A stretch of 64,000 bases of DNA, taken from contig NZ_OZ060395.1 in NCBI RefSeq assembly GCF_964059125.1, positions 62,001-126,000 of the forward strand, given 5' to 3'. This document shows, one piece after another, positions 1 to 64,000 of the stretch (position 1 is the first letter of the stretch; each line of letters starts with the position of its first letter). The notes below the pieces were generated by a model. That model made no database searches. It saw nothing but the letters and a program-made list of their open reading frames with translations, and was not told the origin of the DNA. The DNA is from Buchnera aphidicola (Eriosoma lanigerum) (GTDB lineage Bacteria > Pseudomonadota > Gammaproteobacteria > Enterobacterales > Enterobacteriaceae). A program made the position numbers and the translations under genes.

Positions 1-903
1 GTAGATTTAAAAAATCGAATTTTAAGACATGTATCACCGTCTTTTGTTGATGATCCTTTAAGAGTTCTTAGAGTGGCCAGATTTGCTGCTACTTTTTCAT
101 ATTTAGGTTTTTCAATTGCAACAGAAACATTATTAATCATGAAATCTATAGTAAAAAGTAAAGAATTATTGTATTTAAAATCAGAAAGAATTTGGAAAGA
201 AACAGAAAAAGCTTTTGTTAGTAATCATCCTCATGTATATTTTCAAATTTTGCATGCATGTAATGCATTAATTCTTTTATTTCCTGAAATAAATAGATTA
301 TTTAATATAGATAGTACATTTTATTATTTTTATAATATGTGGAATAAAAATATACATTTATTAAAATATTTAGCTTATGTATCTAAAAAAACAAAAGAAA
401 TAGATGTTCGTTTAGCTTGTTTATTTCAATTATTAAAAATAAAATCTAATTTTATAACTAATGTAAATATTGATCAAGAAAAACAAGATTATTATTGCTA
501 TTTATTTTTACAAAACTTTTTTGTACGATTTAATATACCTATTTATATTCGTGATTTATCAATATTAATTATTAAATATCATAATTTTATAAATAATATT
601 TTTTATGCTAAATCTTATGATATTGTGATTTTTTTAGGTAAAATAGATGCTTGGCGTAAACCTAAAAGAATTAAAAAAATAGAGTTATTAAGTAACTTAT
701 ATTATAAATTATTTCAATTTCAATATAATAAAAGTGTTTTACCAGGAAAATTTTTAAGTATTGCATATTCAATTACATCTACTGTTACTGCTAAATTTAT
801 TTTACATTTAGGTTTTAAAGGTATAGAAATAAGTAAAGAACTAGTACGTTTAAGATCTATGAGATTAGATATGTATAGAAAAAATATAGTATATTATAGA
901 TAA
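1..903 (+). CDS. cca: CCA tRNA nucleotidyltransferase, 3' part (cut by window start)
   Basis: The reading frame is open from base 1 (the codons before the first ATG at 73 also match the family), so the gene starts outside the window; about 300 C-terminal residues are seen. The enzyme adds or repairs the CCA end of tRNAs. The class II motif with core DPLRVLRVARFAA is at about residues 19-31 of the visible part, followed by the helical neck/body region with a conserved ERIWKE segment. The E. coli protein carries an HD phosphohydrolase domain after this; here the expected ALTHDLGK-like segment reads CLFQLLKIK, so the metal-binding His-Asp pair appears lost. The last third is low-complexity and weakly conserved. 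Three of the four tRNA genes in this window lack an encoded CCA, so the transferase activity is needed. Confidence 0.88.
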   Translation, partial: VDLKNRILRHVSPSFVDDPLRVLRVARFAATFSYLGFSIATETLLIMKSIVKSKELLYLKSERIWKETEKAFVSNHPHVYFQILHACNALILLFPEINRLFNIDSTFYYFYNMWNKNIHLLKYLAYVSKKTKEIDVRLACLFQLLKIKSNFITNVNIDQEKQDYYCYLFLQNFFVRFNIPIYIRDLSILIIKYHNFINNIFYAKSYDIVIFLGKIDAWRKPKRIKKIELLSNLYYKLFQFQYNKSVLPGKFLSIAYSITSTVTAKFILHLGFKGIEISKELVRLRSMRLDMYRKNIVYYR

Positions 904-940
904 TATTTTAATAAAAATACTAAATCTTATTTTATAACTT

Positions 941-979
941 TAAGCAGTTAAATGATTATATAGTTCGTTTAACTGCTTA
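941..979. terminator. Bidirectional terminator hairpin between cca and crr
   Basis: Perfect 12-bp inverted repeat (taagcagttaaa at 941-952, its complement at 968-979) around a 15-base loop. It lies between two convergent genes, 38 bases after the cca stop and just past the crr stop, so it can end transcripts from both sides. It is clearly richer in GC than the surrounding spacer. Confidence 0.75.
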
Positions 980-987
980 AAATTCTA

Positions 988-1494
988 TTATTTTTTTATA
1001 TACATTATAATAGTTGTTCCAGCAATAACAGTTCCTTTCATTTTTTTTATTTCTGTAATATCTTCCATATTAGATATAATGATAGGTGTGATGGTAGATT
1101 TAGCATTTTTTTCTAAGAAAGGAAGATTATATTTTAAAATTAAATCTCCTTGTTTTACTTTTTGTCCTTCTTCAGCTATTTGAGTAAATCCCTCTCCTTT
1201 TAATTTAACAGTATCTATCCCAAAATGTACAAACATTTGTAAATCTTGATTTTCAGATTCAATAGAAAAAGCATGTTTACTTGAAAAAATCTTTCCAATA
1301 ATTCCATTAATTGGTGCTAAAATTTGATCACCTGATGGTTTAATAGCTATTCCATCTCCAGCAATTTTTTCAGAAAAAACAGTGTCTGGAACAGTTTCAA
1401 TATCAATAATTTGTCCTGATATTGGTGCAATAATTTCTAGCATTTTTGTTTTTGTAGGTTTTTTATTACCGAATAAATTAGCAAATAATCCCAT
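988..1494 (-). CDS. crr: PTS glucose-specific enzyme IIA (EIIA-Glc)
   Basis: Cytoplasmic phosphocarrier that takes phosphate from HPr and passes it to the sugar permease IIBC. 168 residues, the usual family length (E. coli 169). The two histidines of the active site are present: H74 in KHAFSIES and the phosphorylated H90 in MFVHFGIDTV; the KAKST-like segment (NAKSTITPIIISN) follows at about 131. A Shine-Dalgarno sequence (GGAGAAA) precedes the ATG. It is the last gene of a leftward cysK-ptsH-ptsI-crr cluster, the same order as in E. coli, 40 bases after ptsI. The sugar-specific permease is not in this window. Confidence 0.97.
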   Translation of the reverse strand: MGLFANLFGNKKPTKTKMLEIIAPISGQIIDIETVPDTVFSEKIAGDGIAIKPSGDQILAPINGIIGKIFSSKHAFSIESENQDLQMFVHFGIDTVKLKGEGFTQIAEEGQKVKQGDLILKYNLPFLEKNAKSTITPIIISNMEDITEIKKMKGTVIAGTTIIMYIKK

Positions 1495-1534
1495 ATTTTT
1501 TCTCCTAACTATATTTTTAATAAATGATACATAT

Positions 1535-3259
1535 TTAGTGAATATTATTTGCAGTAAATTGATGAGTTAAATTAATAATTTCTTCTGAGGTAGATAAAGA
1601 TAATACTTTATTTGCTAATTTTACAGCTGTTTTATATGTAATACTTCTGATTATTTTTTTTACGATAGGTATAGAAGAGGGACTCATACTAAATTCATCT
1701 AGTCCCATTCCTAATAAAATTACAGTTGCATTAGGATCACCTGCTAATTCACCACACATACCAGTCCATTTTCCAACTGCATGAGAAGAATCAATGACCA
1801 TTTTAATTAATTTTAAAACAGATGGACTCATAGGATTATATAATTTTGAAATTAATTTATTTCCTCGATCAACAGCTAATGTATATTGTGTTAAATCATT
1901 AGTTCCAATACTAAAAAAATCTACTTCTTTTGCTAAGAAATTAGATATTATTGCAGAAGCTGGTGTTTCAATCATAATTCCGATTTCTATATTATTATCG
2001 AATGGTATATTTTTTATAAATAATTGTTTTTTAATTATGTTTAATTCTTTTTTTAAAATACGAATTTCTTCTATTGAAATAATCATTGGAAATAAAATTT
2101 TTAATTTTCCAAAAGATGAAGCTCGAAGAATAGCTTTTAGTTGTGTATGTAATATTTCTCGTTTATCCATTAATATTCGAATTGCTCTCCATCCTAAAAA
2201 TGGGTTTTCTTCTTTAGGAAAATTCATATATGGTAAATTTTTATCTCCTCCAATATCCATAGTTCTAATTATAACTGATTTATTTTTCATTGCTTCTGCG
2301 ATATTTTTATATGCTATAAATTGTTCTTCTTCATCAGGTAATGAGTTACGTTCCATAAATAAAAATTCTGTTCTGTAAAGTCCAATAGATTCTGAGCCAT
2401 ATTTTTTAACTTTAGTAATATCACGAATGTCTCCAATATTGGCACTAATTTCTATTCTATGTCCATCTAAGCTGATTGCAGGTAACAATTTTATTTTTTT
2501 TAATTTGTTTTTATTTTGTAAATATACATTTTTTATTTGATTGAACTGTGATTTCTCTTTGTTCGATGGATTGATAATTATTTTATTATTAATTGCATCT
2601 AAAATAACGTAATCACCATTTTTTACCATGTGAGTAGCATTACCTGTTCCTACTATAGCTGGCAATTCTAATGAACGAGCCATAATAGAAGTATGTGATG
2701 TTTTTCCTCCTAAATCGGTAATAAATCCAAGTATATTAGTTAAATTTATTTGTGCTGTTTCAGAAGGAGTTAAATCAGTTGCAACTAAAATAACTGGTTC
2801 AGAAATTTTTTCTAAATCAATGTTATGTATTTGTAACAAATTGTGTAGTAAATGATTGCCGACATCACGAATATCGATGGCTCGATTACTTAAATATTCG
2901 TTGTCTAATTTTTCTATTGTTTCAGCTTGTTGTTCAATTATATTTTTAATGGCAGCATCTGCAGTTTTTTTCTGTGTTTTAATTAAATTAATAACTTCTT
3001 TTTCAAATTCTTCATCTTCTAATAATATTATATATCCTTCAAATATATCTGATTTTTCTTTTCCTAATTTTTTTTTTGTATTTTTTTGTATTTTTTCAAA
3101 CTTTTTTATGGTAGTTTGTTTTGCTTCAAAAAATTTTTGAATTTCAAGATTAATTAAATCTTGAGAAATATGATTTTGATTAATGATAATTTTTTTTTCT
3201 ATTAGTAAAAAAACTTTACCAAATGCAATACCTGGTGATGCTAAAATCCCTGAAATCAT
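1535..3259 (-). CDS. ptsI: PTS enzyme I, phosphoenolpyruvate-protein phosphotransferase
   Basis: Cytoplasmic enzyme that autophosphorylates from PEP and phosphorylates HPr, starting all PTS sugar uptake. 574 residues (E. coli 575), so full length. The phosphohistidine is H189 in [13 protein letters not shown]; the N-terminal HPr-binding helical domain precedes it, and the C-terminal PEP-binding TIM barrel carries the [13 protein letters not shown] and MIETPASA segments and the [10 protein letters not shown] motif near residue 500, which holds the catalytic Cys. It sits 131 bases downstream of ptsH and 40 bases before crr, all leftward, and probably shares their transcript. No defects are visible. 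Confidence 0.98.
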
Positions 3260-3390
3260 AACATTACCTATAATGTAACAACGATGAATTTAAAATGATA
3301 AAAAATATTAATTTAATATAATAGTTGTATATATATAAATAATTTAATTAAATTAATTAATTATTTTTTTTTTAATACTTATTTAAACTG

Positions 3391-3648
3391 TTATTCTAAT
3401 ATTAATAATAACTTTTCTAAATTGTTCACAGCTAATTGTTCATCTTCTCCTTCTGCAGATAAAATAATTTCAGTTCCTTTTGTTAATCCTAAAGTTTGTA
3501 ATTTAAATAAGCTTTTAGCATTAACTATTTTCCCATTAGCTTGTATACTAATTTCTGAATTAAAATTTTTTGCTGCTTTTACTAATTTTGCTGCTGGACG
3601 AGTATGCAGTCCATGAGGCAATAAAATTTTTATTGTTTTTTGAAACAT
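3391..3648 (-). CDS. ptsH: PTS phosphocarrier protein HPr
   Basis: Small phosphocarrier between enzyme I and the IIA proteins. 85 residues, exactly the family length. Phosphorylated His15 lies in [11 protein letters not shown], and the regulatory-site Ser46 in [13 protein letters not shown] is present as in enteric HPr. The ATG is preceded by AAGGAACAAACA, a good ribosome-binding site. It lies between cysK (upstream, 179-base spacer) and ptsI (downstream, 131 bases), so either a promoter in the cysK-ptsH spacer or readthrough from cysK could drive it. Confidence 0.98.
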
Positions 3649-3827
3649 TGTTTGTTCCTTATTGCATAGTAATTATCTTATAAATTATGAATTATTCAAA
3701 TAATAAATATTAAAAAAAAATAATATAATTAAAATATTTTTTTGTATGTATTCTTTTATGTAATACTAATTAAATATTTAATTAGATATGTGTCTTAAAA
3801 AATATTATATATTTTTAATTATAATTT

Positions 3828-4811
3828 TTATATACTGTTATTTTTATGGTTGATATTATTAAATAAATTTGAAAATAAACTAGTACTTAAATATCTTTCT
3901 CCAGAAGATGGAAGAATGACTACTATTTTTTTGTTTACAAGATGTATGTTTTGTTGTTGTATTTTTAATGCAGCAGCTACAGCAGCTCCAGAAGATATTC
4001 CAACCAAAATTCCTTCTTCTTTCATTATTTTTTGTGCAGTAACAATAGCTTCTTCACTAGAAATACAAATCACTTGATCTATTAATGAAACATCTAAATT
4101 GTTAGGTATGAATCCTGCGCCAATTCCTTGAATTTTATGTGGACCAGGATTAATTTTTTGACCAGATAATGTTTGTGTAATTACTGGAGATTCACTGGGT
4201 TCTACTGCTATACTGATTAGTTTTTTATGTTTTTTAGTGTTTTTTAAATATCTTGTTACACCTGTAAATGTTCCTCCTGTTCCAATAGCAGAAATAAAGA
4301 TATCAATATTACCATTTGTATCTCTCCATATTTCTGGACCTGTAGTTTTTTCATGTATTTCTGGATTTGCTGGATTATTAAATTGCTGTAATAAAAGATA
4401 TTTTTTATTATTTTTTAGAGCAATTTTTTCTGCTAGTTCTATTGCTCCTTTCATGCCTTGAGCACTGTCTGTTAATTCTAATTTAGCACCAAGAGCAATT
4501 AGTAATTTTTGTCTTTCTATAGACATATTTTCTGGCATGATTAATGTAATTTTATAATTTCTAGCAGCAGCTACAAATGCTAATGCAATTCCTGTATTAC
4601 CACTAGTTGGTTCAATTAATTCCATATTTTTTTTTAGTAATCCTTTTTTTTCAGCATTCCAAATCATATTTGAACCAATTCTACATTTTACACTAAAACT
4701 AGGATTTTGAGATTCTATTTTTGCTAAAATATTTCCATTTCCAATTTTATTAAGTTGTACTAATGGAGTATTTCCAATTGTATAGGAATTATCTTTATAT
4801 ATTTGGTTCAT
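3828..4811 (-). CDS. cysK: Cysteine synthase A (O-acetylserine sulfhydrylase)
   Basis: PLP enzyme making cysteine from O-acetylserine and sulfide, the last step of sulfate assimilation. 327 residues (E. coli 323). The PLP lysine is K42 in SFSVKCRIG; the substrate loop [13 protein letters not shown] (about 67-79) and the PLP phosphate loop GTGGTFTG (about 177-184) are intact. It is the first gene of the leftward cysK-ptsH-ptsI-crr group, with enteric order. A 775-base AT-rich divergent spacer separates it from ligA; in E. coli that interval holds cysZ and zipA, which are not detectable here. Supply of cysteine to the host diet is the likely reason for retention. Confidence 0.97.
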
Positions 4812-5586
4812 TTTTTTTTCCAGTGATTATAACATAGTATTTTTTATGCTAATTTGATTAATTTAAAAATTATTAATATTCATACTAGTAGTAATTTACA
4901 GTAATTATATAATTAGATTTTTTTATAAAGTGATTTCCATATGTGTTGTATATATAAAAAATTTACAATTAGAATATCATATATATGAGATAAAATTATT
5001 AATTACATTATTTTTCTTACAAATTAATGATATTTAATTTATGTAGGAGTAAATCGCATAATAAAATACAAAAATTATCTGTATTATAAATAAGTAATAA
5101 ATTATTTTTGTTATATAAAATAAAAAGTTATAAATTTATGTAATTAATATATATATGTATATATATTATATAAAAATCAATAAATTATATTTATTAACTG
5201 TTTAATCTATAATTAAATTTATATAATTTTTTTTTTATATTTTGTTATATATGAAATATATATTGATTTAATTAAATATATTTGAATATATATAAATCAA
5301 AATCAACGAATCAGGGCTTTTTTATGTATTTTTTTACAATAATTAATAATTTTGTAAGATAATTTTTATTGTATATATAAATATAATTTTTTTTTATGGA
5401 TTTGTGATATAGAATGACAAATTAATAATATAATAAAAATATTTTAAAAACATTATTTATTTGTAAATATACTATATTATAATAAATTTAATTATATATT
5501 TTGTATATTCAGATATATTTATTATTTTTTTTTAATTTAGTATTATATAATTATCATTAATTTTCAATTTATAATAAAAATATTGA
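4812..5586. other. 775-base divergent spacer without recognisable genes
   Basis: No ORF with family resemblance, tRNA or structured RNA was found between cysK (leftward) and ligA (rightward). In E. coli this interval carries cysZ and zipA, so this is probably eroded gene space that now holds promoters for both directions. The only compositionally unusual patch is a short GC-containing stretch around 5305-5320 (cgaatcagggct). Confidence 0.6.
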
Positions 5587-7344
<1,758 letters not shown>

Positions 7345-7377
7345 TAAGAATAATTCAATTTATTTTATAATATAGTT

Positions 7378-7450
7378 TGGGTTGTGCAGGATTTGAACCT
7401 GCGACCAATTGATTAAAAGTCAACTGCTCTACCAACTGAGCTAACAACCC
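7378..7450 (-). tRNA. tRNA-Lys (UUU)
   Basis: 73-base cloverleaf on the minus strand, closely matching enteric tRNA-Lys. Acceptor stem gggttgt/acaaccc, anticodon loop with TTT, GGTTCGAATCC T-arm, discriminator A. No encoded CCA (the bases after the discriminator are AAC), so it depends on the CCA enzyme. It pairs with the next tRNA-Val, as lysV/valU-type genes near gltX do in E. coli. Confidence 0.96.
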
Positions 7451-7462
7451 TAAATATTTTAT

Positions 7463-7538
7463 TGGTAGGTGATGACGGATTTGAACCGCCGACATCCTCC
7501 GTGTAAAGGAGGCGCTCTGCCAACTGAGCTAATCACCT
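7463..7538 (-). tRNA. tRNA-Val (UAC), CCA encoded
   Basis: 76-base cloverleaf on the minus strand. Acceptor stem aggtgat/atcacct, anticodon stem cctcc/ggagg with TAC, standard T-arm, discriminator A followed by an encoded CCA. It is the only one of the four tRNA genes in this window with a genomic CCA. It lies 12 bases upstream of tRNA-Lys on the same strand, so the two are probably one transcript. Confidence 0.96.
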
Positions 7539-7702
7539 TTATATATGTATAATAATAAAAATTTATTTGATTTATTTTAGATAAATATTGATATATAAAT
7601 CGTATAAATTTTATTATATCATTATTTAATTAAAAATCAAATGGTTATTTATATATAATTTTTATATTATGTATTTTAATAATTTATTAATTAAGATAAA
7701 AT

Positions 7703-9115
7703 ATGACAATTAGAACTCGATTCTCACCTAGTCCAACAGGTAATTTACATATTGGAAGTATACGTACTGCTTTATATTCCTGGCTATTTGCAAAACGTTT
7801 TAATGGAACGTTTATTTTACGTATAGAAGACACTGATCTGAAACGATCTACTATGAATTCCACACAATCCATTATTCATGGATTACAATGGTTAGGTTTA
7901 AATTGGGACGAGGGTCCTTATTTTCAAAGTAAAAGATTGAATCGTTATCAACAAATTATTGATTTTATGTTAAATAATGATATAGCATATAAATGTTATT
8001 GCTCTATAGATCGATTAACATATTTAAGAAAAATACAATTAAATCAAGGGTTAAAACCAAGATATGACGGTTATTGTCGTAACTTAAAAAAAAAATATAT
8101 TCCAGATATCCCATATGTTGTTAGATTTTGTAATCCTATAACAGGAAAAATTAGTTTTAATGATCAAATTAGAGGTAATATTACATATAATAATGAAGAA
8201 TTAGATGATTTAATTATTCAACGTAGTAATGGTATTCCTACTTATAATTTTGCTGTAGTTATTGATGATAGTGATATGAACATTACACATGTTATTAGAG
8301 GAGAAGATCATATTAGTAATACTCCTAGGCAAATTAATATTTTAAAAGCGTTAGGTAAAAAAGTACCAACATATGCTCATGTTTCAATGATTTTAAATAC
8401 TAATCGAGAAAAGTTATCTAAAAGAGATATTAAAGTTAATGATATTTTAGAATTTAAATCTTTAGGTTATCTTCCAGAAGCTATTATAAATTATTTAGTA
8501 AGATTAGGTTGGTCTCATGGTAATCAAGAAATATTTAGTATAGATGAGCTTAAACAATTATTTTCATTAGATAAAATTAATAAATCATCTAGTATTTTTA
8601 ATATTAAAAAATTATTGTGGTTAAATAATTATTATATTAATAAATTATCTAAAAATTATATTAGTAATTTACTGTCTGATTATTTTAATAAAGAACATTT
8701 AAATGTAAAATTAGGTCTGAATATTATTGATTTAATAAATATTATGGGTCCGAGATGTAATACTTTAAAGGAAATTGTAGATGAATCAAAATATTTTTAT
8801 ATAGAAGATATTGATTATGATTTTTCTCAAATTAAACCGTATTTATTTAATAATTCTATTTTTATTCTGAAAGTGATACAAAAAAAATTTGAATCAACAA
8901 TAAATTGGAATATAAAAAATTTATTAGAAGTAATTAAATCATGTGTAACTGAATTACAAGTACCATTTCATCAGGTCGGTGTGCTTATTCGTTTTGCAAT
9001 TACTGGGAAAATTAGTACTCCTGGTATAAATTTTGTTTTATATTATCTTGGGAAAAATAAGTCATTACTTCGTATTCGTACTTTTTTATCTAAAATTTCA
9101 GATTATTCAATATGA
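7703..9115 (+). CDS. gltX: Glutamyl-tRNA synthetase
   Basis: Charges tRNA-Glu. 470 residues (E. coli 471). HIGH-type motif HIGS at 17-20 in PSPTGNLHIGS, KMSKS-type motif KLSKR at about 237-241, and the VIRGEDHISNTPRQ segment typical of class I GluRS. The zinc-binding knot of enteric GluRS (C98, C100, C125, H127) reads C98, C100, C125 but N127, so one ligand appears replaced. Its neighbours are tRNA genes on both sides, as in E. coli, where valU/lysV and alaW flank gltX. Full length, no other defects. Confidence 0.97.
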   Translation: MTIRTRFSPSPTGNLHIGSIRTALYSWLFAKRFNGTFILRIEDTDLKRSTMNSTQSIIHGLQWLGLNWDEGPYFQSKRLNRYQQIIDFMLNNDIAYKCYCSIDRLTYLRKIQLNQGLKPRYDGYCRNLKKKYIPDIPYVVRFCNPITGKISFNDQIRGNITYNNEELDDLIIQRSNGIPTYNFAVVIDDSDMNITHVIRGEDHISNTPRQINILKALGKKVPTYAHVSMILNTNREKLSKRDIKVNDILEFKSLGYLPEAIINYLVRLGWSHGNQEIFSIDELKQLFSLDKINKSSSIFNIKKLLWLNNYYINKLSKNYISNLLSDYFNKEHLNVKLGLNIIDLINIMGPRCNTLKEIVDESKYFYIEDIDYDFSQIKPYLFNNSIFILKVIQKKFESTINWNIKNLLEVIKSCVTELQVPFHQVGVLIRFAITGKISTPGINFVLYYLGKNKSLLRIRTFLSKISDYSI

Positions 9116-9196
9116 ATATGAATATTATAAATATTACGTATAGTATATATATCAGTTAATATTTTTTTAAAAAATTGTAAAAAACAATGTGAATAT

Positions 9197-9270
9197 GGGG
9201 TTGTAGCTTATTATGGAAAAGCGTTTGCATGGCATGCAAAAGATTAGTGGTTCGAATCCGCTCAACTCCA
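9197..9270 (+). tRNA. tRNA-Ala (GGC)
   Basis: 74-base cloverleaf with anticodon GGC in tttgc-atggcat-gcaaa. The acceptor stem ggggttg/caactcc contains the G3:U70 wobble that defines alanine identity; discriminator A; no encoded CCA. The D-arm is gctt/aagc with a 9-base loop and the T-stem has one wobble pair. It is about 80 bases downstream of gltX, where E. coli also has alanine GGC genes. Confidence 0.95.
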
Positions 9271-9403
9271 AATATATATAATATAAAATAGAATTGTGGT
9301 TTTTGATTTGTTAATTGTATATGAATATATATTATTTATAGTAAAAAATGTTATTGATAGAATTGATATATTAAATTTTTATATTACGTATGTTTGAATA
9401 TAT

Positions 9404-9436
9404 AATTCACCGATCTTTAAAAAAGATCAGTGAATT
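9404..9436. terminator. Bidirectional terminator hairpin between tRNA-Ala and fliE
   Basis: 14-bp inverted repeat with one mismatch (aattcaccgatctt at 9404-9417; aagatcagtgaatt at 9423-9436) around a 5-base loop. It lies between the rightward gltX/tRNA-Ala unit and the leftward fliE, so it can serve both. Confidence 0.7.
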
Positions 9437-9480
9437 ACATATATAAACAATGAATTATGACTGCATATTATACTTGTATT

Positions 9481-9792
9481 TTATGCTTGCATATTCATAA
9501 TATCTTGATAAGCAGCTACTAATTTATTTCTCATTTTAACAGCTAATTGAATTGTTAATGAAGATTTATCTATATCAAGCATAAGTTTATGTAATGATCC
9601 TTCTCTTTCTCCTAGTACAACATCTTCAGCATTATTTTGAGATTTATCTTGTAATTCTACCATTTTTTCGAATTCTGATTTAAATTTATAAGGAATATCA
9701 ACTGATGTAAGACTAGTATTATTTTTATTTATTGAATTATTTAAATTTGTTTGAGTTAATTCAGTTCCTGTTTTTAAACCTTCAATTAACAT
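9481..9792 (-). CDS. fliE: Flagellar hook-basal body protein FliE
   Basis: Small protein that joins the MS ring to the proximal rod and is among the first export substrates. 103 residues (E. coli 104). The C-terminal half carries the typical FliE segment: LDIDKSSLTIQLAVKMRNK followed by LVAAYQDIMNMQ at the terminus. The N-terminus (MLIEGLKTGTELTQT) is divergent. It is transcribed alone, leftward, divergent from fliF with a 219-base spacer, exactly the enteric arrangement. The ATG is preceded by GAGGAAAC. Presence of fliE with fliF but no filament genes supports a retained basal body only. Confidence 0.93.
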   Translation of the reverse strand: MLIEGLKTGTELTQTNLNNSINKNNTSLTSVDIPYKFKSEFEKMVELQDKSQNNAEDVVLGEREGSLHKLMLDIDKSSLTIQLAVKMRNKLVAAYQDIMNMQA

Positions 9793-10011
9793 AGTTTCCT
9801 CTGATTGTTGATAGTTAATATTAATTATTAGATCATATAGTAAGATACTTGTACATAAAAAATTTTTATTAGTAAAAAATATATATATATTTTATTTTAA
9901 TAAAATTTTGTAAAATAAATAGAAATTGATAGTATATGATTAAAAAATGCTTAAAAATGATATTATTTATTTTGTTGTAATTAAAAATTATTATTTAAGT
10001 AGGGAGAATTC

Positions 10012-11703
10012 ATGAATTTTACTAAAATAAATCAATCTCATGAAAACAAATCAAGTGTTCATGGTGTTATTAGTCAGTTTTTAAATCAGTATAAGTTTAT
10101 TTTCATATGTTTTTTTGTTTTTCTTTGTATATTAATTTCTAGTTTTTTATGGAAGCAATCTGATTCTTATCGTGTGTTATATAATAATTTATCTAATTTA
10201 GATGGTGGTGCAATTATAACACAATTAAAGCAAATGAATGTTCCATATCGATTTACTAAAGATTCTGGATTATTATTAGTTCCGGAAAATAAAATTTATG
10301 AAACTCGATTTAAATTAGCAGAGCAGGGTTTACCTAAAGGTAGTGGAGTGGGATTTGAGTTATTGGATAGAGATAAATTGGGTAGTAGTCAATTTTTAGA
10401 ACAAGTAAATTATCAAAGAGCTTTAGAGGGAGAGTTATCACGTAGTATTTTAAAAATTAATGTTATTCGAGATGCAAGAGTGCATTTAGCATTACCTAAA
10501 GAATCATTATTTCTTGATGAAAAAAAACAACCATCTGCTTCTATTATTGTTAATTTATATCCTGGAAAAATTCTTAATGAGAGACAAATTGAAGCGATTG
10601 TTCATTTAGTTTCTAGTAGCATCTCTGGTTTATCAGAAAATCATGTTTCTATTATTGATGAATTAGGTAATTTACTTACTCATACTAATAATAGTTATAA
10701 TAGTCTAAATAGTTCACAATTAAATTATACTAAATTAATAGAAACATATTATAGTTCAAGAATAGAAAAAATTTTAACTCCATTAGTAGGAGAGGGAAAT
10801 GTTCATGCAGCAGTTACAGCAAAGATGAATTTTAATGTTGAAACTAGAAGTGAAGATAAATATCTTCCAAATTTTTTTGATAAAGATCAATCTATTCGAT
10901 CTAAACAAACTATGAGTCATATTCAATTAGAAACAGATAACAAAAAACAATCTCATCAAATTATTTCTAATTTTGATCATGATCAAATACAAGATAGTGA
11001 TAATTTAATTAATACAAAAAAAAATACATCAGTAAAAAAAATGATTCCTGAACAAAAATCTTCTTTGATACAACAAATACCTACTGATTCTAATAATCAG
11101 CAAGAAAATACTATTAATTATGAATTAGATCATGTTTTATCTCATATTCAAGTACATACTGGAGATATACAACATTTATCAGCTGCAGTTATTATAAATT
11201 ATGTTAAGAACCAAAAAGGGGAATTAATACCTTTAAATAATAAATCATTAAATCAAATAAAACATTTAGTACAAAAGATAATAGGATATTCTAAAAATAG
11301 AAAAGATTCAATTGAAGTAGTGAATGCAGCTTTTGTTCAACGTACTCCTTCTGCTCCAATTCATAAAATTATTACCATTAAAAGAGTGCAATCTAATCAA
11401 GATATATTAAAATTGTTGTTTAGTATAATTGTAATTTTATTATTTATAATAATATGTTACCAGTATAAAATAAGAAAATATAAAAGAAATAAGATAAATT
11501 TATTATCTCAACAAAATACATCTTTACAAAAAGAAACTATTAAATCTAATGTAAAAGCTAATATAGATGAATCATTTGAAGAAAAAAATAATAATTTAAA
11601 ACAATCTAATTTTAATCAAAATATAAATAATTCTATTACAAAAAAAAATAATGATCCAAAAATCACTGCTTTAACGATTCAAAAATGGATAAACGGTGAA
11701 TAA
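10012..11703 (+). CDS. fliF: Flagellar MS-ring protein FliF
   Basis: Forms the inner-membrane MS ring that houses the export gate. 563 residues (E. coli 552). N-terminal membrane segment at about residues 31-47, conserved periplasmic part with LYNNLSNLDGGAI, GSGVGFELLDRDKLG and RVHLALPKESLF segments, a charged low-complexity insert around 270-370, then the LSAAVIINYVKN region and a second membrane segment at about 464-481. The C-terminal end (PKITALTIQKWINGE) matches the FliG-binding tail. It starts a rightward fli unit behind a strong ribosome-binding site (AGGGAGAATTC) and is 3 bases from fliG. Confidence 0.96.
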   Translation: MNFTKINQSHENKSSVHGVISQFLNQYKFIFICFFVFLCILISSFLWKQSDSYRVLYNNLSNLDGGAIITQLKQMNVPYRFTKDSGLLLVPENKIYETRFKLAEQGLPKGSGVGFELLDRDKLGSSQFLEQVNYQRALEGELSRSILKINVIRDARVHLALPKESLFLDEKKQPSASIIVNLYPGKILNERQIEAIVHLVSSSISGLSENHVSIIDELGNLLTHTNNSYNSLNSSQLNYTKLIETYYSSRIEKILTPLVGEGNVHAAVTAKMNFNVETRSEDKYLPNFFDKDQSIRSKQTMSHIQLETDNKKQSHQIISNFDHDQIQDSDNLINTKKNTSVKKMIPEQKSSLIQQIPTDSNNQQENTINYELDHVLSHIQVHTGDIQHLSAAVIINYVKNQKGELIPLNNKSLNQIKHLVQKIIGYSKNRKDSIEVVNAAFVQRTPSAPIHKIITIKRVQSNQDILKLLFSIIVILLFIIICYQYKIRKYKRNKINLLSQQNTSLQKETIKSNVKANIDESFEEKNNNLKQSNFNQNINNSITKKNNDPKITALTIQKWINGE

Positions 11704-11706
11704 ATT

Positions 11707-12696
11707 ATGACAACAAAATTAACTGGAAAGGAAAAAAGTGCTTTATTATTATTATCGATGGGAACTGAAGAAGCATCTCAGGTATTACAATATTTATCTG
11801 CTTCTGAAATTCAAATTTTAATTAGTACCATATTACAAATTACAAAAAAAGAACCAAAATATATAAGTGTAGCATTGAGTGAATTTAAAAAGATTAATTA
11901 TCAACAAGATATTTCAAATGTAAATATGTATCAGGATAATTTATTATCTATGTTACGTAAAGCATTAGGACATACAGATGCTATACAATTGTTTGATGAT
12001 GCACTGGCAGTACAAAATAAGAAAGACAATTTAAATATATTAAATAATTTGAATTTAAATGAATTAATGTTATTAATTAAAAATGAGCATATACAAATTA
12101 TTGTGATTTTATTAATTTCTATTCCTCATCACCGTTCGGTTCAATTATTTGAATTATTAGATTCAAAAATGCAAATAGAAGTAATGTTAAGAATAACAAA
12201 ATGTAATAAAATAAGTCGTAGAGTATTAATCGAATTTTCTAAATTTATTAATCAATTATTAAATTTTAAGCATTATTCATTTCAGAATATTCATGGTTTG
12301 CAAGTTAGTTCAGAGATATTAAAATCAATAAAAAAATCGGATCAAAAAAAAATATTAACTGAAATATATATATGCGATAAAAACATTTTTCATAAAATTA
12401 TTGTTCAGATATTTTCTTTTGAACATATTATTGATTTAGATAATATTAATATAAAATTTTTAATAAAAAATATAAATAAAGAAAAGTTATTTTTTTTATT
12501 ACAATATAGTGATAAAACGTTACAAGAAAAATTTTTAAATCTTATGACTAAAGTTGATGTTGATTTATTTTATAAAAATTATTCTACCAAAAAAAATATT
12601 TCAAATTCCATTATTCAACAAGAAAGAACAGAAATGGTTAATTTAATTAAAAGTTACTTAGATAGTAAAAAGATGTCATTTAGTATGATAGGATAA
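11707..12696 (+). CDS. fliG: Flagellar rotor/C-ring protein FliG, torque residues apparently lost
   Basis: Cytoplasmic C-ring protein that binds FliF and FliM and in motile bacteria receives torque from MotA. 329 residues (E. coli 331). The N-terminal part (LTGKEKSALLLLSMGTEEA) is conserved. The EHPQ motif of the middle domain reads EHIQ. Aligning the C-terminal segment LQEKFLNLM with LREKFLRNM of E. coli puts Q, V, K, N and S at the places of the charged torque residues K264, R281, D288, D289 and R297. The scaffold seems kept while motor function decays. It follows fliF by 3 bases and precedes fliH by 4. Confidence 0.93.
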   Translation: MTTKLTGKEKSALLLLSMGTEEASQVLQYLSASEIQILISTILQITKKEPKYISVALSEFKKINYQQDISNVNMYQDNLLSMLRKALGHTDAIQLFDDALAVQNKKDNLNILNNLNLNELMLLIKNEHIQIIVILLISIPHHRSVQLFELLDSKMQIEVMLRITKCNKISRRVLIEFSKFINQLLNFKHYSFQNIHGLQVSSEILKSIKKSDQKKILTEIYICDKNIFHKIIVQIFSFEHIIDLDNINIKFLIKNINKEKLFFLLQYSDKTLQEKFLNLMTKVDVDLFYKNYSTKKNISNSIIQQERTEMVNLIKSYLDSKKMSFSMIG

Positions 12697-12700
12697 TAAT

Positions 12701-13408
12701 ATGTTTAATACGATAATTAAAAAAAAATGGAAGAAATGGTATCCAAATGAATTAAATAAATCTAATAAACAGAATACAATAAATTCAGATTTAGATATAT
12801 CGTTACAAAAGAATGATAAAGATACAGATGATCAATTTAGTTCTCAACTACATTTAGATGATGTTATTAACGTTGATGCTAATCAATCGTTAATAGATAT
12901 AAATACAAATAAGAATGTTAATACGAATAATGCTGTAAATAGTGTTAGTTGCATTGAAATAGAACAAGAAATGGAGATTTTCAAACGAGAAAAAGAAAAA
13001 TTTTATGTAACAATCAAAGATTTTTTAGATAGTTTTAAATATGCTATAGATATGTTAGATCAATCTATAGCTAATCATTTAATGGAAGTAGTATTAAAGG
13101 TAACTGAAAAAGTTATTAATAGTTCTCCAGTATTAGAAAAAGAAGTACTATTAAATATGATCAAAAAATTTTTAAATCAAGATATTATTTTTTTAAAATC
13201 ATTAAAATTACATATTCATCCGGATAATCAGTTATTAGTAGAAGAAAAATTTCAAACAATATTTAGTTCTTATGGATGGAAAATAATTTGCGATCAGACT
13301 GTCGATATTAATAGTTGTAAATTTTCTTCAGATGAAGGAAGTGAATTTGATGGTAGTATATTAGCTCGTTTCCATGCAATAACTAGATCATTGTTTAATG
13401 AGGAATGA
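12701..13408 (+). CDS. fliH: Flagellar export ATPase regulator FliH
   Basis: Forms the peripheral stalk that holds the FliI ATPase at the C-ring. 235 residues (E. coli 228). The N-terminus keeps the tryptophan-rich anchor (IIKKKWKKWYPNEL, compare W-containing FliH N-termini), followed by a polar low-complexity stretch to about 95, a helical region, and the conserved C-terminal domain with SLKLHIHPDN and the closing GSEFDGSILARFHAI. It lies between fliG and fliI and its stop overlaps the first possible fliI start in ATGA. Confidence 0.92.
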   Translation: MFNTIIKKKWKKWYPNELNKSNKQNTINSDLDISLQKNDKDTDDQFSSQLHLDDVINVDANQSLIDINTNKNVNTNNAVNSVSCIEIEQEMEIFKREKEKFYVTIKDFLDSFKYAIDMLDQSIANHLMEVVLKVTEKVINSSPVLEKEVLLNMIKKFLNQDIIFLKSLKLHIHPDNQLLVEEKFQTIFSSYGWKIICDQTVDINSCKFSSDEGSEFDGSILARFHAITRSLFNEE

Positions 13409-14808
13409 TAGTAGTGAGTAATTTACAAATAAAAAATTGGTTAAAAAAAATTAATCTATTAGAAAATAGTTTAAAGAATAGAATTCCTAAATTAATTTGT
13501 TCTGGTCGTTTAATTGGATTAAATGGTTTAATATGTGAAGTGCAAGGGTTATTTTTATCAATTGGTTCAATTTGTATTATTGAAAAAAAATTATTTAAAA
13601 AAAAAATTCATAAGAAATGTGAAGTTATTGGTTTTAAAAATAATGTAATGTTTATCACTCCATTAGATGGTATTGTAGAAGGTTTATGTTGTGGAGATCG
13701 TGTGTTTTACAATTATAGTTTAAATCAGGATAAAGATATTGTTAAAAATAAAGTTCCTTTAGGTTTTAATTTATTAGGTAGAGTTTTAGATAGTCAAGGA
13801 GTACCTTTAGATAATTTAGAATCATTTCATCCTGAATGTTATGATACATTGTATACACCTATTATTAATCCATTGTCTCGTAAATCTATTACAAAAATTT
13901 TAGATTTAGGTATTCGTTCTATTAATTCGCTATTAACTATTGGATTAGGACAAAGAATAGGATTATTTTCTAGTTCAGGATTAGGAAAAAGTGTATTATT
14001 GGGTATGATTACTAAATATAGTTCTGTAGATATTATAGTTATTGGTTTAATTGGAGAAAGAGGAAGAGAAGTTAAAGATTTTATAAATAACATTCTTGGA
14101 AAAGATGGGTTATCTCGTTCAGTAATTATTGCTGCCCCTGCAGATGTTTCTTCTTTATCTAGAATTCAAGGTACATTATATGCTACTAGAATTGCAGAAT
14201 ATTTTAGAGAGCAAAATAAGAATGTATTATTAATTATTGATTCTTTAACTCGTTATGCAATGTCTCTGCGAGAAGTTTCATTGTCGTTGGGAGAATTACC
14301 TGTTGTTAAAGGTTATCCATCTTCAGTTTTTTCTAAGTTACCTATGTTAATAGAAAGAACTGGTAATACAAATGTTTGTTCAGGATCAATTAGTGCAATA
14401 TATACAATATTAACAGAAAAAGATGAAGAAAATGATCCTGTTTCAGATATTGCTAAATCGATATTAGATGGTCATATAATTTTATCTAAAGTATTAGCAG
14501 AATCTGGTAAATATCCTGCTATTGATGTTTCAGCGTCTATTAGTCGTGTTATGAATAGTTTAATTAGTATGAAACACTGTAATTTTTCAATGTTTATAAA
14601 ACAATTGATTTCTGTATATCAAAAAAATGAAGATTTGATTAATATGGGAGCATATATTGCAGGTAATAATATATTACTTGACCAAGCTATTAAATACAAA
14701 CCTCAATTAGATAATTTTTTAAAACAAGATGTATCTGAAAGAATTGATTATCATACTTCATATCTAGAATTAGAAAATTTATGTAATATGATTAATGTTA
14801 ATAATTAA
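13405..14808 (+). CDS. fliI: Flagellum-specific export ATPase FliI
   Basis: ATPase of the type III export apparatus, related to F1-beta. Up to 467 residues (E. coli 457). Walker A SSSGLGKS at about 190-197, GLIGERGREVKDF, Walker B with LLIIDSLTRYAM, and ASISRVMNSL near the end are all intact, so the ATPase should be active. The first ATG at 13405 overlaps the fliH stop; however GAGGA (13400-13404) directly touches that ATG and is better spaced for an in-frame GTG at 13414 (MSNLQIKNW), which may be the real start. Strong conservation here contrasts with the decayed motor residues of FliG. Confidence 0.96.
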   Translation: MIVVSNLQIKNWLKKINLLENSLKNRIPKLICSGRLIGLNGLICEVQGLFLSIGSICIIEKKLFKKKIHKKCEVIGFKNNVMFITPLDGIVEGLCCGDRVFYNYSLNQDKDIVKNKVPLGFNLLGRVLDSQGVPLDNLESFHPECYDTLYTPIINPLSRKSITKILDLGIRSINSLLTIGLGQRIGLFSSSGLGKSVLLGMITKYSSVDIIVIGLIGERGREVKDFINNILGKDGLSRSVIIAAPADVSSLSRIQGTLYATRIAEYFREQNKNVLLIIDSLTRYAMSLREVSLSLGELPVVKGYPSSVFSKLPMLIERTGNTNVCSGSISAIYTILTEKDEENDPVSDIAKSILDGHIILSKVLAESGKYPAIDVSASISRVMNSLISMKHCNFSMFIKQLISVYQKNEDLINMGAYIAGNNILLDQAIKYKPQLDNFLKQDVSERIDYHTSYLELENLCNMINVNN

Positions 14809-14838
14809 ATTATTGTTTTATTATTTATTGGTGTAATA

Positions 14839-15297
14839 ATGGTTACAATAAAAAAATTAGATTTTTTAGAAATGCAATTAAAAATTAAGTTAAATTTACA
14901 GCAAATAAAGTTAAATAATAAATTTTTAAAAAAAAATCATGTTTTACAGCAATATTTACAACTTATTAAATATCAAGAAGAATATTATAAACATTTACAT
15001 GTAAGTATATTAAAAGGAATTAATATATCTACTTGGAAATGTTATATAAAATTTTTAAATATGATAGATCGAAATATTATTTTGCAAAAAAAAATATTAT
15101 TGCAGTATAGTGATGAAATTAAAAAAATACATAATATTTATAGAAAAAATTATTGTAAAATACAAATATATAAAAATTTAAAATTATTAATTTATAAACA
15201 TAAAATATTAAAAAATGAAACTTTATTTCAAAAAAATGATGATATTTTAGTGTCTTTACATTTATTAAGACAGGTGAAAGATTGTCATGTTATTTGA
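14839..15297 (+). CDS. fliJ: Flagellar export chaperone/ATPase stalk protein FliJ
   Basis: 152 residues (E. coli 147). FliJ is a coiled-coil protein that links FliI to the export gate FlhA. The sequence is very lysine- and asparagine-rich and predicted wholly helical, with few conserved positions; identification rests on position between fliI and fliK, length, helical character and the LQQYLQLIKYQEEYY-like heptad pattern. GGTG precedes the ATG at a suitable distance. The 3' end overlaps fliK by 11 bases. Confidence 0.8.
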   Translation: MVTIKKLDFLEMQLKIKLNLQQIKLNNKFLKKNHVLQQYLQLIKYQEEYYKHLHVSILKGINISTWKCYIKFLNMIDRNIILQKKILLQYSDEIKKIHNIYRKNYCKIQIYKNLKLLIYKHKILKNETLFQKNDDILVSLHLLRQVKDCHVI

Positions 15298-16480
15298 AAT
15301 CAATAGTAAATTGTTTACTAATTATGTAGAAAAGAATAAATATTCTGATAATCGTTCTAATAATTTTAAATTAAAATTAAATTCATTTAATAGTATATAT
15401 AAAAAAGAAAAAAAAGATAATTTGTATATTAATAAATCAATTTTATATAAAAATAGAAATAAAAAAAAATATTTGTATGATATAAGTTATGATTTTATTT
15501 TGAATAATTGGATTAAATATGTGGATTATGACAGTTCGATTCGAAACTATAATTTTTTAAATTGTATTAATCGAAGTACTTCTTTGTATGATCATCTTAT
15601 GAAAAAAAATTATTTTTTAAAAAGTTTATGTAGTAATAAGTATAATTCTCAATATAATCATAATAATGTTAATTATCAAAAAAATAATTTAATTAATAAT
15701 ATAAAATTTTTTTTTAATCAACAGGTATCGAATTATAACAATTGTATAAATAATAATGTTCATACAAATAATGAATTATATAAAGTTAAGATCTTTGATA
15801 ATCATCTAATTGTGAATAACAGTTCTTATAAAAATTATATTAACAATTATTTCGTGTTAACTGTTCAGTTAGACAAAGAATTCAATTTTAATGATATAAT
15901 ATTTAATTATTTTAATAATATTATATTTGTAAATAATGTTTTATTTATTAATAATGTTAGTAATAAAATTATTAATAAATTTAGTGTATGTGATATGAAT
16001 AATATATCATTTTCTAATATTCATTTCATTGTAGAACAGTTACTTAACAAATTATTTTTGACAGCAGAACTTAAAAATAAAATTTTTGAACAAATATTAA
16101 TATTCAAATTAAAAAAAATAAGTGCTGTTCAATTACATATTTACTCAAAAGATAAAGGTTTTATTTATATTGCACTAAATATATTAAATAATAATTTAAA
16201 TTTAAATTTTATGTCGTTAGATAGTACTATGCGATTAGATTTTATTTCTTTTCTATCTGATTTAAGAAAAAAAATTAAAAAAAATAGAATAAAATTTAAT
16301 GAAATTGTTATTCATGATCATAGTTTTTTTTTACAACAAAAGAAATATAATAACATTAATATAAATTATGATTATAATCATAAATTAAAATATAATAGAA
16401 AAACAGTTCAACTATTTCCTTCTGAAAATTATAACTTAGTTATGTTACATTTTAATGATGTACATCATGTATATGTTTAG
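15287..16480 (+). CDS. fliK: Flagellar hook-length control protein FliK (highly diverged)
   Basis: 397 residues (E. coli 375). In flagella FliK is exported, measures hook length and switches export specificity. The first 230 residues are an Asn/Tyr/Lys-rich low-complexity stretch with no recognisable motifs. The C-terminal domain is recognisable: AVQLHIYSKDKGFIYIALNI corresponds to the LxLxPxxLGxVxVxL motif, followed by a helical LDFISFLSDLRKKIKK segment and a Gln-rich tail. It overlaps fliJ and precedes fliM by 150 bases. Assignment rests on order plus this C-terminal domain. Confidence 0.8.
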   Translation: MLFEINSKLFTNYVEKNKYSDNRSNNFKLKLNSFNSIYKKEKKDNLYINKSILYKNRNKKKYLYDISYDFILNNWIKYVDYDSSIRNYNFLNCINRSTSLYDHLMKKNYFLKSLCSNKYNSQYNHNNVNYQKNNLINNIKFFFNQQVSNYNNCINNNVHTNNELYKVKIFDNHLIVNNSSYKNYINNYFVLTVQLDKEFNFNDIIFNYFNNIIFVNNVLFINNVSNKIINKFSVCDMNNISFSNIHFIVEQLLNKLFLTAELKNKIFEQILIFKLKKISAVQLHIYSKDKGFIYIALNILNNNLNLNFMSLDSTMRLDFISFLSDLRKKIKKNRIKFNEIVIHDHSFFLQQKKYNNININYDYNHKLKYNRKTVQLFPSENYNLVMLHFNDVHHVYV

Positions 16481-16630
16481 AATATGTTATAAAGTAAATA
16501 GTTGATAATAGTAAATTTTTAATCTATACAATTAATAATTGTATTATATTTTGATATTTAATTAATAAATTTAGTTATAATTATATTTATAATTATATTT
16601 TTTTTAATTTTAATTATCAAGGTGTGTATA

Positions 16631-17593
16631 ATGGATAAAGAATTAATTTCTAATGTTGATTTAAAACAATTTTTTTTAGATCTTCAAACTAAGCAATGTA
16701 AAAATAAGATTGGTAATAAATTGCATGATTCTATTTTTCATTTAGAAAAGTATACAAGTATTCTGGAAGATATAAATCAGTTATTTATAAAAAATTTTCA
16801 AATGAATTTATCTAAGTTTGTTGGATTAGATATTATTAATTATAATTGTAGTGCTATCTATAATATATCTTATTCAGAATTATTAAATAATAATAATATT
16901 CCAATTAAAATAAATATTATGAAATTGATGTCTGATGAAAAAGTGGTTTTTGTTGGTATTTCTTCAGAATTGATTTATTCTATAATAGATTTATTATTTG
17001 GAGGAACAGGAATATTATCTTCTTATTTTATTGCAAAAAATCATTTTACATGTTATGAACAAAGTATAATAAAAAGATTGTACACTATAATTAGTGAATC
17101 ATATTGCAGTGCTTGGAAAACTATGTTTTCTGTAGATATACCTCGCATTATTCATGAAGATATATGTATTAATGATAACATTATTGGTTGTTCCAAAAAA
17201 ACTAATTTATTTTATTCAGAATTTAATACTAATATGAATAGCACTAGTATTATGTTTAGTATTTGTATTGCAAGTAATCTTATGGAAGAATGGAATAAGA
17301 ATTTATGGAAAAAAAATACACTATTATTTAAAAAAAATAATAAAATTAATTGTAATCATTTTAATGTATTAAAGAATTTAGAATTAAATGTACAAGTTAA
17401 ATTAACAGATTTTCAAATTCCTTTATCCAATATTATAAAATTAAAAGTTGGTGATATATTAACTATAAAAAAACCTAACAGTATTGTAGCATATGTTAAC
17501 GGTGTTCCTTTATTATCAGGAAAATATGGCTCATGTGACGGTAAACATGCTTTCTCTATATGTAATATAAACAATATTAATTTGAAGGAATAA
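16631..17593 (+). CDS. fliM: Flagellar C-ring switch protein FliM
   Basis: 320 residues from the ATG at 16631 (E. coli 334). I prefer this start over the in-frame GTG at 16622 because AAGGTG at 16619-16624 is properly spaced for it. FliM builds the C-ring wall and in motile cells binds CheY-P. The middle CheC-like domain keeps IDLLFGGTG (about 117-125), and the C-terminal SpoA-like domain begins near 248 (VQVKLTDFQIPLSNI). The N-terminal CheY-binding motif of enteric FliM (LSQAEIDALL) is replaced by ISNVDLKQFF. fliL, which precedes fliM in E. coli, is absent. Confidence 0.93.
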   Translation: MDKELISNVDLKQFFLDLQTKQCKNKIGNKLHDSIFHLEKYTSILEDINQLFIKNFQMNLSKFVGLDIINYNCSAIYNISYSELLNNNNIPIKINIMKLMSDEKVVFVGISSELIYSIIDLLFGGTGILSSYFIAKNHFTCYEQSIIKRLYTIISESYCSAWKTMFSVDIPRIIHEDICINDNIIGCSKKTNLFYSEFNTNMNSTSIMFSICIASNLMEEWNKNLWKKNTLLFKKNNKINCNHFNVLKNLELNVQVKLTDFQIPLSNIIKLKVGDILTIKKPNSIVAYVNGVPLLSGKYGSCDGKHAFSICNINNINLKE

Positions 17594-17596
17594 CAT

Positions 17597-17992
17597 ATGA
17601 TTAATAAAAAAAAAAATCAATATGATTTACAACATAACGAGCAGAATGATAGTATTGATACAACAAAACAATCACTAGATAATGCAGAATTAGATTTGAT
17701 TAATAATAATGATACTAAAATATTATCTAATAATAATATTGATTTAATTTCTGATGTTCCAATTCAAATTTCAGTAGAGTTAGGAACGATAAAAATACCA
17801 ATAAAAGATTTTTTACAGTTATCTATAGGATCAGTATTAGTTTTAGACAATGATTTAGATAAACCTTTGAATATTTTTATTAATAATTATTTAATTGCTC
17901 AGGGGGAAATAGTAGTTATTGAAAATAAGTATGGAATTCGAATTACTCATATTATAGAAAATTCTAAAAATATGTGTTATTTTAATCAATAA
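17597..17992 (+). CDS. fliN: Flagellar C-ring protein FliN
   Basis: 131 residues (E. coli 137). FliN forms the bottom of the C-ring and docks the FliH-FliI complex for export. A polar variable N-terminus (to about 50) is followed by the conserved SpoA domain: VPIQISVELGTIKIPIKDFL, LSIGSVLVLD, and the closing AQGEIVVIENKYGIRIT. It starts 3 bases after the fliM stop with AAGGA in the fliM end. fliO, which follows fliN in E. coli, is not found in the 361 bases to fliP. Confidence 0.95.
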   Translation: MINKKKNQYDLQHNEQNDSIDTTKQSLDNAELDLINNNDTKILSNNNIDLISDVPIQISVELGTIKIPIKDFLQLSIGSVLVLDNDLDKPLNIFINNYLIAQGEIVVIENKYGIRITHIIENSKNMCYFNQ

Positions 17993-18353
17993 AAAATTTA
18001 TTTTAATTAAATATGATTTTTTACGTATATTTTAATTATATATTTTGTAAAATATGTAATATTAAATATAATTGTATTATGGAACTTAAAAAATATATAA
18101 AAGTATTAATTTTCTTGAATTATTATTAAATTAATTGATTAGTTTTTATTTTTCTATTTTATATAATATGGTTATTAATATATTATTACAGTTTATCAAT
18201 GGATTATGTATGTTATATATATATTCAATAATTTAAAGAATACTAATATATTTTTTTTTAATATGTTGGATTAGATTAATCAAATTATATAGTAAAATTA
18301 TTTTAAACTAATTATATATATAATATTATAAAGTAAATATATTGGATATTACG
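17993..18353. other. Spacer at the position of fliO, no intact gene
   Basis: 361 AT-rich bases between fliN and fliP. E. coli has fliO here. Only very short ORFs are present (for example a 16-codon one from 18079 and a 22-codon one from about 18169), neither resembling FliO. The gene appears lost; the spacer may now hold a promoter for fliPQR, but I cannot point to one convincingly. Confidence 0.6.
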
Positions 18354-19088
18354 ATGGTGAATAAGATACTATCAATTTTATTTTTATTTTTATGTTCTTC
18401 AAATATTCATGCAGAAGTACTTAGTTTAACTACACATCCTTTAAATAATGGAGGACAAAGTTGGTCTCTTCCCATTCAAACATTAATATTTATAACATCT
18501 TTAACTTTTCTTCCGGCTGTATTATTAATGATGACTAGTTTTACTAGAATTATTATTGTGTTTGGATTATTAAGAAATGCTATTGGGACTCCTTATGCTC
18601 CACCTAATCAAATTTTATTGGGATTAGCATTATTTTTGACTTTTTTTATTATGCATCCTGTTTTTGATAAAGTATATAAAGAAGCATATTTACCTTTTAC
18701 GCAGGATAAAATTTCTATAGATATAGCTTTTCAGAAGGGAGCTCAACCATTTAAAAAATTTATGTTAAAACAAATTAGAAAACCTGATTTGGAATTGTTT
18801 TCTAAATTAGCTCATATTTCTTCTTTTTCTAATTTAAATGATATTCCTATGAGAGTTGTCGTACCGTCTTTCATTACTAGTGAATTAAAAACAGCATTTC
18901 AAATAGGTTTTACTATATTTATTCCTTTTTTAATTATTGATTTAGTTATATCAAGTGTATTAATGGCTTTAGGTATGATGATGGTTCCACCGTCTAGTAT
19001 TTCTTTGCCTTTTAAGTTGATTTTATTTGTTTTAGTTGATGGATGGAAGTTGTTAGTCAATTCGTTAGCGCAAAGTTTTTATCTTTAG
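18354..19088 (+). CDS. fliP: Flagellar export gate protein FliP
   Basis: Core membrane protein of the type III export gate (FliP5-FliQ4-FliR1). From the ATG at 18354 it has 244 residues (E. coli 245). A cleavable signal peptide is visible ([16 protein letters not shown]). Family signatures are intact: [35 protein letters not shown], and [17 protein letters not shown], with four hydrophobic segments. An in-frame TTG at 18342 is a less likely start. It begins a fliPQR unit; strong conservation marks this gate as under selection. Confidence 0.96.
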
Positions 19089-19160
19089 TACATTAATATT
19101 TTTTTTATGTGTTATAATAATTAATTCAATTATGCATGTTTGTAATAATAATGAGGTTTT

Positions 19161-19430
19161 ATGACTCCTGAATCTATAATGACAATGTTTCATGAAGCTA
19201 TGAAAATTTTATTAATGTTAATTTTTCCTTTATTATCATCAGCATTATTTACAGGTTTAATTGTCAGTGTATTACAGGCTTCTACACAAATTAATGAACA
19301 AACTTTATCTTTTATCCCTAAAATATTATCAGTTTTTGGAGCTATGATGATTTTTGGACCATGGATGTTAGGTATTTTTTTAGATTATGTTCAGAATTTA
19401 TTTAATCATTTACCATCAATTGCACACTAA
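19161..19430 (+). CDS. fliQ: Flagellar export gate protein FliQ
   Basis: 89 residues, the family length, with two membrane hairpins (about 14-40 and 52-78). Signature segment ASTQINEQTLSFIPKI is intact. AATGAGGT gives a ribosome-binding site. It joins FliP and FliR in the export gate. Its stop TAA shares a base with the fliR start (TAATG), so the two are translationally coupled. Confidence 0.96.
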   Translation: MTPESIMTMFHEAMKILLMLIFPLLSSALFTGLIVSVLQASTQINEQTLSFIPKILSVFGAMMIFGPWMLGIFLDYVQNLFNHLPSIAH

Positions 19431-20200
19431 TGTTAACAATTAATAGTATAGAATTTTTTCATTTATTAAATAATATTTTTCTTCCTTTTGTTCGGATTTT
19501 ATCTTTATTTTTGACTGCTCCTATTTTTAATGAACGTGTAGTTTTTTCTAAAATTAAAATTATCATATCTATATTTTTTAGTTTTTTAATTACTCCATTT
19601 TTACCAGATATTCATATAGATTTTTTTTCGTCTAATTTTTTATTAATCTTCATTCAGCAAATGATAATTGGAATATTTTTAGGATTTTCTGTACAGATTA
19701 TTTTTTCTGCAGCAAATATGGCAGGAGAAATTATTTCAACACAAATAGGATTATCTTTCTCTAATTATTTTGATATTAATACTAGGAATAATTCATCTTC
19801 AATTACCCGTTTATTAAATATATTATTTTTATTTTTATTTTTATCTTTTAATGGTCATCTTTGGATTTTATCAATTTTGTTTGATAGTTTTTATCGTATA
19901 CCTATAGATTATTTTTTTTTAAATGTTAAAGTATTTTTGCTATTAATTCATTTTTCTAGTTTTTTATTTGTAATTAGTTTAAAACTATCTTTTCCTATTA
20001 TTATTTTAATATTAATTTTAAATTGTATTATGGCGTTTTTAAATCGTATATCTCCTCAAATTTCTATTTTTTCTATAGGTTTTCCTATTATTTTACTTTT
20101 AGGAATTTTTTTGTTGTATTTTTTAATTCCATTTTTAGCTCCTTTTTTTCAAAATTTATTTTTAAATATTCAAAAATTTTTGTTGAATGTCATGATTTAA
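19430..20200 (+). CDS. fliR: Flagellar export gate protein FliR
   Basis: 256 residues (E. coli 261), with about six hydrophobic segments. It completes the FliPQR gate. Conserved segments include FLPFVRILSLFLTAPIF at about 15-31, the QQMIIGIFLGFSVQIIFSAANMAGEII region at about 74-100, and LNRISPQISIFSIGFP near 202-217. Its start overlaps the fliQ stop. It ends the flagellar cluster; flhB, the usual partner, is not in this window. Confidence 0.95.
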   Translation: MLTINSIEFFHLLNNIFLPFVRILSLFLTAPIFNERVVFSKIKIIISIFFSFLITPFLPDIHIDFFSSNFLLIFIQQMIIGIFLGFSVQIIFSAANMAGEIISTQIGLSFSNYFDINTRNNSSSITRLLNILFLFLFLSFNGHLWILSILFDSFYRIPIDYFFLNVKVFLLLIHFSSFLFVISLKLSFPIIILILILNCIMAFLNRISPQISIFSIGFPIILLLGIFLLYFLIPFLAPFFQNLFLNIQKFLLNVMI

Positions 20201-20231
20201 GTAAAAAAGATTTATATATTAATATTTTTTC

Positions 20232-20287
20232 AATAGATATGATTAACAATATTTAAATTAAGTTAAATATTGTTAATCATATCTATT
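20232..20287. terminator. Long perfect inverted repeat, bidirectional terminator
   Basis: Perfect 25-bp inverted repeat (20232-20256 and 20263-20287) with a 6-base loop. T/A tracts outside extend pairing by about another 10 bp with one bulge. It sits between rightward fliR and leftward rpmG and is flanked by T-runs suitable for termination in both directions. Confidence 0.75.
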
Positions 20288-20366
20288 AAAAAATATTTTT
20301 TTTATTTTTTATTAATATGATGTATTTAATGTTTATATTTAATATTATATATAATGATTTCTTAAT

Positions 20367-20534
20367 TTATTTAATTTTATGTTCTATGTATAAAGTATGT
20401 TTTTTAATAATTGGATCATATTTCTTTAATTCAATTTTTTTAGATTGATTTCTTTTATTTTTAGTTGTAGTGTAATAATGACCACTACCTGAAGAAGAAA
20501 TTAATTTTATTTTTTCTCTGATTTTTTTAGCCAT
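20367..20534 (-). CDS. rpmG: 50S ribosomal protein L33
   Basis: 55 residues, exactly the enteric L33 length. The start [14 protein letters not shown], the central [14 protein letters not shown] and the C-terminal [17 protein letters not shown] match the family well. ATG at 20534 with AAGAAGGA upstream. It lies 9 bases downstream of rpmB, the usual rpmB-rpmG pair of enteric bacteria. Confidence 0.97.
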
Positions 20535-20543
20535 AAATCCTTC

Positions 20544-20786
20544 TTATATTTTTTTATTTTTCTTTAATTTATTAACTTTTTGTAGTGTTGCTGTAATTCC
20601 ATTTTTATCTATAATTCTCATTCCTTTTGTTGATAGATATAATTTTATAAATTTTTTATCTTCAGGAATCCAAAATTTATGTTTGTGTAAATTTAAAAAA
20701 AACTTTCTTTTAGTGGCATTCATAGCATGTGATCTATTATTTCCTACTATAGTTTTTTTCAAAGTAATATTACATATTTTAGACAT
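20544..20786 (-). CDS. rpmB: 50S ribosomal protein L28
   Basis: 80 residues (E. coli 78). Conserved MSKICNITLKKTIVGNNRSHAMNATKR-type N-terminus (key residues: GNNxSHAxxxTKR) and LYLSTKGMRIIDKNGI C-terminal part. AAAAAGGATTTATAA precedes the ATG. First gene of the leftward rpmB-rpmG pair; the 194-base spacer to tamB carries its promoter. Confidence 0.97.
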   Translation of the reverse strand: MSKICNITLKKTIVGNNRSHAMNATKRKFFLNLHKHKFWIPEDKKFIKLYLSTKGMRIIDKNGITATLQKVNKLKKNKKI

Positions 20787-20980
20787 TTATAAATCCTTTT
20801 TAGTGATTTTGTTAAAAATATTTATATATATTTATATATATAGTAACATATATATAATAATTGATTGTATATAATATAAATTATGTAGTTAATTATATTT
20901 ATTTTTCTTTTTTTGTAAATATGCATTCAATATAAATATTAATATAATTATATTATTTTAAATAATAACATTAGATTTAA

Positions 20981-21838
20981 ATGATGATATTATATTTAAA
21001 AGGGTTTATAGTAATGTTATTTTATAAAAAATTTTTTATTGTATTGTTTTTGTTGTGTTCAATATTGTTTAGTAGTTTGTATGTACTATTTAATAGTACA
21101 TTTGGATTAAATGTAATTTATTTGATCAGTAGTTATTTTATTTCTGGGTTAAAAGTAGAAAAAATTGTAGGAGTTTTTAACAATTTTAAGTTAAAAAATT
21201 TTTCTTATTGTGTTTCTGGTTTATTAATTCAGTCAAATGAAATTCACTGTATTATAAAATTCAATTATTTAGTAAATGATTTTTTTTATGTTAATCAATT
21301 TCAATTAAATAATACAATTATTAAAATTAATACAAATCAATTAAAATTATTTACTCATCAAACATTATGTATTCAAAAAATTTTTACATTATTAATTAAA
21401 TCTAAGATAATTAGCCAATTTATAGTTAAAAATTTATTATTACAATTTGATTATATATATATTTCTATTTTCAGTTTTACTACTTCTTTTCATTTAAATA
21501 ATAGATTATTATTATTTGATTATTTCAAAATTAAATATTTAAATTACTTTAATTTTAATAATACAAAAAAAAGTATTAATAATATTTTATTGTTTTTTTG
21601 TAAAGTAAAAAATTTATTTAATTTGTATGTGATAAAGAACATTTTTTATGATTACTATTATATAGAGATAAAAAATATTAAAATTGATCATTTGTATTTG
21701 TTTCATTTTAATAGAATAAATATTAATAATATATTGTTAGAATTGAAATTAATTAATCATAAATTATTTTTTCGATATCTTCAATTTAGTTTTTATTTTT
21801 TAAAACTTAACTTTCAATCATTGAAGTATCATTTATGA
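20981..21838 (+). CDS. tamB: Truncated TamB-like protein (N-terminal part only)
   Basis: TamB (YtfN) is an inner-membrane-anchored periplasmic bridge that with TamA moves lipids or proteins to the outer membrane; in E. coli it has about 1259 residues. Here only 285 residues remain. An N-terminal membrane anchor (about 15-33) is followed by STFGLNVIYLISSYFISGLKVEKIVGVFNNFKL-type sequence that lines up with the E. coli N-terminus (SGL..PGLxIGKVTGGW), and a QLNNTIIKINT segment matching ALKDIQVNIDS. The remainder is Asn/Lys/Phe-rich with beta-like alternation; the C-terminal DUF490 part is missing. The likely start may be the inner ATG at 21014. tamA is not in the window. Neighbour ppa supports the enteric tam-ppa location. 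Confidence 0.68.
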   Translation: MMILYLKGFIVMLFYKKFFIVLFLLCSILFSSLYVLFNSTFGLNVIYLISSYFISGLKVEKIVGVFNNFKLKNFSYCVSGLLIQSNEIHCIIKFNYLVNDFFYVNQFQLNNTIIKINTNQLKLFTHQTLCIQKIFTLLIKSKIISQFIVKNLLLQFDYIYISIFSFTTSFHLNNRLLLFDYFKIKYLNYFNFNNTKKSINNILLFFCKVKNLFNLYVIKNIFYDYYYIEIKNIKIDHLYLFHFNRININNILLELKLINHKLFFRYLQFSFYFLKLNFQSLKYHL

Positions 21839-21885
21839 TAATGTAATATATTTAATTAAATATATTTATAACTATAAAATGTATT

Positions 21886-21911
21886 TGTATAATGTAAATA
21901 TACATTATACA
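21886..21911. terminator. Hairpin between convergent tamB and ppa
   Basis: Perfect 11-bp inverted repeat tgtataatgta/tacattataca with a 4-base loop between two convergent genes. AT-only stem, so a weak terminator at best, but it is the only strong fold in this spacer. Confidence 0.45.
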
Positions 21912-21933
21912 TAATATTTATATTGAATACTTA

Positions 21934-22467
21934 TTATTGTTGATTTTGATATCGATATATTGAATGTTCTATTTCTAAAATAGCATGTTTTTTATTTTTC
22001 CATTCTATAACTTTTACCCATTTATTTTTTTCTAAATTTTTATAATTTTCAAAAAAATGTTGAATTTGTTTTTTTAATAATATAGGGAAATCCAATATAT
22101 CTTGTATCGAATTATATTCTGTAGAAATATTATAATTAGGTACTGCTATTATTTTTGCATCATCTCCAGATTCATCTTTCATATGTAACATACCAATTGG
22201 TCTACATTGAATGACTGAAGGAGCTAAAAGAGGATATGGTGTAGGAACTAATATATCTAAAGGATCTCCATCTAAAGATTTTGTATTATTTATATAACCG
22301 TAATTACATGGATAAATCATAGCACTAGATATAAATCTATCAACAAATAGTTCATAGTGATTTTTATTCATTTCGTATTTAACAGGACTAGAAAAAGCGG
22401 ATATTTCAATAATAGCATATATATCTTCTGGAAAATTATTTCCAGTGGGTATATTTTTAAAAGACAT
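21934..22467 (-). CDS. ppa: Inorganic pyrophosphatase
   Basis: Hydrolyses pyrophosphate, pulling biosynthetic reactions forward. 177 residues (E. coli 176). All signature pieces are present: KYEMNKNHYELFVDRF, YPCNYGYINNT, the metal-binding DGDPLDILV (about 66-74) and DESGDDAKIIAVP (about 98-110), and a C-terminal HFFENYKNLEKNKWVKV segment. Family I, hexameric type. Leftward, convergent with tamB. Confidence 0.98.
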   Translation of the reverse strand: MSFKNIPTGNNFPEDIYAIIEISAFSSPVKYEMNKNHYELFVDRFISSAMIYPCNYGYINNTKSLDGDPLDILVPTPYPLLAPSVIQCRPIGMLHMKDESGDDAKIIAVPNYNISTEYNSIQDILDFPILLKKQIQHFFENYKNLEKNKWVKVIEWKNKKHAILEIEHSIYRYQNQQ

Positions 22468-22842
22468 AACAATTCCTGTTCTTAATTTTATTAGAAATAT
22501 ATATTATATATATATCTTTGTAAATATAATTTTTCTATTTTTATTTAAAATTTTAAATATATTGAATAATGCTAATTTTTGTTAAAATTAATATGTTATT
22601 AATAATAGTAAGTAATGATAAACATTATAGTTTTTTTTATTTAATCAAATTGAAAATTTAATATATATATTATTAGTATGATTTAATAAATTTATATACA
22701 TATTTTAATTAAATAACTTACAATTAAATAATTTATGTAGATATTTTTATATTTTTATATTTAATCATAAATATTATCAATAATATAAAATTAATAATAA
22801 TTTACATAATTAATATATTGTACAATTTATTAGGAATTAAGT
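22468..22842. other. 375-base divergent spacer, nothing recognised
   Basis: AT-only spacer between ppa (leftward) and pmbA (rightward). No ORF with similarity, tRNA or conserved fold was seen; presumably it contains both promoters. Confidence 0.5.
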
Positions 22843-24201
22843 GTGAAAATATATGAAGATAGTGTACAAGAAGAAATGATTCTAAAAGAAATAGTTGAAT
22901 ATACTTTAAAATTAGTTAAAAATTATAAAAAAAAGTATTTAGCTTCAGTTTCGATTCATAAGACTAATGGAATTAATTTAACTGTTAGGTCTGGAATATT
23001 AGATTATTTAGAATTTAATAATGATACAGTTCTAACTATCACAGTATATTATAACAATAGAAAAAGTATGGTTTCTTCTACTGATTTAAATTTAAGTTCT
23101 ATAAAAATTGCTGTAGATACAGCGATACAAATAGTTGAATATATATCAAAAGATTTATGTCATACTTTACCAAATTATAATTTGTTAGCTATGTATCAAC
23201 ATAATTTAAAGTTATCTTATCCTTGTCTCTTAAGTATTAAAGAAGTTGTTTTTATAACAAAGCAAATAGAAGAATTTTCTTTACAAGAAGATTCTCGAAT
23301 TATTCATTCTGAAGGTTCTTCTTTTTTTAGTCATATACATACCATTGTTTTAGGAAATACATTACATATGTTAAATTCTTATAAAACGAGTATACATTCA
23401 TTTTCAATTTCTGTTGTAGCTCGAGATTATAAAATTATGGATGGTATGGAACGAGAATATTATTATACTACATCAAGAAAATTTAATAATTTAATAAGTC
23501 CCATTATTATGGGTAAAATTGTTTCTAACAAAGCTATATCAAAATTAGGATCAAAAAAAATATTTACAAAAAAAACTCCAATATTGTTTGATTCAGAAGT
23601 TTCTGCAAGTATTTTCTCACATTTTATGTATTCAATTCAAGGTTCTAACGTATATAGAAAAAATACTATTTTATTAAATGCTATGAACACAGCAGTTTTT
23701 CCTATTTGGTTAAGTATTATTGATAATCCAAAGTTGGAAGAAGGATTAGGTTCTAAACCTTTTGATTTAGAAGGAGTCATGACTAAAAAACATACTATTG
23801 TAGAGAGAGGTATATTAAAAACTTGGTTATTAGATACATATTTTTCTAATAAATTAAATTTAACTAGTACTGGTCATTCTGGAGGTATTCATAATTGGTT
23901 AATATTAGGTCAATCAAGTGTTGATATTAGTAATTTATGTAAAATTATGCATCGAGGTGTTTACATTACTGAATTGATGGGTGATGGTGTGAATATAATG
24001 ACAGGAACATATTCTCGTGGAGCTTCTGGTTTTTGGATAGATAATGGTAAGATTCAATATCCTATTAATGAAATTACTATATCTGGAAATTTAAAAGATA
24101 TGTGGAAAAATATTGTAATGATAGGAAATGATACTGATATGAGAAAAAGAATACAATGTGGATCTATTTTAATATCGGATATTCAAATTTCAGGTAAATG
24201 A
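22843..24201 (+). CDS. pmbA: Metalloprotease subunit TldE (PmbA)
   Basis: 452 residues (E. coli 450), from a GTG start preceded by AGGAATTAA. With TldD it forms a heterodimeric protease that degrades unfolded peptides and matures microcin B17; the metal centre is in TldD, PmbA is the inactive partner. Conserved segments: SVSIHKTNGINLTVRSG, ILFDSEVSASIFSHF, the LNLTSTGHSGGIHNWLI region and the DGVNIMTGTYSRGASGFWIDNG motif near 380-405. tldD is not in this window. Downstream gene is rnpB on the other strand. Confidence 0.96.
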   Translation: MKIYEDSVQEEMILKEIVEYTLKLVKNYKKKYLASVSIHKTNGINLTVRSGILDYLEFNNDTVLTITVYYNNRKSMVSSTDLNLSSIKIAVDTAIQIVEYISKDLCHTLPNYNLLAMYQHNLKLSYPCLLSIKEVVFITKQIEEFSLQEDSRIIHSEGSSFFSHIHTIVLGNTLHMLNSYKTSIHSFSISVVARDYKIMDGMEREYYYTTSRKFNNLISPIIMGKIVSNKAISKLGSKKIFTKKTPILFDSEVSASIFSHFMYSIQGSNVYRKNTILLNAMNTAVFPIWLSIIDNPKLEEGLGSKPFDLEGVMTKKHTIVERGILKTWLLDTYFSNKLNLTSTGHSGGIHNWLILGQSSVDISNLCKIMHRGVYITELMGDGVNIMTGTYSRGASGFWIDNGKIQYPINEITISGNLKDMWKNIVMIGNDTDMRKRIQCGSILISDIQISGK

Positions 24202-24229
24202 ATAATTATTAAAGAATGTATTTTAATTT

Positions 24230-24610
24230 AGTATCAGTTAACTTATAAGCCGGGTTCTGTATTTGATAGTCATTCATCTAGATTAATAATCGCTTATTAA
24301 TTCAAGCAGCCTACCCAGATTTAAAAGTACGGGACGCACTGTCGTTAATCTTTATTTGGCTTTGCTCCAGGTGGAGTTTACCTTGCCGAATTCTATTACT
24401 AGATCCGCGGTGTGCTTTTACCACACCTTTTCACCCTTACCTTATTTTTATAATATTTATTAAATATTTTATTTGGCGGTATTTTTTCTGTGGCACTAGT
24501 CGTAAAATATTTTCCCAGATGTTATCTGGCACCTTACCCTATGGAGCCCGGACTTTCCTCTACTTATTATATTTCTATTGTTAGTAGCGACTATCTAGTT
24601 AACTGATACT
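24230..24610 (-). ncRNA. rnpB: RNase P RNA (M1 RNA)
   Basis: Catalytic RNA that cuts tRNA 5' leaders. About 381 bases on the minus strand. The universally conserved P4/CR elements are visible: GAGGAAAGTCCGGGCTCC near the 5' end (complement at about 24542-24560), AGGGTGAAAAGGTG, ACTCCACCTGGAGCAAAGCC, GGGTAGGCTGCTTGAA and the 3' ACAGAACCCGGCTTATA. Helix P1 forms from the two ends (24230-24243 pairs with 24597-24610, 14 bp). Bacterial type A layout; AT-rich peripheral helices around 24440-24500. It lies next to rsmI, as in E. coli. Confidence 0.96.
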
Positions 24611-24624
24611 CTTTAAGTATAGCA

Positions 24625-25506
24625 TTATTTGTTTTTTTTGTCATATTTTAATTGATTAATTGCATATTGATATATTATTTTTTTTTTTATTCCATGTATT
24701 TTAGATGTAAGTATTGTTGATTGTTTTAAAGATAGTGTTTGATTTAATAATAAGAAAGTATTGATATGTTTTTTTTGTATTGTTTCTAATAATACTTCTT
24801 TATAACCTTCAATTAAAATAATCATTTCTCCTTTACAATAGTCAGGATTTGATTGTAATAACTGTAACATATTAGAAGCATTAGTCCGATATATTGATTC
24901 CCAATATTTTGTTAGTTCTCTAGTAATGACTATGTTTCTGTCAGAACCTAATTCATTAATAATGTCTTTTATAGATAATATAATTCTATGAGAAGTTTCA
25001 AAAAAAATTATAGTTCTATGTTCTTTTTTAATTAATTTTAACAAATTGCATCTATCATTTTTTTTAGTAGGTAGAAATCCTTCGTAACAAAATTTATTAG
25101 CAGGTAATCCAGATCCAATAAGAGCAGTGATAATTGAGCATGCTCCTGGTAAAGGAATGATACGGATATGTTTATTTTGACAAGCTTTTATTAAATTAAA
25201 ACCTGGATCATTTATTATTGGAGTTCCAGCATTTGAAACTAATGCAATGTTTTTTCCTGTTTCGATTTTATTAATTAAATAAATTGTTTTTTTTAATTCA
25301 TTATGTTGATTAAGTGAAGTTAAATATTTTTTTATATTAAAATGTTTAAGTAATTGGGAAGTATGAATAATATTTTCTGCTGCAATTAAATCTACTTCAT
25401 TTAATATGCTTAAAGCTCGGTGTGTAATGTCTGATAAATTTCCAATAGGTGTGGGTACAATATATACTAATCCTGTTTTTTTTTGTTTTATGGTTTTATT
25501 ATTCAT
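24625..25506 (-). CDS. rsmI: 16S rRNA 2'-O-ribose C1402 methyltransferase RsmI
   Basis: SAM-dependent enzyme that methylates C1402 in the 30S decoding centre. 293 residues (E. coli 286). Family motifs: LVYIVPTPIGNLSDITHRAL at 13-32, DLIAAENIIHTSQLLKHF, ALVSNAGTPIINDPG (SAM loop), PLPGACSIITALIGSGLP and the FFETSHRI/TRELTK segments. An 11-A tract near the 3' end (24678-24688 on the other strand) is in frame. It lies 14 bases upstream of the rnpB 5' end on the same strand. Confidence 0.96.
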   Translation of the reverse strand: MNNKTIKQKKTGLVYIVPTPIGNLSDITHRALSILNEVDLIAAENIIHTSQLLKHFNIKKYLTSLNQHNELKKTIYLINKIETGKNIALVSNAGTPIINDPGFNLIKACQNKHIRIIPLPGACSIITALIGSGLPANKFCYEGFLPTKKNDRCNLLKLIKKEHRTIIFFETSHRIILSIKDIINELGSDRNIVITRELTKYWESIYRTNASNMLQLLQSNPDYCKGEMIILIEGYKEVLLETIQKKHINTFLLLNQTLSLKQSTILTSKIHGIKKKIIYQYAINQLKYDKKNK

Positions 25507-26005
25507 TTATATATTTCTATATTATATAATTTTGATATTATGAAGTATTTGTTTGTATGGTTTGATCAATTAAAAATCTATATATACAGATATATAGTTA
25601 TTTTTAAATAATATAATTATGTAATAAATAGTATTTATATTTTTAGCACAATATAATAGATTATCAATTTAATTCAAGTGATTTAATAAATTAATATTAT
25701 TTATCATTATTGATAATGAATATTTATAGATAATATTAATACTGTATTAAAACATTTAATAAAATTATTTTGATAATAATCATATTTATTGGAACATATA
25801 TAGAATTAAAAATATAAATTTATTATATTAAAATAATAATATATATTATGATAATGTATCTTTATTTATTATATTTATATATATGTAAAGTAATTACATA
25901 TTAAAAAACATGAAATAAATTATTTATATAGTTAAATTGTATATTTTTATACTTTAAATTTATTAATTGGCATGATTAAATTAATATTTGATTTTAGAGG
26001 TATAT
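25507..26005. other. About 500-base divergent spacer, nothing recognised
   Basis: Between rsmI (leftward) and fabB (rightward). AT-rich with many short palindromes; no coding or RNA gene seen. Probably eroded sequence plus promoters of both genes. Confidence 0.5.
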
Positions 26006-27226
26006 GTGAAACGTGTTGTAGTAACTGGAATAGGTATATTATCTAGTATTGGGAATGATAAAAATACAGTTTTAAATTCTTTAAAATTAGGTCAATCAGG
26101 AATCGTATTTGTAGATGAAATGAAAAAATCAGGTATGCGTAGTCATATAGCTGGAAAAATTATTCTACAGAAAAATTTATCTTTGGATAGAAAAGTTATA
26201 AGATTTATGAACAATGCTGCAATATATGCCTATTTAGCTACTATCCAAGCTATCCAAGATTCTTCTATGTCTAAAGAAATATATCAAAAAAATCCTCGTA
26301 TTGGAATTGTTGCAGGATCAAGTATAGGATCACCTAGAATACATATTTCTGCTGTAGATGTGATGCGTAAAAGAAATCGAGTTCAATCTATTAATCCTTA
26401 TTCTGTAATTAAATCGATGTCTTCATGTATTTCTGCTTGTTTGTCTACTGCTTTAAAAATATATGGTATTAGTTATTCTATCTCTTCTGCATGTTCTACT
26501 TCAGCTCATTGTATTGGAAATGCTTTTGAATTAATTCAACTTGGAAAACAAGATATTATTTTTGCAGGTGGTGCTGAAGAAGTAACATGGGAGTTAGCAT
26601 GTGAATTTGATGCTATGGGGGTATTATCTACTCGATATAATTTAATTCCTGAATTAGCTTCTCGTCCATATGATATGAATAGAGATGGTTTTGTAATTTC
26701 TGAAGGAGCAGGTATTTTAGTATTAGAAGAATTAAATCATGCTAAATTGCGTGATGCTCCTATTTATGCTGAAGTAGTTGGTTATGGAACAACTTCTAGT
26801 GGATATAAAATGGTTGAATCTTCAGAATTAAGTATAGAACGTGCTATGAAAGAATCATTAAAATATGTTGATATTAATAGTGTTGATTATTTAAATACAC
26901 ATGCTACTTCAACTGTAAATGGAGATATGCAGGAATTAAATGCTGTTAGAAATGTTTTTAAAGATTATGAACTTCCTTTAATTTCTTCTACTAAATCTAT
27001 GACGGGACATTCATTAGGAGCGTCTGGGGTGCAAGAAGCTATTTATAGTTTGTTAATGTTAAACAATAATTTTGTTGCTCCTAGTACTAATATTAATGAT
27101 TTAGATAAATCAGCTGTAGATATGAATATTATTAGAAATACTGTTTACAAGGAAATGAATATTGTTATGTCAAATAGTTTAGGTTTTGGAGGAGTAAATG
27201 TAAGTCTAGTTTTTAAAAAAATTTAA
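26006..27226 (+). CDS. fabB: 3-oxoacyl-ACP synthase I
   Basis: Condensing enzyme of fatty-acid elongation, needed for unsaturated acids. The GTG at 26006 (MKRVVVTGIG) is chosen because AGAGG at 25996-26000 is spaced for it and it gives 406 residues, the E. coli length; an in-frame TTG at 25988 would add six unconserved residues. Catalytic Cys in SACSTSAHCIG (about 163), His in NTHATSTVNGD (about 298) and His in KSMTGHSLGASG (about 333) are intact, with the GFGGVNVSLVF tail. Monocistronic. Confidence 0.97.
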   Translation: MKRVVVTGIGILSSIGNDKNTVLNSLKLGQSGIVFVDEMKKSGMRSHIAGKIILQKNLSLDRKVIRFMNNAAIYAYLATIQAIQDSSMSKEIYQKNPRIGIVAGSSIGSPRIHISAVDVMRKRNRVQSINPYSVIKSMSSCISACLSTALKIYGISYSISSACSTSAHCIGNAFELIQLGKQDIIFAGGAEEVTWELACEFDAMGVLSTRYNLIPELASRPYDMNRDGFVISEGAGILVLEELNHAKLRDAPIYAEVVGYGTTSSGYKMVESSELSIERAMKESLKYVDINSVDYLNTHATSTVNGDMQELNAVRNVFKDYELPLISSTKSMTGHSLGASGVQEAIYSLLMLNNNFVAPSTNINDLDKSAVDMNIIRNTVYKEMNIVMSNSLGFGGVNVSLVFKKI

Positions 27227-27343
27227 TTTATTTGAAATTTTAATATGTTGATATATTATAGTGTTAATATTAAATAAATTTATTTTTTATTTAATAATAT
27301 ATATATTAATTTATTATTCTATAATTGAATTATAATTCATATT

Positions 27344-27370
27344 ATACTACGATATGAATGTAGTATTTTT
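27344..27370 (+). terminator. Rho-independent terminator after fabB
   Basis: 7-bp stem atactac/gtagtat around a 9-base loop followed by a T-run, about 120 bases past the fabB stop and before talA. A competing 8-bp repeat attcatat/atatgaat overlaps it. Confidence 0.55.
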
Positions 27371-27408
27371 AATAAAATATATTTTATATTTTAACTTGGT
27401 AACTGACT

Positions 27409-28365
27409 ATGAATCAATTAGAATCATTAAAGAAATTTTCTAAAATTGTAGTTGATAGCGGTGATATTGAATCTATAGAACAGTATAAACCGGAAGATGT
27501 TACTACTAATCCTTCTTTAATTTTAAAATATTGGAATTTAGATATTTATCATAATATATTAATAAATTCAATAGAGTATGCTAAAAAAAAAGGAGGTAAT
27601 TTAAAAAAAAAGGTACATAATGCGGTTAATAAAATTGCTGTTGGGATAGGATCAAAAATATTAGAAAAAATTACAGGATATGTTTCTACTGAAGTTAATG
27701 CTAAATATTCGTTCAGTATAGAAGATTGTATTATTGAAGGGAAAAAATTAATTTCTATGTACGAAGAAGAAGGGGTAAATCGATCTCGTGTCTTGATTAA
27801 GTTAGCTGCTACTTGGGAATGTATTCAAGCTGCAAAAGAATTAGAAAAATTAAATATTAAATGTAATTTAACTTTATTATTTTCTTTTGCTCAAGCTAAA
27901 GCTTGTGCAGAAGCTAATGTATTTTTAATATCTCCTTTTGTGGGAAGAATTTATGATTGGTATAATTTACATTATCCTTTATTACAATATGATGTAAATA
28001 AGGATAAAGGAGTTTTATCAGTAAAAAAAATTTTTAATTATTTTAAAACATATAATTATAACACAATTATTATGGGGGCAAGTTTTCGTAATATACAACA
28101 AATTTTAGCTTTATCTGGTTGTGATCAATTAACTATTTCTCCTATTTTATTAGAAGAGTTAAAAAATACTATAGGAAAGGTAGATAAACAATTACATATT
28201 CCTAATGAAATCACTATTATTAAACCAAAAAACTTATCTAAATCAGAATTTCTTTGGGAACATAATTTAGATCAAATGGCAGTAGAAACATTATCATCAG
28301 GTATTCGACAATTTGGATTGGATCAAGATAAATTAGAGAAATTAATAATTCCTTATTTAATTTAG
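27409..28365 (+). CDS. talA: Transaldolase A
   Basis: Non-oxidative pentose-phosphate enzyme transferring dihydroxyacetone units between sugar phosphates. 318 residues (E. coli TalA 316). DTTNPSL-like start motif reads DVTTNPSLILKY (about 30-41). Schiff-base lysine in VLIKLAATWECIQAAKELE (about 132). SPFVGRIYDW and MGASFRNIQQI segments are intact. It is followed by tktB, matching the E. coli talA-tktB pair, so the A-type assignment rests on context. Confidence 0.95.
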   Translation: MNQLESLKKFSKIVVDSGDIESIEQYKPEDVTTNPSLILKYWNLDIYHNILINSIEYAKKKGGNLKKKVHNAVNKIAVGIGSKILEKITGYVSTEVNAKYSFSIEDCIIEGKKLISMYEEEGVNRSRVLIKLAATWECIQAAKELEKLNIKCNLTLLFSFAQAKACAEANVFLISPFVGRIYDWYNLHYPLLQYDVNKDKGVLSVKKIFNYFKTYNYNTIIMGASFRNIQQILALSGCDQLTISPILLEELKNTIGKVDKQLHIPNEITIIKPKNLSKSEFLWEHNLDQMAVETLSSGIRQFGLDQDKLEKLIIPYLI

Positions 28366-28461
28366 ATAATTTTTATAATGATTATAAAATTGTATAATTA
28401 CGATAAAAACATATATTAATTATAATTAATACAGTTATATTTTCATAATATTGGAGTATAT

Positions 28462-30471
28462 ATGTTTTCTAGAAAAGAATTAGCTAATGCTATTCGAGTT
28501 TTGAGTATAGATGCAATCGAACGAGCTAAATCTGGTCATCCAGGTGCACCAATGGGTATGGCTGATATAGCAGAAGTATTATGGAGAGATTTTTTTCGTC
28601 ATAATCCTAATAATCCTGATTGGATAGATCGTGATCGATTTGTGTTATCTAATGGTCATAGTTCAATGTTATTGTATAGTCTTTTACATTTAACTGGTTA
28701 TAATTTATCTATTAATGATTTAAAAAATTTTAGGCAATTGAATTCTAAAACTCCTGGTCATCCTGAAAATATTTGTACAGATGGAGTAGATACAAGTACT
28801 GGTCCATTAGGACAGGGATTAGGATATGCTGTAGGAATGGCTATAGCTGAACGTACATTAGGAGTAACTTTTAATCGTCCTAATTATAATATTGTGGATC
28901 ATTATACTTGGGTTTTTGTTGGTGATGGTTGTTTAATGGAAGGTATTTCTCATGAGGTATGTTCTTTAGCTGGAACATTAGGGTTAGGGAAATTAATTGT
29001 TTTTTATGATAAAAATAATATATCAATTGATGGAGATACTTCAGGTTGGTTTACTGACGATACTGCAAACCGTTTTCAATCATATAACTGGAATGTTATT
29101 AATAATGTGAATGGACATGATTCTAGTGCTATTGTTCAAGCAATAAAAGATGCTAAGAAAAATATTACTCAACCTTCTATTATTATTTGTAATACTATAA
29201 TTGGTTTTGGTTCACCAAATAAATCTGGAAAAAAAGATATTCATGGTGCTCCATTAGGTAAAAATGAAACATTATTAACAAAAAAGCAATTAGATTGGAA
29301 CTTTGATGATTTTTATATTCCACAAGGTATATATGAACAATGGGATGCTAAAAAGAAAGGTAGAATGTTAGAATTAGAATGGAAACAAAAATTTATTGAA
29401 TATTCTAAATTATATCCTAAGTTGTCTTTAGAATATGAACGTCGTATAAATAGTATTTTACCTGATTCTTTTTCTGATGAAATTGATAATTTTATTAATA
29501 TTTCATTGCTTCATCCTAAAAATATAGCTACTAGACAATCTTCGCAAAATACATTAGAAGTATTAGGTAGAGTATTACCAGAATTAATAGGTGGTTCTGC
29601 TGATTTAACACCTAGTAATTTAACTAATTGGTCAGGTTCTAAATCAATTAATCAATTTTTATTTGGTAATTATATTCATTATGGAGTACGTGAATTTGGA
29701 ATGACTGCGATTGCTAATGGAATTGCTAATCATAAAGGATTTATTCCTTATACATCTACTTTTTTAATGTTTGTAGAATATGCTAAAAATGCAGTACGTA
29801 TGGCAGCTTTAATGAAATTACAACATGTTTTTGTTTATACTCATGATTCTATTGGATTAGGAGAAGATGGTCCAACTCATCAACCAGTAGAACAATTAGC
29901 ATCACTTCGTTTAACTCCTAATTTAAGTGTTTGGAGACCATGTGATACTATTGAAAGTATTGTTGCTTGGAAGTGTGCATTAGAAAGAAAAAGTGGTCCT
30001 ACAGCATTAATTTTATCTCGACAAAGTTTAAAACAATCTTGTTATACTGGTATTAATATTAGAAATATTTTTCGAGGAGGATATATATTAAAAAAATCTA
30101 TATCTCTAATTAATATAATTATAATAGCTACTGGATCAGAAGTTGAATTAGCTGAAAAGGTATTTGTTGAGTTAGAAAAGATGGGATATTCAATACAATT
30201 AGTCTCTATGCCATCTTGTGATGTATTTGACAAACAAGATAAAGAGTATCAGGAATTAGTATTACCTAAATTAATTACTAAAAGAGTTGTAATTGAAGCT
30301 GGAGTATCTGCTGGTTGGTATAAATATGTAGGTATGGATGGAATAGTAGTTGGATTAGATACTTTTGGAGAATCGGGACCAGCTGAACAATTATTTATTA
30401 AATTTGGATTTACTGTTAATGATATAATTAAGAAAATAAAAATATTATTTAACGACCATAATTATAATTGA
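28462..30471 (+). CDS. tktB: Transketolase
   Basis: Thiamine-diphosphate enzyme of the pentose-phosphate pathway, giving ribose 5-phosphate and erythrose 4-phosphate (the latter for DAHP synthase, also present here). 669 residues (E. coli 667). Present: [31 protein letters not shown], the ThDP motif [12 protein letters not shown] (about 154-165), [14 protein letters not shown], and the pyrimidine-domain [20 protein letters not shown] (key residues [15 protein letters not shown]). TTGGAGTATAT provides the ribosome site. It follows talA by 96 bases; symbol by synteny with E. coli talA-tktB. Confidence 0.96.
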
Positions 30472-30855
30472 TAATATATAAAAATTATATTTTAATGAAT
30501 AGTTAATATTATATTGATGTGTATATATAGTAATATTATATGTTCGTTATAATTTTTTTATGTAAATAAAGATTAATAATTAAATAATAATTTTAGATAT
30601 CAATATGTTATATTTATATTTTTATGTTAAATAAATATATATACTATTTGTAATATATATATAGTATTATTTTCATTATAGTAATGATAAAAAATTAATA
30701 AATATATGTTTAAGAAAATGTTTTATTGTTATGATTTTTTATAAAATGATAGTAAATATTTATATTAATAATTTTATATTTATTAATTAATAAAATTATT
30801 TTATATATTAATATAATATTATTTTTATAAAAAAAATAATAAGGAATATGATGTT
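30472..30855. other. 384-base spacer, nothing recognised
   Basis: Between tktB and dapE, both rightward. AT-only sequence with TA-rich repeats; no gene, RNA or clear terminator found. Confidence 0.5.
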
Positions 30856-31992
30856 ATGTCTTGTCCAGTTTTAGAATTAACTAAAAATCTTGTAAAAATT
30901 CCTTCAATTAGTCCTTTAGATTTAGGTTGTCAAAATATTATAAGTCATCGATTACGTTCATTAGGTTTTAAAGTTGAAAATATTAAAATAAATAAAACAA
31001 ATAATATTTGGGCTGAAAGAGGTTTTGGAAAAACTTTGACTTTTTTAGGACATACTGATGTAGTATCTCCTGGTAATTTAACTAAATGGAATACTAATCC
31101 ATTTGATCCAGTGTTAGTAAAAAAAAAATTGTTTGGAAGAGGCGTGGCTGATATGAAAGGAGCTATTGCTGCTATGATTGTGGCAGTAGAACGTTTTATA
31201 TTTAATTATCCCAAACATACTGGACGTTTATCATTTATTATTACTTCAGATGAAGAATCTACTGCTCTTGATGGAACTGTCAAAGTAGTTGAATTATTAA
31301 ATTCTAGAAAAGAAATAATTAATTATTGTTTAGTAGGAGAACCTTCTAGTATTACTGTTTTAGGTGATACTATTAAAAATGGAAGAAGAGGTTCATTAAC
31401 GGCTTGTTTGTTGATTAATGGTATTCAAGGACATATTGCCTATCCTCATTTAGCTGATAACCCTATACATAAGTCTTTACCTTTTTTATCTGATCTACAA
31501 TCTTTTACATGGGATAAAGGAAATCAATATTTTTCTCCAACTAGTATGCAAATATATAAAATAGAAGCTGGTACTGAATTTAATAATATTATTCCTGGTC
31601 ATATATTAATTGAATTTAATTTTCGATTTAGTCCTGAAATTACTGTAGATAAAATTAAAAAAATAGTGGAAAATATATTAAATTTTTATTATTTAGATTA
31701 TTCAATAGAATGGTTTTTATCAGCTAAACCTTTTTTCACAAGTAAATCAAAATTAATTAATAGTACAATATATGCGATACAAGAACATACAAATATTTTT
31801 CCTAATTTATCTACTGATGGTGGAACTTCTGATGGTAGATTTTTATCAGAAATAGGAGTAGAAGTAGTAGAATTAGGATTAATAAACGATTCTATTCATC
31901 AGGTTAATGAATATGTTAACATTGATGATTTAAAATCACTGAGTATTATATATGAAAGTATTATTAAAGATTTGTTATTGGGAGATTCATGA
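30856..31992 (+). CDS. dapE: Succinyl-diaminopimelate desuccinylase
   Basis: Zinc aminopeptidase-like hydrolase making LL-diaminopimelate for lysine and peptidoglycan. 378 residues (E. coli 375). Metal ligands in GHTDVVSPG (H, D at about 66-68), GRGVADMKGAIA (Asp at about 99), catalytic Glu pair in TSDEESTALDGT (about 133), GEPSS, and the C-terminal His in SIHQVNEYV are all present, as is the PTSMQIYKIEAGTEFNNIIP dimer-domain segment. A 10-A tract at about 31119-31128 is in frame. Confidence 0.97.
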   Translation: MSCPVLELTKNLVKIPSISPLDLGCQNIISHRLRSLGFKVENIKINKTNNIWAERGFGKTLTFLGHTDVVSPGNLTKWNTNPFDPVLVKKKLFGRGVADMKGAIAAMIVAVERFIFNYPKHTGRLSFIITSDEESTALDGTVKVVELLNSRKEIINYCLVGEPSSITVLGDTIKNGRRGSLTACLLINGIQGHIAYPHLADNPIHKSLPFLSDLQSFTWDKGNQYFSPTSMQIYKIEAGTEFNNIIPGHILIEFNFRFSPEITVDKIKKIVENILNFYYLDYSIEWFLSAKPFFTSKSKLINSTIYAIQEHTNIFPNLSTDGGTSDGRFLSEIGVEVVELGLINDSIHQVNEYVNIDDLKSLSIIYESIIKDLLLGDS

Positions 31993-32129
31993 TCATTATC
32001 TATTCTGCTTTCGTTAGATTGTATATCTCATTAATTAAATTTTTAGATATAGTTGGAATGAGTCATATGATAATTTTGGTAACATTATTAATATTAAATT
32101 ATTTGAGTATTTTCAGAGTATCATTTTGA
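31989..32129 (+). CDS. Possible small hydrophobic protein coupled to dapE
   Basis: 46-codon ORF whose ATG overlaps the dapE stop in ATGA, a coupling often seen in operons. The peptide is hydrophobic, with a possible membrane segment (SHMIILVTLLILNYLSIF, about 25-42). It runs into the left arm and loop of the terminator hairpin at 32109-32141, which argues against it being a real gene. E. coli has the small membrane protein ypfN after dapE, but I see no clear sequence resemblance. Could be a degraded remnant or chance. Confidence 0.2.
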   Translation: MIIIYSAFVRLYISLIKFLDIVGMSHMIILVTLLILNYLSIFRVSF

Positions 32130-32141
32130 TACTCTGAAAAT
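32109..32141. terminator. Terminator hairpin between dapE and dapA
   Basis: Perfect 15-bp inverted repeat (attttcagagtatca at 32109-32123, complement at 32127-32141) with a 3-base loop, between convergent dapE and dapA. Left arm begins with T-rich and right arm ends with A-rich bases, so it can work in both directions. Confidence 0.75.
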
Positions 32142-32343
32142 ATAATTTAATCAATAAATTTAATTTAATATTAATAATATACATTAATAATACTAAGTTA
32201 ATCATTGTAATTTTATGGATGTTTTTAATATTAATATCTGATTTATGAAAATTATTGTTGAATTATGATTTTTAAATAATATGTTTTTATTAACAAATAC
32301 TTAATATATATACATTTATTTATTAATTGTATTAGTATAAATT
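32142..32343. other. Spacer downstream of dapA, nothing recognised
   Basis: Together with 31993-32141 this makes 351 bases between the dapE and dapA stops. Apart from the hairpin and the doubtful small ORF described separately, it is AT-rich without recognisable content. Confidence 0.45.
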
Positions 32344-33237
32344 TTATGTAATACATTTGTTAATAATATTAGATTGTTGTAATGCTTTTATTAGTTTTTT
32401 TCTTGTATTATATGATGCGGGTGTCATAGGTAATCTTAAAGTATCATGTTGAATTAAATTGAGTTTTTTAGCTACCCATTTTACAGGAATAGGATTAGGT
32501 TCAAGAAATAAGCTATGATGTAAAAACATTAATTTATTATTAATATTTTGTGCATCTATAAATTTTTTTTGTAACGCTAATTGACACATTTTTTGCATTT
32601 CTTTTGCTGCAATATTGGCTGTTACAGATATAACTCCCTTTCCTCCTAATTTAATAAAATCTAATGAAGTAGAATCGTCACCACTAATGAGTATAAATTT
32701 TTTATTTACTTTTAATTTAATGGTATTAACACGAGATAGATCTCCTGTAGCTTCTTTTATTCCGATAATATTTTTTAGACGTGACAATTTTATGACAGTA
32801 GATGGAAGTAAATCACAACCTGTTCTTAAAGGAACATTATATAATATTTGTGGAAGTTCTGTATTTTCTGAAATAGCTTTAAAATGTTGATATAATCCTT
32901 CTTGAGTAGGTCGATTATAATAAGGAGTTACAGTTAAACACCCTATTATTCCAGAATCCTCAAATTTTTTTGTTAAAGAAATACTTTCTGTTGTAGCATT
33001 AGCTCCTGTTCCAGCAATAACTGGAATTTTTCCATCAGATAATTCTAATGTCAGCATTACTACATAATGATGTTCATTTTGATTTAATGTAGCAGATTCT
33101 CCAGTTGTACCTACAGAAACAATAGCTGATGTTCCATTATTAATATGGTAATCTACTAAATTTTTTAAACTGGATCGACAAATTTGTCCTTTTTCATTCA
33201 TTGGTGTAATTAATGCAACCATGCTTCCTGTAAACAT
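32344..33237 (-). CDS. dapA: 4-hydroxy-tetrahydrodipicolinate synthase
   Basis: First committed step to diaminopimelate/lysine: condenses pyruvate with aspartate semialdehyde. 297 residues (E. coli 292). TIM-barrel motifs: [23 protein letters not shown] (Thr pair of the proton relay), [11 protein letters not shown] (Tyr and Arg), and the Schiff-base Lys in [13 protein letters not shown] (about 162). Leftward, alone; convergent with dapE. bamC, which follows dapA in E. coli, is absent. Confidence 0.97.
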
Positions 33238-33853
33238 TATCTATTCCATCCTAAAAGGTATTTAACGGTATATTTAATAGGTATATGTAAGGTATAATAC
33301 TAATAAAAACAAATTATTTTTACTTTTAATTATAATAAAATTATTGAAAATATATATATTATTATAATTTATTTTTATATTTTGAATTTAAATCGCTATC
33401 GACCATATATGTATATACATGATTTTTATTTATAGGTGATATCTATATATTATTTTTATAATAATAAAAATAGATTTCTAAATATTTGAATTATATTAAA
33501 ATTATTTATTTAATTATATTTAATAATTAAAATTAACTATAGTTAAGTTTTACTATTAAAGTAATAAAATATATTATATTTTATAGCATAATTTTATGTT
33601 ATAAAACAGGTTGAATAATGTTTATAACTATTTTTTAAACTATATAGTATAATTAATAGTTAATAATTAATTGTTTTAATAATATGTGATAGAAAAATCA
33701 CAATTAAATTACATTTATATTTATTTTTTTTGTATTATTAGTGATATTAGTGTATTTTTTTGTATTCTAATATTAGAATAATATATTCGATACATTTTAA
33801 TTTTGGTTTAATCAACATTTATTGTGATTATGTAAAATAGAGGAATATGTTTT
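33238..33853. other. 616-base divergent spacer, nothing recognised
   Basis: Between dapA (leftward) and bcp (rightward). E. coli has gcvR here; no remnant is recognisable. One less AT-rich patch at about 33389-33408 (aaatcgctatcgaccatata) stands out. Promoters for both genes must lie here. Confidence 0.55.
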
Positions 33854-34321
33854 ATGCAGAAATTAATAGTAGGTGATTTAATACCAAAGTTTATTTTACC
33901 TGATCAAGATGGATCTCCAGTAAACATATTAGATTTTTTGGGAAAACAATTATTGATTTATTTTTATCCTAAAGCAATGACTCCTAGTTGCACAATTCAA
34001 GCATGTAATTTACGTGATAATATGGATAAATTTAAATCTATTGGATTGGAAATTTTAGGAATTAGTACTGATAAATCTGAAAAATTATTACGTTTTATAG
34101 AACAAGAAATGTTGTGTTTTACTTTGTTATCAGATTTCAATCACCAAGTTAGTGAACAGTTTGGTGTATGGGGGAAAAAATTTTTCATGGGTAAACCATA
34201 TGAGGGAATCAATCGAACTAGTTTTTTGATTAACTCTTATGGTTATATAGAACAAATTTTTAATAATTTTAAGATTAATGATCATCATAACATTATTCTA
34301 AAATATTTACAATTGATATAA
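33854..34321 (+). CDS. bcp: Thioredoxin-dependent thiol peroxidase (BCP)
   Basis: Peroxiredoxin reducing peroxides. 155 residues (E. coli 156). Peroxidatic Cys in KAMTPSCTIQACNLRD (about 46) and the resolving Cys five residues later are both present, as is the conserved GVWGKKFFMGKPYEGINRTSF segment (key residues GxWxxK...GxxRxxF). AGAGGAATATGTTTT precedes the ATG. Divergent from dapA as in E. coli after loss of gcvR. Confidence 0.96.
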   Translation: MQKLIVGDLIPKFILPDQDGSPVNILDFLGKQLLIYFYPKAMTPSCTIQACNLRDNMDKFKSIGLEILGISTDKSEKLLRFIEQEMLCFTLLSDFNHQVSEQFGVWGKKFFMGKPYEGINRTSFLINSYGYIEQIFNNFKINDHHNIILKYLQLI

Positions 34322-34342
34322 ATCAATAATTGATAATTAATA

Positions 34343-34367
34343 GGTGGGCATATTATATTAGCCCGCC
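34343..34367. terminator. Terminator hairpin between bcp and aroC
   Basis: GC-rich 7-bp stem ggtgggc/gcccgcc (one G-T pair) with an 11-base loop, between convergent bcp and aroC. Stands out strongly from the AT background. Confidence 0.65.
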
Positions 34368-34459
34368 AAATATAATATATTAATTATCTGTACTCATATA
34401 TATAAATATTTAATCATATAAATTATATAGTATATATTTTTATTTATATGTTATTTTTT

Positions 34460-35536
34460 TTATTGTTTATTTTTTGTAGAATAACATTGTGCTCTATTTC
34501 TTAATACATGATCCATTAAAACAATAGCTAACATTGCTTCTACAATTGGTACAGCTCTAATTCCAACACAAGGGTCATGTCTACCTTTAGTAATAATTGT
34601 AGTATTTTCTTGTATAGTATTAATTGTTTCCCCTGGTATTTTAATACTTGATGTTGGTTTAAAAGCCACTCTTGCAATAATAGTTTCACCGTTGCTAATT
34701 CCACCTAAAATACCTCCTGCATGGTTACTTTGGAATCCATGAGAATTTATTAAATCTCTATTTTTGCTACCTAATTGATTGATTACAGAAAATCCATCTC
34801 CAATTTCTACTCCTTTAGCAGCATTAATACTCATTAAAGCATGAGCTATATCTGCATCTAATTTATCAAATACTGGTTCTCCTAATCCGATTGGAATATT
34901 TTCAGCTAATACTGTAATTTCTGCTCCTATAGAATCACCTTCTTTTTTAATTTTTGTAATGAGTTGTTTTAATAATGGAACTTTTAATATATCAGGGGAA
35001 AAAAATGGATTATTTTCTACTTCTGTCCATGATTTTAATTCACATGTAATATTACCCAATTGAGATAAATATGCTCTTATTACAATTCCATATTCTACAT
35101 TTAAATATTTTTTTGCTATTGCACCGGCAGCAACTCTCATAGCAGTTTCTCTAGCAGAGGATCTACCTCCTCCTCTGTAATCTCTAATTCCATATTTTTT
35201 TTGATATGTAAAATCAGCATGTCCAGGACGATATATGTTTTTTATATCATTGTAGTCTTGAGAACGACAATCTAGATTATTAATTTGTAATCCAATACTA
35301 GTACCAGTTGTTTTTCCATTAAATACTCCAGATAAAATATTTACTAAATCTGATTCTCTTCTTGTAGTTGTATATTTAGAGGTACCTGGACGTCTACGAT
35401 TTAGTTCATTTTGTAAATCTAAGTTAGATAATAATAATCCAGGAGGTACTCCATCTATAATACAACCTAATGCAATACCATGAGATTCTCCAAAAGTAGT
35501 GACGCTAAACATTTTACCAATACTATTACCGGGCAT
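34460..35536 (-). CDS. aroC: Chorismate synthase
   Basis: Last step of the shikimate pathway, FMNH2-dependent. 358 residues (E. coli 361). Signature segments: GESHG near the N-terminus, [40 protein letters not shown] (key residues [13 protein letters not shown]) and [16 protein letters not shown] near 315-330. Full length with no defects. Leftward, convergent with bcp. prmB and smrB lie upstream in E. coli; here only smrB remains, on the other strand. Confidence 0.98.
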
Positions 35537-36015
35537 ATTGTATTCCTTGATATTATAAAAATTATAGTATATTGATGATACATATAAGATATGTATAATA
35601 TTTTCTTTTGTATTTTTTAAATAAAAATTTTAACATGTTTTTTATTTTTAGTATTATTTTTTTACTAGTGATAGATGTGTATATTTATACATATATTAGT
35701 TATATTTTTATATATAGTATGTATAATATTTTTATATATTAATTTTATTTAATATTATTCATAATAGTTATATGTAATATAGTGTATTTTATATTTTTAT
35801 TGTAGATATATTTTTTTTATTATTTTTAAGAATATTTTGTTTTAAAATAATTTTTTAATATTTATATGTGAATACAGATTATTATGTATTATACACAAGT
35901 GTTATTTTTTATTAATTATTGTTTATTTAAATATAAATATGTTTCATGATTAATACAACAATTTAGATTGTATGTATTTTTTTAAAATTGTAATTTTATT
36001 TTTTTTGAGATTATT
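35537..36015. other. 479-base divergent spacer, nothing recognised
   Basis: Between aroC (leftward) and smrB (rightward). E. coli has prmB between these; no trace was recognised. AT-only sequence. Confidence 0.5.
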
Positions 36016-36564
36016 ATGAACAAAAAAACAACTATACCAATTAGTGAAAAATTAATTTTTCGACAGTGGTTAGGGAAAACACGTAAAATTATTCAAGATA
36101 AAATTTTTCCGAAAAAGATTGTAAAAAGAGCAAATCATATTTTAAAACGAAAACAATCAGAAGAATCTGCTCATAGTTATTATTTTTCTTGTCGTAATGT
36201 TTCTCATTTATTAATAGATAATTCTATATTAGTAGATGCTCCTGTTTGTTACATTAGAAAAAATGTGCATATGAATGAATTAAAAAAATTAAAGTTAGGT
36301 AAATATATTCCAGAAATTTTTTTAGATTTACATGGTTTAACACAAAATCAAGCGAAAATAGAATTAGGAAAATTATTTTTTATGTGTCAACAAGAAAAAT
36401 TTTCTTGTGCATGTATTATTCATGGTCATGGTAAAAATATATTAAAACAACAAATTCCTTTTTGGTTATTGCAACATCCATTAATTAAAGCTTTTCATTC
36501 AGCACCTAAAAGGTTTGGTAGTAGTGCAGCTATTTTTATTTTAATGGATGTGCATTTAAAATAA
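36016..36564 (+). CDS. smrB: Smr-domain ribosome rescue endonuclease SmrB
   Basis: SmrB (formerly YfcN) cleaves mRNA at collided ribosomes in E. coli. 182 residues (E. coli 183). The Smr domain is in the second half: LDLHGLTQNQAKIEL (DLHG motif, about 103-106), the CIIHGHGKNILKQQ nuclease-associated loop (about 134-147) and the closing FHSAPKRFGSSAAIFI. The N-terminal ribosome-binding part is lysine-rich. Stands alone in a region with long spacers on both sides. Confidence 0.95.
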   Translation: MNKKTTIPISEKLIFRQWLGKTRKIIQDKIFPKKIVKRANHILKRKQSEESAHSYYFSCRNVSHLLIDNSILVDAPVCYIRKNVHMNELKKLKLGKYIPEIFLDLHGLTQNQAKIELGKLFFMCQQEKFSCACIIHGHGKNILKQQIPFWLLQHPLIKAFHSAPKRFGSSAAIFILMDVHLK

Positions 36565-37197
36565 TTTTTATTATATTTAGTATAGTTTGTCTATAAGATA
36601 GTTTTTATGGTACATAATATTAATTGCTATTAACATGATTTATATATATTAAATATAGGATTATTAAAGTATCTTTAATTATACTAAATATGATTAAGAT
36701 AGATTTTAATAAATTTTAAATATAAGTATTCTTGATATTCAATTAAAATTAATTATATGAGTTATTAGTACAATTATATAATAGTTATTAATAAATAAAT
36801 ATTAGAAAAATATATTTTTGGTAATTAAAAATTTTTATTTTTTATATTATGATGTTCATATTTATTATAGTATCTATTTTATTTATGGAATTGTGTATAT
36901 GAATATATATTCAATACATATTGATGAATAATACATATGTGTATTTATATAAATATGTATTTATATTTAATAATTTCTCTTATATTAATTTTTGTATATA
37001 TTTATAATATGATGAACAATATTATTGATCGAGAGATGTTATTTTAATTTTATTATTTAATAATATTTAATATTTTTTATATTGTCATTGTTATTTTCTT
37101 TATTTGAAAATTTCATTAAAAAGAAATAATTTTTTTATTGTTTATTTTAATTGTAACTAATGATTGTTAAATCATTAAAATATATGGGTTTATCATA
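36565..37197. other. 633-base spacer upstream of the his operon
   Basis: AT-rich spacer between smrB and hisG. E. coli has the HisL leader peptide and attenuator before hisG; no ORF with a run of His codons and no strong terminator/antiterminator pair is seen. A 12-codon ORF ending about 37046 has no His. The his promoter must be here but cannot be identified with confidence. Confidence 0.55.
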
Positions 37198-38097
37198 ATG
37201 ATTAATAATAATCGTTTAAGAATTGCTATACAAAAATCGGGTCGTTTAAGTGATGATTCAAAAAAATTGCTGATACGTTGTGGAATTAAAATTAATTTAG
37301 AACGTCAGCGATTAATTACTTGTGCTGAAAATATGTCTATTGATGTTATGAGAGTACGCGATGATGATATTCCGGGATTAGTTATGGATGGAGTAGTAGA
37401 ATTAGGTATTGTCGGTAAAAATGTATTAGAAGAAAGCTTGTTATCTCGTCGAGCTCAAGGAAAAGATGCTTTGTATGAAATTTTATATCAATTAGATTTT
37501 GGAGTATGTCGTTTGTCTTTAGCTATACCACAAGATAAACATTATACAAATTTACAATGTTTGAATAATAATTGTATAGCTACCTCTTATCCTTATTTGT
37601 TAAAGAAATATTTAAATGAAAAAAAAATTAATTTTAAATCTTTTCTATTAAATGGATCGGTAGAAGTTGCCCCTCGTGCAGGTTTAGCAGATGCTATTTG
37701 TGATTTAGTGTCTACTGGAGGAACATTAGAAGCTAATGGTTTACGAGAAGTAGAAGTAATTTATAACTCTAATGCATGTTTAATTTGTAGAACGGGAAAT
37801 ATTTCAAATTTAAAGAAAAATATTATTAAAAAATTAATTATACGTATACAAGGAATAATTACGGCCAGAGAATCAAAATATATTATGCTACATGCTCCTA
37901 GTGATAAATTAAATGAAGTAATATCTTTGTTACAAGGAGCTGAATGTCCTACTATATTAAAATTAGCAGGAGATAATTCTAGAGTTGCTATGCATATGGT
38001 CAGTAGAGAAAGTATATTTTGGGAAACAATGGAAAAATTAAAATCTTTAGGTGCTAGTTCTATTTTAGTATTACCAATAGAAAAAATGATGGAGTAA
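37198..38097 (+). CDS. hisG: ATP phosphoribosyltransferase
   Basis: First and feedback-controlled step of histidine synthesis. 299 residues, as in E. coli. Long-form HisG with catalytic part ([34 protein letters not shown]) and PRPP loop [14 protein letters not shown] (about 169-182), plus the C-terminal regulatory domain ([17 protein letters not shown], VAMHMVSRE). First gene of the eight-gene his operon, 8 bases before hisD. Confidence 0.98.
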
Positions 38098-38105
38098 AAG
38101 TTATA

Positions 38106-39404
38106 ATGTTAGATAATATTTTTATTTGGGATAAAATAGATTTAAAGATTAGAAAAAAAATTTTATCACGACCAATTATTAAAAATCAGGAGTTAATTCA
38201 AAGTACTGTAACAACAATCCTTAATGATGTATTAAAATATGGTGATAATGCATTATATAAATACACAAATATATTTGATTTAATTAAAATTAATGAATTT
38301 AAAATAAACGAACAACAAATAATGAATGCTGTTTCTAATATTAGTATAGATCTGAAAAATGCTATTATTCATGCAAAAAAAAATATTGAATGTTTTCATA
38401 ATTTACAAAAAAATAAATTATTAGATGTAGAAATAGAACCTGGGATAAGATGTAGTCAAATAGTTGTTCCAATCAATTCTGTAGGATTATATGTTCCAGG
38501 AGGCTCCGCTTCTTTATTTTCAACAGTATTAATGTTAAGTATTCCTGCCAAAATTGCAGGATGTAAAAAGATTATCTTATGTTCTCCTCCTCCTATATCT
38601 TATGAAATATTATTTACAGCTTATATATGTAATATTAATAATATATATCAAATTGGGGGTGCTCAATCTATTGCTGCTATGGCTTTTGGAACAAATACTA
38701 TTCCTAAAGTTAACAAAATTTTTGGTCCTGGGAATGCATATGTTACTGAAGCTAAATTACAAGTCAGTAAATTATTAGAAGGTGCTGGAATTGATATGCC
38801 TGCAGGACCTTCTGAAGTATTAGTTATTGCAGATAATTTTGCAAACGATAAATTTATTGCAGCTGACTTATTATCGCAAGCTGAACATGGAGTAGATTCT
38901 CAAGTAATCTTAATAACTGATAGTGAAATATTAGTTGAAAAAGTAATTAAATCTATTAAATTACAGTTGAAAACCTTATCTAAAATTGATGTTTTATTAC
39001 AATCACTTAAACATAGTCGTTTTATTGTTGCTCCTAATTTACTTGAATGTATTAATATATCTAATATGTATGGTCCTGAACATTTAATTATTCAAACTAG
39101 AAATTTTAAAGATTTATTGCCATATGTAATTAATGCTGGTTCTGTATTTTTAGGACCTTGGTCACCTGAATCTGCTGGAGACTATGCTTCAGGAACTAAT
39201 CATGTTTTACCAACATATGGTTATACATCTAGGTATTCTGGATTAGGAGTAATGGATTTTCAAAAAAGAATAACTATACAAGAATTAACTTCTAATGGTT
39301 TATTAAATTTATCATCTACTATTCAATTATTAGCAGAAACTGAAAAAATGGAAGCACATAAGAATGCTGTTTTAGTTAGATTGCAAGAGTTAAAGGGAAA
39401 ATAA
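38106..39404 (+). CDS. hisD: Histidinol dehydrogenase
   Basis: Zinc/NAD enzyme catalysing the last two oxidations to histidine. 432 residues (E. coli 434). Seen: VPGGSASLFSTVLM, IFGPGNAYVTEAK, GIDMPAGPSEVLVIAD, LSQAEHGVDSQ (zinc Gln/His), NMYGPEHL (catalytic Glu-His) and GDYASGTNHVLPT. Ends one base into the hisC start (ATAATG), so translation is coupled. Confidence 0.98.
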   Translation: MLDNIFIWDKIDLKIRKKILSRPIIKNQELIQSTVTTILNDVLKYGDNALYKYTNIFDLIKINEFKINEQQIMNAVSNISIDLKNAIIHAKKNIECFHNLQKNKLLDVEIEPGIRCSQIVVPINSVGLYVPGGSASLFSTVLMLSIPAKIAGCKKIILCSPPPISYEILFTAYICNINNIYQIGGAQSIAAMAFGTNTIPKVNKIFGPGNAYVTEAKLQVSKLLEGAGIDMPAGPSEVLVIADNFANDKFIAADLLSQAEHGVDSQVILITDSEILVEKVIKSIKLQLKTLSKIDVLLQSLKHSRFIVAPNLLECINISNMYGPEHLIIQTRNFKDLLPYVINAGSVFLGPWSPESAGDYASGTNHVLPTYGYTSRYSGLGVMDFQKRITIQELTSNGLLNLSSTIQLLAETEKMEAHKNAVLVRLQELKGK

Positions 39405-40474
39405 TGAATTTTGATATTAATTATTTAGTTCGTAAAAATATATTGCATTTAATTCCTTATCAGTCAGCAAGACGTATAGGAGGAGTTGGTAAAGTATGGT
39501 TGAACGCTAATGAATTACCAACATCAGTTTCATTTCAATTACAACATGATAATCTTAATCGTTATCCTGATTTTCAACCTATAGATTTGATTACTAAATA
39601 TTCAAATTATGTTAATTGTAATCCAGAGCAAATTTTAGTAGTTAGGGGAGCTGATGAAGGAATTGAATTATTAACACGAACTTTTTGTGAACCTGGTATT
39701 GATTCTATTATTTCTTGTCCTCCTACTTATGAAATGTATAGTATTTGTGCTAAAATTTCTGGGGTGAAAAATAAATTATGTAATACAAACCAAAATTGGA
39801 GTTTAAATTTATCTAAAATAGAATCAAATTTAAATCAGGTGAAATTAATTTATATTTGTAATCCAAATAATCCTACAGGTAATTTAATTGATATTTCTCA
39901 TATTGAATATTTATTAAATATTACTTTAAATAAATCTTTAGTAGTGATAGATGAAGCTTATATTGAATTTTCTGAAAAATGTAGTCTTGTTTCTTTAATG
40001 TCAAATTATCCTAATTTAGTAATTTTAAGAACGTTATCTAAAGCTTTTGGATTGGCAGGGATACGATGTGGTTTTGTTTTAGCTCATAAATCAGTTATTA
40101 CGCTATTATCTAAAGTATTAGCACCATATCCATTACCAAATCCAGTAATTGATATAGCTTCTATAGCTTTAACAGACAATAATATTAAATTAATGAGGAA
40201 TCACGTAGTAACAATAATTAATAATCGAATTTGGTTAAGTAATGAATTAAAAAAACTTACTATAGTTATTCAGGTATTTATAAGTTTTACGAATTATATT
40301 TTAGTACAATTTATTAATCCTGATAAAATATTTAATTTTTTAATAAAAAAAGGAATTATATTACGTAATCAAAATCATAAATTATATTTATCTGGATGTA
40401 TTAGAATTTCTATAGGAACATATTTAGAATGCTGTCAAGTACTTGAACATATTAAAGAATTTTCTAATAGGTAG
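39404..40474 (+). CDS. hisC: Histidinol-phosphate aminotransferase
   Basis: PLP enzyme, class I/II aminotransferase fold. 356 residues, as in E. coli. NANELPTS at about 31-38, RGADEGIELLTRTFCEPG, CNPNNPTGN, VIDEAYIEFS and the PLP lysine in TLSKAFGLAGIRCGF (about 213). Start overlaps the hisD stop. Its stop is followed after 8 bases by the unusual hisB start, with the hisB ribosome site AGAGGAA touching the hisC stop. Confidence 0.98.
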   Translation: MNFDINYLVRKNILHLIPYQSARRIGGVGKVWLNANELPTSVSFQLQHDNLNRYPDFQPIDLITKYSNYVNCNPEQILVVRGADEGIELLTRTFCEPGIDSIISCPPTYEMYSICAKISGVKNKLCNTNQNWSLNLSKIESNLNQVKLIYICNPNNPTGNLIDISHIEYLLNITLNKSLVVIDEAYIEFSEKCSLVSLMSNYPNLVILRTLSKAFGLAGIRCGFVLAHKSVITLLSKVLAPYPLPNPVIDIASIALTDNNIKLMRNHVVTIINNRIWLSNELKKLTIVIQVFISFTNYILVQFINPDKIFNFLIKKGIILRNQNHKLYLSGCIRISIGTYLECCQVLEHIKEFSNR

Positions 40475-40485
40475 AGGAAAATATT

Positions 40486-41568
40486 ATTATAAACAACAAT
40501 AGTAAAAAAAAAATTTTATTTATTGATCGTGATGGTACTTTAGTTAGTGAGCCTAATGATAATTTTCAAATTGATGCAATAAATAAAATTATATTTCAAC
40601 CTGACGTTTTTGTTTCTTTAACAAAATTAAAGAAATTTGGGTATAGTTTTATTATGATTACTAATCAAGATGGATTAGGGACATTAGATTTTCCCTTTGA
40701 TACTTTTATGGAATCTCATAATTTTATACTAAAAATATTTCAATCACAAAATATTAAATTTGATGAAGTATTAATTTGTCCTCATTATATAACAGATAAT
40801 TGTCAATGTAGAAAGCCGAAGTTAGGTTTGGTTCAACCATGGTTAAATATGACTGAATTTGATAAAAAAAATAGTTATGTTATAGGTGATAGAGAAACGG
40901 ACATAGAATTAGCAATGAATATGGATATTTCTGGAATAAAATATGGAGAAAATAATTTAGGATGGTTAGATATAGCATCTAAAATTATTGAAGTCGATAG
41001 ATATGCAAAAGTTTATCGATTAACTAAAGAAACTGAAATAACAGTTCAAGTTTGGCTTAATCAAGAAGGAAAAAGCAATATTCAAACTGGTATAAATTTT
41101 TTTAATCATATGCTTGAACAAATCTCAATACATGGTGGTTTTTCTATGAATATTCTTGCTAAAGGAGATTTACACATTGATGATCATCATACTGTAGAAG
41201 ATATAGGAATAGCTTTAGGGGAAGCATTATTACAGGCTATAGGAGATAAAAAAGGAATTGGAAGATTTGGATTTACATTACCAATGGATGAAAGTATTAG
41301 TAGCTGTATATTAGATTTTTCTAATCGTCCATATTTAAACTTTATAGGTAGTTTTCATTATCAAAAAATTGGTGATTTTAATACAGATATGGTGGAACAT
41401 TTTTTCCGTTCTCTTAGTTGTTCTATGTGTAGTACTATACATTTAAAAGTGGTTGGTAAAAATGATCATCATGCAATAGAAAGTTTATTTAAAGCTTTTG
41501 GAAGAGCTATTCGACAAGCAATTAAATTAGAAGGAAATATGTTACCAAGTTCAAAAGGAATATTATAA
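40486..41568 (+). CDS. hisB: Bifunctional imidazoleglycerol-phosphate dehydratase/histidinol-phosphatase, non-standard start
   Basis: About 360 residues (E. coli 355). N-terminal HAD phosphatase with LFIDRDGTL and the zinc loop CPHYITDNCQCRKP; C-terminal dehydratase with NHMLEQISIHGG, DDHHTVEDIGIALGEAL and NDHHAIESLFKAFGRA. The phosphatase motif DRDGT lies upstream of the first ATG (40654), so that ATG is internal. The frame is open only from 40471 and contains no ATG, GTG or TTG before the motif; candidates are ATT 40483, ATT 40486 and ATA 40489. ATT 40486 lies 7 bases after GAGGA and is preferred. This may be a decayed ATG (ATA) or an IF3-sensitive AUU start. Ends directly at hisH. Confidence 0.9.
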   Translation: MINNNSKKKILFIDRDGTLVSEPNDNFQIDAINKIIFQPDVFVSLTKLKKFGYSFIMITNQDGLGTLDFPFDTFMESHNFILKIFQSQNIKFDEVLICPHYITDNCQCRKPKLGLVQPWLNMTEFDKKNSYVIGDRETDIELAMNMDISGIKYGENNLGWLDIASKIIEVDRYAKVYRLTKETEITVQVWLNQEGKSNIQTGINFFNHMLEQISIHGGFSMNILAKGDLHIDDHHTVEDIGIALGEALLQAIGDKKGIGRFGFTLPMDESISSCILDFSNRPYLNFIGSFHYQKIGDFNTDMVEHFFRSLSCSMCSTIHLKVVGKNDHHAIESLFKAFGRAIRQAIKLEGNMLPSSKGIL

Positions 41569-42159
41569 ATGAAGATTGTTATATTAAATACTGGTTGTGC
41601 TAATTTATTATCAGTTAAATTAGCTATTGATAGATTAGGATATGATTCAAAAATTAGTTGTGATATTCTTCAAATTTACAACTCTGATAAAATTATTATT
41701 CCTGGTGTTGGTAGTATGGCTTCTGTAATGAATCAATTATATCAACTAAATTTGATTGAAATAATTAAAAATATTACTCAACCTGTATTAGGAATTTGTC
41801 TTGGTATGCAAGTTTTAAGTATGTTTAGCGAAGAATCAGGAGGTATAAAAGGATTAGACATTATTCCGGTTAATGTTTCATTATTGAATACTAATGGATT
41901 ATCTTTACCACATACTGGATGGAATAAAATAAATTTTAATATAGATCATCTATTATTTAAAAATATAAATATTAAAGATCGATTTTATTTTGTACATAGT
42001 TATGCGATTCCAATAAATAAATTTACTATTGCTAGTACATTTTATGGAATGGAATTTACTTCAGTCATACAAAAAAATAATTTTTTTGGGGTGCAATTTC
42101 ATCCAGAGAAATCAGGTTTATTAGGAAATCGTTTACTAAAAAATTTTTTAGAAATTTAA
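41569..42159 (+). CDS. hisH: Imidazole glycerol phosphate synthase, glutamine amidotransferase subunit
   Basis: Supplies ammonia to HisF. 196 residues, as in E. coli. Class I amidotransferase triad: nucleophile Cys in LGICLGMQVLS (about 76), His and Glu in GVQFHPEKSG (about 176-178); oxyanion-side PGVGSMASVM is present. Starts on the base after the hisB stop. Confidence 0.98.
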   Translation: MKIVILNTGCANLLSVKLAIDRLGYDSKISCDILQIYNSDKIIIPGVGSMASVMNQLYQLNLIEIIKNITQPVLGICLGMQVLSMFSEESGGIKGLDIIPVNVSLLNTNGLSLPHTGWNKINFNIDHLLFKNINIKDRFYFVHSYAIPINKFTIASTFYGMEFTSVIQKNNFFGVQFHPEKSGLLGNRLLKNFLEI

Positions 42160-42172
42160 GAGAAACAAAAAC

Positions 42173-42919
42173 ATGATTATTCCAGCAATAGATTTAATAA
42201 ACGGGAAAGTAGTCCGATTATATCAAGGAAATTATTCTCAAAAAAAAATATATAGTACTTGTATTGAACAATATTTAGAAGAATGTTCTGTATCTGGAGT
42301 AAAATCAATTCATATTGTAGATTTGGATGGGGCTAAAAATCCAGATTTTAAGCAATATAAAATATTAAAAAGTATAATTTCTACTTATATAGATATACAT
42401 TTTCAAGTGGGAGGGGGTGTTCGTACAGAAAAAGATATTGATATGCTTTTATCATTTGGAGCAAAAAAGATAGTAGTTGGATCATTAGCTATTACTAATA
42501 AAACTTTAATAGAGAAGTGGTTGCATACATATGGTACAGAAACTATTGTTTTAGCTTTAGATATAAAAATTAATGGTAAAAAAGAAGTTTGCATTAATGG
42601 ATGGCAAGATAATACTGGTATAATTTTAGAAGATGTTTTGGAGTATTATATTCCATTTGGTTTAAAATATATTTTATGTACTGATATATCTAAAGATGGA
42701 ACATTACAGGGTAGTAATATTCAATTGTATAAAGAAATTTGTAACGCTTATTCAAATATTGCAGTACAATCTTCAGGAGGAATTGGATCATTGCATGATA
42801 TTTATTCTTTGAAACAAACAGGAGTGAAAGATATAATTGTTGGACGTGGATTATTAGAAAAAAAATTCACAATTTCGGAGGCTATAACATGTTGGCAAAA
42901 AGAATCATACCTTGCTTAG
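42173..42919 (+). CDS. hisA: Phosphoribosyl-formimino AICAR ribonucleotide isomerase
   Basis: TIM-barrel isomerase of histidine synthesis. 248 residues (E. coli 245). [17 protein letters not shown] with the catalytic Asp8, [11 protein letters not shown], second catalytic Asp in LALDIK (about 129), [11 protein letters not shown] and [10 protein letters not shown]. Its last 31 bases overlap hisF in another frame. Confidence 0.98.
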
Positions 42920-43668
42920 ATGTTAAAGATGGTATAGTAGTCAAAGGTATTCAATTTAAAAATCATAAAATTGTTGGTGATATTATACCTCTTGTGAATC
43001 GTTATCTTCAAGAAGGAGCTGATGAATTAGTTTTTTATGATATTTCTGCATCAGCAAAAAATAAATTGGTTGATAAAAAATGGATAACAAAAATTGCAGA
43101 AGTCATCAATATTCCATTTTGTGTTTCTGGAGGAATTAAAACAATAGAAGATGTTAAAATGATTTTATCTTTTGGTGCAGATAAAATTTCTATTAATTCT
43201 CCTGCTCTTGAAGATCCTAGTTTGATTTCTAGGATTGCAGATCGATTTGGTACACAATGTTTAGTGATTGGTATTGATTCCTGGTTTGATAAAAATCATA
43301 AAACTTATAAAGTATATCAATATACAGGTGATAGTAAAAAAATGCTACAAACAGATTGGAATACTATAGAATGGGTTAAACAAGTACAGATTCTTGGAGC
43401 TGGAGAAATTGTGTTGAATGTAATGAATCATGATGGTGTTTGTCATGGTTATGATGTGTTACAATTAAGTGAAATACGAAAAATATGTCATGTTCCTTTA
43501 ATTGCATCTGGAGGAGCTGGAAGGATGTCTGATTTTTATGATGTGTTTCATTTTGCTAAAGTAGAAGGGGCTTTAGCCGCAACAGTATTTCATAAAAATA
43601 TAATAAATATAAAGGATTTAAAAAAATTTTTAATTAATAAAGGATTGGAGATTAGACAATGTTGTTAA
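42889..43668 (+). CDS. hisF: Imidazole glycerol phosphate synthase, cyclase subunit
   Basis: 259 residues (E. coli 258). [19 protein letters not shown] with catalytic Asp11, [11 protein letters not shown], Asp in IGIDSW (about 130) and [12 protein letters not shown]. Start ATG at 42889 lies inside hisA with TCGGAGGCTATAAC just before it, an unusually strong Shine-Dalgarno for this sequence. Overlaps hisIE by 10 bases. Works with HisH. Confidence 0.98.
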
Positions 43669-44300
43669 ATGAGAATTTAAATAAATTAAATTGGAAGAAA
43701 AATGATGGATTATTGCCTGCTATAATACAACATCATATTTCAGGAGAAGTATTAATGCATGGTTATATGAATTCAGTATCGTTAGAGAAAACATTAACAG
43801 AAAAATTAGTGACATTTTATTCTAGAAGTAAAAAAAGATTATGGACTAAAGGTGAAACTTCAAATAATTCATTATTCGTTATGGATATTACGGTAGATTG
43901 TGATTATGATACAATTTTAGTGTTTGTAGAACCAAAAGGTAATACATGTCATTTAGATAGAATTAGTTGTTTTCCAGATGTTCATAAATGTTTTTTTTCT
44001 TTTTTATTAGATTTAGAAAAATTAATTGAAAAAAGGAAAAGAACGAAAAATATTAATTCTTATACGAGTGATTTGTTTGTTAGAGGTACTCAACGTATAG
44101 CACAAAAAGTAGCAGAAGAAGCTATAGAAGTAGCATTGTCAGCTGTTTCAAATCAAAAAAATGAATTAATTAGTGAATCTTCTGATTTAATTTATCATTT
44201 TTTAGTATTGTTACGTAATCAAAATATTAATTTTAGTACTATTGTAAATCATTTAAAAAATATAAATTTATCAAAAAATAATTCATTATTAGATAAATAA
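43659..44300 (+). CDS. hisI: Bifunctional phosphoribosyl-AMP cyclohydrolase/phosphoribosyl-ATP pyrophosphatase
   Basis: 213 residues (E. coli 203), fused HisI-HisE. HisI half: [32 protein letters not shown], the metal-binding DCDYDTILV and CHLDRISCF. HisE half: [21 protein letters not shown] and [13 protein letters not shown]. Last gene of the his operon; no strong hairpin follows directly. Confidence 0.97.
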
Positions 44301-44601
44301 TTTATTTTTATATAATATACAAAATATTATGTAATAGTAGAACAAGAATATTTTATTATTTATAGTAATAGTAGTTATCATTTTTTTTATTGTATATTCT
44401 ATTAAAATAATTTTTATTTAAAATACACTCTTGATTTACATATAATTAAATATAGATTAATTTATCATTTGGAACGAAATACATATTTTTTATATCAATC
44501 AAGATATATAATCAGTTATATAATATTTTTAAAAATCGTTTCAAACAATATTTTAAACTATAATGTAAAGGATAGATATAATTACATGATAGGTGATAAA
44601 A
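44301..44601. other. 301-base spacer between the his operon and gnd
   Basis: AT-rich; no gene or RNA found. It presumably contains the his terminator and the gnd promoter, neither identified with confidence. Confidence 0.4.
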
Positions 44602-46011
44602 ATGATTGAAAAGCAACACATTGGTGTCGTTGGAATGGCTGTTATGGGAAGAAATTTAGCATTAAATATGGAAAATCATCATTACCGTGTTTCTATTTTT
44701 AATCGATCTAGAATTAAAACGGATGAAGTTATAATTAAATACCCTACAAAAAAAATATTTCCTTATTATACTATTAAAGAGTTTATCAATTCTTTAGAAA
44801 AACCTTGTCGTATTTTACTAATGATTCAAGCAGGACAACCTACTGACGAAATGATTTCTTCTATTATTCCTTATTTAACATCAGGTGATATTATTATTGA
44901 TGGAGGAAACGCATTTTATAAAGATACAATACGTCGTTATAATGAATGTTATAAATTGGGTTTACATTTCATTGGAGCAGGCATTTCTGGAGGGGAAGAA
45001 GGAGCATTAAAAGGTCCTGCTATTATGCCTAGTGGATCTAAAGAAGTATATGATCATTATATTGCTCCTATTTTTACTAAAATTGCTGCTACATCAGAAG
45101 GAGAACCTTGTGTTTCTTATATAGGTCCTAATGGTTCTGGTCATTATGTGAAAATGGTTCATAATGGAATAGAATATAGTGATATGCAATTAATTTCTGA
45201 GTCGTATGTATTGTTAAAATATATTGCTAACATGAATAATCAGGAGTTATCTTCTATTTTTTCAGAATGGAATAAAGGTGAATTAAATAGTTATTTAATT
45301 GAAATAACTAAAAATATTTTTAATAAAAAAAATGAACAAGAACAGTATTTAATTGATTTTATTGAAGATACAGCAGAAAATAAAGGAACAGGAACATGGA
45401 CTAGTCAAAGTTCATTAGAACTAAATGAACCTCTTTCTTTAATTACTGAATCTGTCTTTTTTCGTTATATTTCTTCTTTACAGGATCAACGTAAAAAAGC
45501 ATCGAAATGTTTATTAGGACCAAAACACTTTAATATTATTAAAAATAGAATTGAATTTGTTGAAAACGTCAGAAAAGCATTATATTTAGGGAAAATTATT
45601 GCTTATGCTCAGGGTTTTTCTTTATTATCAGTAGCATCAAAAAAATATAATTGGGAATTAAAATGTCATGAAATAGCAAAAATATTTCGTTCTGGATGCA
45701 TTATTCGAGCTAAATTTTTATATAGAATTATTGATTCTTATATGTTAAATAATAAAATAGAAAATTTATTATTAACTCCCTATTTTGTAAACATTGCTAA
45801 TGAATATCATGAATCTTTAAGATTAGTAGTGTCACATGCTGTATTAAATGGGATTCCTGTTCCAGCTTTATCATCTGCTATTTCTTATTATGATAGTTAT
45901 CGTACTGTTTTTTTATCTACTAATTTAATTCAAGCACAAAGGGATTATTTTGGTGCACATACTTATAAAAGAATTGATATTTCAGGTATTCATCATACTA
46001 ATTGGATTTGA
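44602..46011 (+). CDS. gnd: 6-phosphogluconate dehydrogenase
   Basis: NADP enzyme yielding ribulose 5-phosphate, NADPH and CO2. Start chosen at ATG 44602 because AGGTG at 44591-44595 is well placed; an in-frame GTG at 44593 would be nine bases earlier and inside that site. 469 residues (E. coli 468). Motifs: [15 protein letters not shown] (nucleotide fold, with FNRS for NADP), [21 protein letters not shown] (key residues GxSGGxxGAxxGPxxMPGG-type), [12 protein letters not shown] with catalytic Lys, and the C-terminal [16 protein letters not shown]. Confidence 0.97.
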
Positions 46012-46117
46012 ATAAAATAAAAATAATATTTTAATTAGATATTTTAATATATTATGTTTTAATTTTATTATTTTAGATAGCAATTATTAATGAAATATTG
46101 TATGTATTGTTATTAAT

Positions 46118-46143
46118 AGAGATGCTGTTTAGCATCTCTTTTG
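46118..46143 (+). terminator. Rho-independent terminator after gnd
   Basis: 9-bp perfect stem agagatgct/agcatctct with a 4-base loop, followed by TTTT; about 110 bases after the gnd stop. Confidence 0.75.
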
Positions 46144-46426
46144 TGATATTTTTATAAATATAATAAATTTATTATTTTATTTTTTTTATTTATATAATGG
46201 ACATTATAATTAAAAATTGAATGAAAATGTATATATATTTGTATACATATGTAATAATCAAAGATAATCTTTTTATTTTTTTTTAGATATATATATTTGA
46301 TATAATGCGTTGATAATATTTAAAATATTATATTTATTATAATTAATATATTATAACTATGTATTTTATTGTATATAAATAAATTATTTTTTTTTTATTA
46401 AAATAAAATTTTAATAGGTAGAACTA
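46144..46426. other. AT-rich spacer before dcd
   Basis: The stretch between the gnd and dcd genes is 415 bases; besides the terminator it shows nothing recognisable. A TTGATA...(17)...-like promoter region near 46290-46320 (ttgatataatg) might serve dcd but is weak evidence in such AT-rich sequence. Confidence 0.35.
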
Positions 46427-46990
46427 ATGCGTTTATCGGACAAAGATATTGAGTTTTGGTTAGATAGTGGGTTATTAAAAATTTTTCCAAGACCAGAATC
46501 ACATTTAATTAATGGAGCGACAGTAGATATCAGATTGGGAAATCGATTTAGAGTGTTTAGAAGTAATGAAAATAAAATTATTAATTTAGGTAATGATGAA
46601 CAAAATATTAAAGATATTTTAGAAAAAACTATGTCTCCAGAAATTTTTTTGTCTAAAACAGATTATTTTTTTTTAAAACCTAGTGGTTTTGCGTTAGCAG
46701 TTACTGAAGAAAAAATTAGTATGCCAAATACTTTGGTTGGTTGGTTAGATGGTCGATCTTCTTTAGGTCGTTTAGGATTAATGGTACATGCTACTGCTCA
46801 TAGAATTGATCCTGGATGGGAAGGAAAAATTGTTTTAGAATTGTTCAATTCAGGTAAAGCAGTATTAGTATTACAACCAGGAATGTATATAGGTGCAATT
46901 AGTTTTGAGATTTTATCTAGTATGTCTATTCGTCCTTATAATGTTCGTTTAGGAACGAAGTATTTACAACAAGATAGTATTATTGTTTAG
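46427..46990 (+). CDS. dcd: dCTP deaminase
   Basis: Makes dUTP from dCTP for thymidylate synthesis. 187 residues (E. coli 193). MRLSDKDIEFWLDSG, INGATVDIRLGN, GWLDGRSSLGRLGLMVHATAHRIDPGWEGKIVLELFN (key residues DGRSSxxRxG...AHRxDPGWxG; catalytic Glu in VLELFN) are present. ATAGGTAGAACTA precedes the ATG. Stand-alone gene. Confidence 0.97.
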   Translation: MRLSDKDIEFWLDSGLLKIFPRPESHLINGATVDIRLGNRFRVFRSNENKIINLGNDEQNIKDILEKTMSPEIFLSKTDYFFLKPSGFALAVTEEKISMPNTLVGWLDGRSSLGRLGLMVHATAHRIDPGWEGKIVLELFNSGKAVLVLQPGMYIGAISFEILSSMSIRPYNVRLGTKYLQQDSIIV

Positions 46991-47335
46991 TAAAATTTGT
47001 TCGCATTATTAATAAATTTATGGATTATAATATAATTATAAATAATTTTTATGATAATTGAAATTATATAATGTTTTTTTAAATAAAAATATTTTTATTG
47101 ATTTGATATATTCATGTATTGTAATATTTTTATATTAAATAAAAAAATATTTATTATATATATTTTTATATCTAATACTTATTTATAGGAATTATTTTTT
47201 TTATTATTGTAATTTTTATAAAAAATATATCTATTTTTTTTTTTAAATTAGATAAATATTTATCTAATGTACGATAGCATATACCATGAAATAAAATTTA
47301 TTTAATATATAAATATAATTTACAGGAACTTCTAT
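46991..47335. other. 345-base spacer, nothing recognised
   Basis: Between dcd and metG, both rightward. AT-only sequence; udk and asmA follow dcd in E. coli but no remnant is seen. Confidence 0.45.
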
Positions 47336-48973
47336 ATGTCATTGTTTAAGAAAAAAATGTTAGTAACTTGTGCTTTTCCTTATGCTAATGGATCAATTCA
47401 TTTAGGACATTTGTTAGAGCAAATTCAAGCAGATATTTGGGTTCGATATCAAAGATTGCGTGGACATATAGTATGGTTTATTTGTGCTGATGATACTCAT
47501 GGAACTGCAATTATGATGAAATCAAGAAATATGGGAATATCGCCTGAAAAAATTATACATTCTGTATTATTAGAACATATTTCTGATTTTAAATCGTTTA
47601 ATATTTCTCATGATAATTACTATACAACTCATTCTTCAGAAAATTATTATTTTTTAAAAAAAATTTATCATTTGTTAAAGAAAAAAAAATTAATTCATGA
47701 AAAAAATATTACTCAATTGTATGATCCAATAGAAAAAATATTTCTTCCTGATCGTTTAATTAAAGGTGTGTGTCCTAAATGTAATGAAAAAAATCAATAT
47801 GGTGACAATTGTGAACAATGTGGATCAATTTATGATTCAGTGGAATTAATTGATCCTATTTCTACAATATCTGGTGTAAAACCGATATTGCGTAAATCAA
47901 TGCACTTATTTTTTAATTTACCTTGTTTTCGGGAACAATTATATGATTGGATGCATTCTTCCAATGTGTTAGAGAAAAAAGTATTAAATAAAGCAAAAGA
48001 ATGGTTTAGTACAGAATTAAAACCTTGGAATATTTCTAGAGATGGACCATATTTTGGTTTTCAGATTCCAAATTATTTTAATAAATATTTTTATGTTTGG
48101 CTAGATGCCCCGATTGGTTATTTAAGTGTATTTAAAAATTTATGTACTAAGAATAAAAGTATATGTTTTAATGATTTTTGGGATGTAAATACAACAACAT
48201 TATTATATCATTTTATAGGTAAAGATATTATTTATTTTCATAGTTTGTTTTGGCCAGCTATATTAGAAGCTTCTGGATTGAGGAAACCTACGAAAATATT
48301 TGTTCATGGTTACGTTACTGTTAAGGGATTGAAGTTATCTAAATCTAAGGGTTCTGCAATATTAGCAAAAGATTGGTTGAAGTATTTAGATTCTGATAGT
48401 TTACGGTATTATTATGCTTCTAAATTATCTTCTAACATAGATGATATTGAAATTAATGTACAAGACTTAGTCCAGAAAGTAAATTCAGATATCGTTAATA
48501 AAGTGATTAATTTAGCATCAAGAACAGCTAAAATTATTAATAAATATTTTAATAGTCAATTATCAGATAAAATAGATGATAATCAGTTATTGAATATATT
48601 TTTAGATTTTACTAAAAAAATTGAATATTTTTTGGAACATAGAGAGTATAGTGAAGCAATTCGTAGTATTATGAGATTTGCAGATATGGGAAACAAATAT
48701 ATTAATACTCGATCCCCTTGGATTATTTTACAAACTAAAGGTATTGTTATAGAAGTACAAGATATTTGTTCAATGGGTATTAATTTGTTTCGAATATTAA
48801 TGACTTGGTTACAACCTATTGTACCTAATTTAGCAAAGAATACAGAATTGTTTCTTCTTAGTAAATTATCCTGGAATTCCATTAATATTCCTTTATTATC
48901 TCATAAGGTAGCTATTTTTAAACCATTATATAAAAAATTAGATTATAATTTAATTAAAACAATTTTTGATTAA
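47336..48973 (+). CDS. metG: Methionyl-tRNA synthetase without the C-terminal dimer domain
   Basis: Charges initiator and elongator tRNA-Met. 545 residues against 677 in E. coli. HIGH motif HLGH at 22-25 in SIHLGHLLEQ; zinc knuckle CPKC...CEQCG at about 146-162; KMSKS-type motif KLSKSKG at about 335-341; anticodon domain with the INTRSPWIIL and LQPIVPNLAK segments. It stops where the EMAP-II-like tRNA-binding/dimerisation domain begins, so it is a monomeric short form. ACAGGAACTTCTAT precedes the ATG. Convergent with tilS, only 13 bases apart. Confidence 0.97.
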   Translation: MSLFKKKMLVTCAFPYANGSIHLGHLLEQIQADIWVRYQRLRGHIVWFICADDTHGTAIMMKSRNMGISPEKIIHSVLLEHISDFKSFNISHDNYYTTHSSENYYFLKKIYHLLKKKKLIHEKNITQLYDPIEKIFLPDRLIKGVCPKCNEKNQYGDNCEQCGSIYDSVELIDPISTISGVKPILRKSMHLFFNLPCFREQLYDWMHSSNVLEKKVLNKAKEWFSTELKPWNISRDGPYFGFQIPNYFNKYFYVWLDAPIGYLSVFKNLCTKNKSICFNDFWDVNTTTLLYHFIGKDIIYFHSLFWPAILEASGLRKPTKIFVHGYVTVKGLKLSKSKGSAILAKDWLKYLDSDSLRYYYASKLSSNIDDIEINVQDLVQKVNSDIVNKVINLASRTAKIINKYFNSQLSDKIDDNQLLNIFLDFTKKIEYFLEHREYSEAIRSIMRFADMGNKYINTRSPWIILQTKGIVIEVQDICSMGINLFRILMTWLQPIVPNLAKNTELFLLSKLSWNSINIPLLSHKVAIFKPLYKKLDYNLIKTIFD

Positions 48974-48986
48974 AGTAAATAAATAT

Positions 48987-50311
48987 TTAATTATAATTAT
49001 TACCATGAATATGGTTTATATGATTATACCATGACAAACACCATTTTTTTCTATTTAATAAAATTTTTGAATGAGATGTATAGTATCCTAATGCTGTAAT
49101 AAAATGATTATTGTAATATATCATTGGAATTCTTTTTCTTTCCCAAGGTGGAATTCTCATTTTTTGCCATATTTTTTTTATTTCAATGAATTTATGATTT
49201 TGGTTAATACATTTTTTATCTGCTTGGAAACGGATATTAACTATTTCGTTAGAATGAGGAATAGGCAAATTATTTCCATAAAGATTTGATTGAATGATTC
49301 CTAATTGATTAGGTAAAATTAATGGTTTATTATAATTTTTCCAAAATATAATTAGATTATTTATTTTTTTCATTATAGGAAGAATATAAATAAATGTTTT
49401 ATAACGAATAATTTCAAATTTATGAAACTGTAATTTTGGATTAATAGAGTTTGGCATTAAAATCAGTTCATTATATATCATATTAATTTTATGATAAGAA
49501 GGCATTTCTTGATGATGAAATTTAATCCAGTGTCGTAAAATTAAATTTCTCATTGTTTCATTATATCTATTAATATCAATAATATTTAATGAACCATTAG
49601 AACACAAATATTTGTTGAATATTTTATATGTAAATTGATTGAGTATAATATTTTCTTCATTAATTAATTTAATACTTCGCATAGAATTTTTTATAAAAAA
49701 TGGCCATTTTTTTTCTATTTTTGGAAGAATCTGATGTCTTATAAAATTTCTGTCAAATTTTATATTTTGATTAGATGAATCAGATAACCAACTTAATTTT
49801 TGATTTATTGCCCAATTTTTTATTTCTTGTTTAGTAACGTATAATAATGGTCTACAATGTATATTAGCTCCAATTTTCTTTATATAAGGCATAGAACTTA
49901 ATCCAGTTGGTCCACTTCCTCTTTTTAATGCTAATAAGAACGTTTCTAATTGATCATTTAAGTGATGTGCTGTTAGTAAAATTTCTGATTTTAATAAATT
50001 TTTTTGAATAGCTTTATAACGTTCTATTCTAAAGTAAGCTTCTATTCCATAAACATTTTTTTTATAATTAGGGATAGATTGAATAATGCATTCTACGTCA
50101 TATTTTTCACAAATATTTTTACAAAAAATACTCCATTGATTGGAATTTTTATCATAATTATGATTAATATGAATAGCTCGAAATTTTATAGTATGATTTT
50201 TTTTTTTAAATGAATAAATTGATGTAATAATACAGTAGAATCTATTCCTCCACTATATGCTATCATAAAACTATAATTATTATGAAATTGATTGATAAAA
50301 TCATTAATCAA
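48987..50311 (-). CDS. tilS: tRNA(Ile)-lysidine synthase, frameshifted in a poly-A tract
   Basis: Modifies C34 of tRNA-Ile(CAU) to lysidine so that AUA is read as Ile; essential in bacteria. The N-terminal part, from a TTG at 50311 with GGAG 8 bases upstream, carries the PP-loop SGGIDSTVLLHQ. It then reaches an 11-A run (50197-50207 as T on the plus strand) and would stop at a TAA soon after. The other part continues in the next frame with IKFRAIHINHNYD, HHLNDQLETFLLALKRGSGPTGLSSM and the C-terminal domains to 48987. Adding one A (12) joins both into about 441 residues (E. coli 432) with no other stop. Both halves are well conserved, suggesting rescue by RNA-polymerase slippage rather than a dead gene. 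Confidence 0.88.
50197..50207 (-). other. 11-A slippage-prone tract causing the tilS frameshift
   Basis: Eleven consecutive A on the coding strand. Upstream frame: L-K-K-K then a +1 shift to a stop (ATC ATA CTA TAA). Downstream frame reads N-H-T-I-K-F, continuing TilS. Buchnera is known to rescue such frameshifts by transcriptional slippage in long A tracts (established knowledge). Confidence 0.8.
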
Positions 50312-50418
50312 AATTATATCTCCATAAATGTTTGTATACTATATTTATATTTTTATGCATTATGCAATAAGGTTGTTGTTTTTAAATAGAATTTAATTAA
50401 TTTATTGTAATATATTTG

Positions 50419-50492
50419 TACGTTCGAGTGGATTTGAACCACTGACCCCCACCTTGTCATGGTGGTACTCTAACCTTCTGAGCTACGAACGT
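50419..50492 (-). tRNA. tRNA-Val (GAC)
   Basis: 74-base cloverleaf on the minus strand. Acceptor acgttcg/cgaacgt, anticodon stem ccacc/ggtgg with loop atgacaa (GAC), T-arm with GGTTCAAATCC, discriminator A, no encoded CCA. Very like enteric valV/valW, which lie in the same chromosomal area as ribE (ribC) in E. coli. Confidence 0.94.
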
Positions 50493-50808
50493 ATAAAATT
50501 TTTATTTAATTGTTAATCATATTATAATAATATATAAATTTCAAATTATATTAATTGTTTATTTATGGTAATTAATAAATACATATTAGTTGTTAATAAT
50601 TAACATAAACATGTTGATGTTAATCATATATGTATGATATACATTGATATACATATTAGATTTTTAAAAAATTTATATAAAATCAATAATTATATTGATC
50701 ATATTCAATTAAGATATATATAAAATTATTTTAATATATATTTATAATTTTAATATATTTTATTAATAATTAGATCTTATAATTAACTATGTATGATAGG
50801 AAAATCAA
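50493..50808. other. 316-base spacer upstream of ribE
   Basis: AT-rich, between tRNA-Val (leftward) and ribE (rightward). No FMN-riboswitch-like conserved core is visible; no gene recognised. Confidence 0.45.
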
Positions 50809-51429
50809 TTGTTTACAGGAATTATAGATGGAATTGCTAAAATCATTTCAATTAAAAATAAAAATAATTATTTAACATATACCATTCAAGTACCAAAACA
50901 TTTATTAGTTAATTTAGTTATTGGAGCTTCTATATCTAATAATGGATGTTGTTTAAGTGTAACATCTATTTTTAAGGATTTGATTAGTTTTGATATTATA
51001 TCAGAAACGTTACGATGTACTAATTTAGGTATGTTAAAATTAGGTGACTATATTAATATTGAGAGATCAAAAAAATTTTCTGATGAAATTGGAGGTCATA
51101 TACTTTCAGGACATATTTCCACTGTTTCTAAATGTATAAAAATTATAAAATTTAGTGGTAATAGTCAGTTGATGTATTATCAATTATGTGATAATTTTTT
51201 CATGAAATATATTTTTTATAAAGGTTTTATTAGTATTAATGGTATTAGTTTAACTATAACAGAAGTAAGTGAAGATTATTTTAGTGTTCATTTAATACCT
51301 GATACAATGTTAAAAACCAATATGAAAAATGTTACAAATGGTGATGTAGTGAATATTGAAATTGATTATTTTACTCAAGTTATTGTTGATACTACAGAAA
51401 AATTTATTAATTTATGTAAATTAAATTAA
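50809..51429 (+). CDS. ribE: Riboflavin synthase alpha chain
   Basis: Makes riboflavin by dismutating two lumazines. 206 residues (E. coli 213). Start is TTG at 50809 (MFTGIIDGIAK), preceded by AGGA 7 bases upstream; the MFTGI start is diagnostic. Two lumazine-binding repeats: first half SNNGCCLSVTS and IERSKKFSDEIGGHILSGH; second half FISINGISLTITEV and PDTMLKTNMKN. Also called ribC in E. coli. Riboflavin supply to the host is a known Buchnera role. Confidence 0.96.
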   Translation: MFTGIIDGIAKIISIKNKNNYLTYTIQVPKHLLVNLVIGASISNNGCCLSVTSIFKDLISFDIISETLRCTNLGMLKLGDYINIERSKKFSDEIGGHILSGHISTVSKCIKIIKFSGNSQLMYYQLCDNFFMKYIFYKGFISINGISLTITEVSEDYFSVHLIPDTMLKTNMKNVTNGDVVNIEIDYFTQVIVDTTEKFINLCKLN

Positions 51430-51623
51430 TTCAGTATATATAAATTTTATAATACTTATTTTTATAATTTTTATAATCATGATGATAATATTATATATTC
51501 AGTTATATATATAATATGTTTTTACAGTGTGATTTCAGTAGATAATATGATTATTTATATAAAGTTAAATATTTTTTACATACTTGTAAATCACTTTTTT
51601 ATAAAAAATATTTTATGATGATA

Positions 51624-51839
51624 ATGACAGCAAAAGATTATTTATTAATGTTTCGTAAGGTAAATACACTGAATAGCCTTGAAAAATTGTTTGATCGATT
51701 AAATTATTCATTAACTAATAATAATGATTTAATCAATATGTATAGGGCTGCTGATCATAGAAGAGCAGAAATTACAGCTGGAGGAAAACTATTTGATTTA
51801 GGTTGTATACCAAAATCATTATGGCATTATGTATTGTAA
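51624..51839 (+). CDS. cnu: Hha/YmoA-family H-NS partner Cnu (YdgT)
   Basis: 71 residues from the ATG at 51624, exactly the E. coli Cnu length; two in-frame ATGs at 51615 and 51618 are less likely. Family pattern is clear: [38 protein letters not shown] and [18 protein letters not shown] (key residues YRAADHRxAE, W near the end). Cnu binds H-NS and oriC-proximal DNA and modulates silencing. Same position as E. coli, directly before rsxA. The long retention of a nucleoid regulator here is notable. Confidence 0.92.
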
Positions 51840-52112
51840 CACTAACTATAATACTTACAGAAAATTATTTTGTTTATTTTAAATTATTTATATATATTTA
51901 TATATAAGTACTTTAATTTTGTATTTATTACTGATAAATGCATTTTTCATTATTTTTTTATTGTATATTTAGTATATATATTAGTCTGTTAAACAATATT
52001 TTGTAATTATTTAATAAATATGTTTAACAATAATAGTATTTATTTTCAAATATTTAGTATGAATAAATATAAATATTTATTTATTTATATATATAGAAAG
52101 CGTGATTTAATT

Positions 52113-52697
52113 ATGTCAAAATATTTTTATTTATTTATTATGAATATTTTAGTTGAAAATTTCATTTTAGTACAGTTTTTAGGAATATGTCCATTGATGG
52201 GAATATCAAATCAAGTATATACTGCAGTTGGTATGAGTATAACTACTACTACTGTAATTATGATTACTTCTATCTTATCTTGGATTATAAATTATTTTAT
52301 TTTAGTTCCATATCAATTATTTTTTTTACGAACTATGGTATACATATTAATTATTTCTATAAGTGTACAATCTATAGAAATAATTTTAAAAAAAAAAAGT
52401 CCAAGATTATATCAATTATTAGGTATTTTTTTACCATTAATTACAACGAATTGCTCAGTATTAGCTGTTCCTTTATTTAATGTGCATTTACGTTATAATT
52501 TATTTCAATCAGCATGTTATGCATTAAGTTCTTCTATTGGATTTTCTATTGTAATTATAATTTTTTCTAGTATACGTGAACGTTTGTTATGTTCTAATAA
52601 CATTCCTATTATTTTTAAAGGTGTGCCAATTGCATTAATTACAGCTAGTTTAATGTCTATTAGTTTTATGGGTTTTGATGGTTTAGTGAGAAATTAG
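52113..52697 (+). CDS. rsxA: Electron transport complex subunit RsxA (RnfA)
   Basis: 194 residues from ATG 52113 (E. coli 193); the frame extends upstream to 52020 but the extra residues are not family-like. Six membrane segments; conserved VENFILVQFLGICPLMGIS at the start and the LLGIFLPLITTNCSVLAVPL motif, whose Cys is part of the RnfA/RnfE iron site. An 11-A tract at 52388-52398 stays in frame (L-K-K-K-S). First gene of rsxABCDGE; the Rsx/Rnf complex couples ferredoxin and NADH electron flow to ion pumping and in E. coli reduces SoxR. Confidence 0.95.
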   Translation: MSKYFYLFIMNILVENFILVQFLGICPLMGISNQVYTAVGMSITTTTVIMITSILSWIINYFILVPYQLFFLRTMVYILIISISVQSIEIILKKKSPRLYQLLGIFLPLITTNCSVLAVPLFNVHLRYNLFQSACYALSSSIGFSIVIIIFSSIRERLLCSNNIPIIFKGVPIALITASLMSISFMGFDGLVRN

Positions 52698-52699
52698 TT

Positions 52700-53212
52700 A
52701 TGTTAATTTTAAAAACTGTATTTTTTTTCGGATGTTTAACTTTTTTTTTATCACTGATATTAATTTATATTTCTGAAAAATATGTTATATATAGTAATAT
52801 ACTTATAGATTCTATTGATAATTTATTACCACAAAGTCAATGTGGACAATGTCAGTATGTCAGTTGTTATTCATATGCTAAAGCAATTATTTTAAATGGA
52901 GAAAAAATTAACAAATGTATTCCAGGTGGCATGAGTATTATAAAAAATATATCTAATTTTTTAAATGTTGATGTAGTTAAAGATCAACATTTTGAAGATA
53001 ATAATATTATAATTGATTATCGTATTATTGCCTGGATTAATGAAGATCATTGTGTTGGTTGTAATAAATGTATTCATGTTTGTCCAGTTGATTCTATTAT
53101 TGGATCTAAAAATTTAACTCATACAATTATAAGTGATTTTTGTACAGGATGTAAATTATGTATTGAAGTTTGTCCAACTGATTGTATTAAATTACGAAAG
53201 GTAGAAATTTAG
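52700..53212 (+). CDS. rsxB: Electron transport complex subunit RsxB (RnfB)
   Basis: 170 residues (E. coli 192). N-terminal membrane anchor (about 2-25), then the 4Fe-4S motif CGQCQYVSC...CIPGG, and two ferredoxin clusters CVGCNKCIHVCPVD and CTGCKLCIEVCPTD, all cysteines intact. Starts 2 bases after rsxA. Confidence 0.97.
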   Translation: MLILKTVFFFGCLTFFLSLILIYISEKYVIYSNILIDSIDNLLPQSQCGQCQYVSCYSYAKAIILNGEKINKCIPGGMSIIKNISNFLNVDVVKDQHFEDNNIIIDYRIIAWINEDHCVGCNKCIHVCPVDSIIGSKNLTHTIISDFCTGCKLCIEVCPTDCIKLRKVEI

Positions 53213-53240
53213 TAATTTGTACTAGATTGAGAATAAAATA

Positions 53241-54881
53241 TTGAAAGTACGTTCATTTTTATATAAATTGAAATATAAAATAATTTATTATATTAATAAA
53301 TTGAAAAAAGAAAATATATTCTTTGGAGGTTTACGGGTTGCTTCACATAAGCCTATTAATCATTTTTTCTTACTAAAATCTATTCCTATACCTTCAATAG
53401 TATATATTCCTATTAAAAATTATCTAATTAGAAAACAAAGATTATTAGTTTCTTTAGGAGATAAAGTATCTACAGGAGAACCGTTAACTGTTGGAGATAT
53501 AAATAATGTTGTAGTACATTCTCCTATTTCTGGAATTATTACTAATATTAATATCAATGATGAAGAATTGTATTTTGATAATAAAGAAACTATTATTACT
53601 ATACAATCTAATGGTAAACAGAATTATTTTTTTACTGTTGAAGAATGTAATTATAAATTATTAAAAAAAAGTGAAATATTACGTAAAATTTATCAATTTG
53701 GTATTGTTGGTTTAGGAGGAGGGGGATTTTCTAGTGCTTCTAAATTACAAATGTTTATTCCATTAAAATATAATACATTAATTGTTAATGCTGCTGAATG
53801 TGAACCATATATTGTTGCAGATGAATGTTTAATACATAATTATATTGACGAAATTTTAAAAGGATGTGAAATATTAGTATGGACTTTAGGTATAAAAATT
53901 GTATTGATTGCTATTGAAAATAGTAAGTTAAAAACAATTGAAATTATTCAAAGAGCATTACTGCATTATCCTGATTTTCAATTGCGTGTTATTCCATCAA
54001 TATATCCATCAGGAAGTGGAAAACAATTAATTCAAACTTTATTTGATGAAGAATTACCATTTGGTATGCATGCTTCTTCAATGGGAATTCTTATACATAA
54101 TGTTGGTACATTATTTGCAATAAAAAGAGCTATTATCAATAATATTCCTTTAATTGAAAGAATTGTAACTATAGCTGGTAATAATGTATTTAATACTGAA
54201 AATTATTGGATAAGAATTGGTACTCCTATTAGTTATTTATTAAAATATATATTAATTAAATCTATAAAAAATAATCAAATATTTTTGGGTGGTCCTTTTA
54301 CTGGAAAACCATTTATTCAAAATTTTTCTGTAATATTAAAAACTGTAAATTGTATTTTGTTGATGAATAATAATAAAATTTTAAAATCATTGCATCAACA
54401 AAGAGAATGCATTCGTTGTTCTGCTTGTTCTAATGTATGTCCAATGAGATTATTACCACAGCAATTATATTGGTATAGTAGAGTACTTGATCATAGTAAA
54501 ACACAATTTTATAATATTATGGATTGTATTGAATGTGGGGCATGTGAACAAGTATGTCCTAGTAAAATAAATTTAGTTCATTATTATAAAAAAGAAAAAA
54601 AAATTGTTATTGGTATAAATCGAGAAAAAAATAGAATTGAAGATTCGAAAATTAGATTTCAGAATCGTTTAAAAAGAATAAATGTGGAATATGATGATGA
54701 TCAATCATATAATAATTTTCTTTTTAATCAATTTAAAGAAGTAAACTTTAATAATACTATTATACAAAAAAATATGTCTAATCTAGATAAGATTAAATCT
54801 AATTTAAACACTATAACTAAAGATATGAGACGTAATATTATAAAGAATGCCATTCTAAAATTGAAAAAGGAAACTAAATAA
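53241..54881 (+). CDS. rsxC: Electron transport complex subunit RsxC (RnfC), shortened tail
   Basis: 546 residues against 740 in E. coli. TTG start (MKVRSFLYK). It contains the NADH/FMN-binding GLGGGGFSSASKL and NAAECEPYIVADE segments, SLBB-like middle, and two ferredoxin motifs CIRCSACSNVCP and CIECGACEQVCPS. The long Ala/Lys-rich repeat tail of enteric RsxC is absent. Peripheral membrane subunit that accepts electrons from NADH. Confidence 0.96.
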   Translation: MKVRSFLYKLKYKIIYYINKLKKENIFFGGLRVASHKPINHFFLLKSIPIPSIVYIPIKNYLIRKQRLLVSLGDKVSTGEPLTVGDINNVVVHSPISGIITNININDEELYFDNKETIITIQSNGKQNYFFTVEECNYKLLKKSEILRKIYQFGIVGLGGGGFSSASKLQMFIPLKYNTLIVNAAECEPYIVADECLIHNYIDEILKGCEILVWTLGIKIVLIAIENSKLKTIEIIQRALLHYPDFQLRVIPSIYPSGSGKQLIQTLFDEELPFGMHASSMGILIHNVGTLFAIKRAIINNIPLIERIVTIAGNNVFNTENYWIRIGTPISYLLKYILIKSIKNNQIFLGGPFTGKPFIQNFSVILKTVNCILLMNNNKILKSLHQQRECIRCSACSNVCPMRLLPQQLYWYSRVLDHSKTQFYNIMDCIECGACEQVCPSKINLVHYYKKEKKIVIGINREKNRIEDSKIRFQNRLKRINVEYDDDQSYNNFLFNQFKEVNFNNTIIQKNMSNLDKIKSNLNTITKDMRRNIIKNAILKLKKETK

Positions 54882-55010
54882 TTTTATTTGAGTATATGTG
54901 TAATTTTTTGTAAAATATAATTTATCATATATATATAAATACTGTAATAGAAATATGATATATAGTAATTTATATTAAAATTAATTGTTTTTGTTTACAA
55001 GATATATTAA

Positions 55011-56030
55011 ATGTATAAGTATAATACTACAGAAAACATTATGAAGTTAGTAATTTTATCACTGATACCTGGTGTTTTTGTTCAAACTTATTATTTTGGA
55101 TATGCTACTGTAATACAAATTGTAATTTCAGTAATCGTAGGGCTATGTACTGAATGTTTATTTTTATGTATTTCTCGTCGACCTGTATTATTTTTTATCG
55201 GTGATTATTCAGCAATTTTATCAGCTATTTTATTTTCATTATGTTTGCCTATTTTAGTTCCATGGTGGATTAATGTAATTGGTTCAATTTGCATGATAAT
55301 ATTAGGTAAACAGTTATATGGTGGATTGGGACAAAATATATTTAATCCAGCTATGACAGGATATGCTATAATATTAGTTTCTTTTCCTACTATGATGACA
55401 AATTGGAATTGTTTAGAGTTATGTATTAAACACTGTTTTAATTTTTTTGATGTTTTAGATTTAATTTTTTCTAATAAACCATTTTTTAATAATCTTATTG
55501 TAGATTTAAACAATATTTCTGTAACTCAAGCTACACCTTTAAATGATTTTAAATTAAATCAACATTTATCTTTGGGTACATCAGATATTTCTTTAGAAAA
55601 CATTCAAAGTAAATATATTTTTTCTGTTTTCTTTTGGATTAATTTTTGGTTTTTATTTGGTGGAATAATTTTGTTATTATATAAAATTATTTGTTGGAGA
55701 ATATCAGTTAGTTTTTTAGTATCTTTATTCATATTATCTTTATTAGGTTCGTTATATTATCCTAATTTAATTTTATCTCCTAAAATAAATTTATTTTCTG
55801 GTGCTACAATGTTAGGAAGTTTTTTTGTTTTAACTGATCCTGTAACATCTCCTTCTACTAATTTTGGAAAAATTATATTTGGTTGTTTAATTGGATTTAT
55901 GGTATGGATTATACGTAGTTTTGGAAATTATCCTGATTCTATTGCTTTTTCGGTATTATTAGGAAATTCTTTAGTTCCATTAATAGATTTATTAACTAAA
56001 TCTAGAATATATGGATATAAAAAAAGATAA
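55011..56030 (+). CDS. rsxD: Electron transport complex subunit RsxD (RnfD)
   Basis: 339 residues (E. coli 352). Integral membrane protein, about 10 hydrophobic segments; GGLGQNIFNPAMTGYAI is the family core. The VTQATPLNDF segment at 171-180 is the likely site of covalent FMN on T175 (compare the conserved ATPL in RnfD); SGATMLGSFFVLTDPVTSPS near 265-285 is also conserved. It lies 129 bases after rsxC. Confidence 0.96.
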   Translation: MYKYNTTENIMKLVILSLIPGVFVQTYYFGYATVIQIVISVIVGLCTECLFLCISRRPVLFFIGDYSAILSAILFSLCLPILVPWWINVIGSICMIILGKQLYGGLGQNIFNPAMTGYAIILVSFPTMMTNWNCLELCIKHCFNFFDVLDLIFSNKPFFNNLIVDLNNISVTQATPLNDFKLNQHLSLGTSDISLENIQSKYIFSVFFWINFWFLFGGIILLLYKIICWRISVSFLVSLFILSLLGSLYYPNLILSPKINLFSGATMLGSFFVLTDPVTSPSTNFGKIIFGCLIGFMVWIIRSFGNYPDSIAFSVLLGNSLVPLIDLLTKSRIYGYKKR

Positions 56031-56038
56031 AGTCATAT

Positions 56039-56686
56039 ATGTTTATTAATAATTTTAAAAATTCTATTATATTAGTTATGTTTGCTATTTTTTTTTCAGG
56101 ATTTACAGCAGTAGTATATAAATTAACGAATAATATTATTATGCAACAAGATCGAATTCATATCATTAAATTGTTAAATGAAATAGTAGATTGTACTGGT
56201 AGTAATTGTTGTATAATTCAAGATAATTATCATATTCAAAATAAAATTTTAGGAGATAAAGATTTACATAGGTTTTGGTTGGTTAAAAAAAAGCATTCTA
56301 TATATGCTTTTATTATTGAAACTACTGCACCTGATGGATATTCAGGTGATATTAAAATGTTAGTAGCTTCTGATTTACATGGTAACATTATTGGGGTAAG
56401 AATTATTAAACACAATGAAACTCCAGGTTTAGGTGATAAGATAGATATTCATATTTCTAATTGGATTACTTATTTTTCTGGAATGAATGTATTACCATCA
56501 ATTAATTATGTTTTTTCAATTAAAAAAGATGGTGGAATAATTAATCAATTTACTGGAGCTACGATTACTCCTAGAGCTGTTACTAATGCTATAAGAAATA
56601 CAGTAGTTTTTATTGTACATTCTTTATCTTCACATACTTTAATGGATATAAAAGGTAATATTATTTATGTGGATAAAAAAAATTAA
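56039..56686 (+). CDS. rsxG: Electron transport complex subunit RsxG (RnfG)
   Basis: 215 residues (E. coli 206). N-terminal membrane anchor (about 9-29), periplasmic FMN domain with PDGYSGDIKMLV, HNETPGLGDKI and the flavinylation motif INQFTGATITPRAV (FMN on the second Thr of TGAT). Overlaps rsxE by 20 bases. Confidence 0.97.
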   Translation: MFINNFKNSIILVMFAIFFSGFTAVVYKLTNNIIMQQDRIHIIKLLNEIVDCTGSNCCIIQDNYHIQNKILGDKDLHRFWLVKKKHSIYAFIIETTAPDGYSGDIKMLVASDLHGNIIGVRIIKHNETPGLGDKIDIHISNWITYFSGMNVLPSINYVFSIKKDGGIINQFTGATITPRAVTNAIRNTVVFIVHSLSSHTLMDIKGNIIYVDKKN

Positions 56687-57311
56687 ACAAATATGTATTA
56701 ATGGTTTATGGAAAAGAAATTCTACTTGTGTACAATTACTTGGTTTATGTCCTGTATTAGCAATAACTACTAATTTTGTTAATGCTGTTGGTTTAGGAAT
56801 ATCTACAACAATAATATTAATTTGTACTAATAGTATGATTTCTTTAATAAGAAAATTTATACCACATATGATACGTATTCCTATATATATTATAGTGATT
56901 TCTTCATTTGTATCTATGATAGACATGTTCATTCATGCTTTTTTATGTGATTTATATTCTTCTTTAGGAGTATTTATTCCTTTAATTGTTACTAATTGTA
57001 TTGTTTTAGGTCAAGCTGAAATGGTGGCTTCTAGAAACAAAATATTTTATAGTTTAATGGATGGTTTATTTACTGGAATAGGATTAACTATTTCTATGAT
57101 TGTTTTAGGAAGTATTAGAGAAATAATTGGTCATGGAACAATATTTTATGGTATTTTTCATTTATTTAAATTTATGAGTCCAAATGATTATATAAAAATT
57201 ATAGATGTTGATTATACAATGCTAGTAGCTTGTTTTCCTGCTGGTGCTTTTATTATATTAGCATTAATTTTAGCATTAAAGTCTACAATTGATCGTATGA
57301 TTGTATCGTAA
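56667..57311 (+). CDS. rsxE: Electron transport complex subunit RsxE (RnfE)
   Basis: 214 residues (E. coli 231). Homologue of RsxA with six membrane segments; LLGLCPVLAITTNFVNAVGLG and LGVFIPLIVTNCIVLG carry the conserved Cys. Ends the rsx operon; nth follows 58 bases later, as in E. coli. Confidence 0.96.
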   Translation: MWIKKIKQICINGLWKRNSTCVQLLGLCPVLAITTNFVNAVGLGISTTIILICTNSMISLIRKFIPHMIRIPIYIIVISSFVSMIDMFIHAFLCDLYSSLGVFIPLIVTNCIVLGQAEMVASRNKIFYSLMDGLFTGIGLTISMIVLGSIREIIGHGTIFYGIFHLFKFMSPNDYIKIIDVDYTMLVACFPAGAFIILALILALKSTIDRMIVS

Positions 57312-57369
57312 TTATAAATAAGATTATATATGAATTATCAATATTCCTTCAATTTTAATAAGTATTAAT

Positions 57370-58008
57370 ATGAATAGTGATAAAAGAAATGAAATTTTGA
57401 ATTGTTTTTATAAATATATGCCGAATGTGAAAACTGAATTAAAATTTTCTTCTTCTTTTGAATTGTTAATAGCTGTAATTTTATCTGCTCGATCTACTGA
57501 TAAAAGTGTAAATAAAATTACTAGTAGATTATTTCAGATAGCTAATACTCCAAATGATATTTTAAAGTTAGGTATAAAAAAATTAAAATTTTATATTAAA
57601 CATGTTGGTTTATATAATATTAAAGCAAAACATATTATAGATATGTGTAGTATTTTAATTAATAATTATGATGGTGAAATTCCTGTTGATAGGAAAAATT
57701 TAGAATTTTTACCTGGAGTTGGTAGAAAGACTGCAAATGTTATATTAAATACTTTATTTGGTAAAGATGTAATAGCAGTAGACACTCATGTATTTCGAGT
57801 CTGCAATAGAACTAAATTTGCTACAGGTAATACAGTTATAGCTGTAGAAAAAAAATTAGATCGTTATGTTTTAGATCCATATAAGTTATATTTTCATAAT
57901 TGGTTTGTATTACATGGACGTTATATATGTACGGCAAAAAAAATAAAATGTAATATTTGTTTTATTAGATATTTATGCGAATTTAACAAGAAAATATTTT
58001 ATGAATAA
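57370..58008 (+). CDS. nth: Endonuclease III
   Basis: Base-excision repair glycosylase/AP lyase for oxidised pyrimidines. 212 residues (E. coli 211). Helix-hairpin-helix LPGVGRKTANVIL with catalytic Lys (about 120), catalytic Asp in AVDTHVFRV (about 138), and the 4Fe-4S motif C-x6-C-x2-C-x5-C at the end. Directly after rsxE as in E. coli. Confidence 0.97.
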   Translation: MNSDKRNEILNCFYKYMPNVKTELKFSSSFELLIAVILSARSTDKSVNKITSRLFQIANTPNDILKLGIKKLKFYIKHVGLYNIKAKHIIDMCSILINNYDGEIPVDRKNLEFLPGVGRKTANVILNTLFGKDVIAVDTHVFRVCNRTKFATGNTVIAVEKKLDRYVLDPYKLYFHNWFVLHGRYICTAKKIKCNICFIRYLCEFNKKIFYE

Positions 58009-58368
58009 TTTTTTAGATATAGTAATATTTTATGATTTAATATTAATTTTAATTAAGTAATATTATTCATGATAAATCAAAAATTAATTTATTTTTTATG
58101 CTAATATGTTTTATATTTTTCAGAAATTATATATTTTTGCAATTTTAATTTTTATTTTAACAAATATTAAAATATATAATAATATAGTGATATGTAAGTA
58201 TGTTATTCTATAAAAATATAAAAATTTTTTTAGTTTTTAACTATATTTTAATATGTATATTAATATTCTTTTAATTATTTTAAATTATTTTTATTAATAT
58301 ATTATTTTTAAGTATTTGATAGTATTTGTTAATTAATATGATTTCTCACGTATTTTGTAGGTAAAAAT
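58009..58368. other. 360-base spacer, nothing recognised
   Basis: Between nth and tyrS. E. coli carries dtpA, gstA and pdxY here; no remnant was recognised. AT-rich with no clear RNA or terminator. Confidence 0.5.
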
Positions 58369-59643
58369 ATGAATGATCAAAATATAATTACATTTTTAAA
58401 ATTAAGAAATTTTATTTTTCAAATAAGTAATTCTAATGAATTATTAGAGTTAACTAATAATACTATGATTTCTTTATATTGTGGTTTTGATCTAACAGCA
58501 GATAGTTTGCATATTGGGCATTTATTACCTTTAATGGTATTAAAACATTTTCAGATGTTAGGCCATAAACCAATTGTATTAATAGGTGGAGCAACTAGTT
58601 TAATTGGAGATCCTAGTTTTAAAAGTTTAGAAAGAAAACTAAATACATATAATGATATATCTAAATGGGAAAAAAATATTTCTAATCAAATTTCTTTATT
58701 TCTTGATTTTAATATAGGTTTTAATAGTGCAAAAATTGTAAATAATAATAGTTGGTTTAATAAAATTAATATTTTATCGTTTTTACGAGATATTGGTAAA
58801 CATTTTTCAGTTACTCAAATGATTAATAAAGATTCTGTAAAAAATAGAATTAATAGGATAGGACAAGGTATGTCTTTTACAGAATTTTCATATAGTTTAT
58901 TACAAGCATATGATTTTTTTATTTTAAATCAAAAGTATCAAGTTTGTTTGCAAATTGGTGGTTCTGATCAATGGGGAAATATTTCATCTGGAATTAATTT
59001 AATTCGTAGAATTAATCGTAATCAAGTATTTGGTTTAACAGTTCCATTATTAACTCAAAGTAATGGAGTAAAATTTGGTAAGACTGAACAAGGTCCTATT
59101 TGGTTAGATCCAAAGAAAACTAGTCCATATACATTTTATCAATTTTGGGTAAATATAGATGATAAAAATGTATATCCTTTTTTAAAATGGTTTACTTTTT
59201 TTGATTATTCTAAACTTATGAAAATGGAAAACGAAGGATGTCATGTAGAAAATATTTGTAAAGATAAAATAATTTTAGCTAAAGAAATAACTAATATTGT
59301 GCATGGTGAAAAAGGTTTAAAATCTGCAGTAAGAATTACTTCATGTTTATTTTCTAATTGTTTATCAGAAATGACAGAATTAGATTTTGAACAATTAAAA
59401 CAAGATGGTATTCCTTCAGTTAATTTGTTAGGTACAGAAGATTTACAAACAGCTTTAATCGTTTCTTCTTTATCTTATTCTAAATCTCAATCTAGAAATA
59501 TGATTATTTCAAATGCTATTTCAATTAATGCTAAAAAAATTTCAGATGTTAAATATTGTTTTTCTAATCATGATAAAATATTTGGTAAATATACTTTATT
59601 ACAGAGAGGAAAAAAAAAATACAGTTTATTATGTTGGAAATAA
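58369..59643 (+). CDS. tyrS: Tyrosyl-tRNA synthetase
   Basis: 424 residues, as in E. coli. HIGH motif in DSLHIGHLLPL (about 47-50), YSLLQAYDF, QIGGSDQWGNI, KMSKS-type KFGKTEQGP (about 234-238), and the C-terminal S4-like anticodon-arm domain ending QRGKKKYSLLCW. TTTTGTAGGTAAAAAT precedes the ATG. Full length. Confidence 0.97.
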   Translation: MNDQNIITFLKLRNFIFQISNSNELLELTNNTMISLYCGFDLTADSLHIGHLLPLMVLKHFQMLGHKPIVLIGGATSLIGDPSFKSLERKLNTYNDISKWEKNISNQISLFLDFNIGFNSAKIVNNNSWFNKINILSFLRDIGKHFSVTQMINKDSVKNRINRIGQGMSFTEFSYSLLQAYDFFILNQKYQVCLQIGGSDQWGNISSGINLIRRINRNQVFGLTVPLLTQSNGVKFGKTEQGPIWLDPKKTSPYTFYQFWVNIDDKNVYPFLKWFTFFDYSKLMKMENEGCHVENICKDKIILAKEITNIVHGEKGLKSAVRITSCLFSNCLSEMTELDFEQLKQDGIPSVNLLGTEDLQTALIVSSLSYSKSQSRNMIISNAISINAKKISDVKYCFSNHDKIFGKYTLLQRGKKKYSLLCWK

Positions 59644-59677
59644 TATATAAATATTTTATGATGTTTTTGTTTTTTAA

Positions 59678-60055
59678 TTATTTTATTAATGAAAAACTTT
59701 CTCCACATCCACAAGAAAATTTAACTTTTTTGTTATAAAATTTAAATAATTGATTTACGCCTTCTGTTACAAAATCAACTGTCATATCGTTAAGTAAATT
59801 TATTTGTTGTAATGGAATACATACTATAAAGTGTGTAAAATAAAATATTAATTCTTCTTTTTTTTGTTCTTTAATTTGTTCCACATGATAACGAAATCCT
59901 GCACACCCTGATTTCTTGATTTGAATTCTCACACCTATAAAATCATTTGATTGTTGTAATAAAGAATGAATTTGATCTTCTGCTTTTTTTGTTAAATGAA
60001 TACCCTTCCATTTATTTTCTTTATTAATAATTTTGGTATTATAACTTTCTATCAT
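59678..60055 (-). CDS. sufA: Iron-sulfur cluster assembly A-type carrier SufA
   Basis: 125 residues from the ATG at 60055 (E. coli SufA 122); ATGs at 60070 and 60106 would add unconserved residues. A-type carrier that passes Fe-S clusters to apoproteins. The three ligand cysteines are present in SGCAGFRY and CGCGESF (C-terminal CGC). VDFVTEGVNQLFKFYN is closer to SufA than to IscA or ErpA, and the neighbour ydiK agrees with the E. coli suf location. sufBCDSE are not in this window; leftward, convergent with tyrS. Confidence 0.9.
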   Translation of the reverse strand: MIESYNTKIINKENKWKGIHLTKKAEDQIHSLLQQSNDFIGVRIQIKKSGCAGFRYHVEQIKEQKKEELIFYFTHFIVCIPLQQINLLNDMTVDFVTEGVNQLFKFYNKKVKFSCGCGESFSLIK

Positions 60056-60106
60056 ATATATTTTCCGCATGTATGATATTGATGTATAGATATATCTTGA
60101 TATCAT

Positions 60107-60520
60107 TTATTTTTTAAATTAATAATAATTGAACTTATTATATGTATTAGTGTTCATTTTAATAGTATATTTTTTGTAAACATAATTATATATTATATTA
60201 TTGTGAATTTAAATTATTGATCCAGTAATGAAAATAAAACAATATAATGTTATTATATTTAATATATAATTTTACTGGATACTATATTATTGTTATATTT
60301 TTTATATTCTATATATATAAGATAATTATTAAAAAAATTTTATTATATATTTAATTTGATATTATATAACATACAATATTGAAAATATACTATTTTAGTG
60401 ATTTATTATATTTTATTTATGTAAAAATTATCTTATTAGTTAATTATATTAATAATTGAGTATATGATAATTATTACAACAAAAAAAATAATTAAAAAAC
60501 TTTCGAGGTGTGACTTTTAT
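60107..60520. other. 414-base divergent spacer with nested inverted repeats
   Basis: Between sufA (leftward) and ydiK (rightward). It contains an outer 9-bp repeat atccagtaa (60220-60228)/ttactggat (60272-60280) enclosing an inner 8-bp hairpin (60241-60248/60252-60259). No gene found. Because the flanking genes diverge, it is not a normal terminator position. Confidence 0.5.
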
Positions 60521-61621
60521 ATGTACAACCAACGGAAAGATACAAACTTAATACAAACAATTTTTTTAGTTATATTTATTATAATTATGATGTTTACAAG
60601 TTTTTTAATTATTTATCCATTTTTTTTATCTTTTACTTGGTCTGGTATGATTGTTATTTCTACTTGGCCTATTTTGTTAATAATTCAAAAAAATTTAGGT
60701 GGTCAGAGATTCTTAGCAGTAATGATTATGGTTATTTTACTATTATTATTTTTTTGTTTACCTGTAATTATTTTAGTTAATAATTTAATTGATAACAGTC
60801 TTCCTTTTATTAATTGGTTACATTCTGGTAATTTAAAATTTCCAAAATTAATTTGGATTAAAGATATTCCTGTAATTGGTGATGGATTATTTTCAAAATA
60901 TCAAAATTTATTAAAAAACGAAGGATCGTTATTAATTGCACATATCAGACCTTATATGAGTTATACAAGTATTTTTTTTCTTGTTCAAGCAGGAAAATTA
61001 GGTAAGTTAATAGTACATTTGATTTGTATAATTATTTTTAGCGGGTTGTTATATTGGAATGGAGAAAAAATAGAAAAAACTATTCGACATTTTGCTTTTA
61101 GATTAGGTTCTGATTCTGGTGATGCGGTTATTGTTTTTGCCGGTAAATCTATTCGTTCTGTGGCATTAGGTATCATTGTAACTTCTTTAATTCAAATTAT
61201 TTTATCTGGAATAGGATTAATTGTATTTAATATTCCTTATTTTTGCATATTAATTGTATTAGTTATCTTTTTTTGTTTGATACAATTAGGACCGTTACCT
61301 GTTTTAATTCCAGTAATTATATGGTTGTTTTTAAATAATTATACTACATCTGGAATATTATTATTATTTTGGAGTATTAATATTTGTATATTAGATAGTA
61401 TATTACGTCCTTTTTTAATTAAAATAGGTGCTGATCTTCCAACTTTATTAAGTATTTTTGGAGCAATAGGGGGGTTGTTAATGTTTGGAATGATAGGATT
61501 ATTTTTAGGTCCTGTGGTATTAGTGATTTCTTATCGTCTCATTTTATCATGGATGAATAATGTTCCATTTTCAGAATTTTTATTAGAAAAAAATATAAAA
61601 AAAAATAATAAAACTGAATAA
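60521..61621 (+). CDS. ydiK: AI-2E family inner-membrane transporter YdiK
   Basis: 366 residues from ATG 60521 (E. coli 370); the frame continues upstream to 60464 but those residues are Lys-rich and unconserved, and GAGGTG at about 60505 fits the later start. About eight hydrophobic segments; TWPILLIIQ, LIQLGPLPVLIPVIIWL, and LRPFLIKIGADLPTLLSIFGAIGGLLMFGMIGLFLGP (key residues RPxLI..G..LP......GGL..FG..G...GP) match the family. Substrate unknown. Same location as in E. coli, next to the suf genes. Confidence 0.93.
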   Translation: MYNQRKDTNLIQTIFLVIFIIIMMFTSFLIIYPFFLSFTWSGMIVISTWPILLIIQKNLGGQRFLAVMIMVILLLLFFCLPVIILVNNLIDNSLPFINWLHSGNLKFPKLIWIKDIPVIGDGLFSKYQNLLKNEGSLLIAHIRPYMSYTSIFFLVQAGKLGKLIVHLICIIIFSGLLYWNGEKIEKTIRHFAFRLGSDSGDAVIVFAGKSIRSVALGIIVTSLIQIILSGIGLIVFNIPYFCILIVLVIFFCLIQLGPLPVLIPVIIWLFLNNYTTSGILLLFWSINICILDSILRPFLIKIGADLPTLLSIFGAIGGLLMFGMIGLFLGPVVLVISYRLILSWMNNVPFSEFLLEKNIKKNNKTE

Positions 61622-62139
61622 ATAGTAAGTACATGAATTTATATTATTTGTAGTTGATATTATCTTAATTTATTTTAATTTTTATAAATAAATGATGTAT
61701 TTATATTAATAATCTAACAAATATTAATATATTTTATTATTTTATTTAATTTTTCTTTATTATATAAGATAATTGTTATAGTTGAATAATATTTATTATA
61801 TTAATAAATATTAATATTCACAGTTATTAATTAATAAATATTATCTATTTAGTTTTTTATGTTTATTTTAAATCAATTTAATAAATTATAATTTATTCAT
61901 GATTGTTTGTTTTGTTTTTCTATTAAATAAAATTAATAAGTTATAATATTTTTAGTTTAAATCTTTTTATATTTTTTTGAATTTAAATTATATTGGATGA
62001 TTGAAATTATAATTAATACTACATGATGTAATAATTAATTTTCAATAATATATTTAAAATTAAGATAAAAGTAGTAAATTATTTTTTTTAAATTATTTTT
62101 TTTTTTTTTTTTTTTTTACATTAAAATATAGAGAATAAA
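61622..62139. other. 518-base spacer with a 22-T homopolymer before aroH
   Basis: AT-rich; no gene found. A run of 22 T at 62096-62117 ends 22 bases before the aroH start, preceded by another 8-T run at about 62082-62089. No TrpR-operator-like palindrome (core CTAG symmetry) was recognised. Confidence 0.55.
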
Positions 62140-63189
62140 ATGCAAAAAACAGATGAATTACGTACAATTAGAATTGATCCGTTAATTACTCCTTTAGAAT
62201 TAGCAACAAAACATGTCATAACTCCAAAAATTATGGATAATGTAATTATGACAAGAAAAAATATTGCTAATATTATTACAGGAAAAGATAAAAGATTATT
62301 GGTGGTAATAGGTCCTTGTTCAGTACATGATCCCATAGCAGCTATGGAATATGCACATCGTTTAAATATTTTAAGAAAAAAATATAATACAAGATTAGAA
62401 ATTATCATGCGTACTTATTTTGAAAAACCTAGAACTGTAGTTGGGTGGAAAGGGTTAATTTCTGATCCTGATTTAAATGGTAGTTTTCGTGTAAATCATG
62501 GATTGAACATTGCTAGAAAGTTACTATTAGATATAAATTCTATTGGTATGCCAGCAGCAACAGAATTTTTAGATATGGTTATTGGTCAATTTATTGCAGA
62601 TTTAATTAGTTGGGGAGCTATTGGAGCAAGAACGACAGAAAGTCAAATTCATCGAGAAATGGCTTCTGCTTTATCTTGCCCAGTAGGATTTAAAAATGGT
62701 ACTGATGGTAATATTAGAATTGCAATTGATGCTATTAGAGCTACGAAAGTTAGACATTTATTTCTTGCACCTAACAAAAATGGTCAAATGACAATTAATC
62801 ATACTAGTGGTAATCCATTTGGTCATATAATAATGAGAGGTGGTAAAAAGCCTAATTATGATGTAGAAAATGTTAGATTTGCAGAACAAAAATTAAGAGA
62901 GTTTTCTTTACCGGAATATTTAATGATAGATTGTAGTCATGGGAATTGTTTAAAACAGCATAAATTACAAAAAATAGTTGCTTCTAATATATCTCAACAA
63001 ATTAAAGACGGAAACCATTCAATAGTAGGAGTAATGATTGAAAGTTTTTTAGAAGAAGGTACACAACAGATAATTGATAATAAAGAAAAATTAATATATG
63101 GTAAATCTATTACTGATCCTTGTTTATCTTGGAATGATAGTATAGATATTTTAGATGAACTAGCATTTTCTGTAGATAGTAGATTTTAA
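62140..63189 (+). CDS. aroH: 3-deoxy-7-phosphoheptulonate (DAHP) synthase
   Basis: First step of the shikimate pathway, joining PEP and erythrose 4-phosphate. 349 residues (E. coli AroH 348). Class I signatures: GPCSVHDPIAAMEYA, MRTYFEKPRTVVGWKGLISDP (key residues MRxYxEKPRTxxGWKG), GARTTESQIHREMASALSCPVGFKNGTDG, IDCSHGN and the metal-binding end segment. AroH rather than AroF or AroG is inferred from its place next to thrS, as in E. coli; feedback specificity cannot be judged here. It supplies chorismate via aroC, also in this window. Confidence 0.93.
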   Translation: MQKTDELRTIRIDPLITPLELATKHVITPKIMDNVIMTRKNIANIITGKDKRLLVVIGPCSVHDPIAAMEYAHRLNILRKKYNTRLEIIMRTYFEKPRTVVGWKGLISDPDLNGSFRVNHGLNIARKLLLDINSIGMPAATEFLDMVIGQFIADLISWGAIGARTTESQIHREMASALSCPVGFKNGTDGNIRIAIDAIRATKVRHLFLAPNKNGQMTINHTSGNPFGHIIMRGGKKPNYDVENVRFAEQKLREFSLPEYLMIDCSHGNCLKQHKLQKIVASNISQQIKDGNHSIVGVMIESFLEEGTQQIIDNKEKLIYGKSITDPCLSWNDSIDILDELAFSVDSRF

Positions 63190-63196
63190 TAAAATG

Positions 63197-63230
63197 TTGC
63201 TGGTCAATATTGGCTAGCAATACTGTTTTT
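63197..63230 (+). terminator. Rho-independent terminator after aroH
   Basis: Imperfect stem ttgctggtca/tggctagcaa (two G-T pairs) over an ATAT-type loop at 63197-63220, followed by a T-run; 8 bases after the aroH stop. Confidence 0.6.
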
Positions 63231-63466
63231 AATTTAAGATATTTATCTATATAATATAGAATACTTATGAAATATTCTATAGTATTATATTATAATAAAA
63301 TTTTTATTTTTATATTAATGTAATCTATAATATTAAAATATAAAAGCTAATATTTTGCAATAATGTAATGAATATTACATATTTGATTTATATTTGTATA
63401 TACATATATTAATTTATATATAAAATATTTTTATTTAGTTTTTTTATTTTTATTTAGGGATGAAAC

Positions 63467-64000
63467 ATGCCGATTATTTCTTTTTCTGATGGCAACCAGT
63501 ATAGATTTGATCAACCAATTTCATTATTTAATATTATTCAACATATTAATCCAAAAATATTGAATAATTGTGTTGCTGGATATATAAATAATAATGTAAT
63601 TAATCTTAATACTATTATTAAAAATAATTGTGTTGTTAAAATTATTAATGACACTGATGATATTGCTATAAGTATTATGCAAAATTCTTGTATTCATTTA
63701 TTAGGATATGCAATTAAGTTATTATGGCCTAACTCTAAATTAGGAATTGGTGGTGTTATAAATAATCGATTTTATTATGATTTTGATATAAATAAAAATA
63801 TTGTTAAAAGTGATTTAGAAAGAATTGAAATTAAAATGTTAGAATTATCTAAACGTAAATTCAACATTATAAATCAAAAAAAAACAATACAAGAAGCAAT
63901 TAAATTTTTTAATAATATAGAAGAATCATATAAAGTAGAATTATTATTAGAACAATTAGGAACAGATGATGATTATATTAATGTATATAATCATGTTGAT
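63467..64000 (+). CDS. thrS: Threonyl-tRNA synthetase, 5' part (cut by window end)
   Basis: 178 residues visible of about 640. ATG at 63467 with TTAGGGATGAAAC upstream. The N-terminal TGS domain (MPIISFSDGN...) and the start of the editing domain are seen: SCIHLLGYAIKLLWP and GIGGVINNRFYYDFDI match ThrRS. The editing-site HxxxH of E. coli (H73-SCA-H77) reads N73-SCI-H77 here, so one catalytic-site His is replaced; H81 is also Tyr. The synthetic core lies outside the window. thrS after aroH matches E. coli gene order. Confidence 0.94.
   Translation, partial: MPIISFSDGNQYRFDQPISLFNIIQHINPKILNNCVAGYINNNVINLNTIIKNNCVVKIINDTDDIAISIMQNSCIHLLGYAIKLLWPNSKLGIGGVINNRFYYDFDINKNIVKSDLERIEIKMLELSKRKFNIINQKKTIQEAIKFFNNIEESYKVELLLEQLGTDDDYINVYNHVD

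Follow-up and report, generated by a model that had tools for sequence, protein, structure and literature searches.

In this Buchnera-type genome, the reading frame of tilS is shifted by a net one base within a run of A's, and the gene, judging from its sequence, is probably still functional by slippage. The gene lies in the window, by which we mean the whole 64,000-base stretch of DNA analyzed here (bases 62001–126000 of a 626,868-base contig, in a genome of 637,734 bases and 3 contigs; 18%–26% GC in 4-kb slices).

Anatomy of a gene in two frames

The start codon of tilS, on the minus strand, is a TTG (50309–50311) with GGAG 8 nt upstream (50320–50323). Three relatives were examined at this position, and TTG ATT is present in two of them (L005 and L024) and absent in the third (L004). 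From the TTG, a frame-0 piece of 41 codons (50186–50311, minus strand; LINDFINQ...AYSGGIDSTVLLHQFIHLKKKIIL) leads into a run of exactly 11 A (50197–50207, minus strand; T on the plus strand), which is the meeting point of the two frames, is read in A_AAA_AAA steps in frame 0, and is followed just past its end by the TAA that closes that frame (50188–50186). The remainder of the enzyme, i.e., the rest of the PP-loop domain and the TilS substrate-binding and C-terminal domains, is encoded in the -1 frame (48987–50204, minus strand). This second frame is open from 50252 to its stop at 48989–48987 with no other stop on the way, and 405 stop-free codons lie downstream of the run. The frame reading and the order of profile matches thus bear out the original prediction that the N-terminus and the rest of TilS stand in different frames joined at the 11-A run, and its arithmetic is also correct, as one added A (1325 nt plus one) yields 441 residues without another stop.

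Profile matches to the first piece are weak when it is taken by itself. It covers positions 8–43 of PRK10660 (NCBIfam) at a score below the cut-off, reaches 22.7 against a Pfam cut-off of 27, and spans positions 2–26 of TIGR02432 (alone below the curated cut-off), from which the second piece continues through positions 26–189. Pfam PP-loop, TilS and TilS_C are all matched in the second piece and follow in the correct order across the two frames, and the same piece aligns with residues 40–416 of 1ni5, a solved chain deposited as MesJ. The SGGIDS motif (50237–50254, minus strand), which we take to be the PP-loop ATP-binding motif, occurs upstream of the run only. The motif and the remainder of the enzyme are thus on separate pieces, the first and the second respectively, and neither piece would be expected to work alone. 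The gene is otherwise full length relative to its homologs, with no further disablement found; in this, and in having its one frame break within a homopolymer of A/T, it is like the homopolymeric frameshift genes of insect symbionts. A tRNA-Val(GAC) gene (50418–50492, minus strand) lies upstream, and the convergent metG (methionine--tRNA ligase; 47336–48973, plus strand) ends 13 bases from the tilS stop.

AUA decoding and the probable need for TilS

A profile search of the contigs found tilS over the family cut-off at a single locus in the genome. The only other match in this search (G000 C1 276184–276408) scored 22.2 bits, far short of the 93.6 required, and was rejected as a second copy. TilS matches were present in 119 of 119 sampled genomes of the family (118 over the cut-off) and in 3 of 3 genomes of the genus, own genome included in both counts. 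As a separate observation, the TilS matches of two small genomes (L023 of G104, and G118:C1:275758–276315) each contain a single in-frame TGA, possibly owing to a different genetic code.

All 32 tRNA matches in the genome were typed with ARAGORN. Isoleucine anticodons were GAT (GAU) and CAT (CAU) only, and tRNA-Lys (UUU) was single; a tRNA-Ile(UAU), which would make TilS dispensable, was absent among the 32 (no TAT anticodon). Three tRNA genes have a CAT anticodon. One of these, 73 nt long, is the isoleucine tRNA (93%–95% identity to E. coli genes annotated as tRNA-Ile, in the best 8 of 6003 records), and the remaining two are presumably methionine tRNAs. The reading of AUA therefore relies on tRNA-Ile(CAU), as had been assumed at the outset, this being the only isoleucine tRNA in the genome fit for the codon. 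AUA is as common as predicted, with 755 occurrences among 2,208 isoleucine codons (17,394 codons in total, from 55 window ORFs delimited by stop codons) and at least one in each of the 55 ORFs. Given AUA in all 55 window ORFs examined and the failure to find another tilS or a tRNA-Ile(UAU), true loss should be severe, although tilS is reported as uniquely pseudogenized in the Portiera of S. simplex, which counts against an absolute need (PMC7821994).

Constraint, recent loss, and assembly error

The original prediction proposed a comparison with related tilS genes, and in the closest relative compared (G001; 79% identity over metG) the gene is intact and without the run (one 436-aa frame; longest A run of 6 in the 120 bases from the motif). 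A run-length comparison was given 18 relatives and yielded a row for 17 (none for L023); among these 17, the longest A run in the 120-base stretch was 10 (L028), and the motif lay within one long frame. No closer named relative was confirmed in a first scan, and the best among the 80 of 532 listed in a second was the Buchnera of Pemphigus at 49%; such scans may leave out very near records.

Both halves of the gene are conserved, as had been claimed, with 55% (residues 2–39) and 60% (residues 33–434) identity to G001. The NG86 dN/dS of tilS was 0.41, ranking 38 of 55 window ORFs (median 0.31), for an ORF (48990–50252) in which about 15 codons upstream of the run are in the wrong frame; its dN ranked 45 of 55, and its dS, summed along the path separating it from G001, was 0.73. 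tilS is, hence, among the less constrained genes of the window, yet inside their range. Relative-rate comparisons counted 37 lineage-specific protein changes for the window versus 32 for G001 with outgroup G032 (410 sites, p 0.63), and 45 versus 34 with outgroup G002 (413 sites, p 0.26). Acceleration on the window lineage was not significant, and both counts lean toward more change there. An apparent decay of the active site was set aside, since the N of HHLND is common to several of 8 aligned relatives and so does not mark damage specific to this gene. A neutrally evolving gene should acquire three stops by 0.027–0.038 substitutions per site, as compared with the dS of 0.73 to G001, and as none was seen, tilS, if dead, is young. 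Most of the measured divergence may predate the break, so none of these tests can date it; the constraint, observed against a relative with 79% identity over metG, may likewise largely precede it.

An alternative, which we consider unlikely, is that the gene was inactivated very recently by a mutation that drift fixed in the sampled line, or that the run length is mixed among symbiont genome copies. After a recent event, no additional stops would be expected, 42 of 69 pseudogenes in four Buchnera genomes are described as confined to single genomes and homopolymer-caused (PMC3164680), and the Portiera case provides a precedent for tilS itself; against this stands the severity to be expected of a loss where all 55 window ORFs examined use AUA and neither another tilS nor a tRNA-Ile(UAU) was found.

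A sequencing or assembly miscall of one homopolymer, with the real genome in frame, is likewise improbable. Long A runs are known to be error-prone, and 454 reads are called unreliable in poly-A-rich regions in a Buchnera study (PMC3890641), but tilS was the sole frame-split gene in 145 gene comparisons over 184,000 bases of its own genome (29% of the main contig; G001 ORFs of at least 80 aa, with 60001–62000 left out and one stretch-end gene counted twice). Besides tilS, the 6 flags raised in these comparisons comprised four cases cut by the end of a stretch and one ORF lying across a tRNA cluster. A pass with ORFs from 50 aa added four two-frame flags, all explained otherwise: two were short ORFs over the RNase P RNA gene (24230–24606), and two were neighboring genes matching each other at 24%–27% identity. 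Moreover, the window contains 47 A/T runs of at least 9, of which 37 (five of them 11 long) lie in stop-to-stop ORFs that have an ortholog in G001, although some of these runs may precede the true start; only the tilS run splits one gene into two frames. The lone split and the constraint argue against general damage to the assembly and against decay of long standing, although the same picture would arise from one miscalled run or from a mutation of very recent date.

Some further features of the genome were recorded. A/T runs of at least 9 in the 184 kb sampled had lengths of 9–12 and then 17–22 (six long ones), with none of 13–16; a T22 run (window 62096–62117) precedes, by about 20 bases, the ATG of a gene for an AroH-type DAHP synthase. 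Contig 2 (L039, 1–8363) is plasmid-like, with trpEG-like matches at about 5.9–7.6 kb and a region at about 325–5890 that has no ORF of at least 100 aa and possibly consists of eroded repeats; its 10 plasmid matches are all from Buchnera, the best-ranked being 72.5% identical over 20% of the query. Together with gene content and the low GC, these matches point to an aphid symbiont of the Buchnera type. Contig 3 (L040, 1–2503) had no listed ORF of at least 60 aa and no match in the plasmid collection.

That two polypeptides, one per frame, assemble into an active split TilS is very improbable: both pieces are conserved, but the N piece has just 41 residues, the motif sits within one long frame in the 17 relatives read, and the downstream frame lacks an ATG, GTG or TTG before 49892, such that an ordinary start would cost more than 100 further residues.

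Probable slippage and known frameshift genes

We favor leaky slippage, mainly transcriptional and without a programmed stimulator, as the means by which tilS would be kept alive. Given a slippery 11-A tract, full-length TilS would come from a share of the gene's expression: RNA polymerase may insert an extra A into some transcripts, ribosomes served by one tRNA-Lys(UUU) may slip -1 on A_AAA_AAA, and either route, or both, would lead to the same residues and the same protein. The original prediction held that the gene is alive with only part of its transcripts in frame. Its constraint and single copy agree with the first part of that claim; the slippage itself, the machine behind it and its rate are inferred.

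A dnaX-type -1 frameshift combines a slippery heptamer with an upstream SD-like stimulator and a downstream structural one. At the tilS run, A_AAA_AAA is present and such stimulators were not found: predicted folding around and downstream of the run was no better than in shuffles (z 0.17), and the only GGAGG seen near it is about 40 nt upstream. In E. coli, A_AAA_AAA is far less shift-prone than A_AAA_AAG (PMC5009743). Published evidence on transcript rescue, to which the original prediction appealed for Buchnera poly-A frameshifts, is in conflict: the same review cites 12%–50% corrected transcripts for aphid- and ant-symbiont genes (PMC5009743), whereas a study covering the Buchnera transcriptome as a whole observed no case of a frame being restored. 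Homopolymers accounted for 151 of 157 insertions versus 16 of 57 deletions in the Buchnera transcripts of that study (70 deletions are also given); insertions at homopolymers are hence commoner than deletions, and the direction useful to tilS is the commoner one.

A bolder and improbable extension is that the slippery run sets a low and noisy TilS level, with lysidine supply and proteome-wide AUA decoding dependent on errors made by the polymerase or the ribosome. The tilS mRNA has 22 AUA codons downstream of the run, and if TilS were indeed low, these would add feedback. Should the break be real and the gene expressed, a normally essential decoding enzyme would be supplied solely via errors of transcription or decoding, providing a sharp test of the infidelity tolerated by a reduced genome. 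Otherwise, the case shows that homopolymer lengths in AT-rich assemblies should be used with care when an essential gene is declared lost or retained.

Homopolymeric frameshift genes of Buchnera were reportedly treated by Tamas in 2008. Between 1 and 18 such frameshifts per Buchnera genome have been tabulated, including convergent cases such as murF (PMC3164680), and the affected genes have been merged as functional in Buchnera (PMC3890641) and likewise in Blochmannia, where the tracts are also poly(A) (PMC4389277). The main texts of the two Buchnera papers contain neither tilS nor mesJ, and no poly(A) frameshift in tilS appeared in literature titles and abstract openings on tilS or mesJ with Buchnera or symbiont frameshift. 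tilS is similar to the Buchnera genes in its single poly(A) indel, with both sides conserved and in two frames (PMC3164680, PMC3890641); unlike the catalogued genomes with their 1–18 frameshifts, this one showed 1 in 145 comparisons. B. vafer has eight described frameshift genes, dnaX, dnaG and pth among them, and no acceleration is reported for the four genes tested for rate; tilS resembles these three as an information-processing gene for which slippage is inferred, and differs in genus and in the genes concerned (PMC3017870). lipA, fabB and bioA in the Buchnera of Pentalonia also have low-complexity frameshifts for which rescue was thought likely, although it is ascribed there to ribosomal frameshifting, and the genes are other than tilS (PMC7245037). 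The frame-split tilS therefore adds an unusually important gene to an already known class of poly(A) frameshifts.
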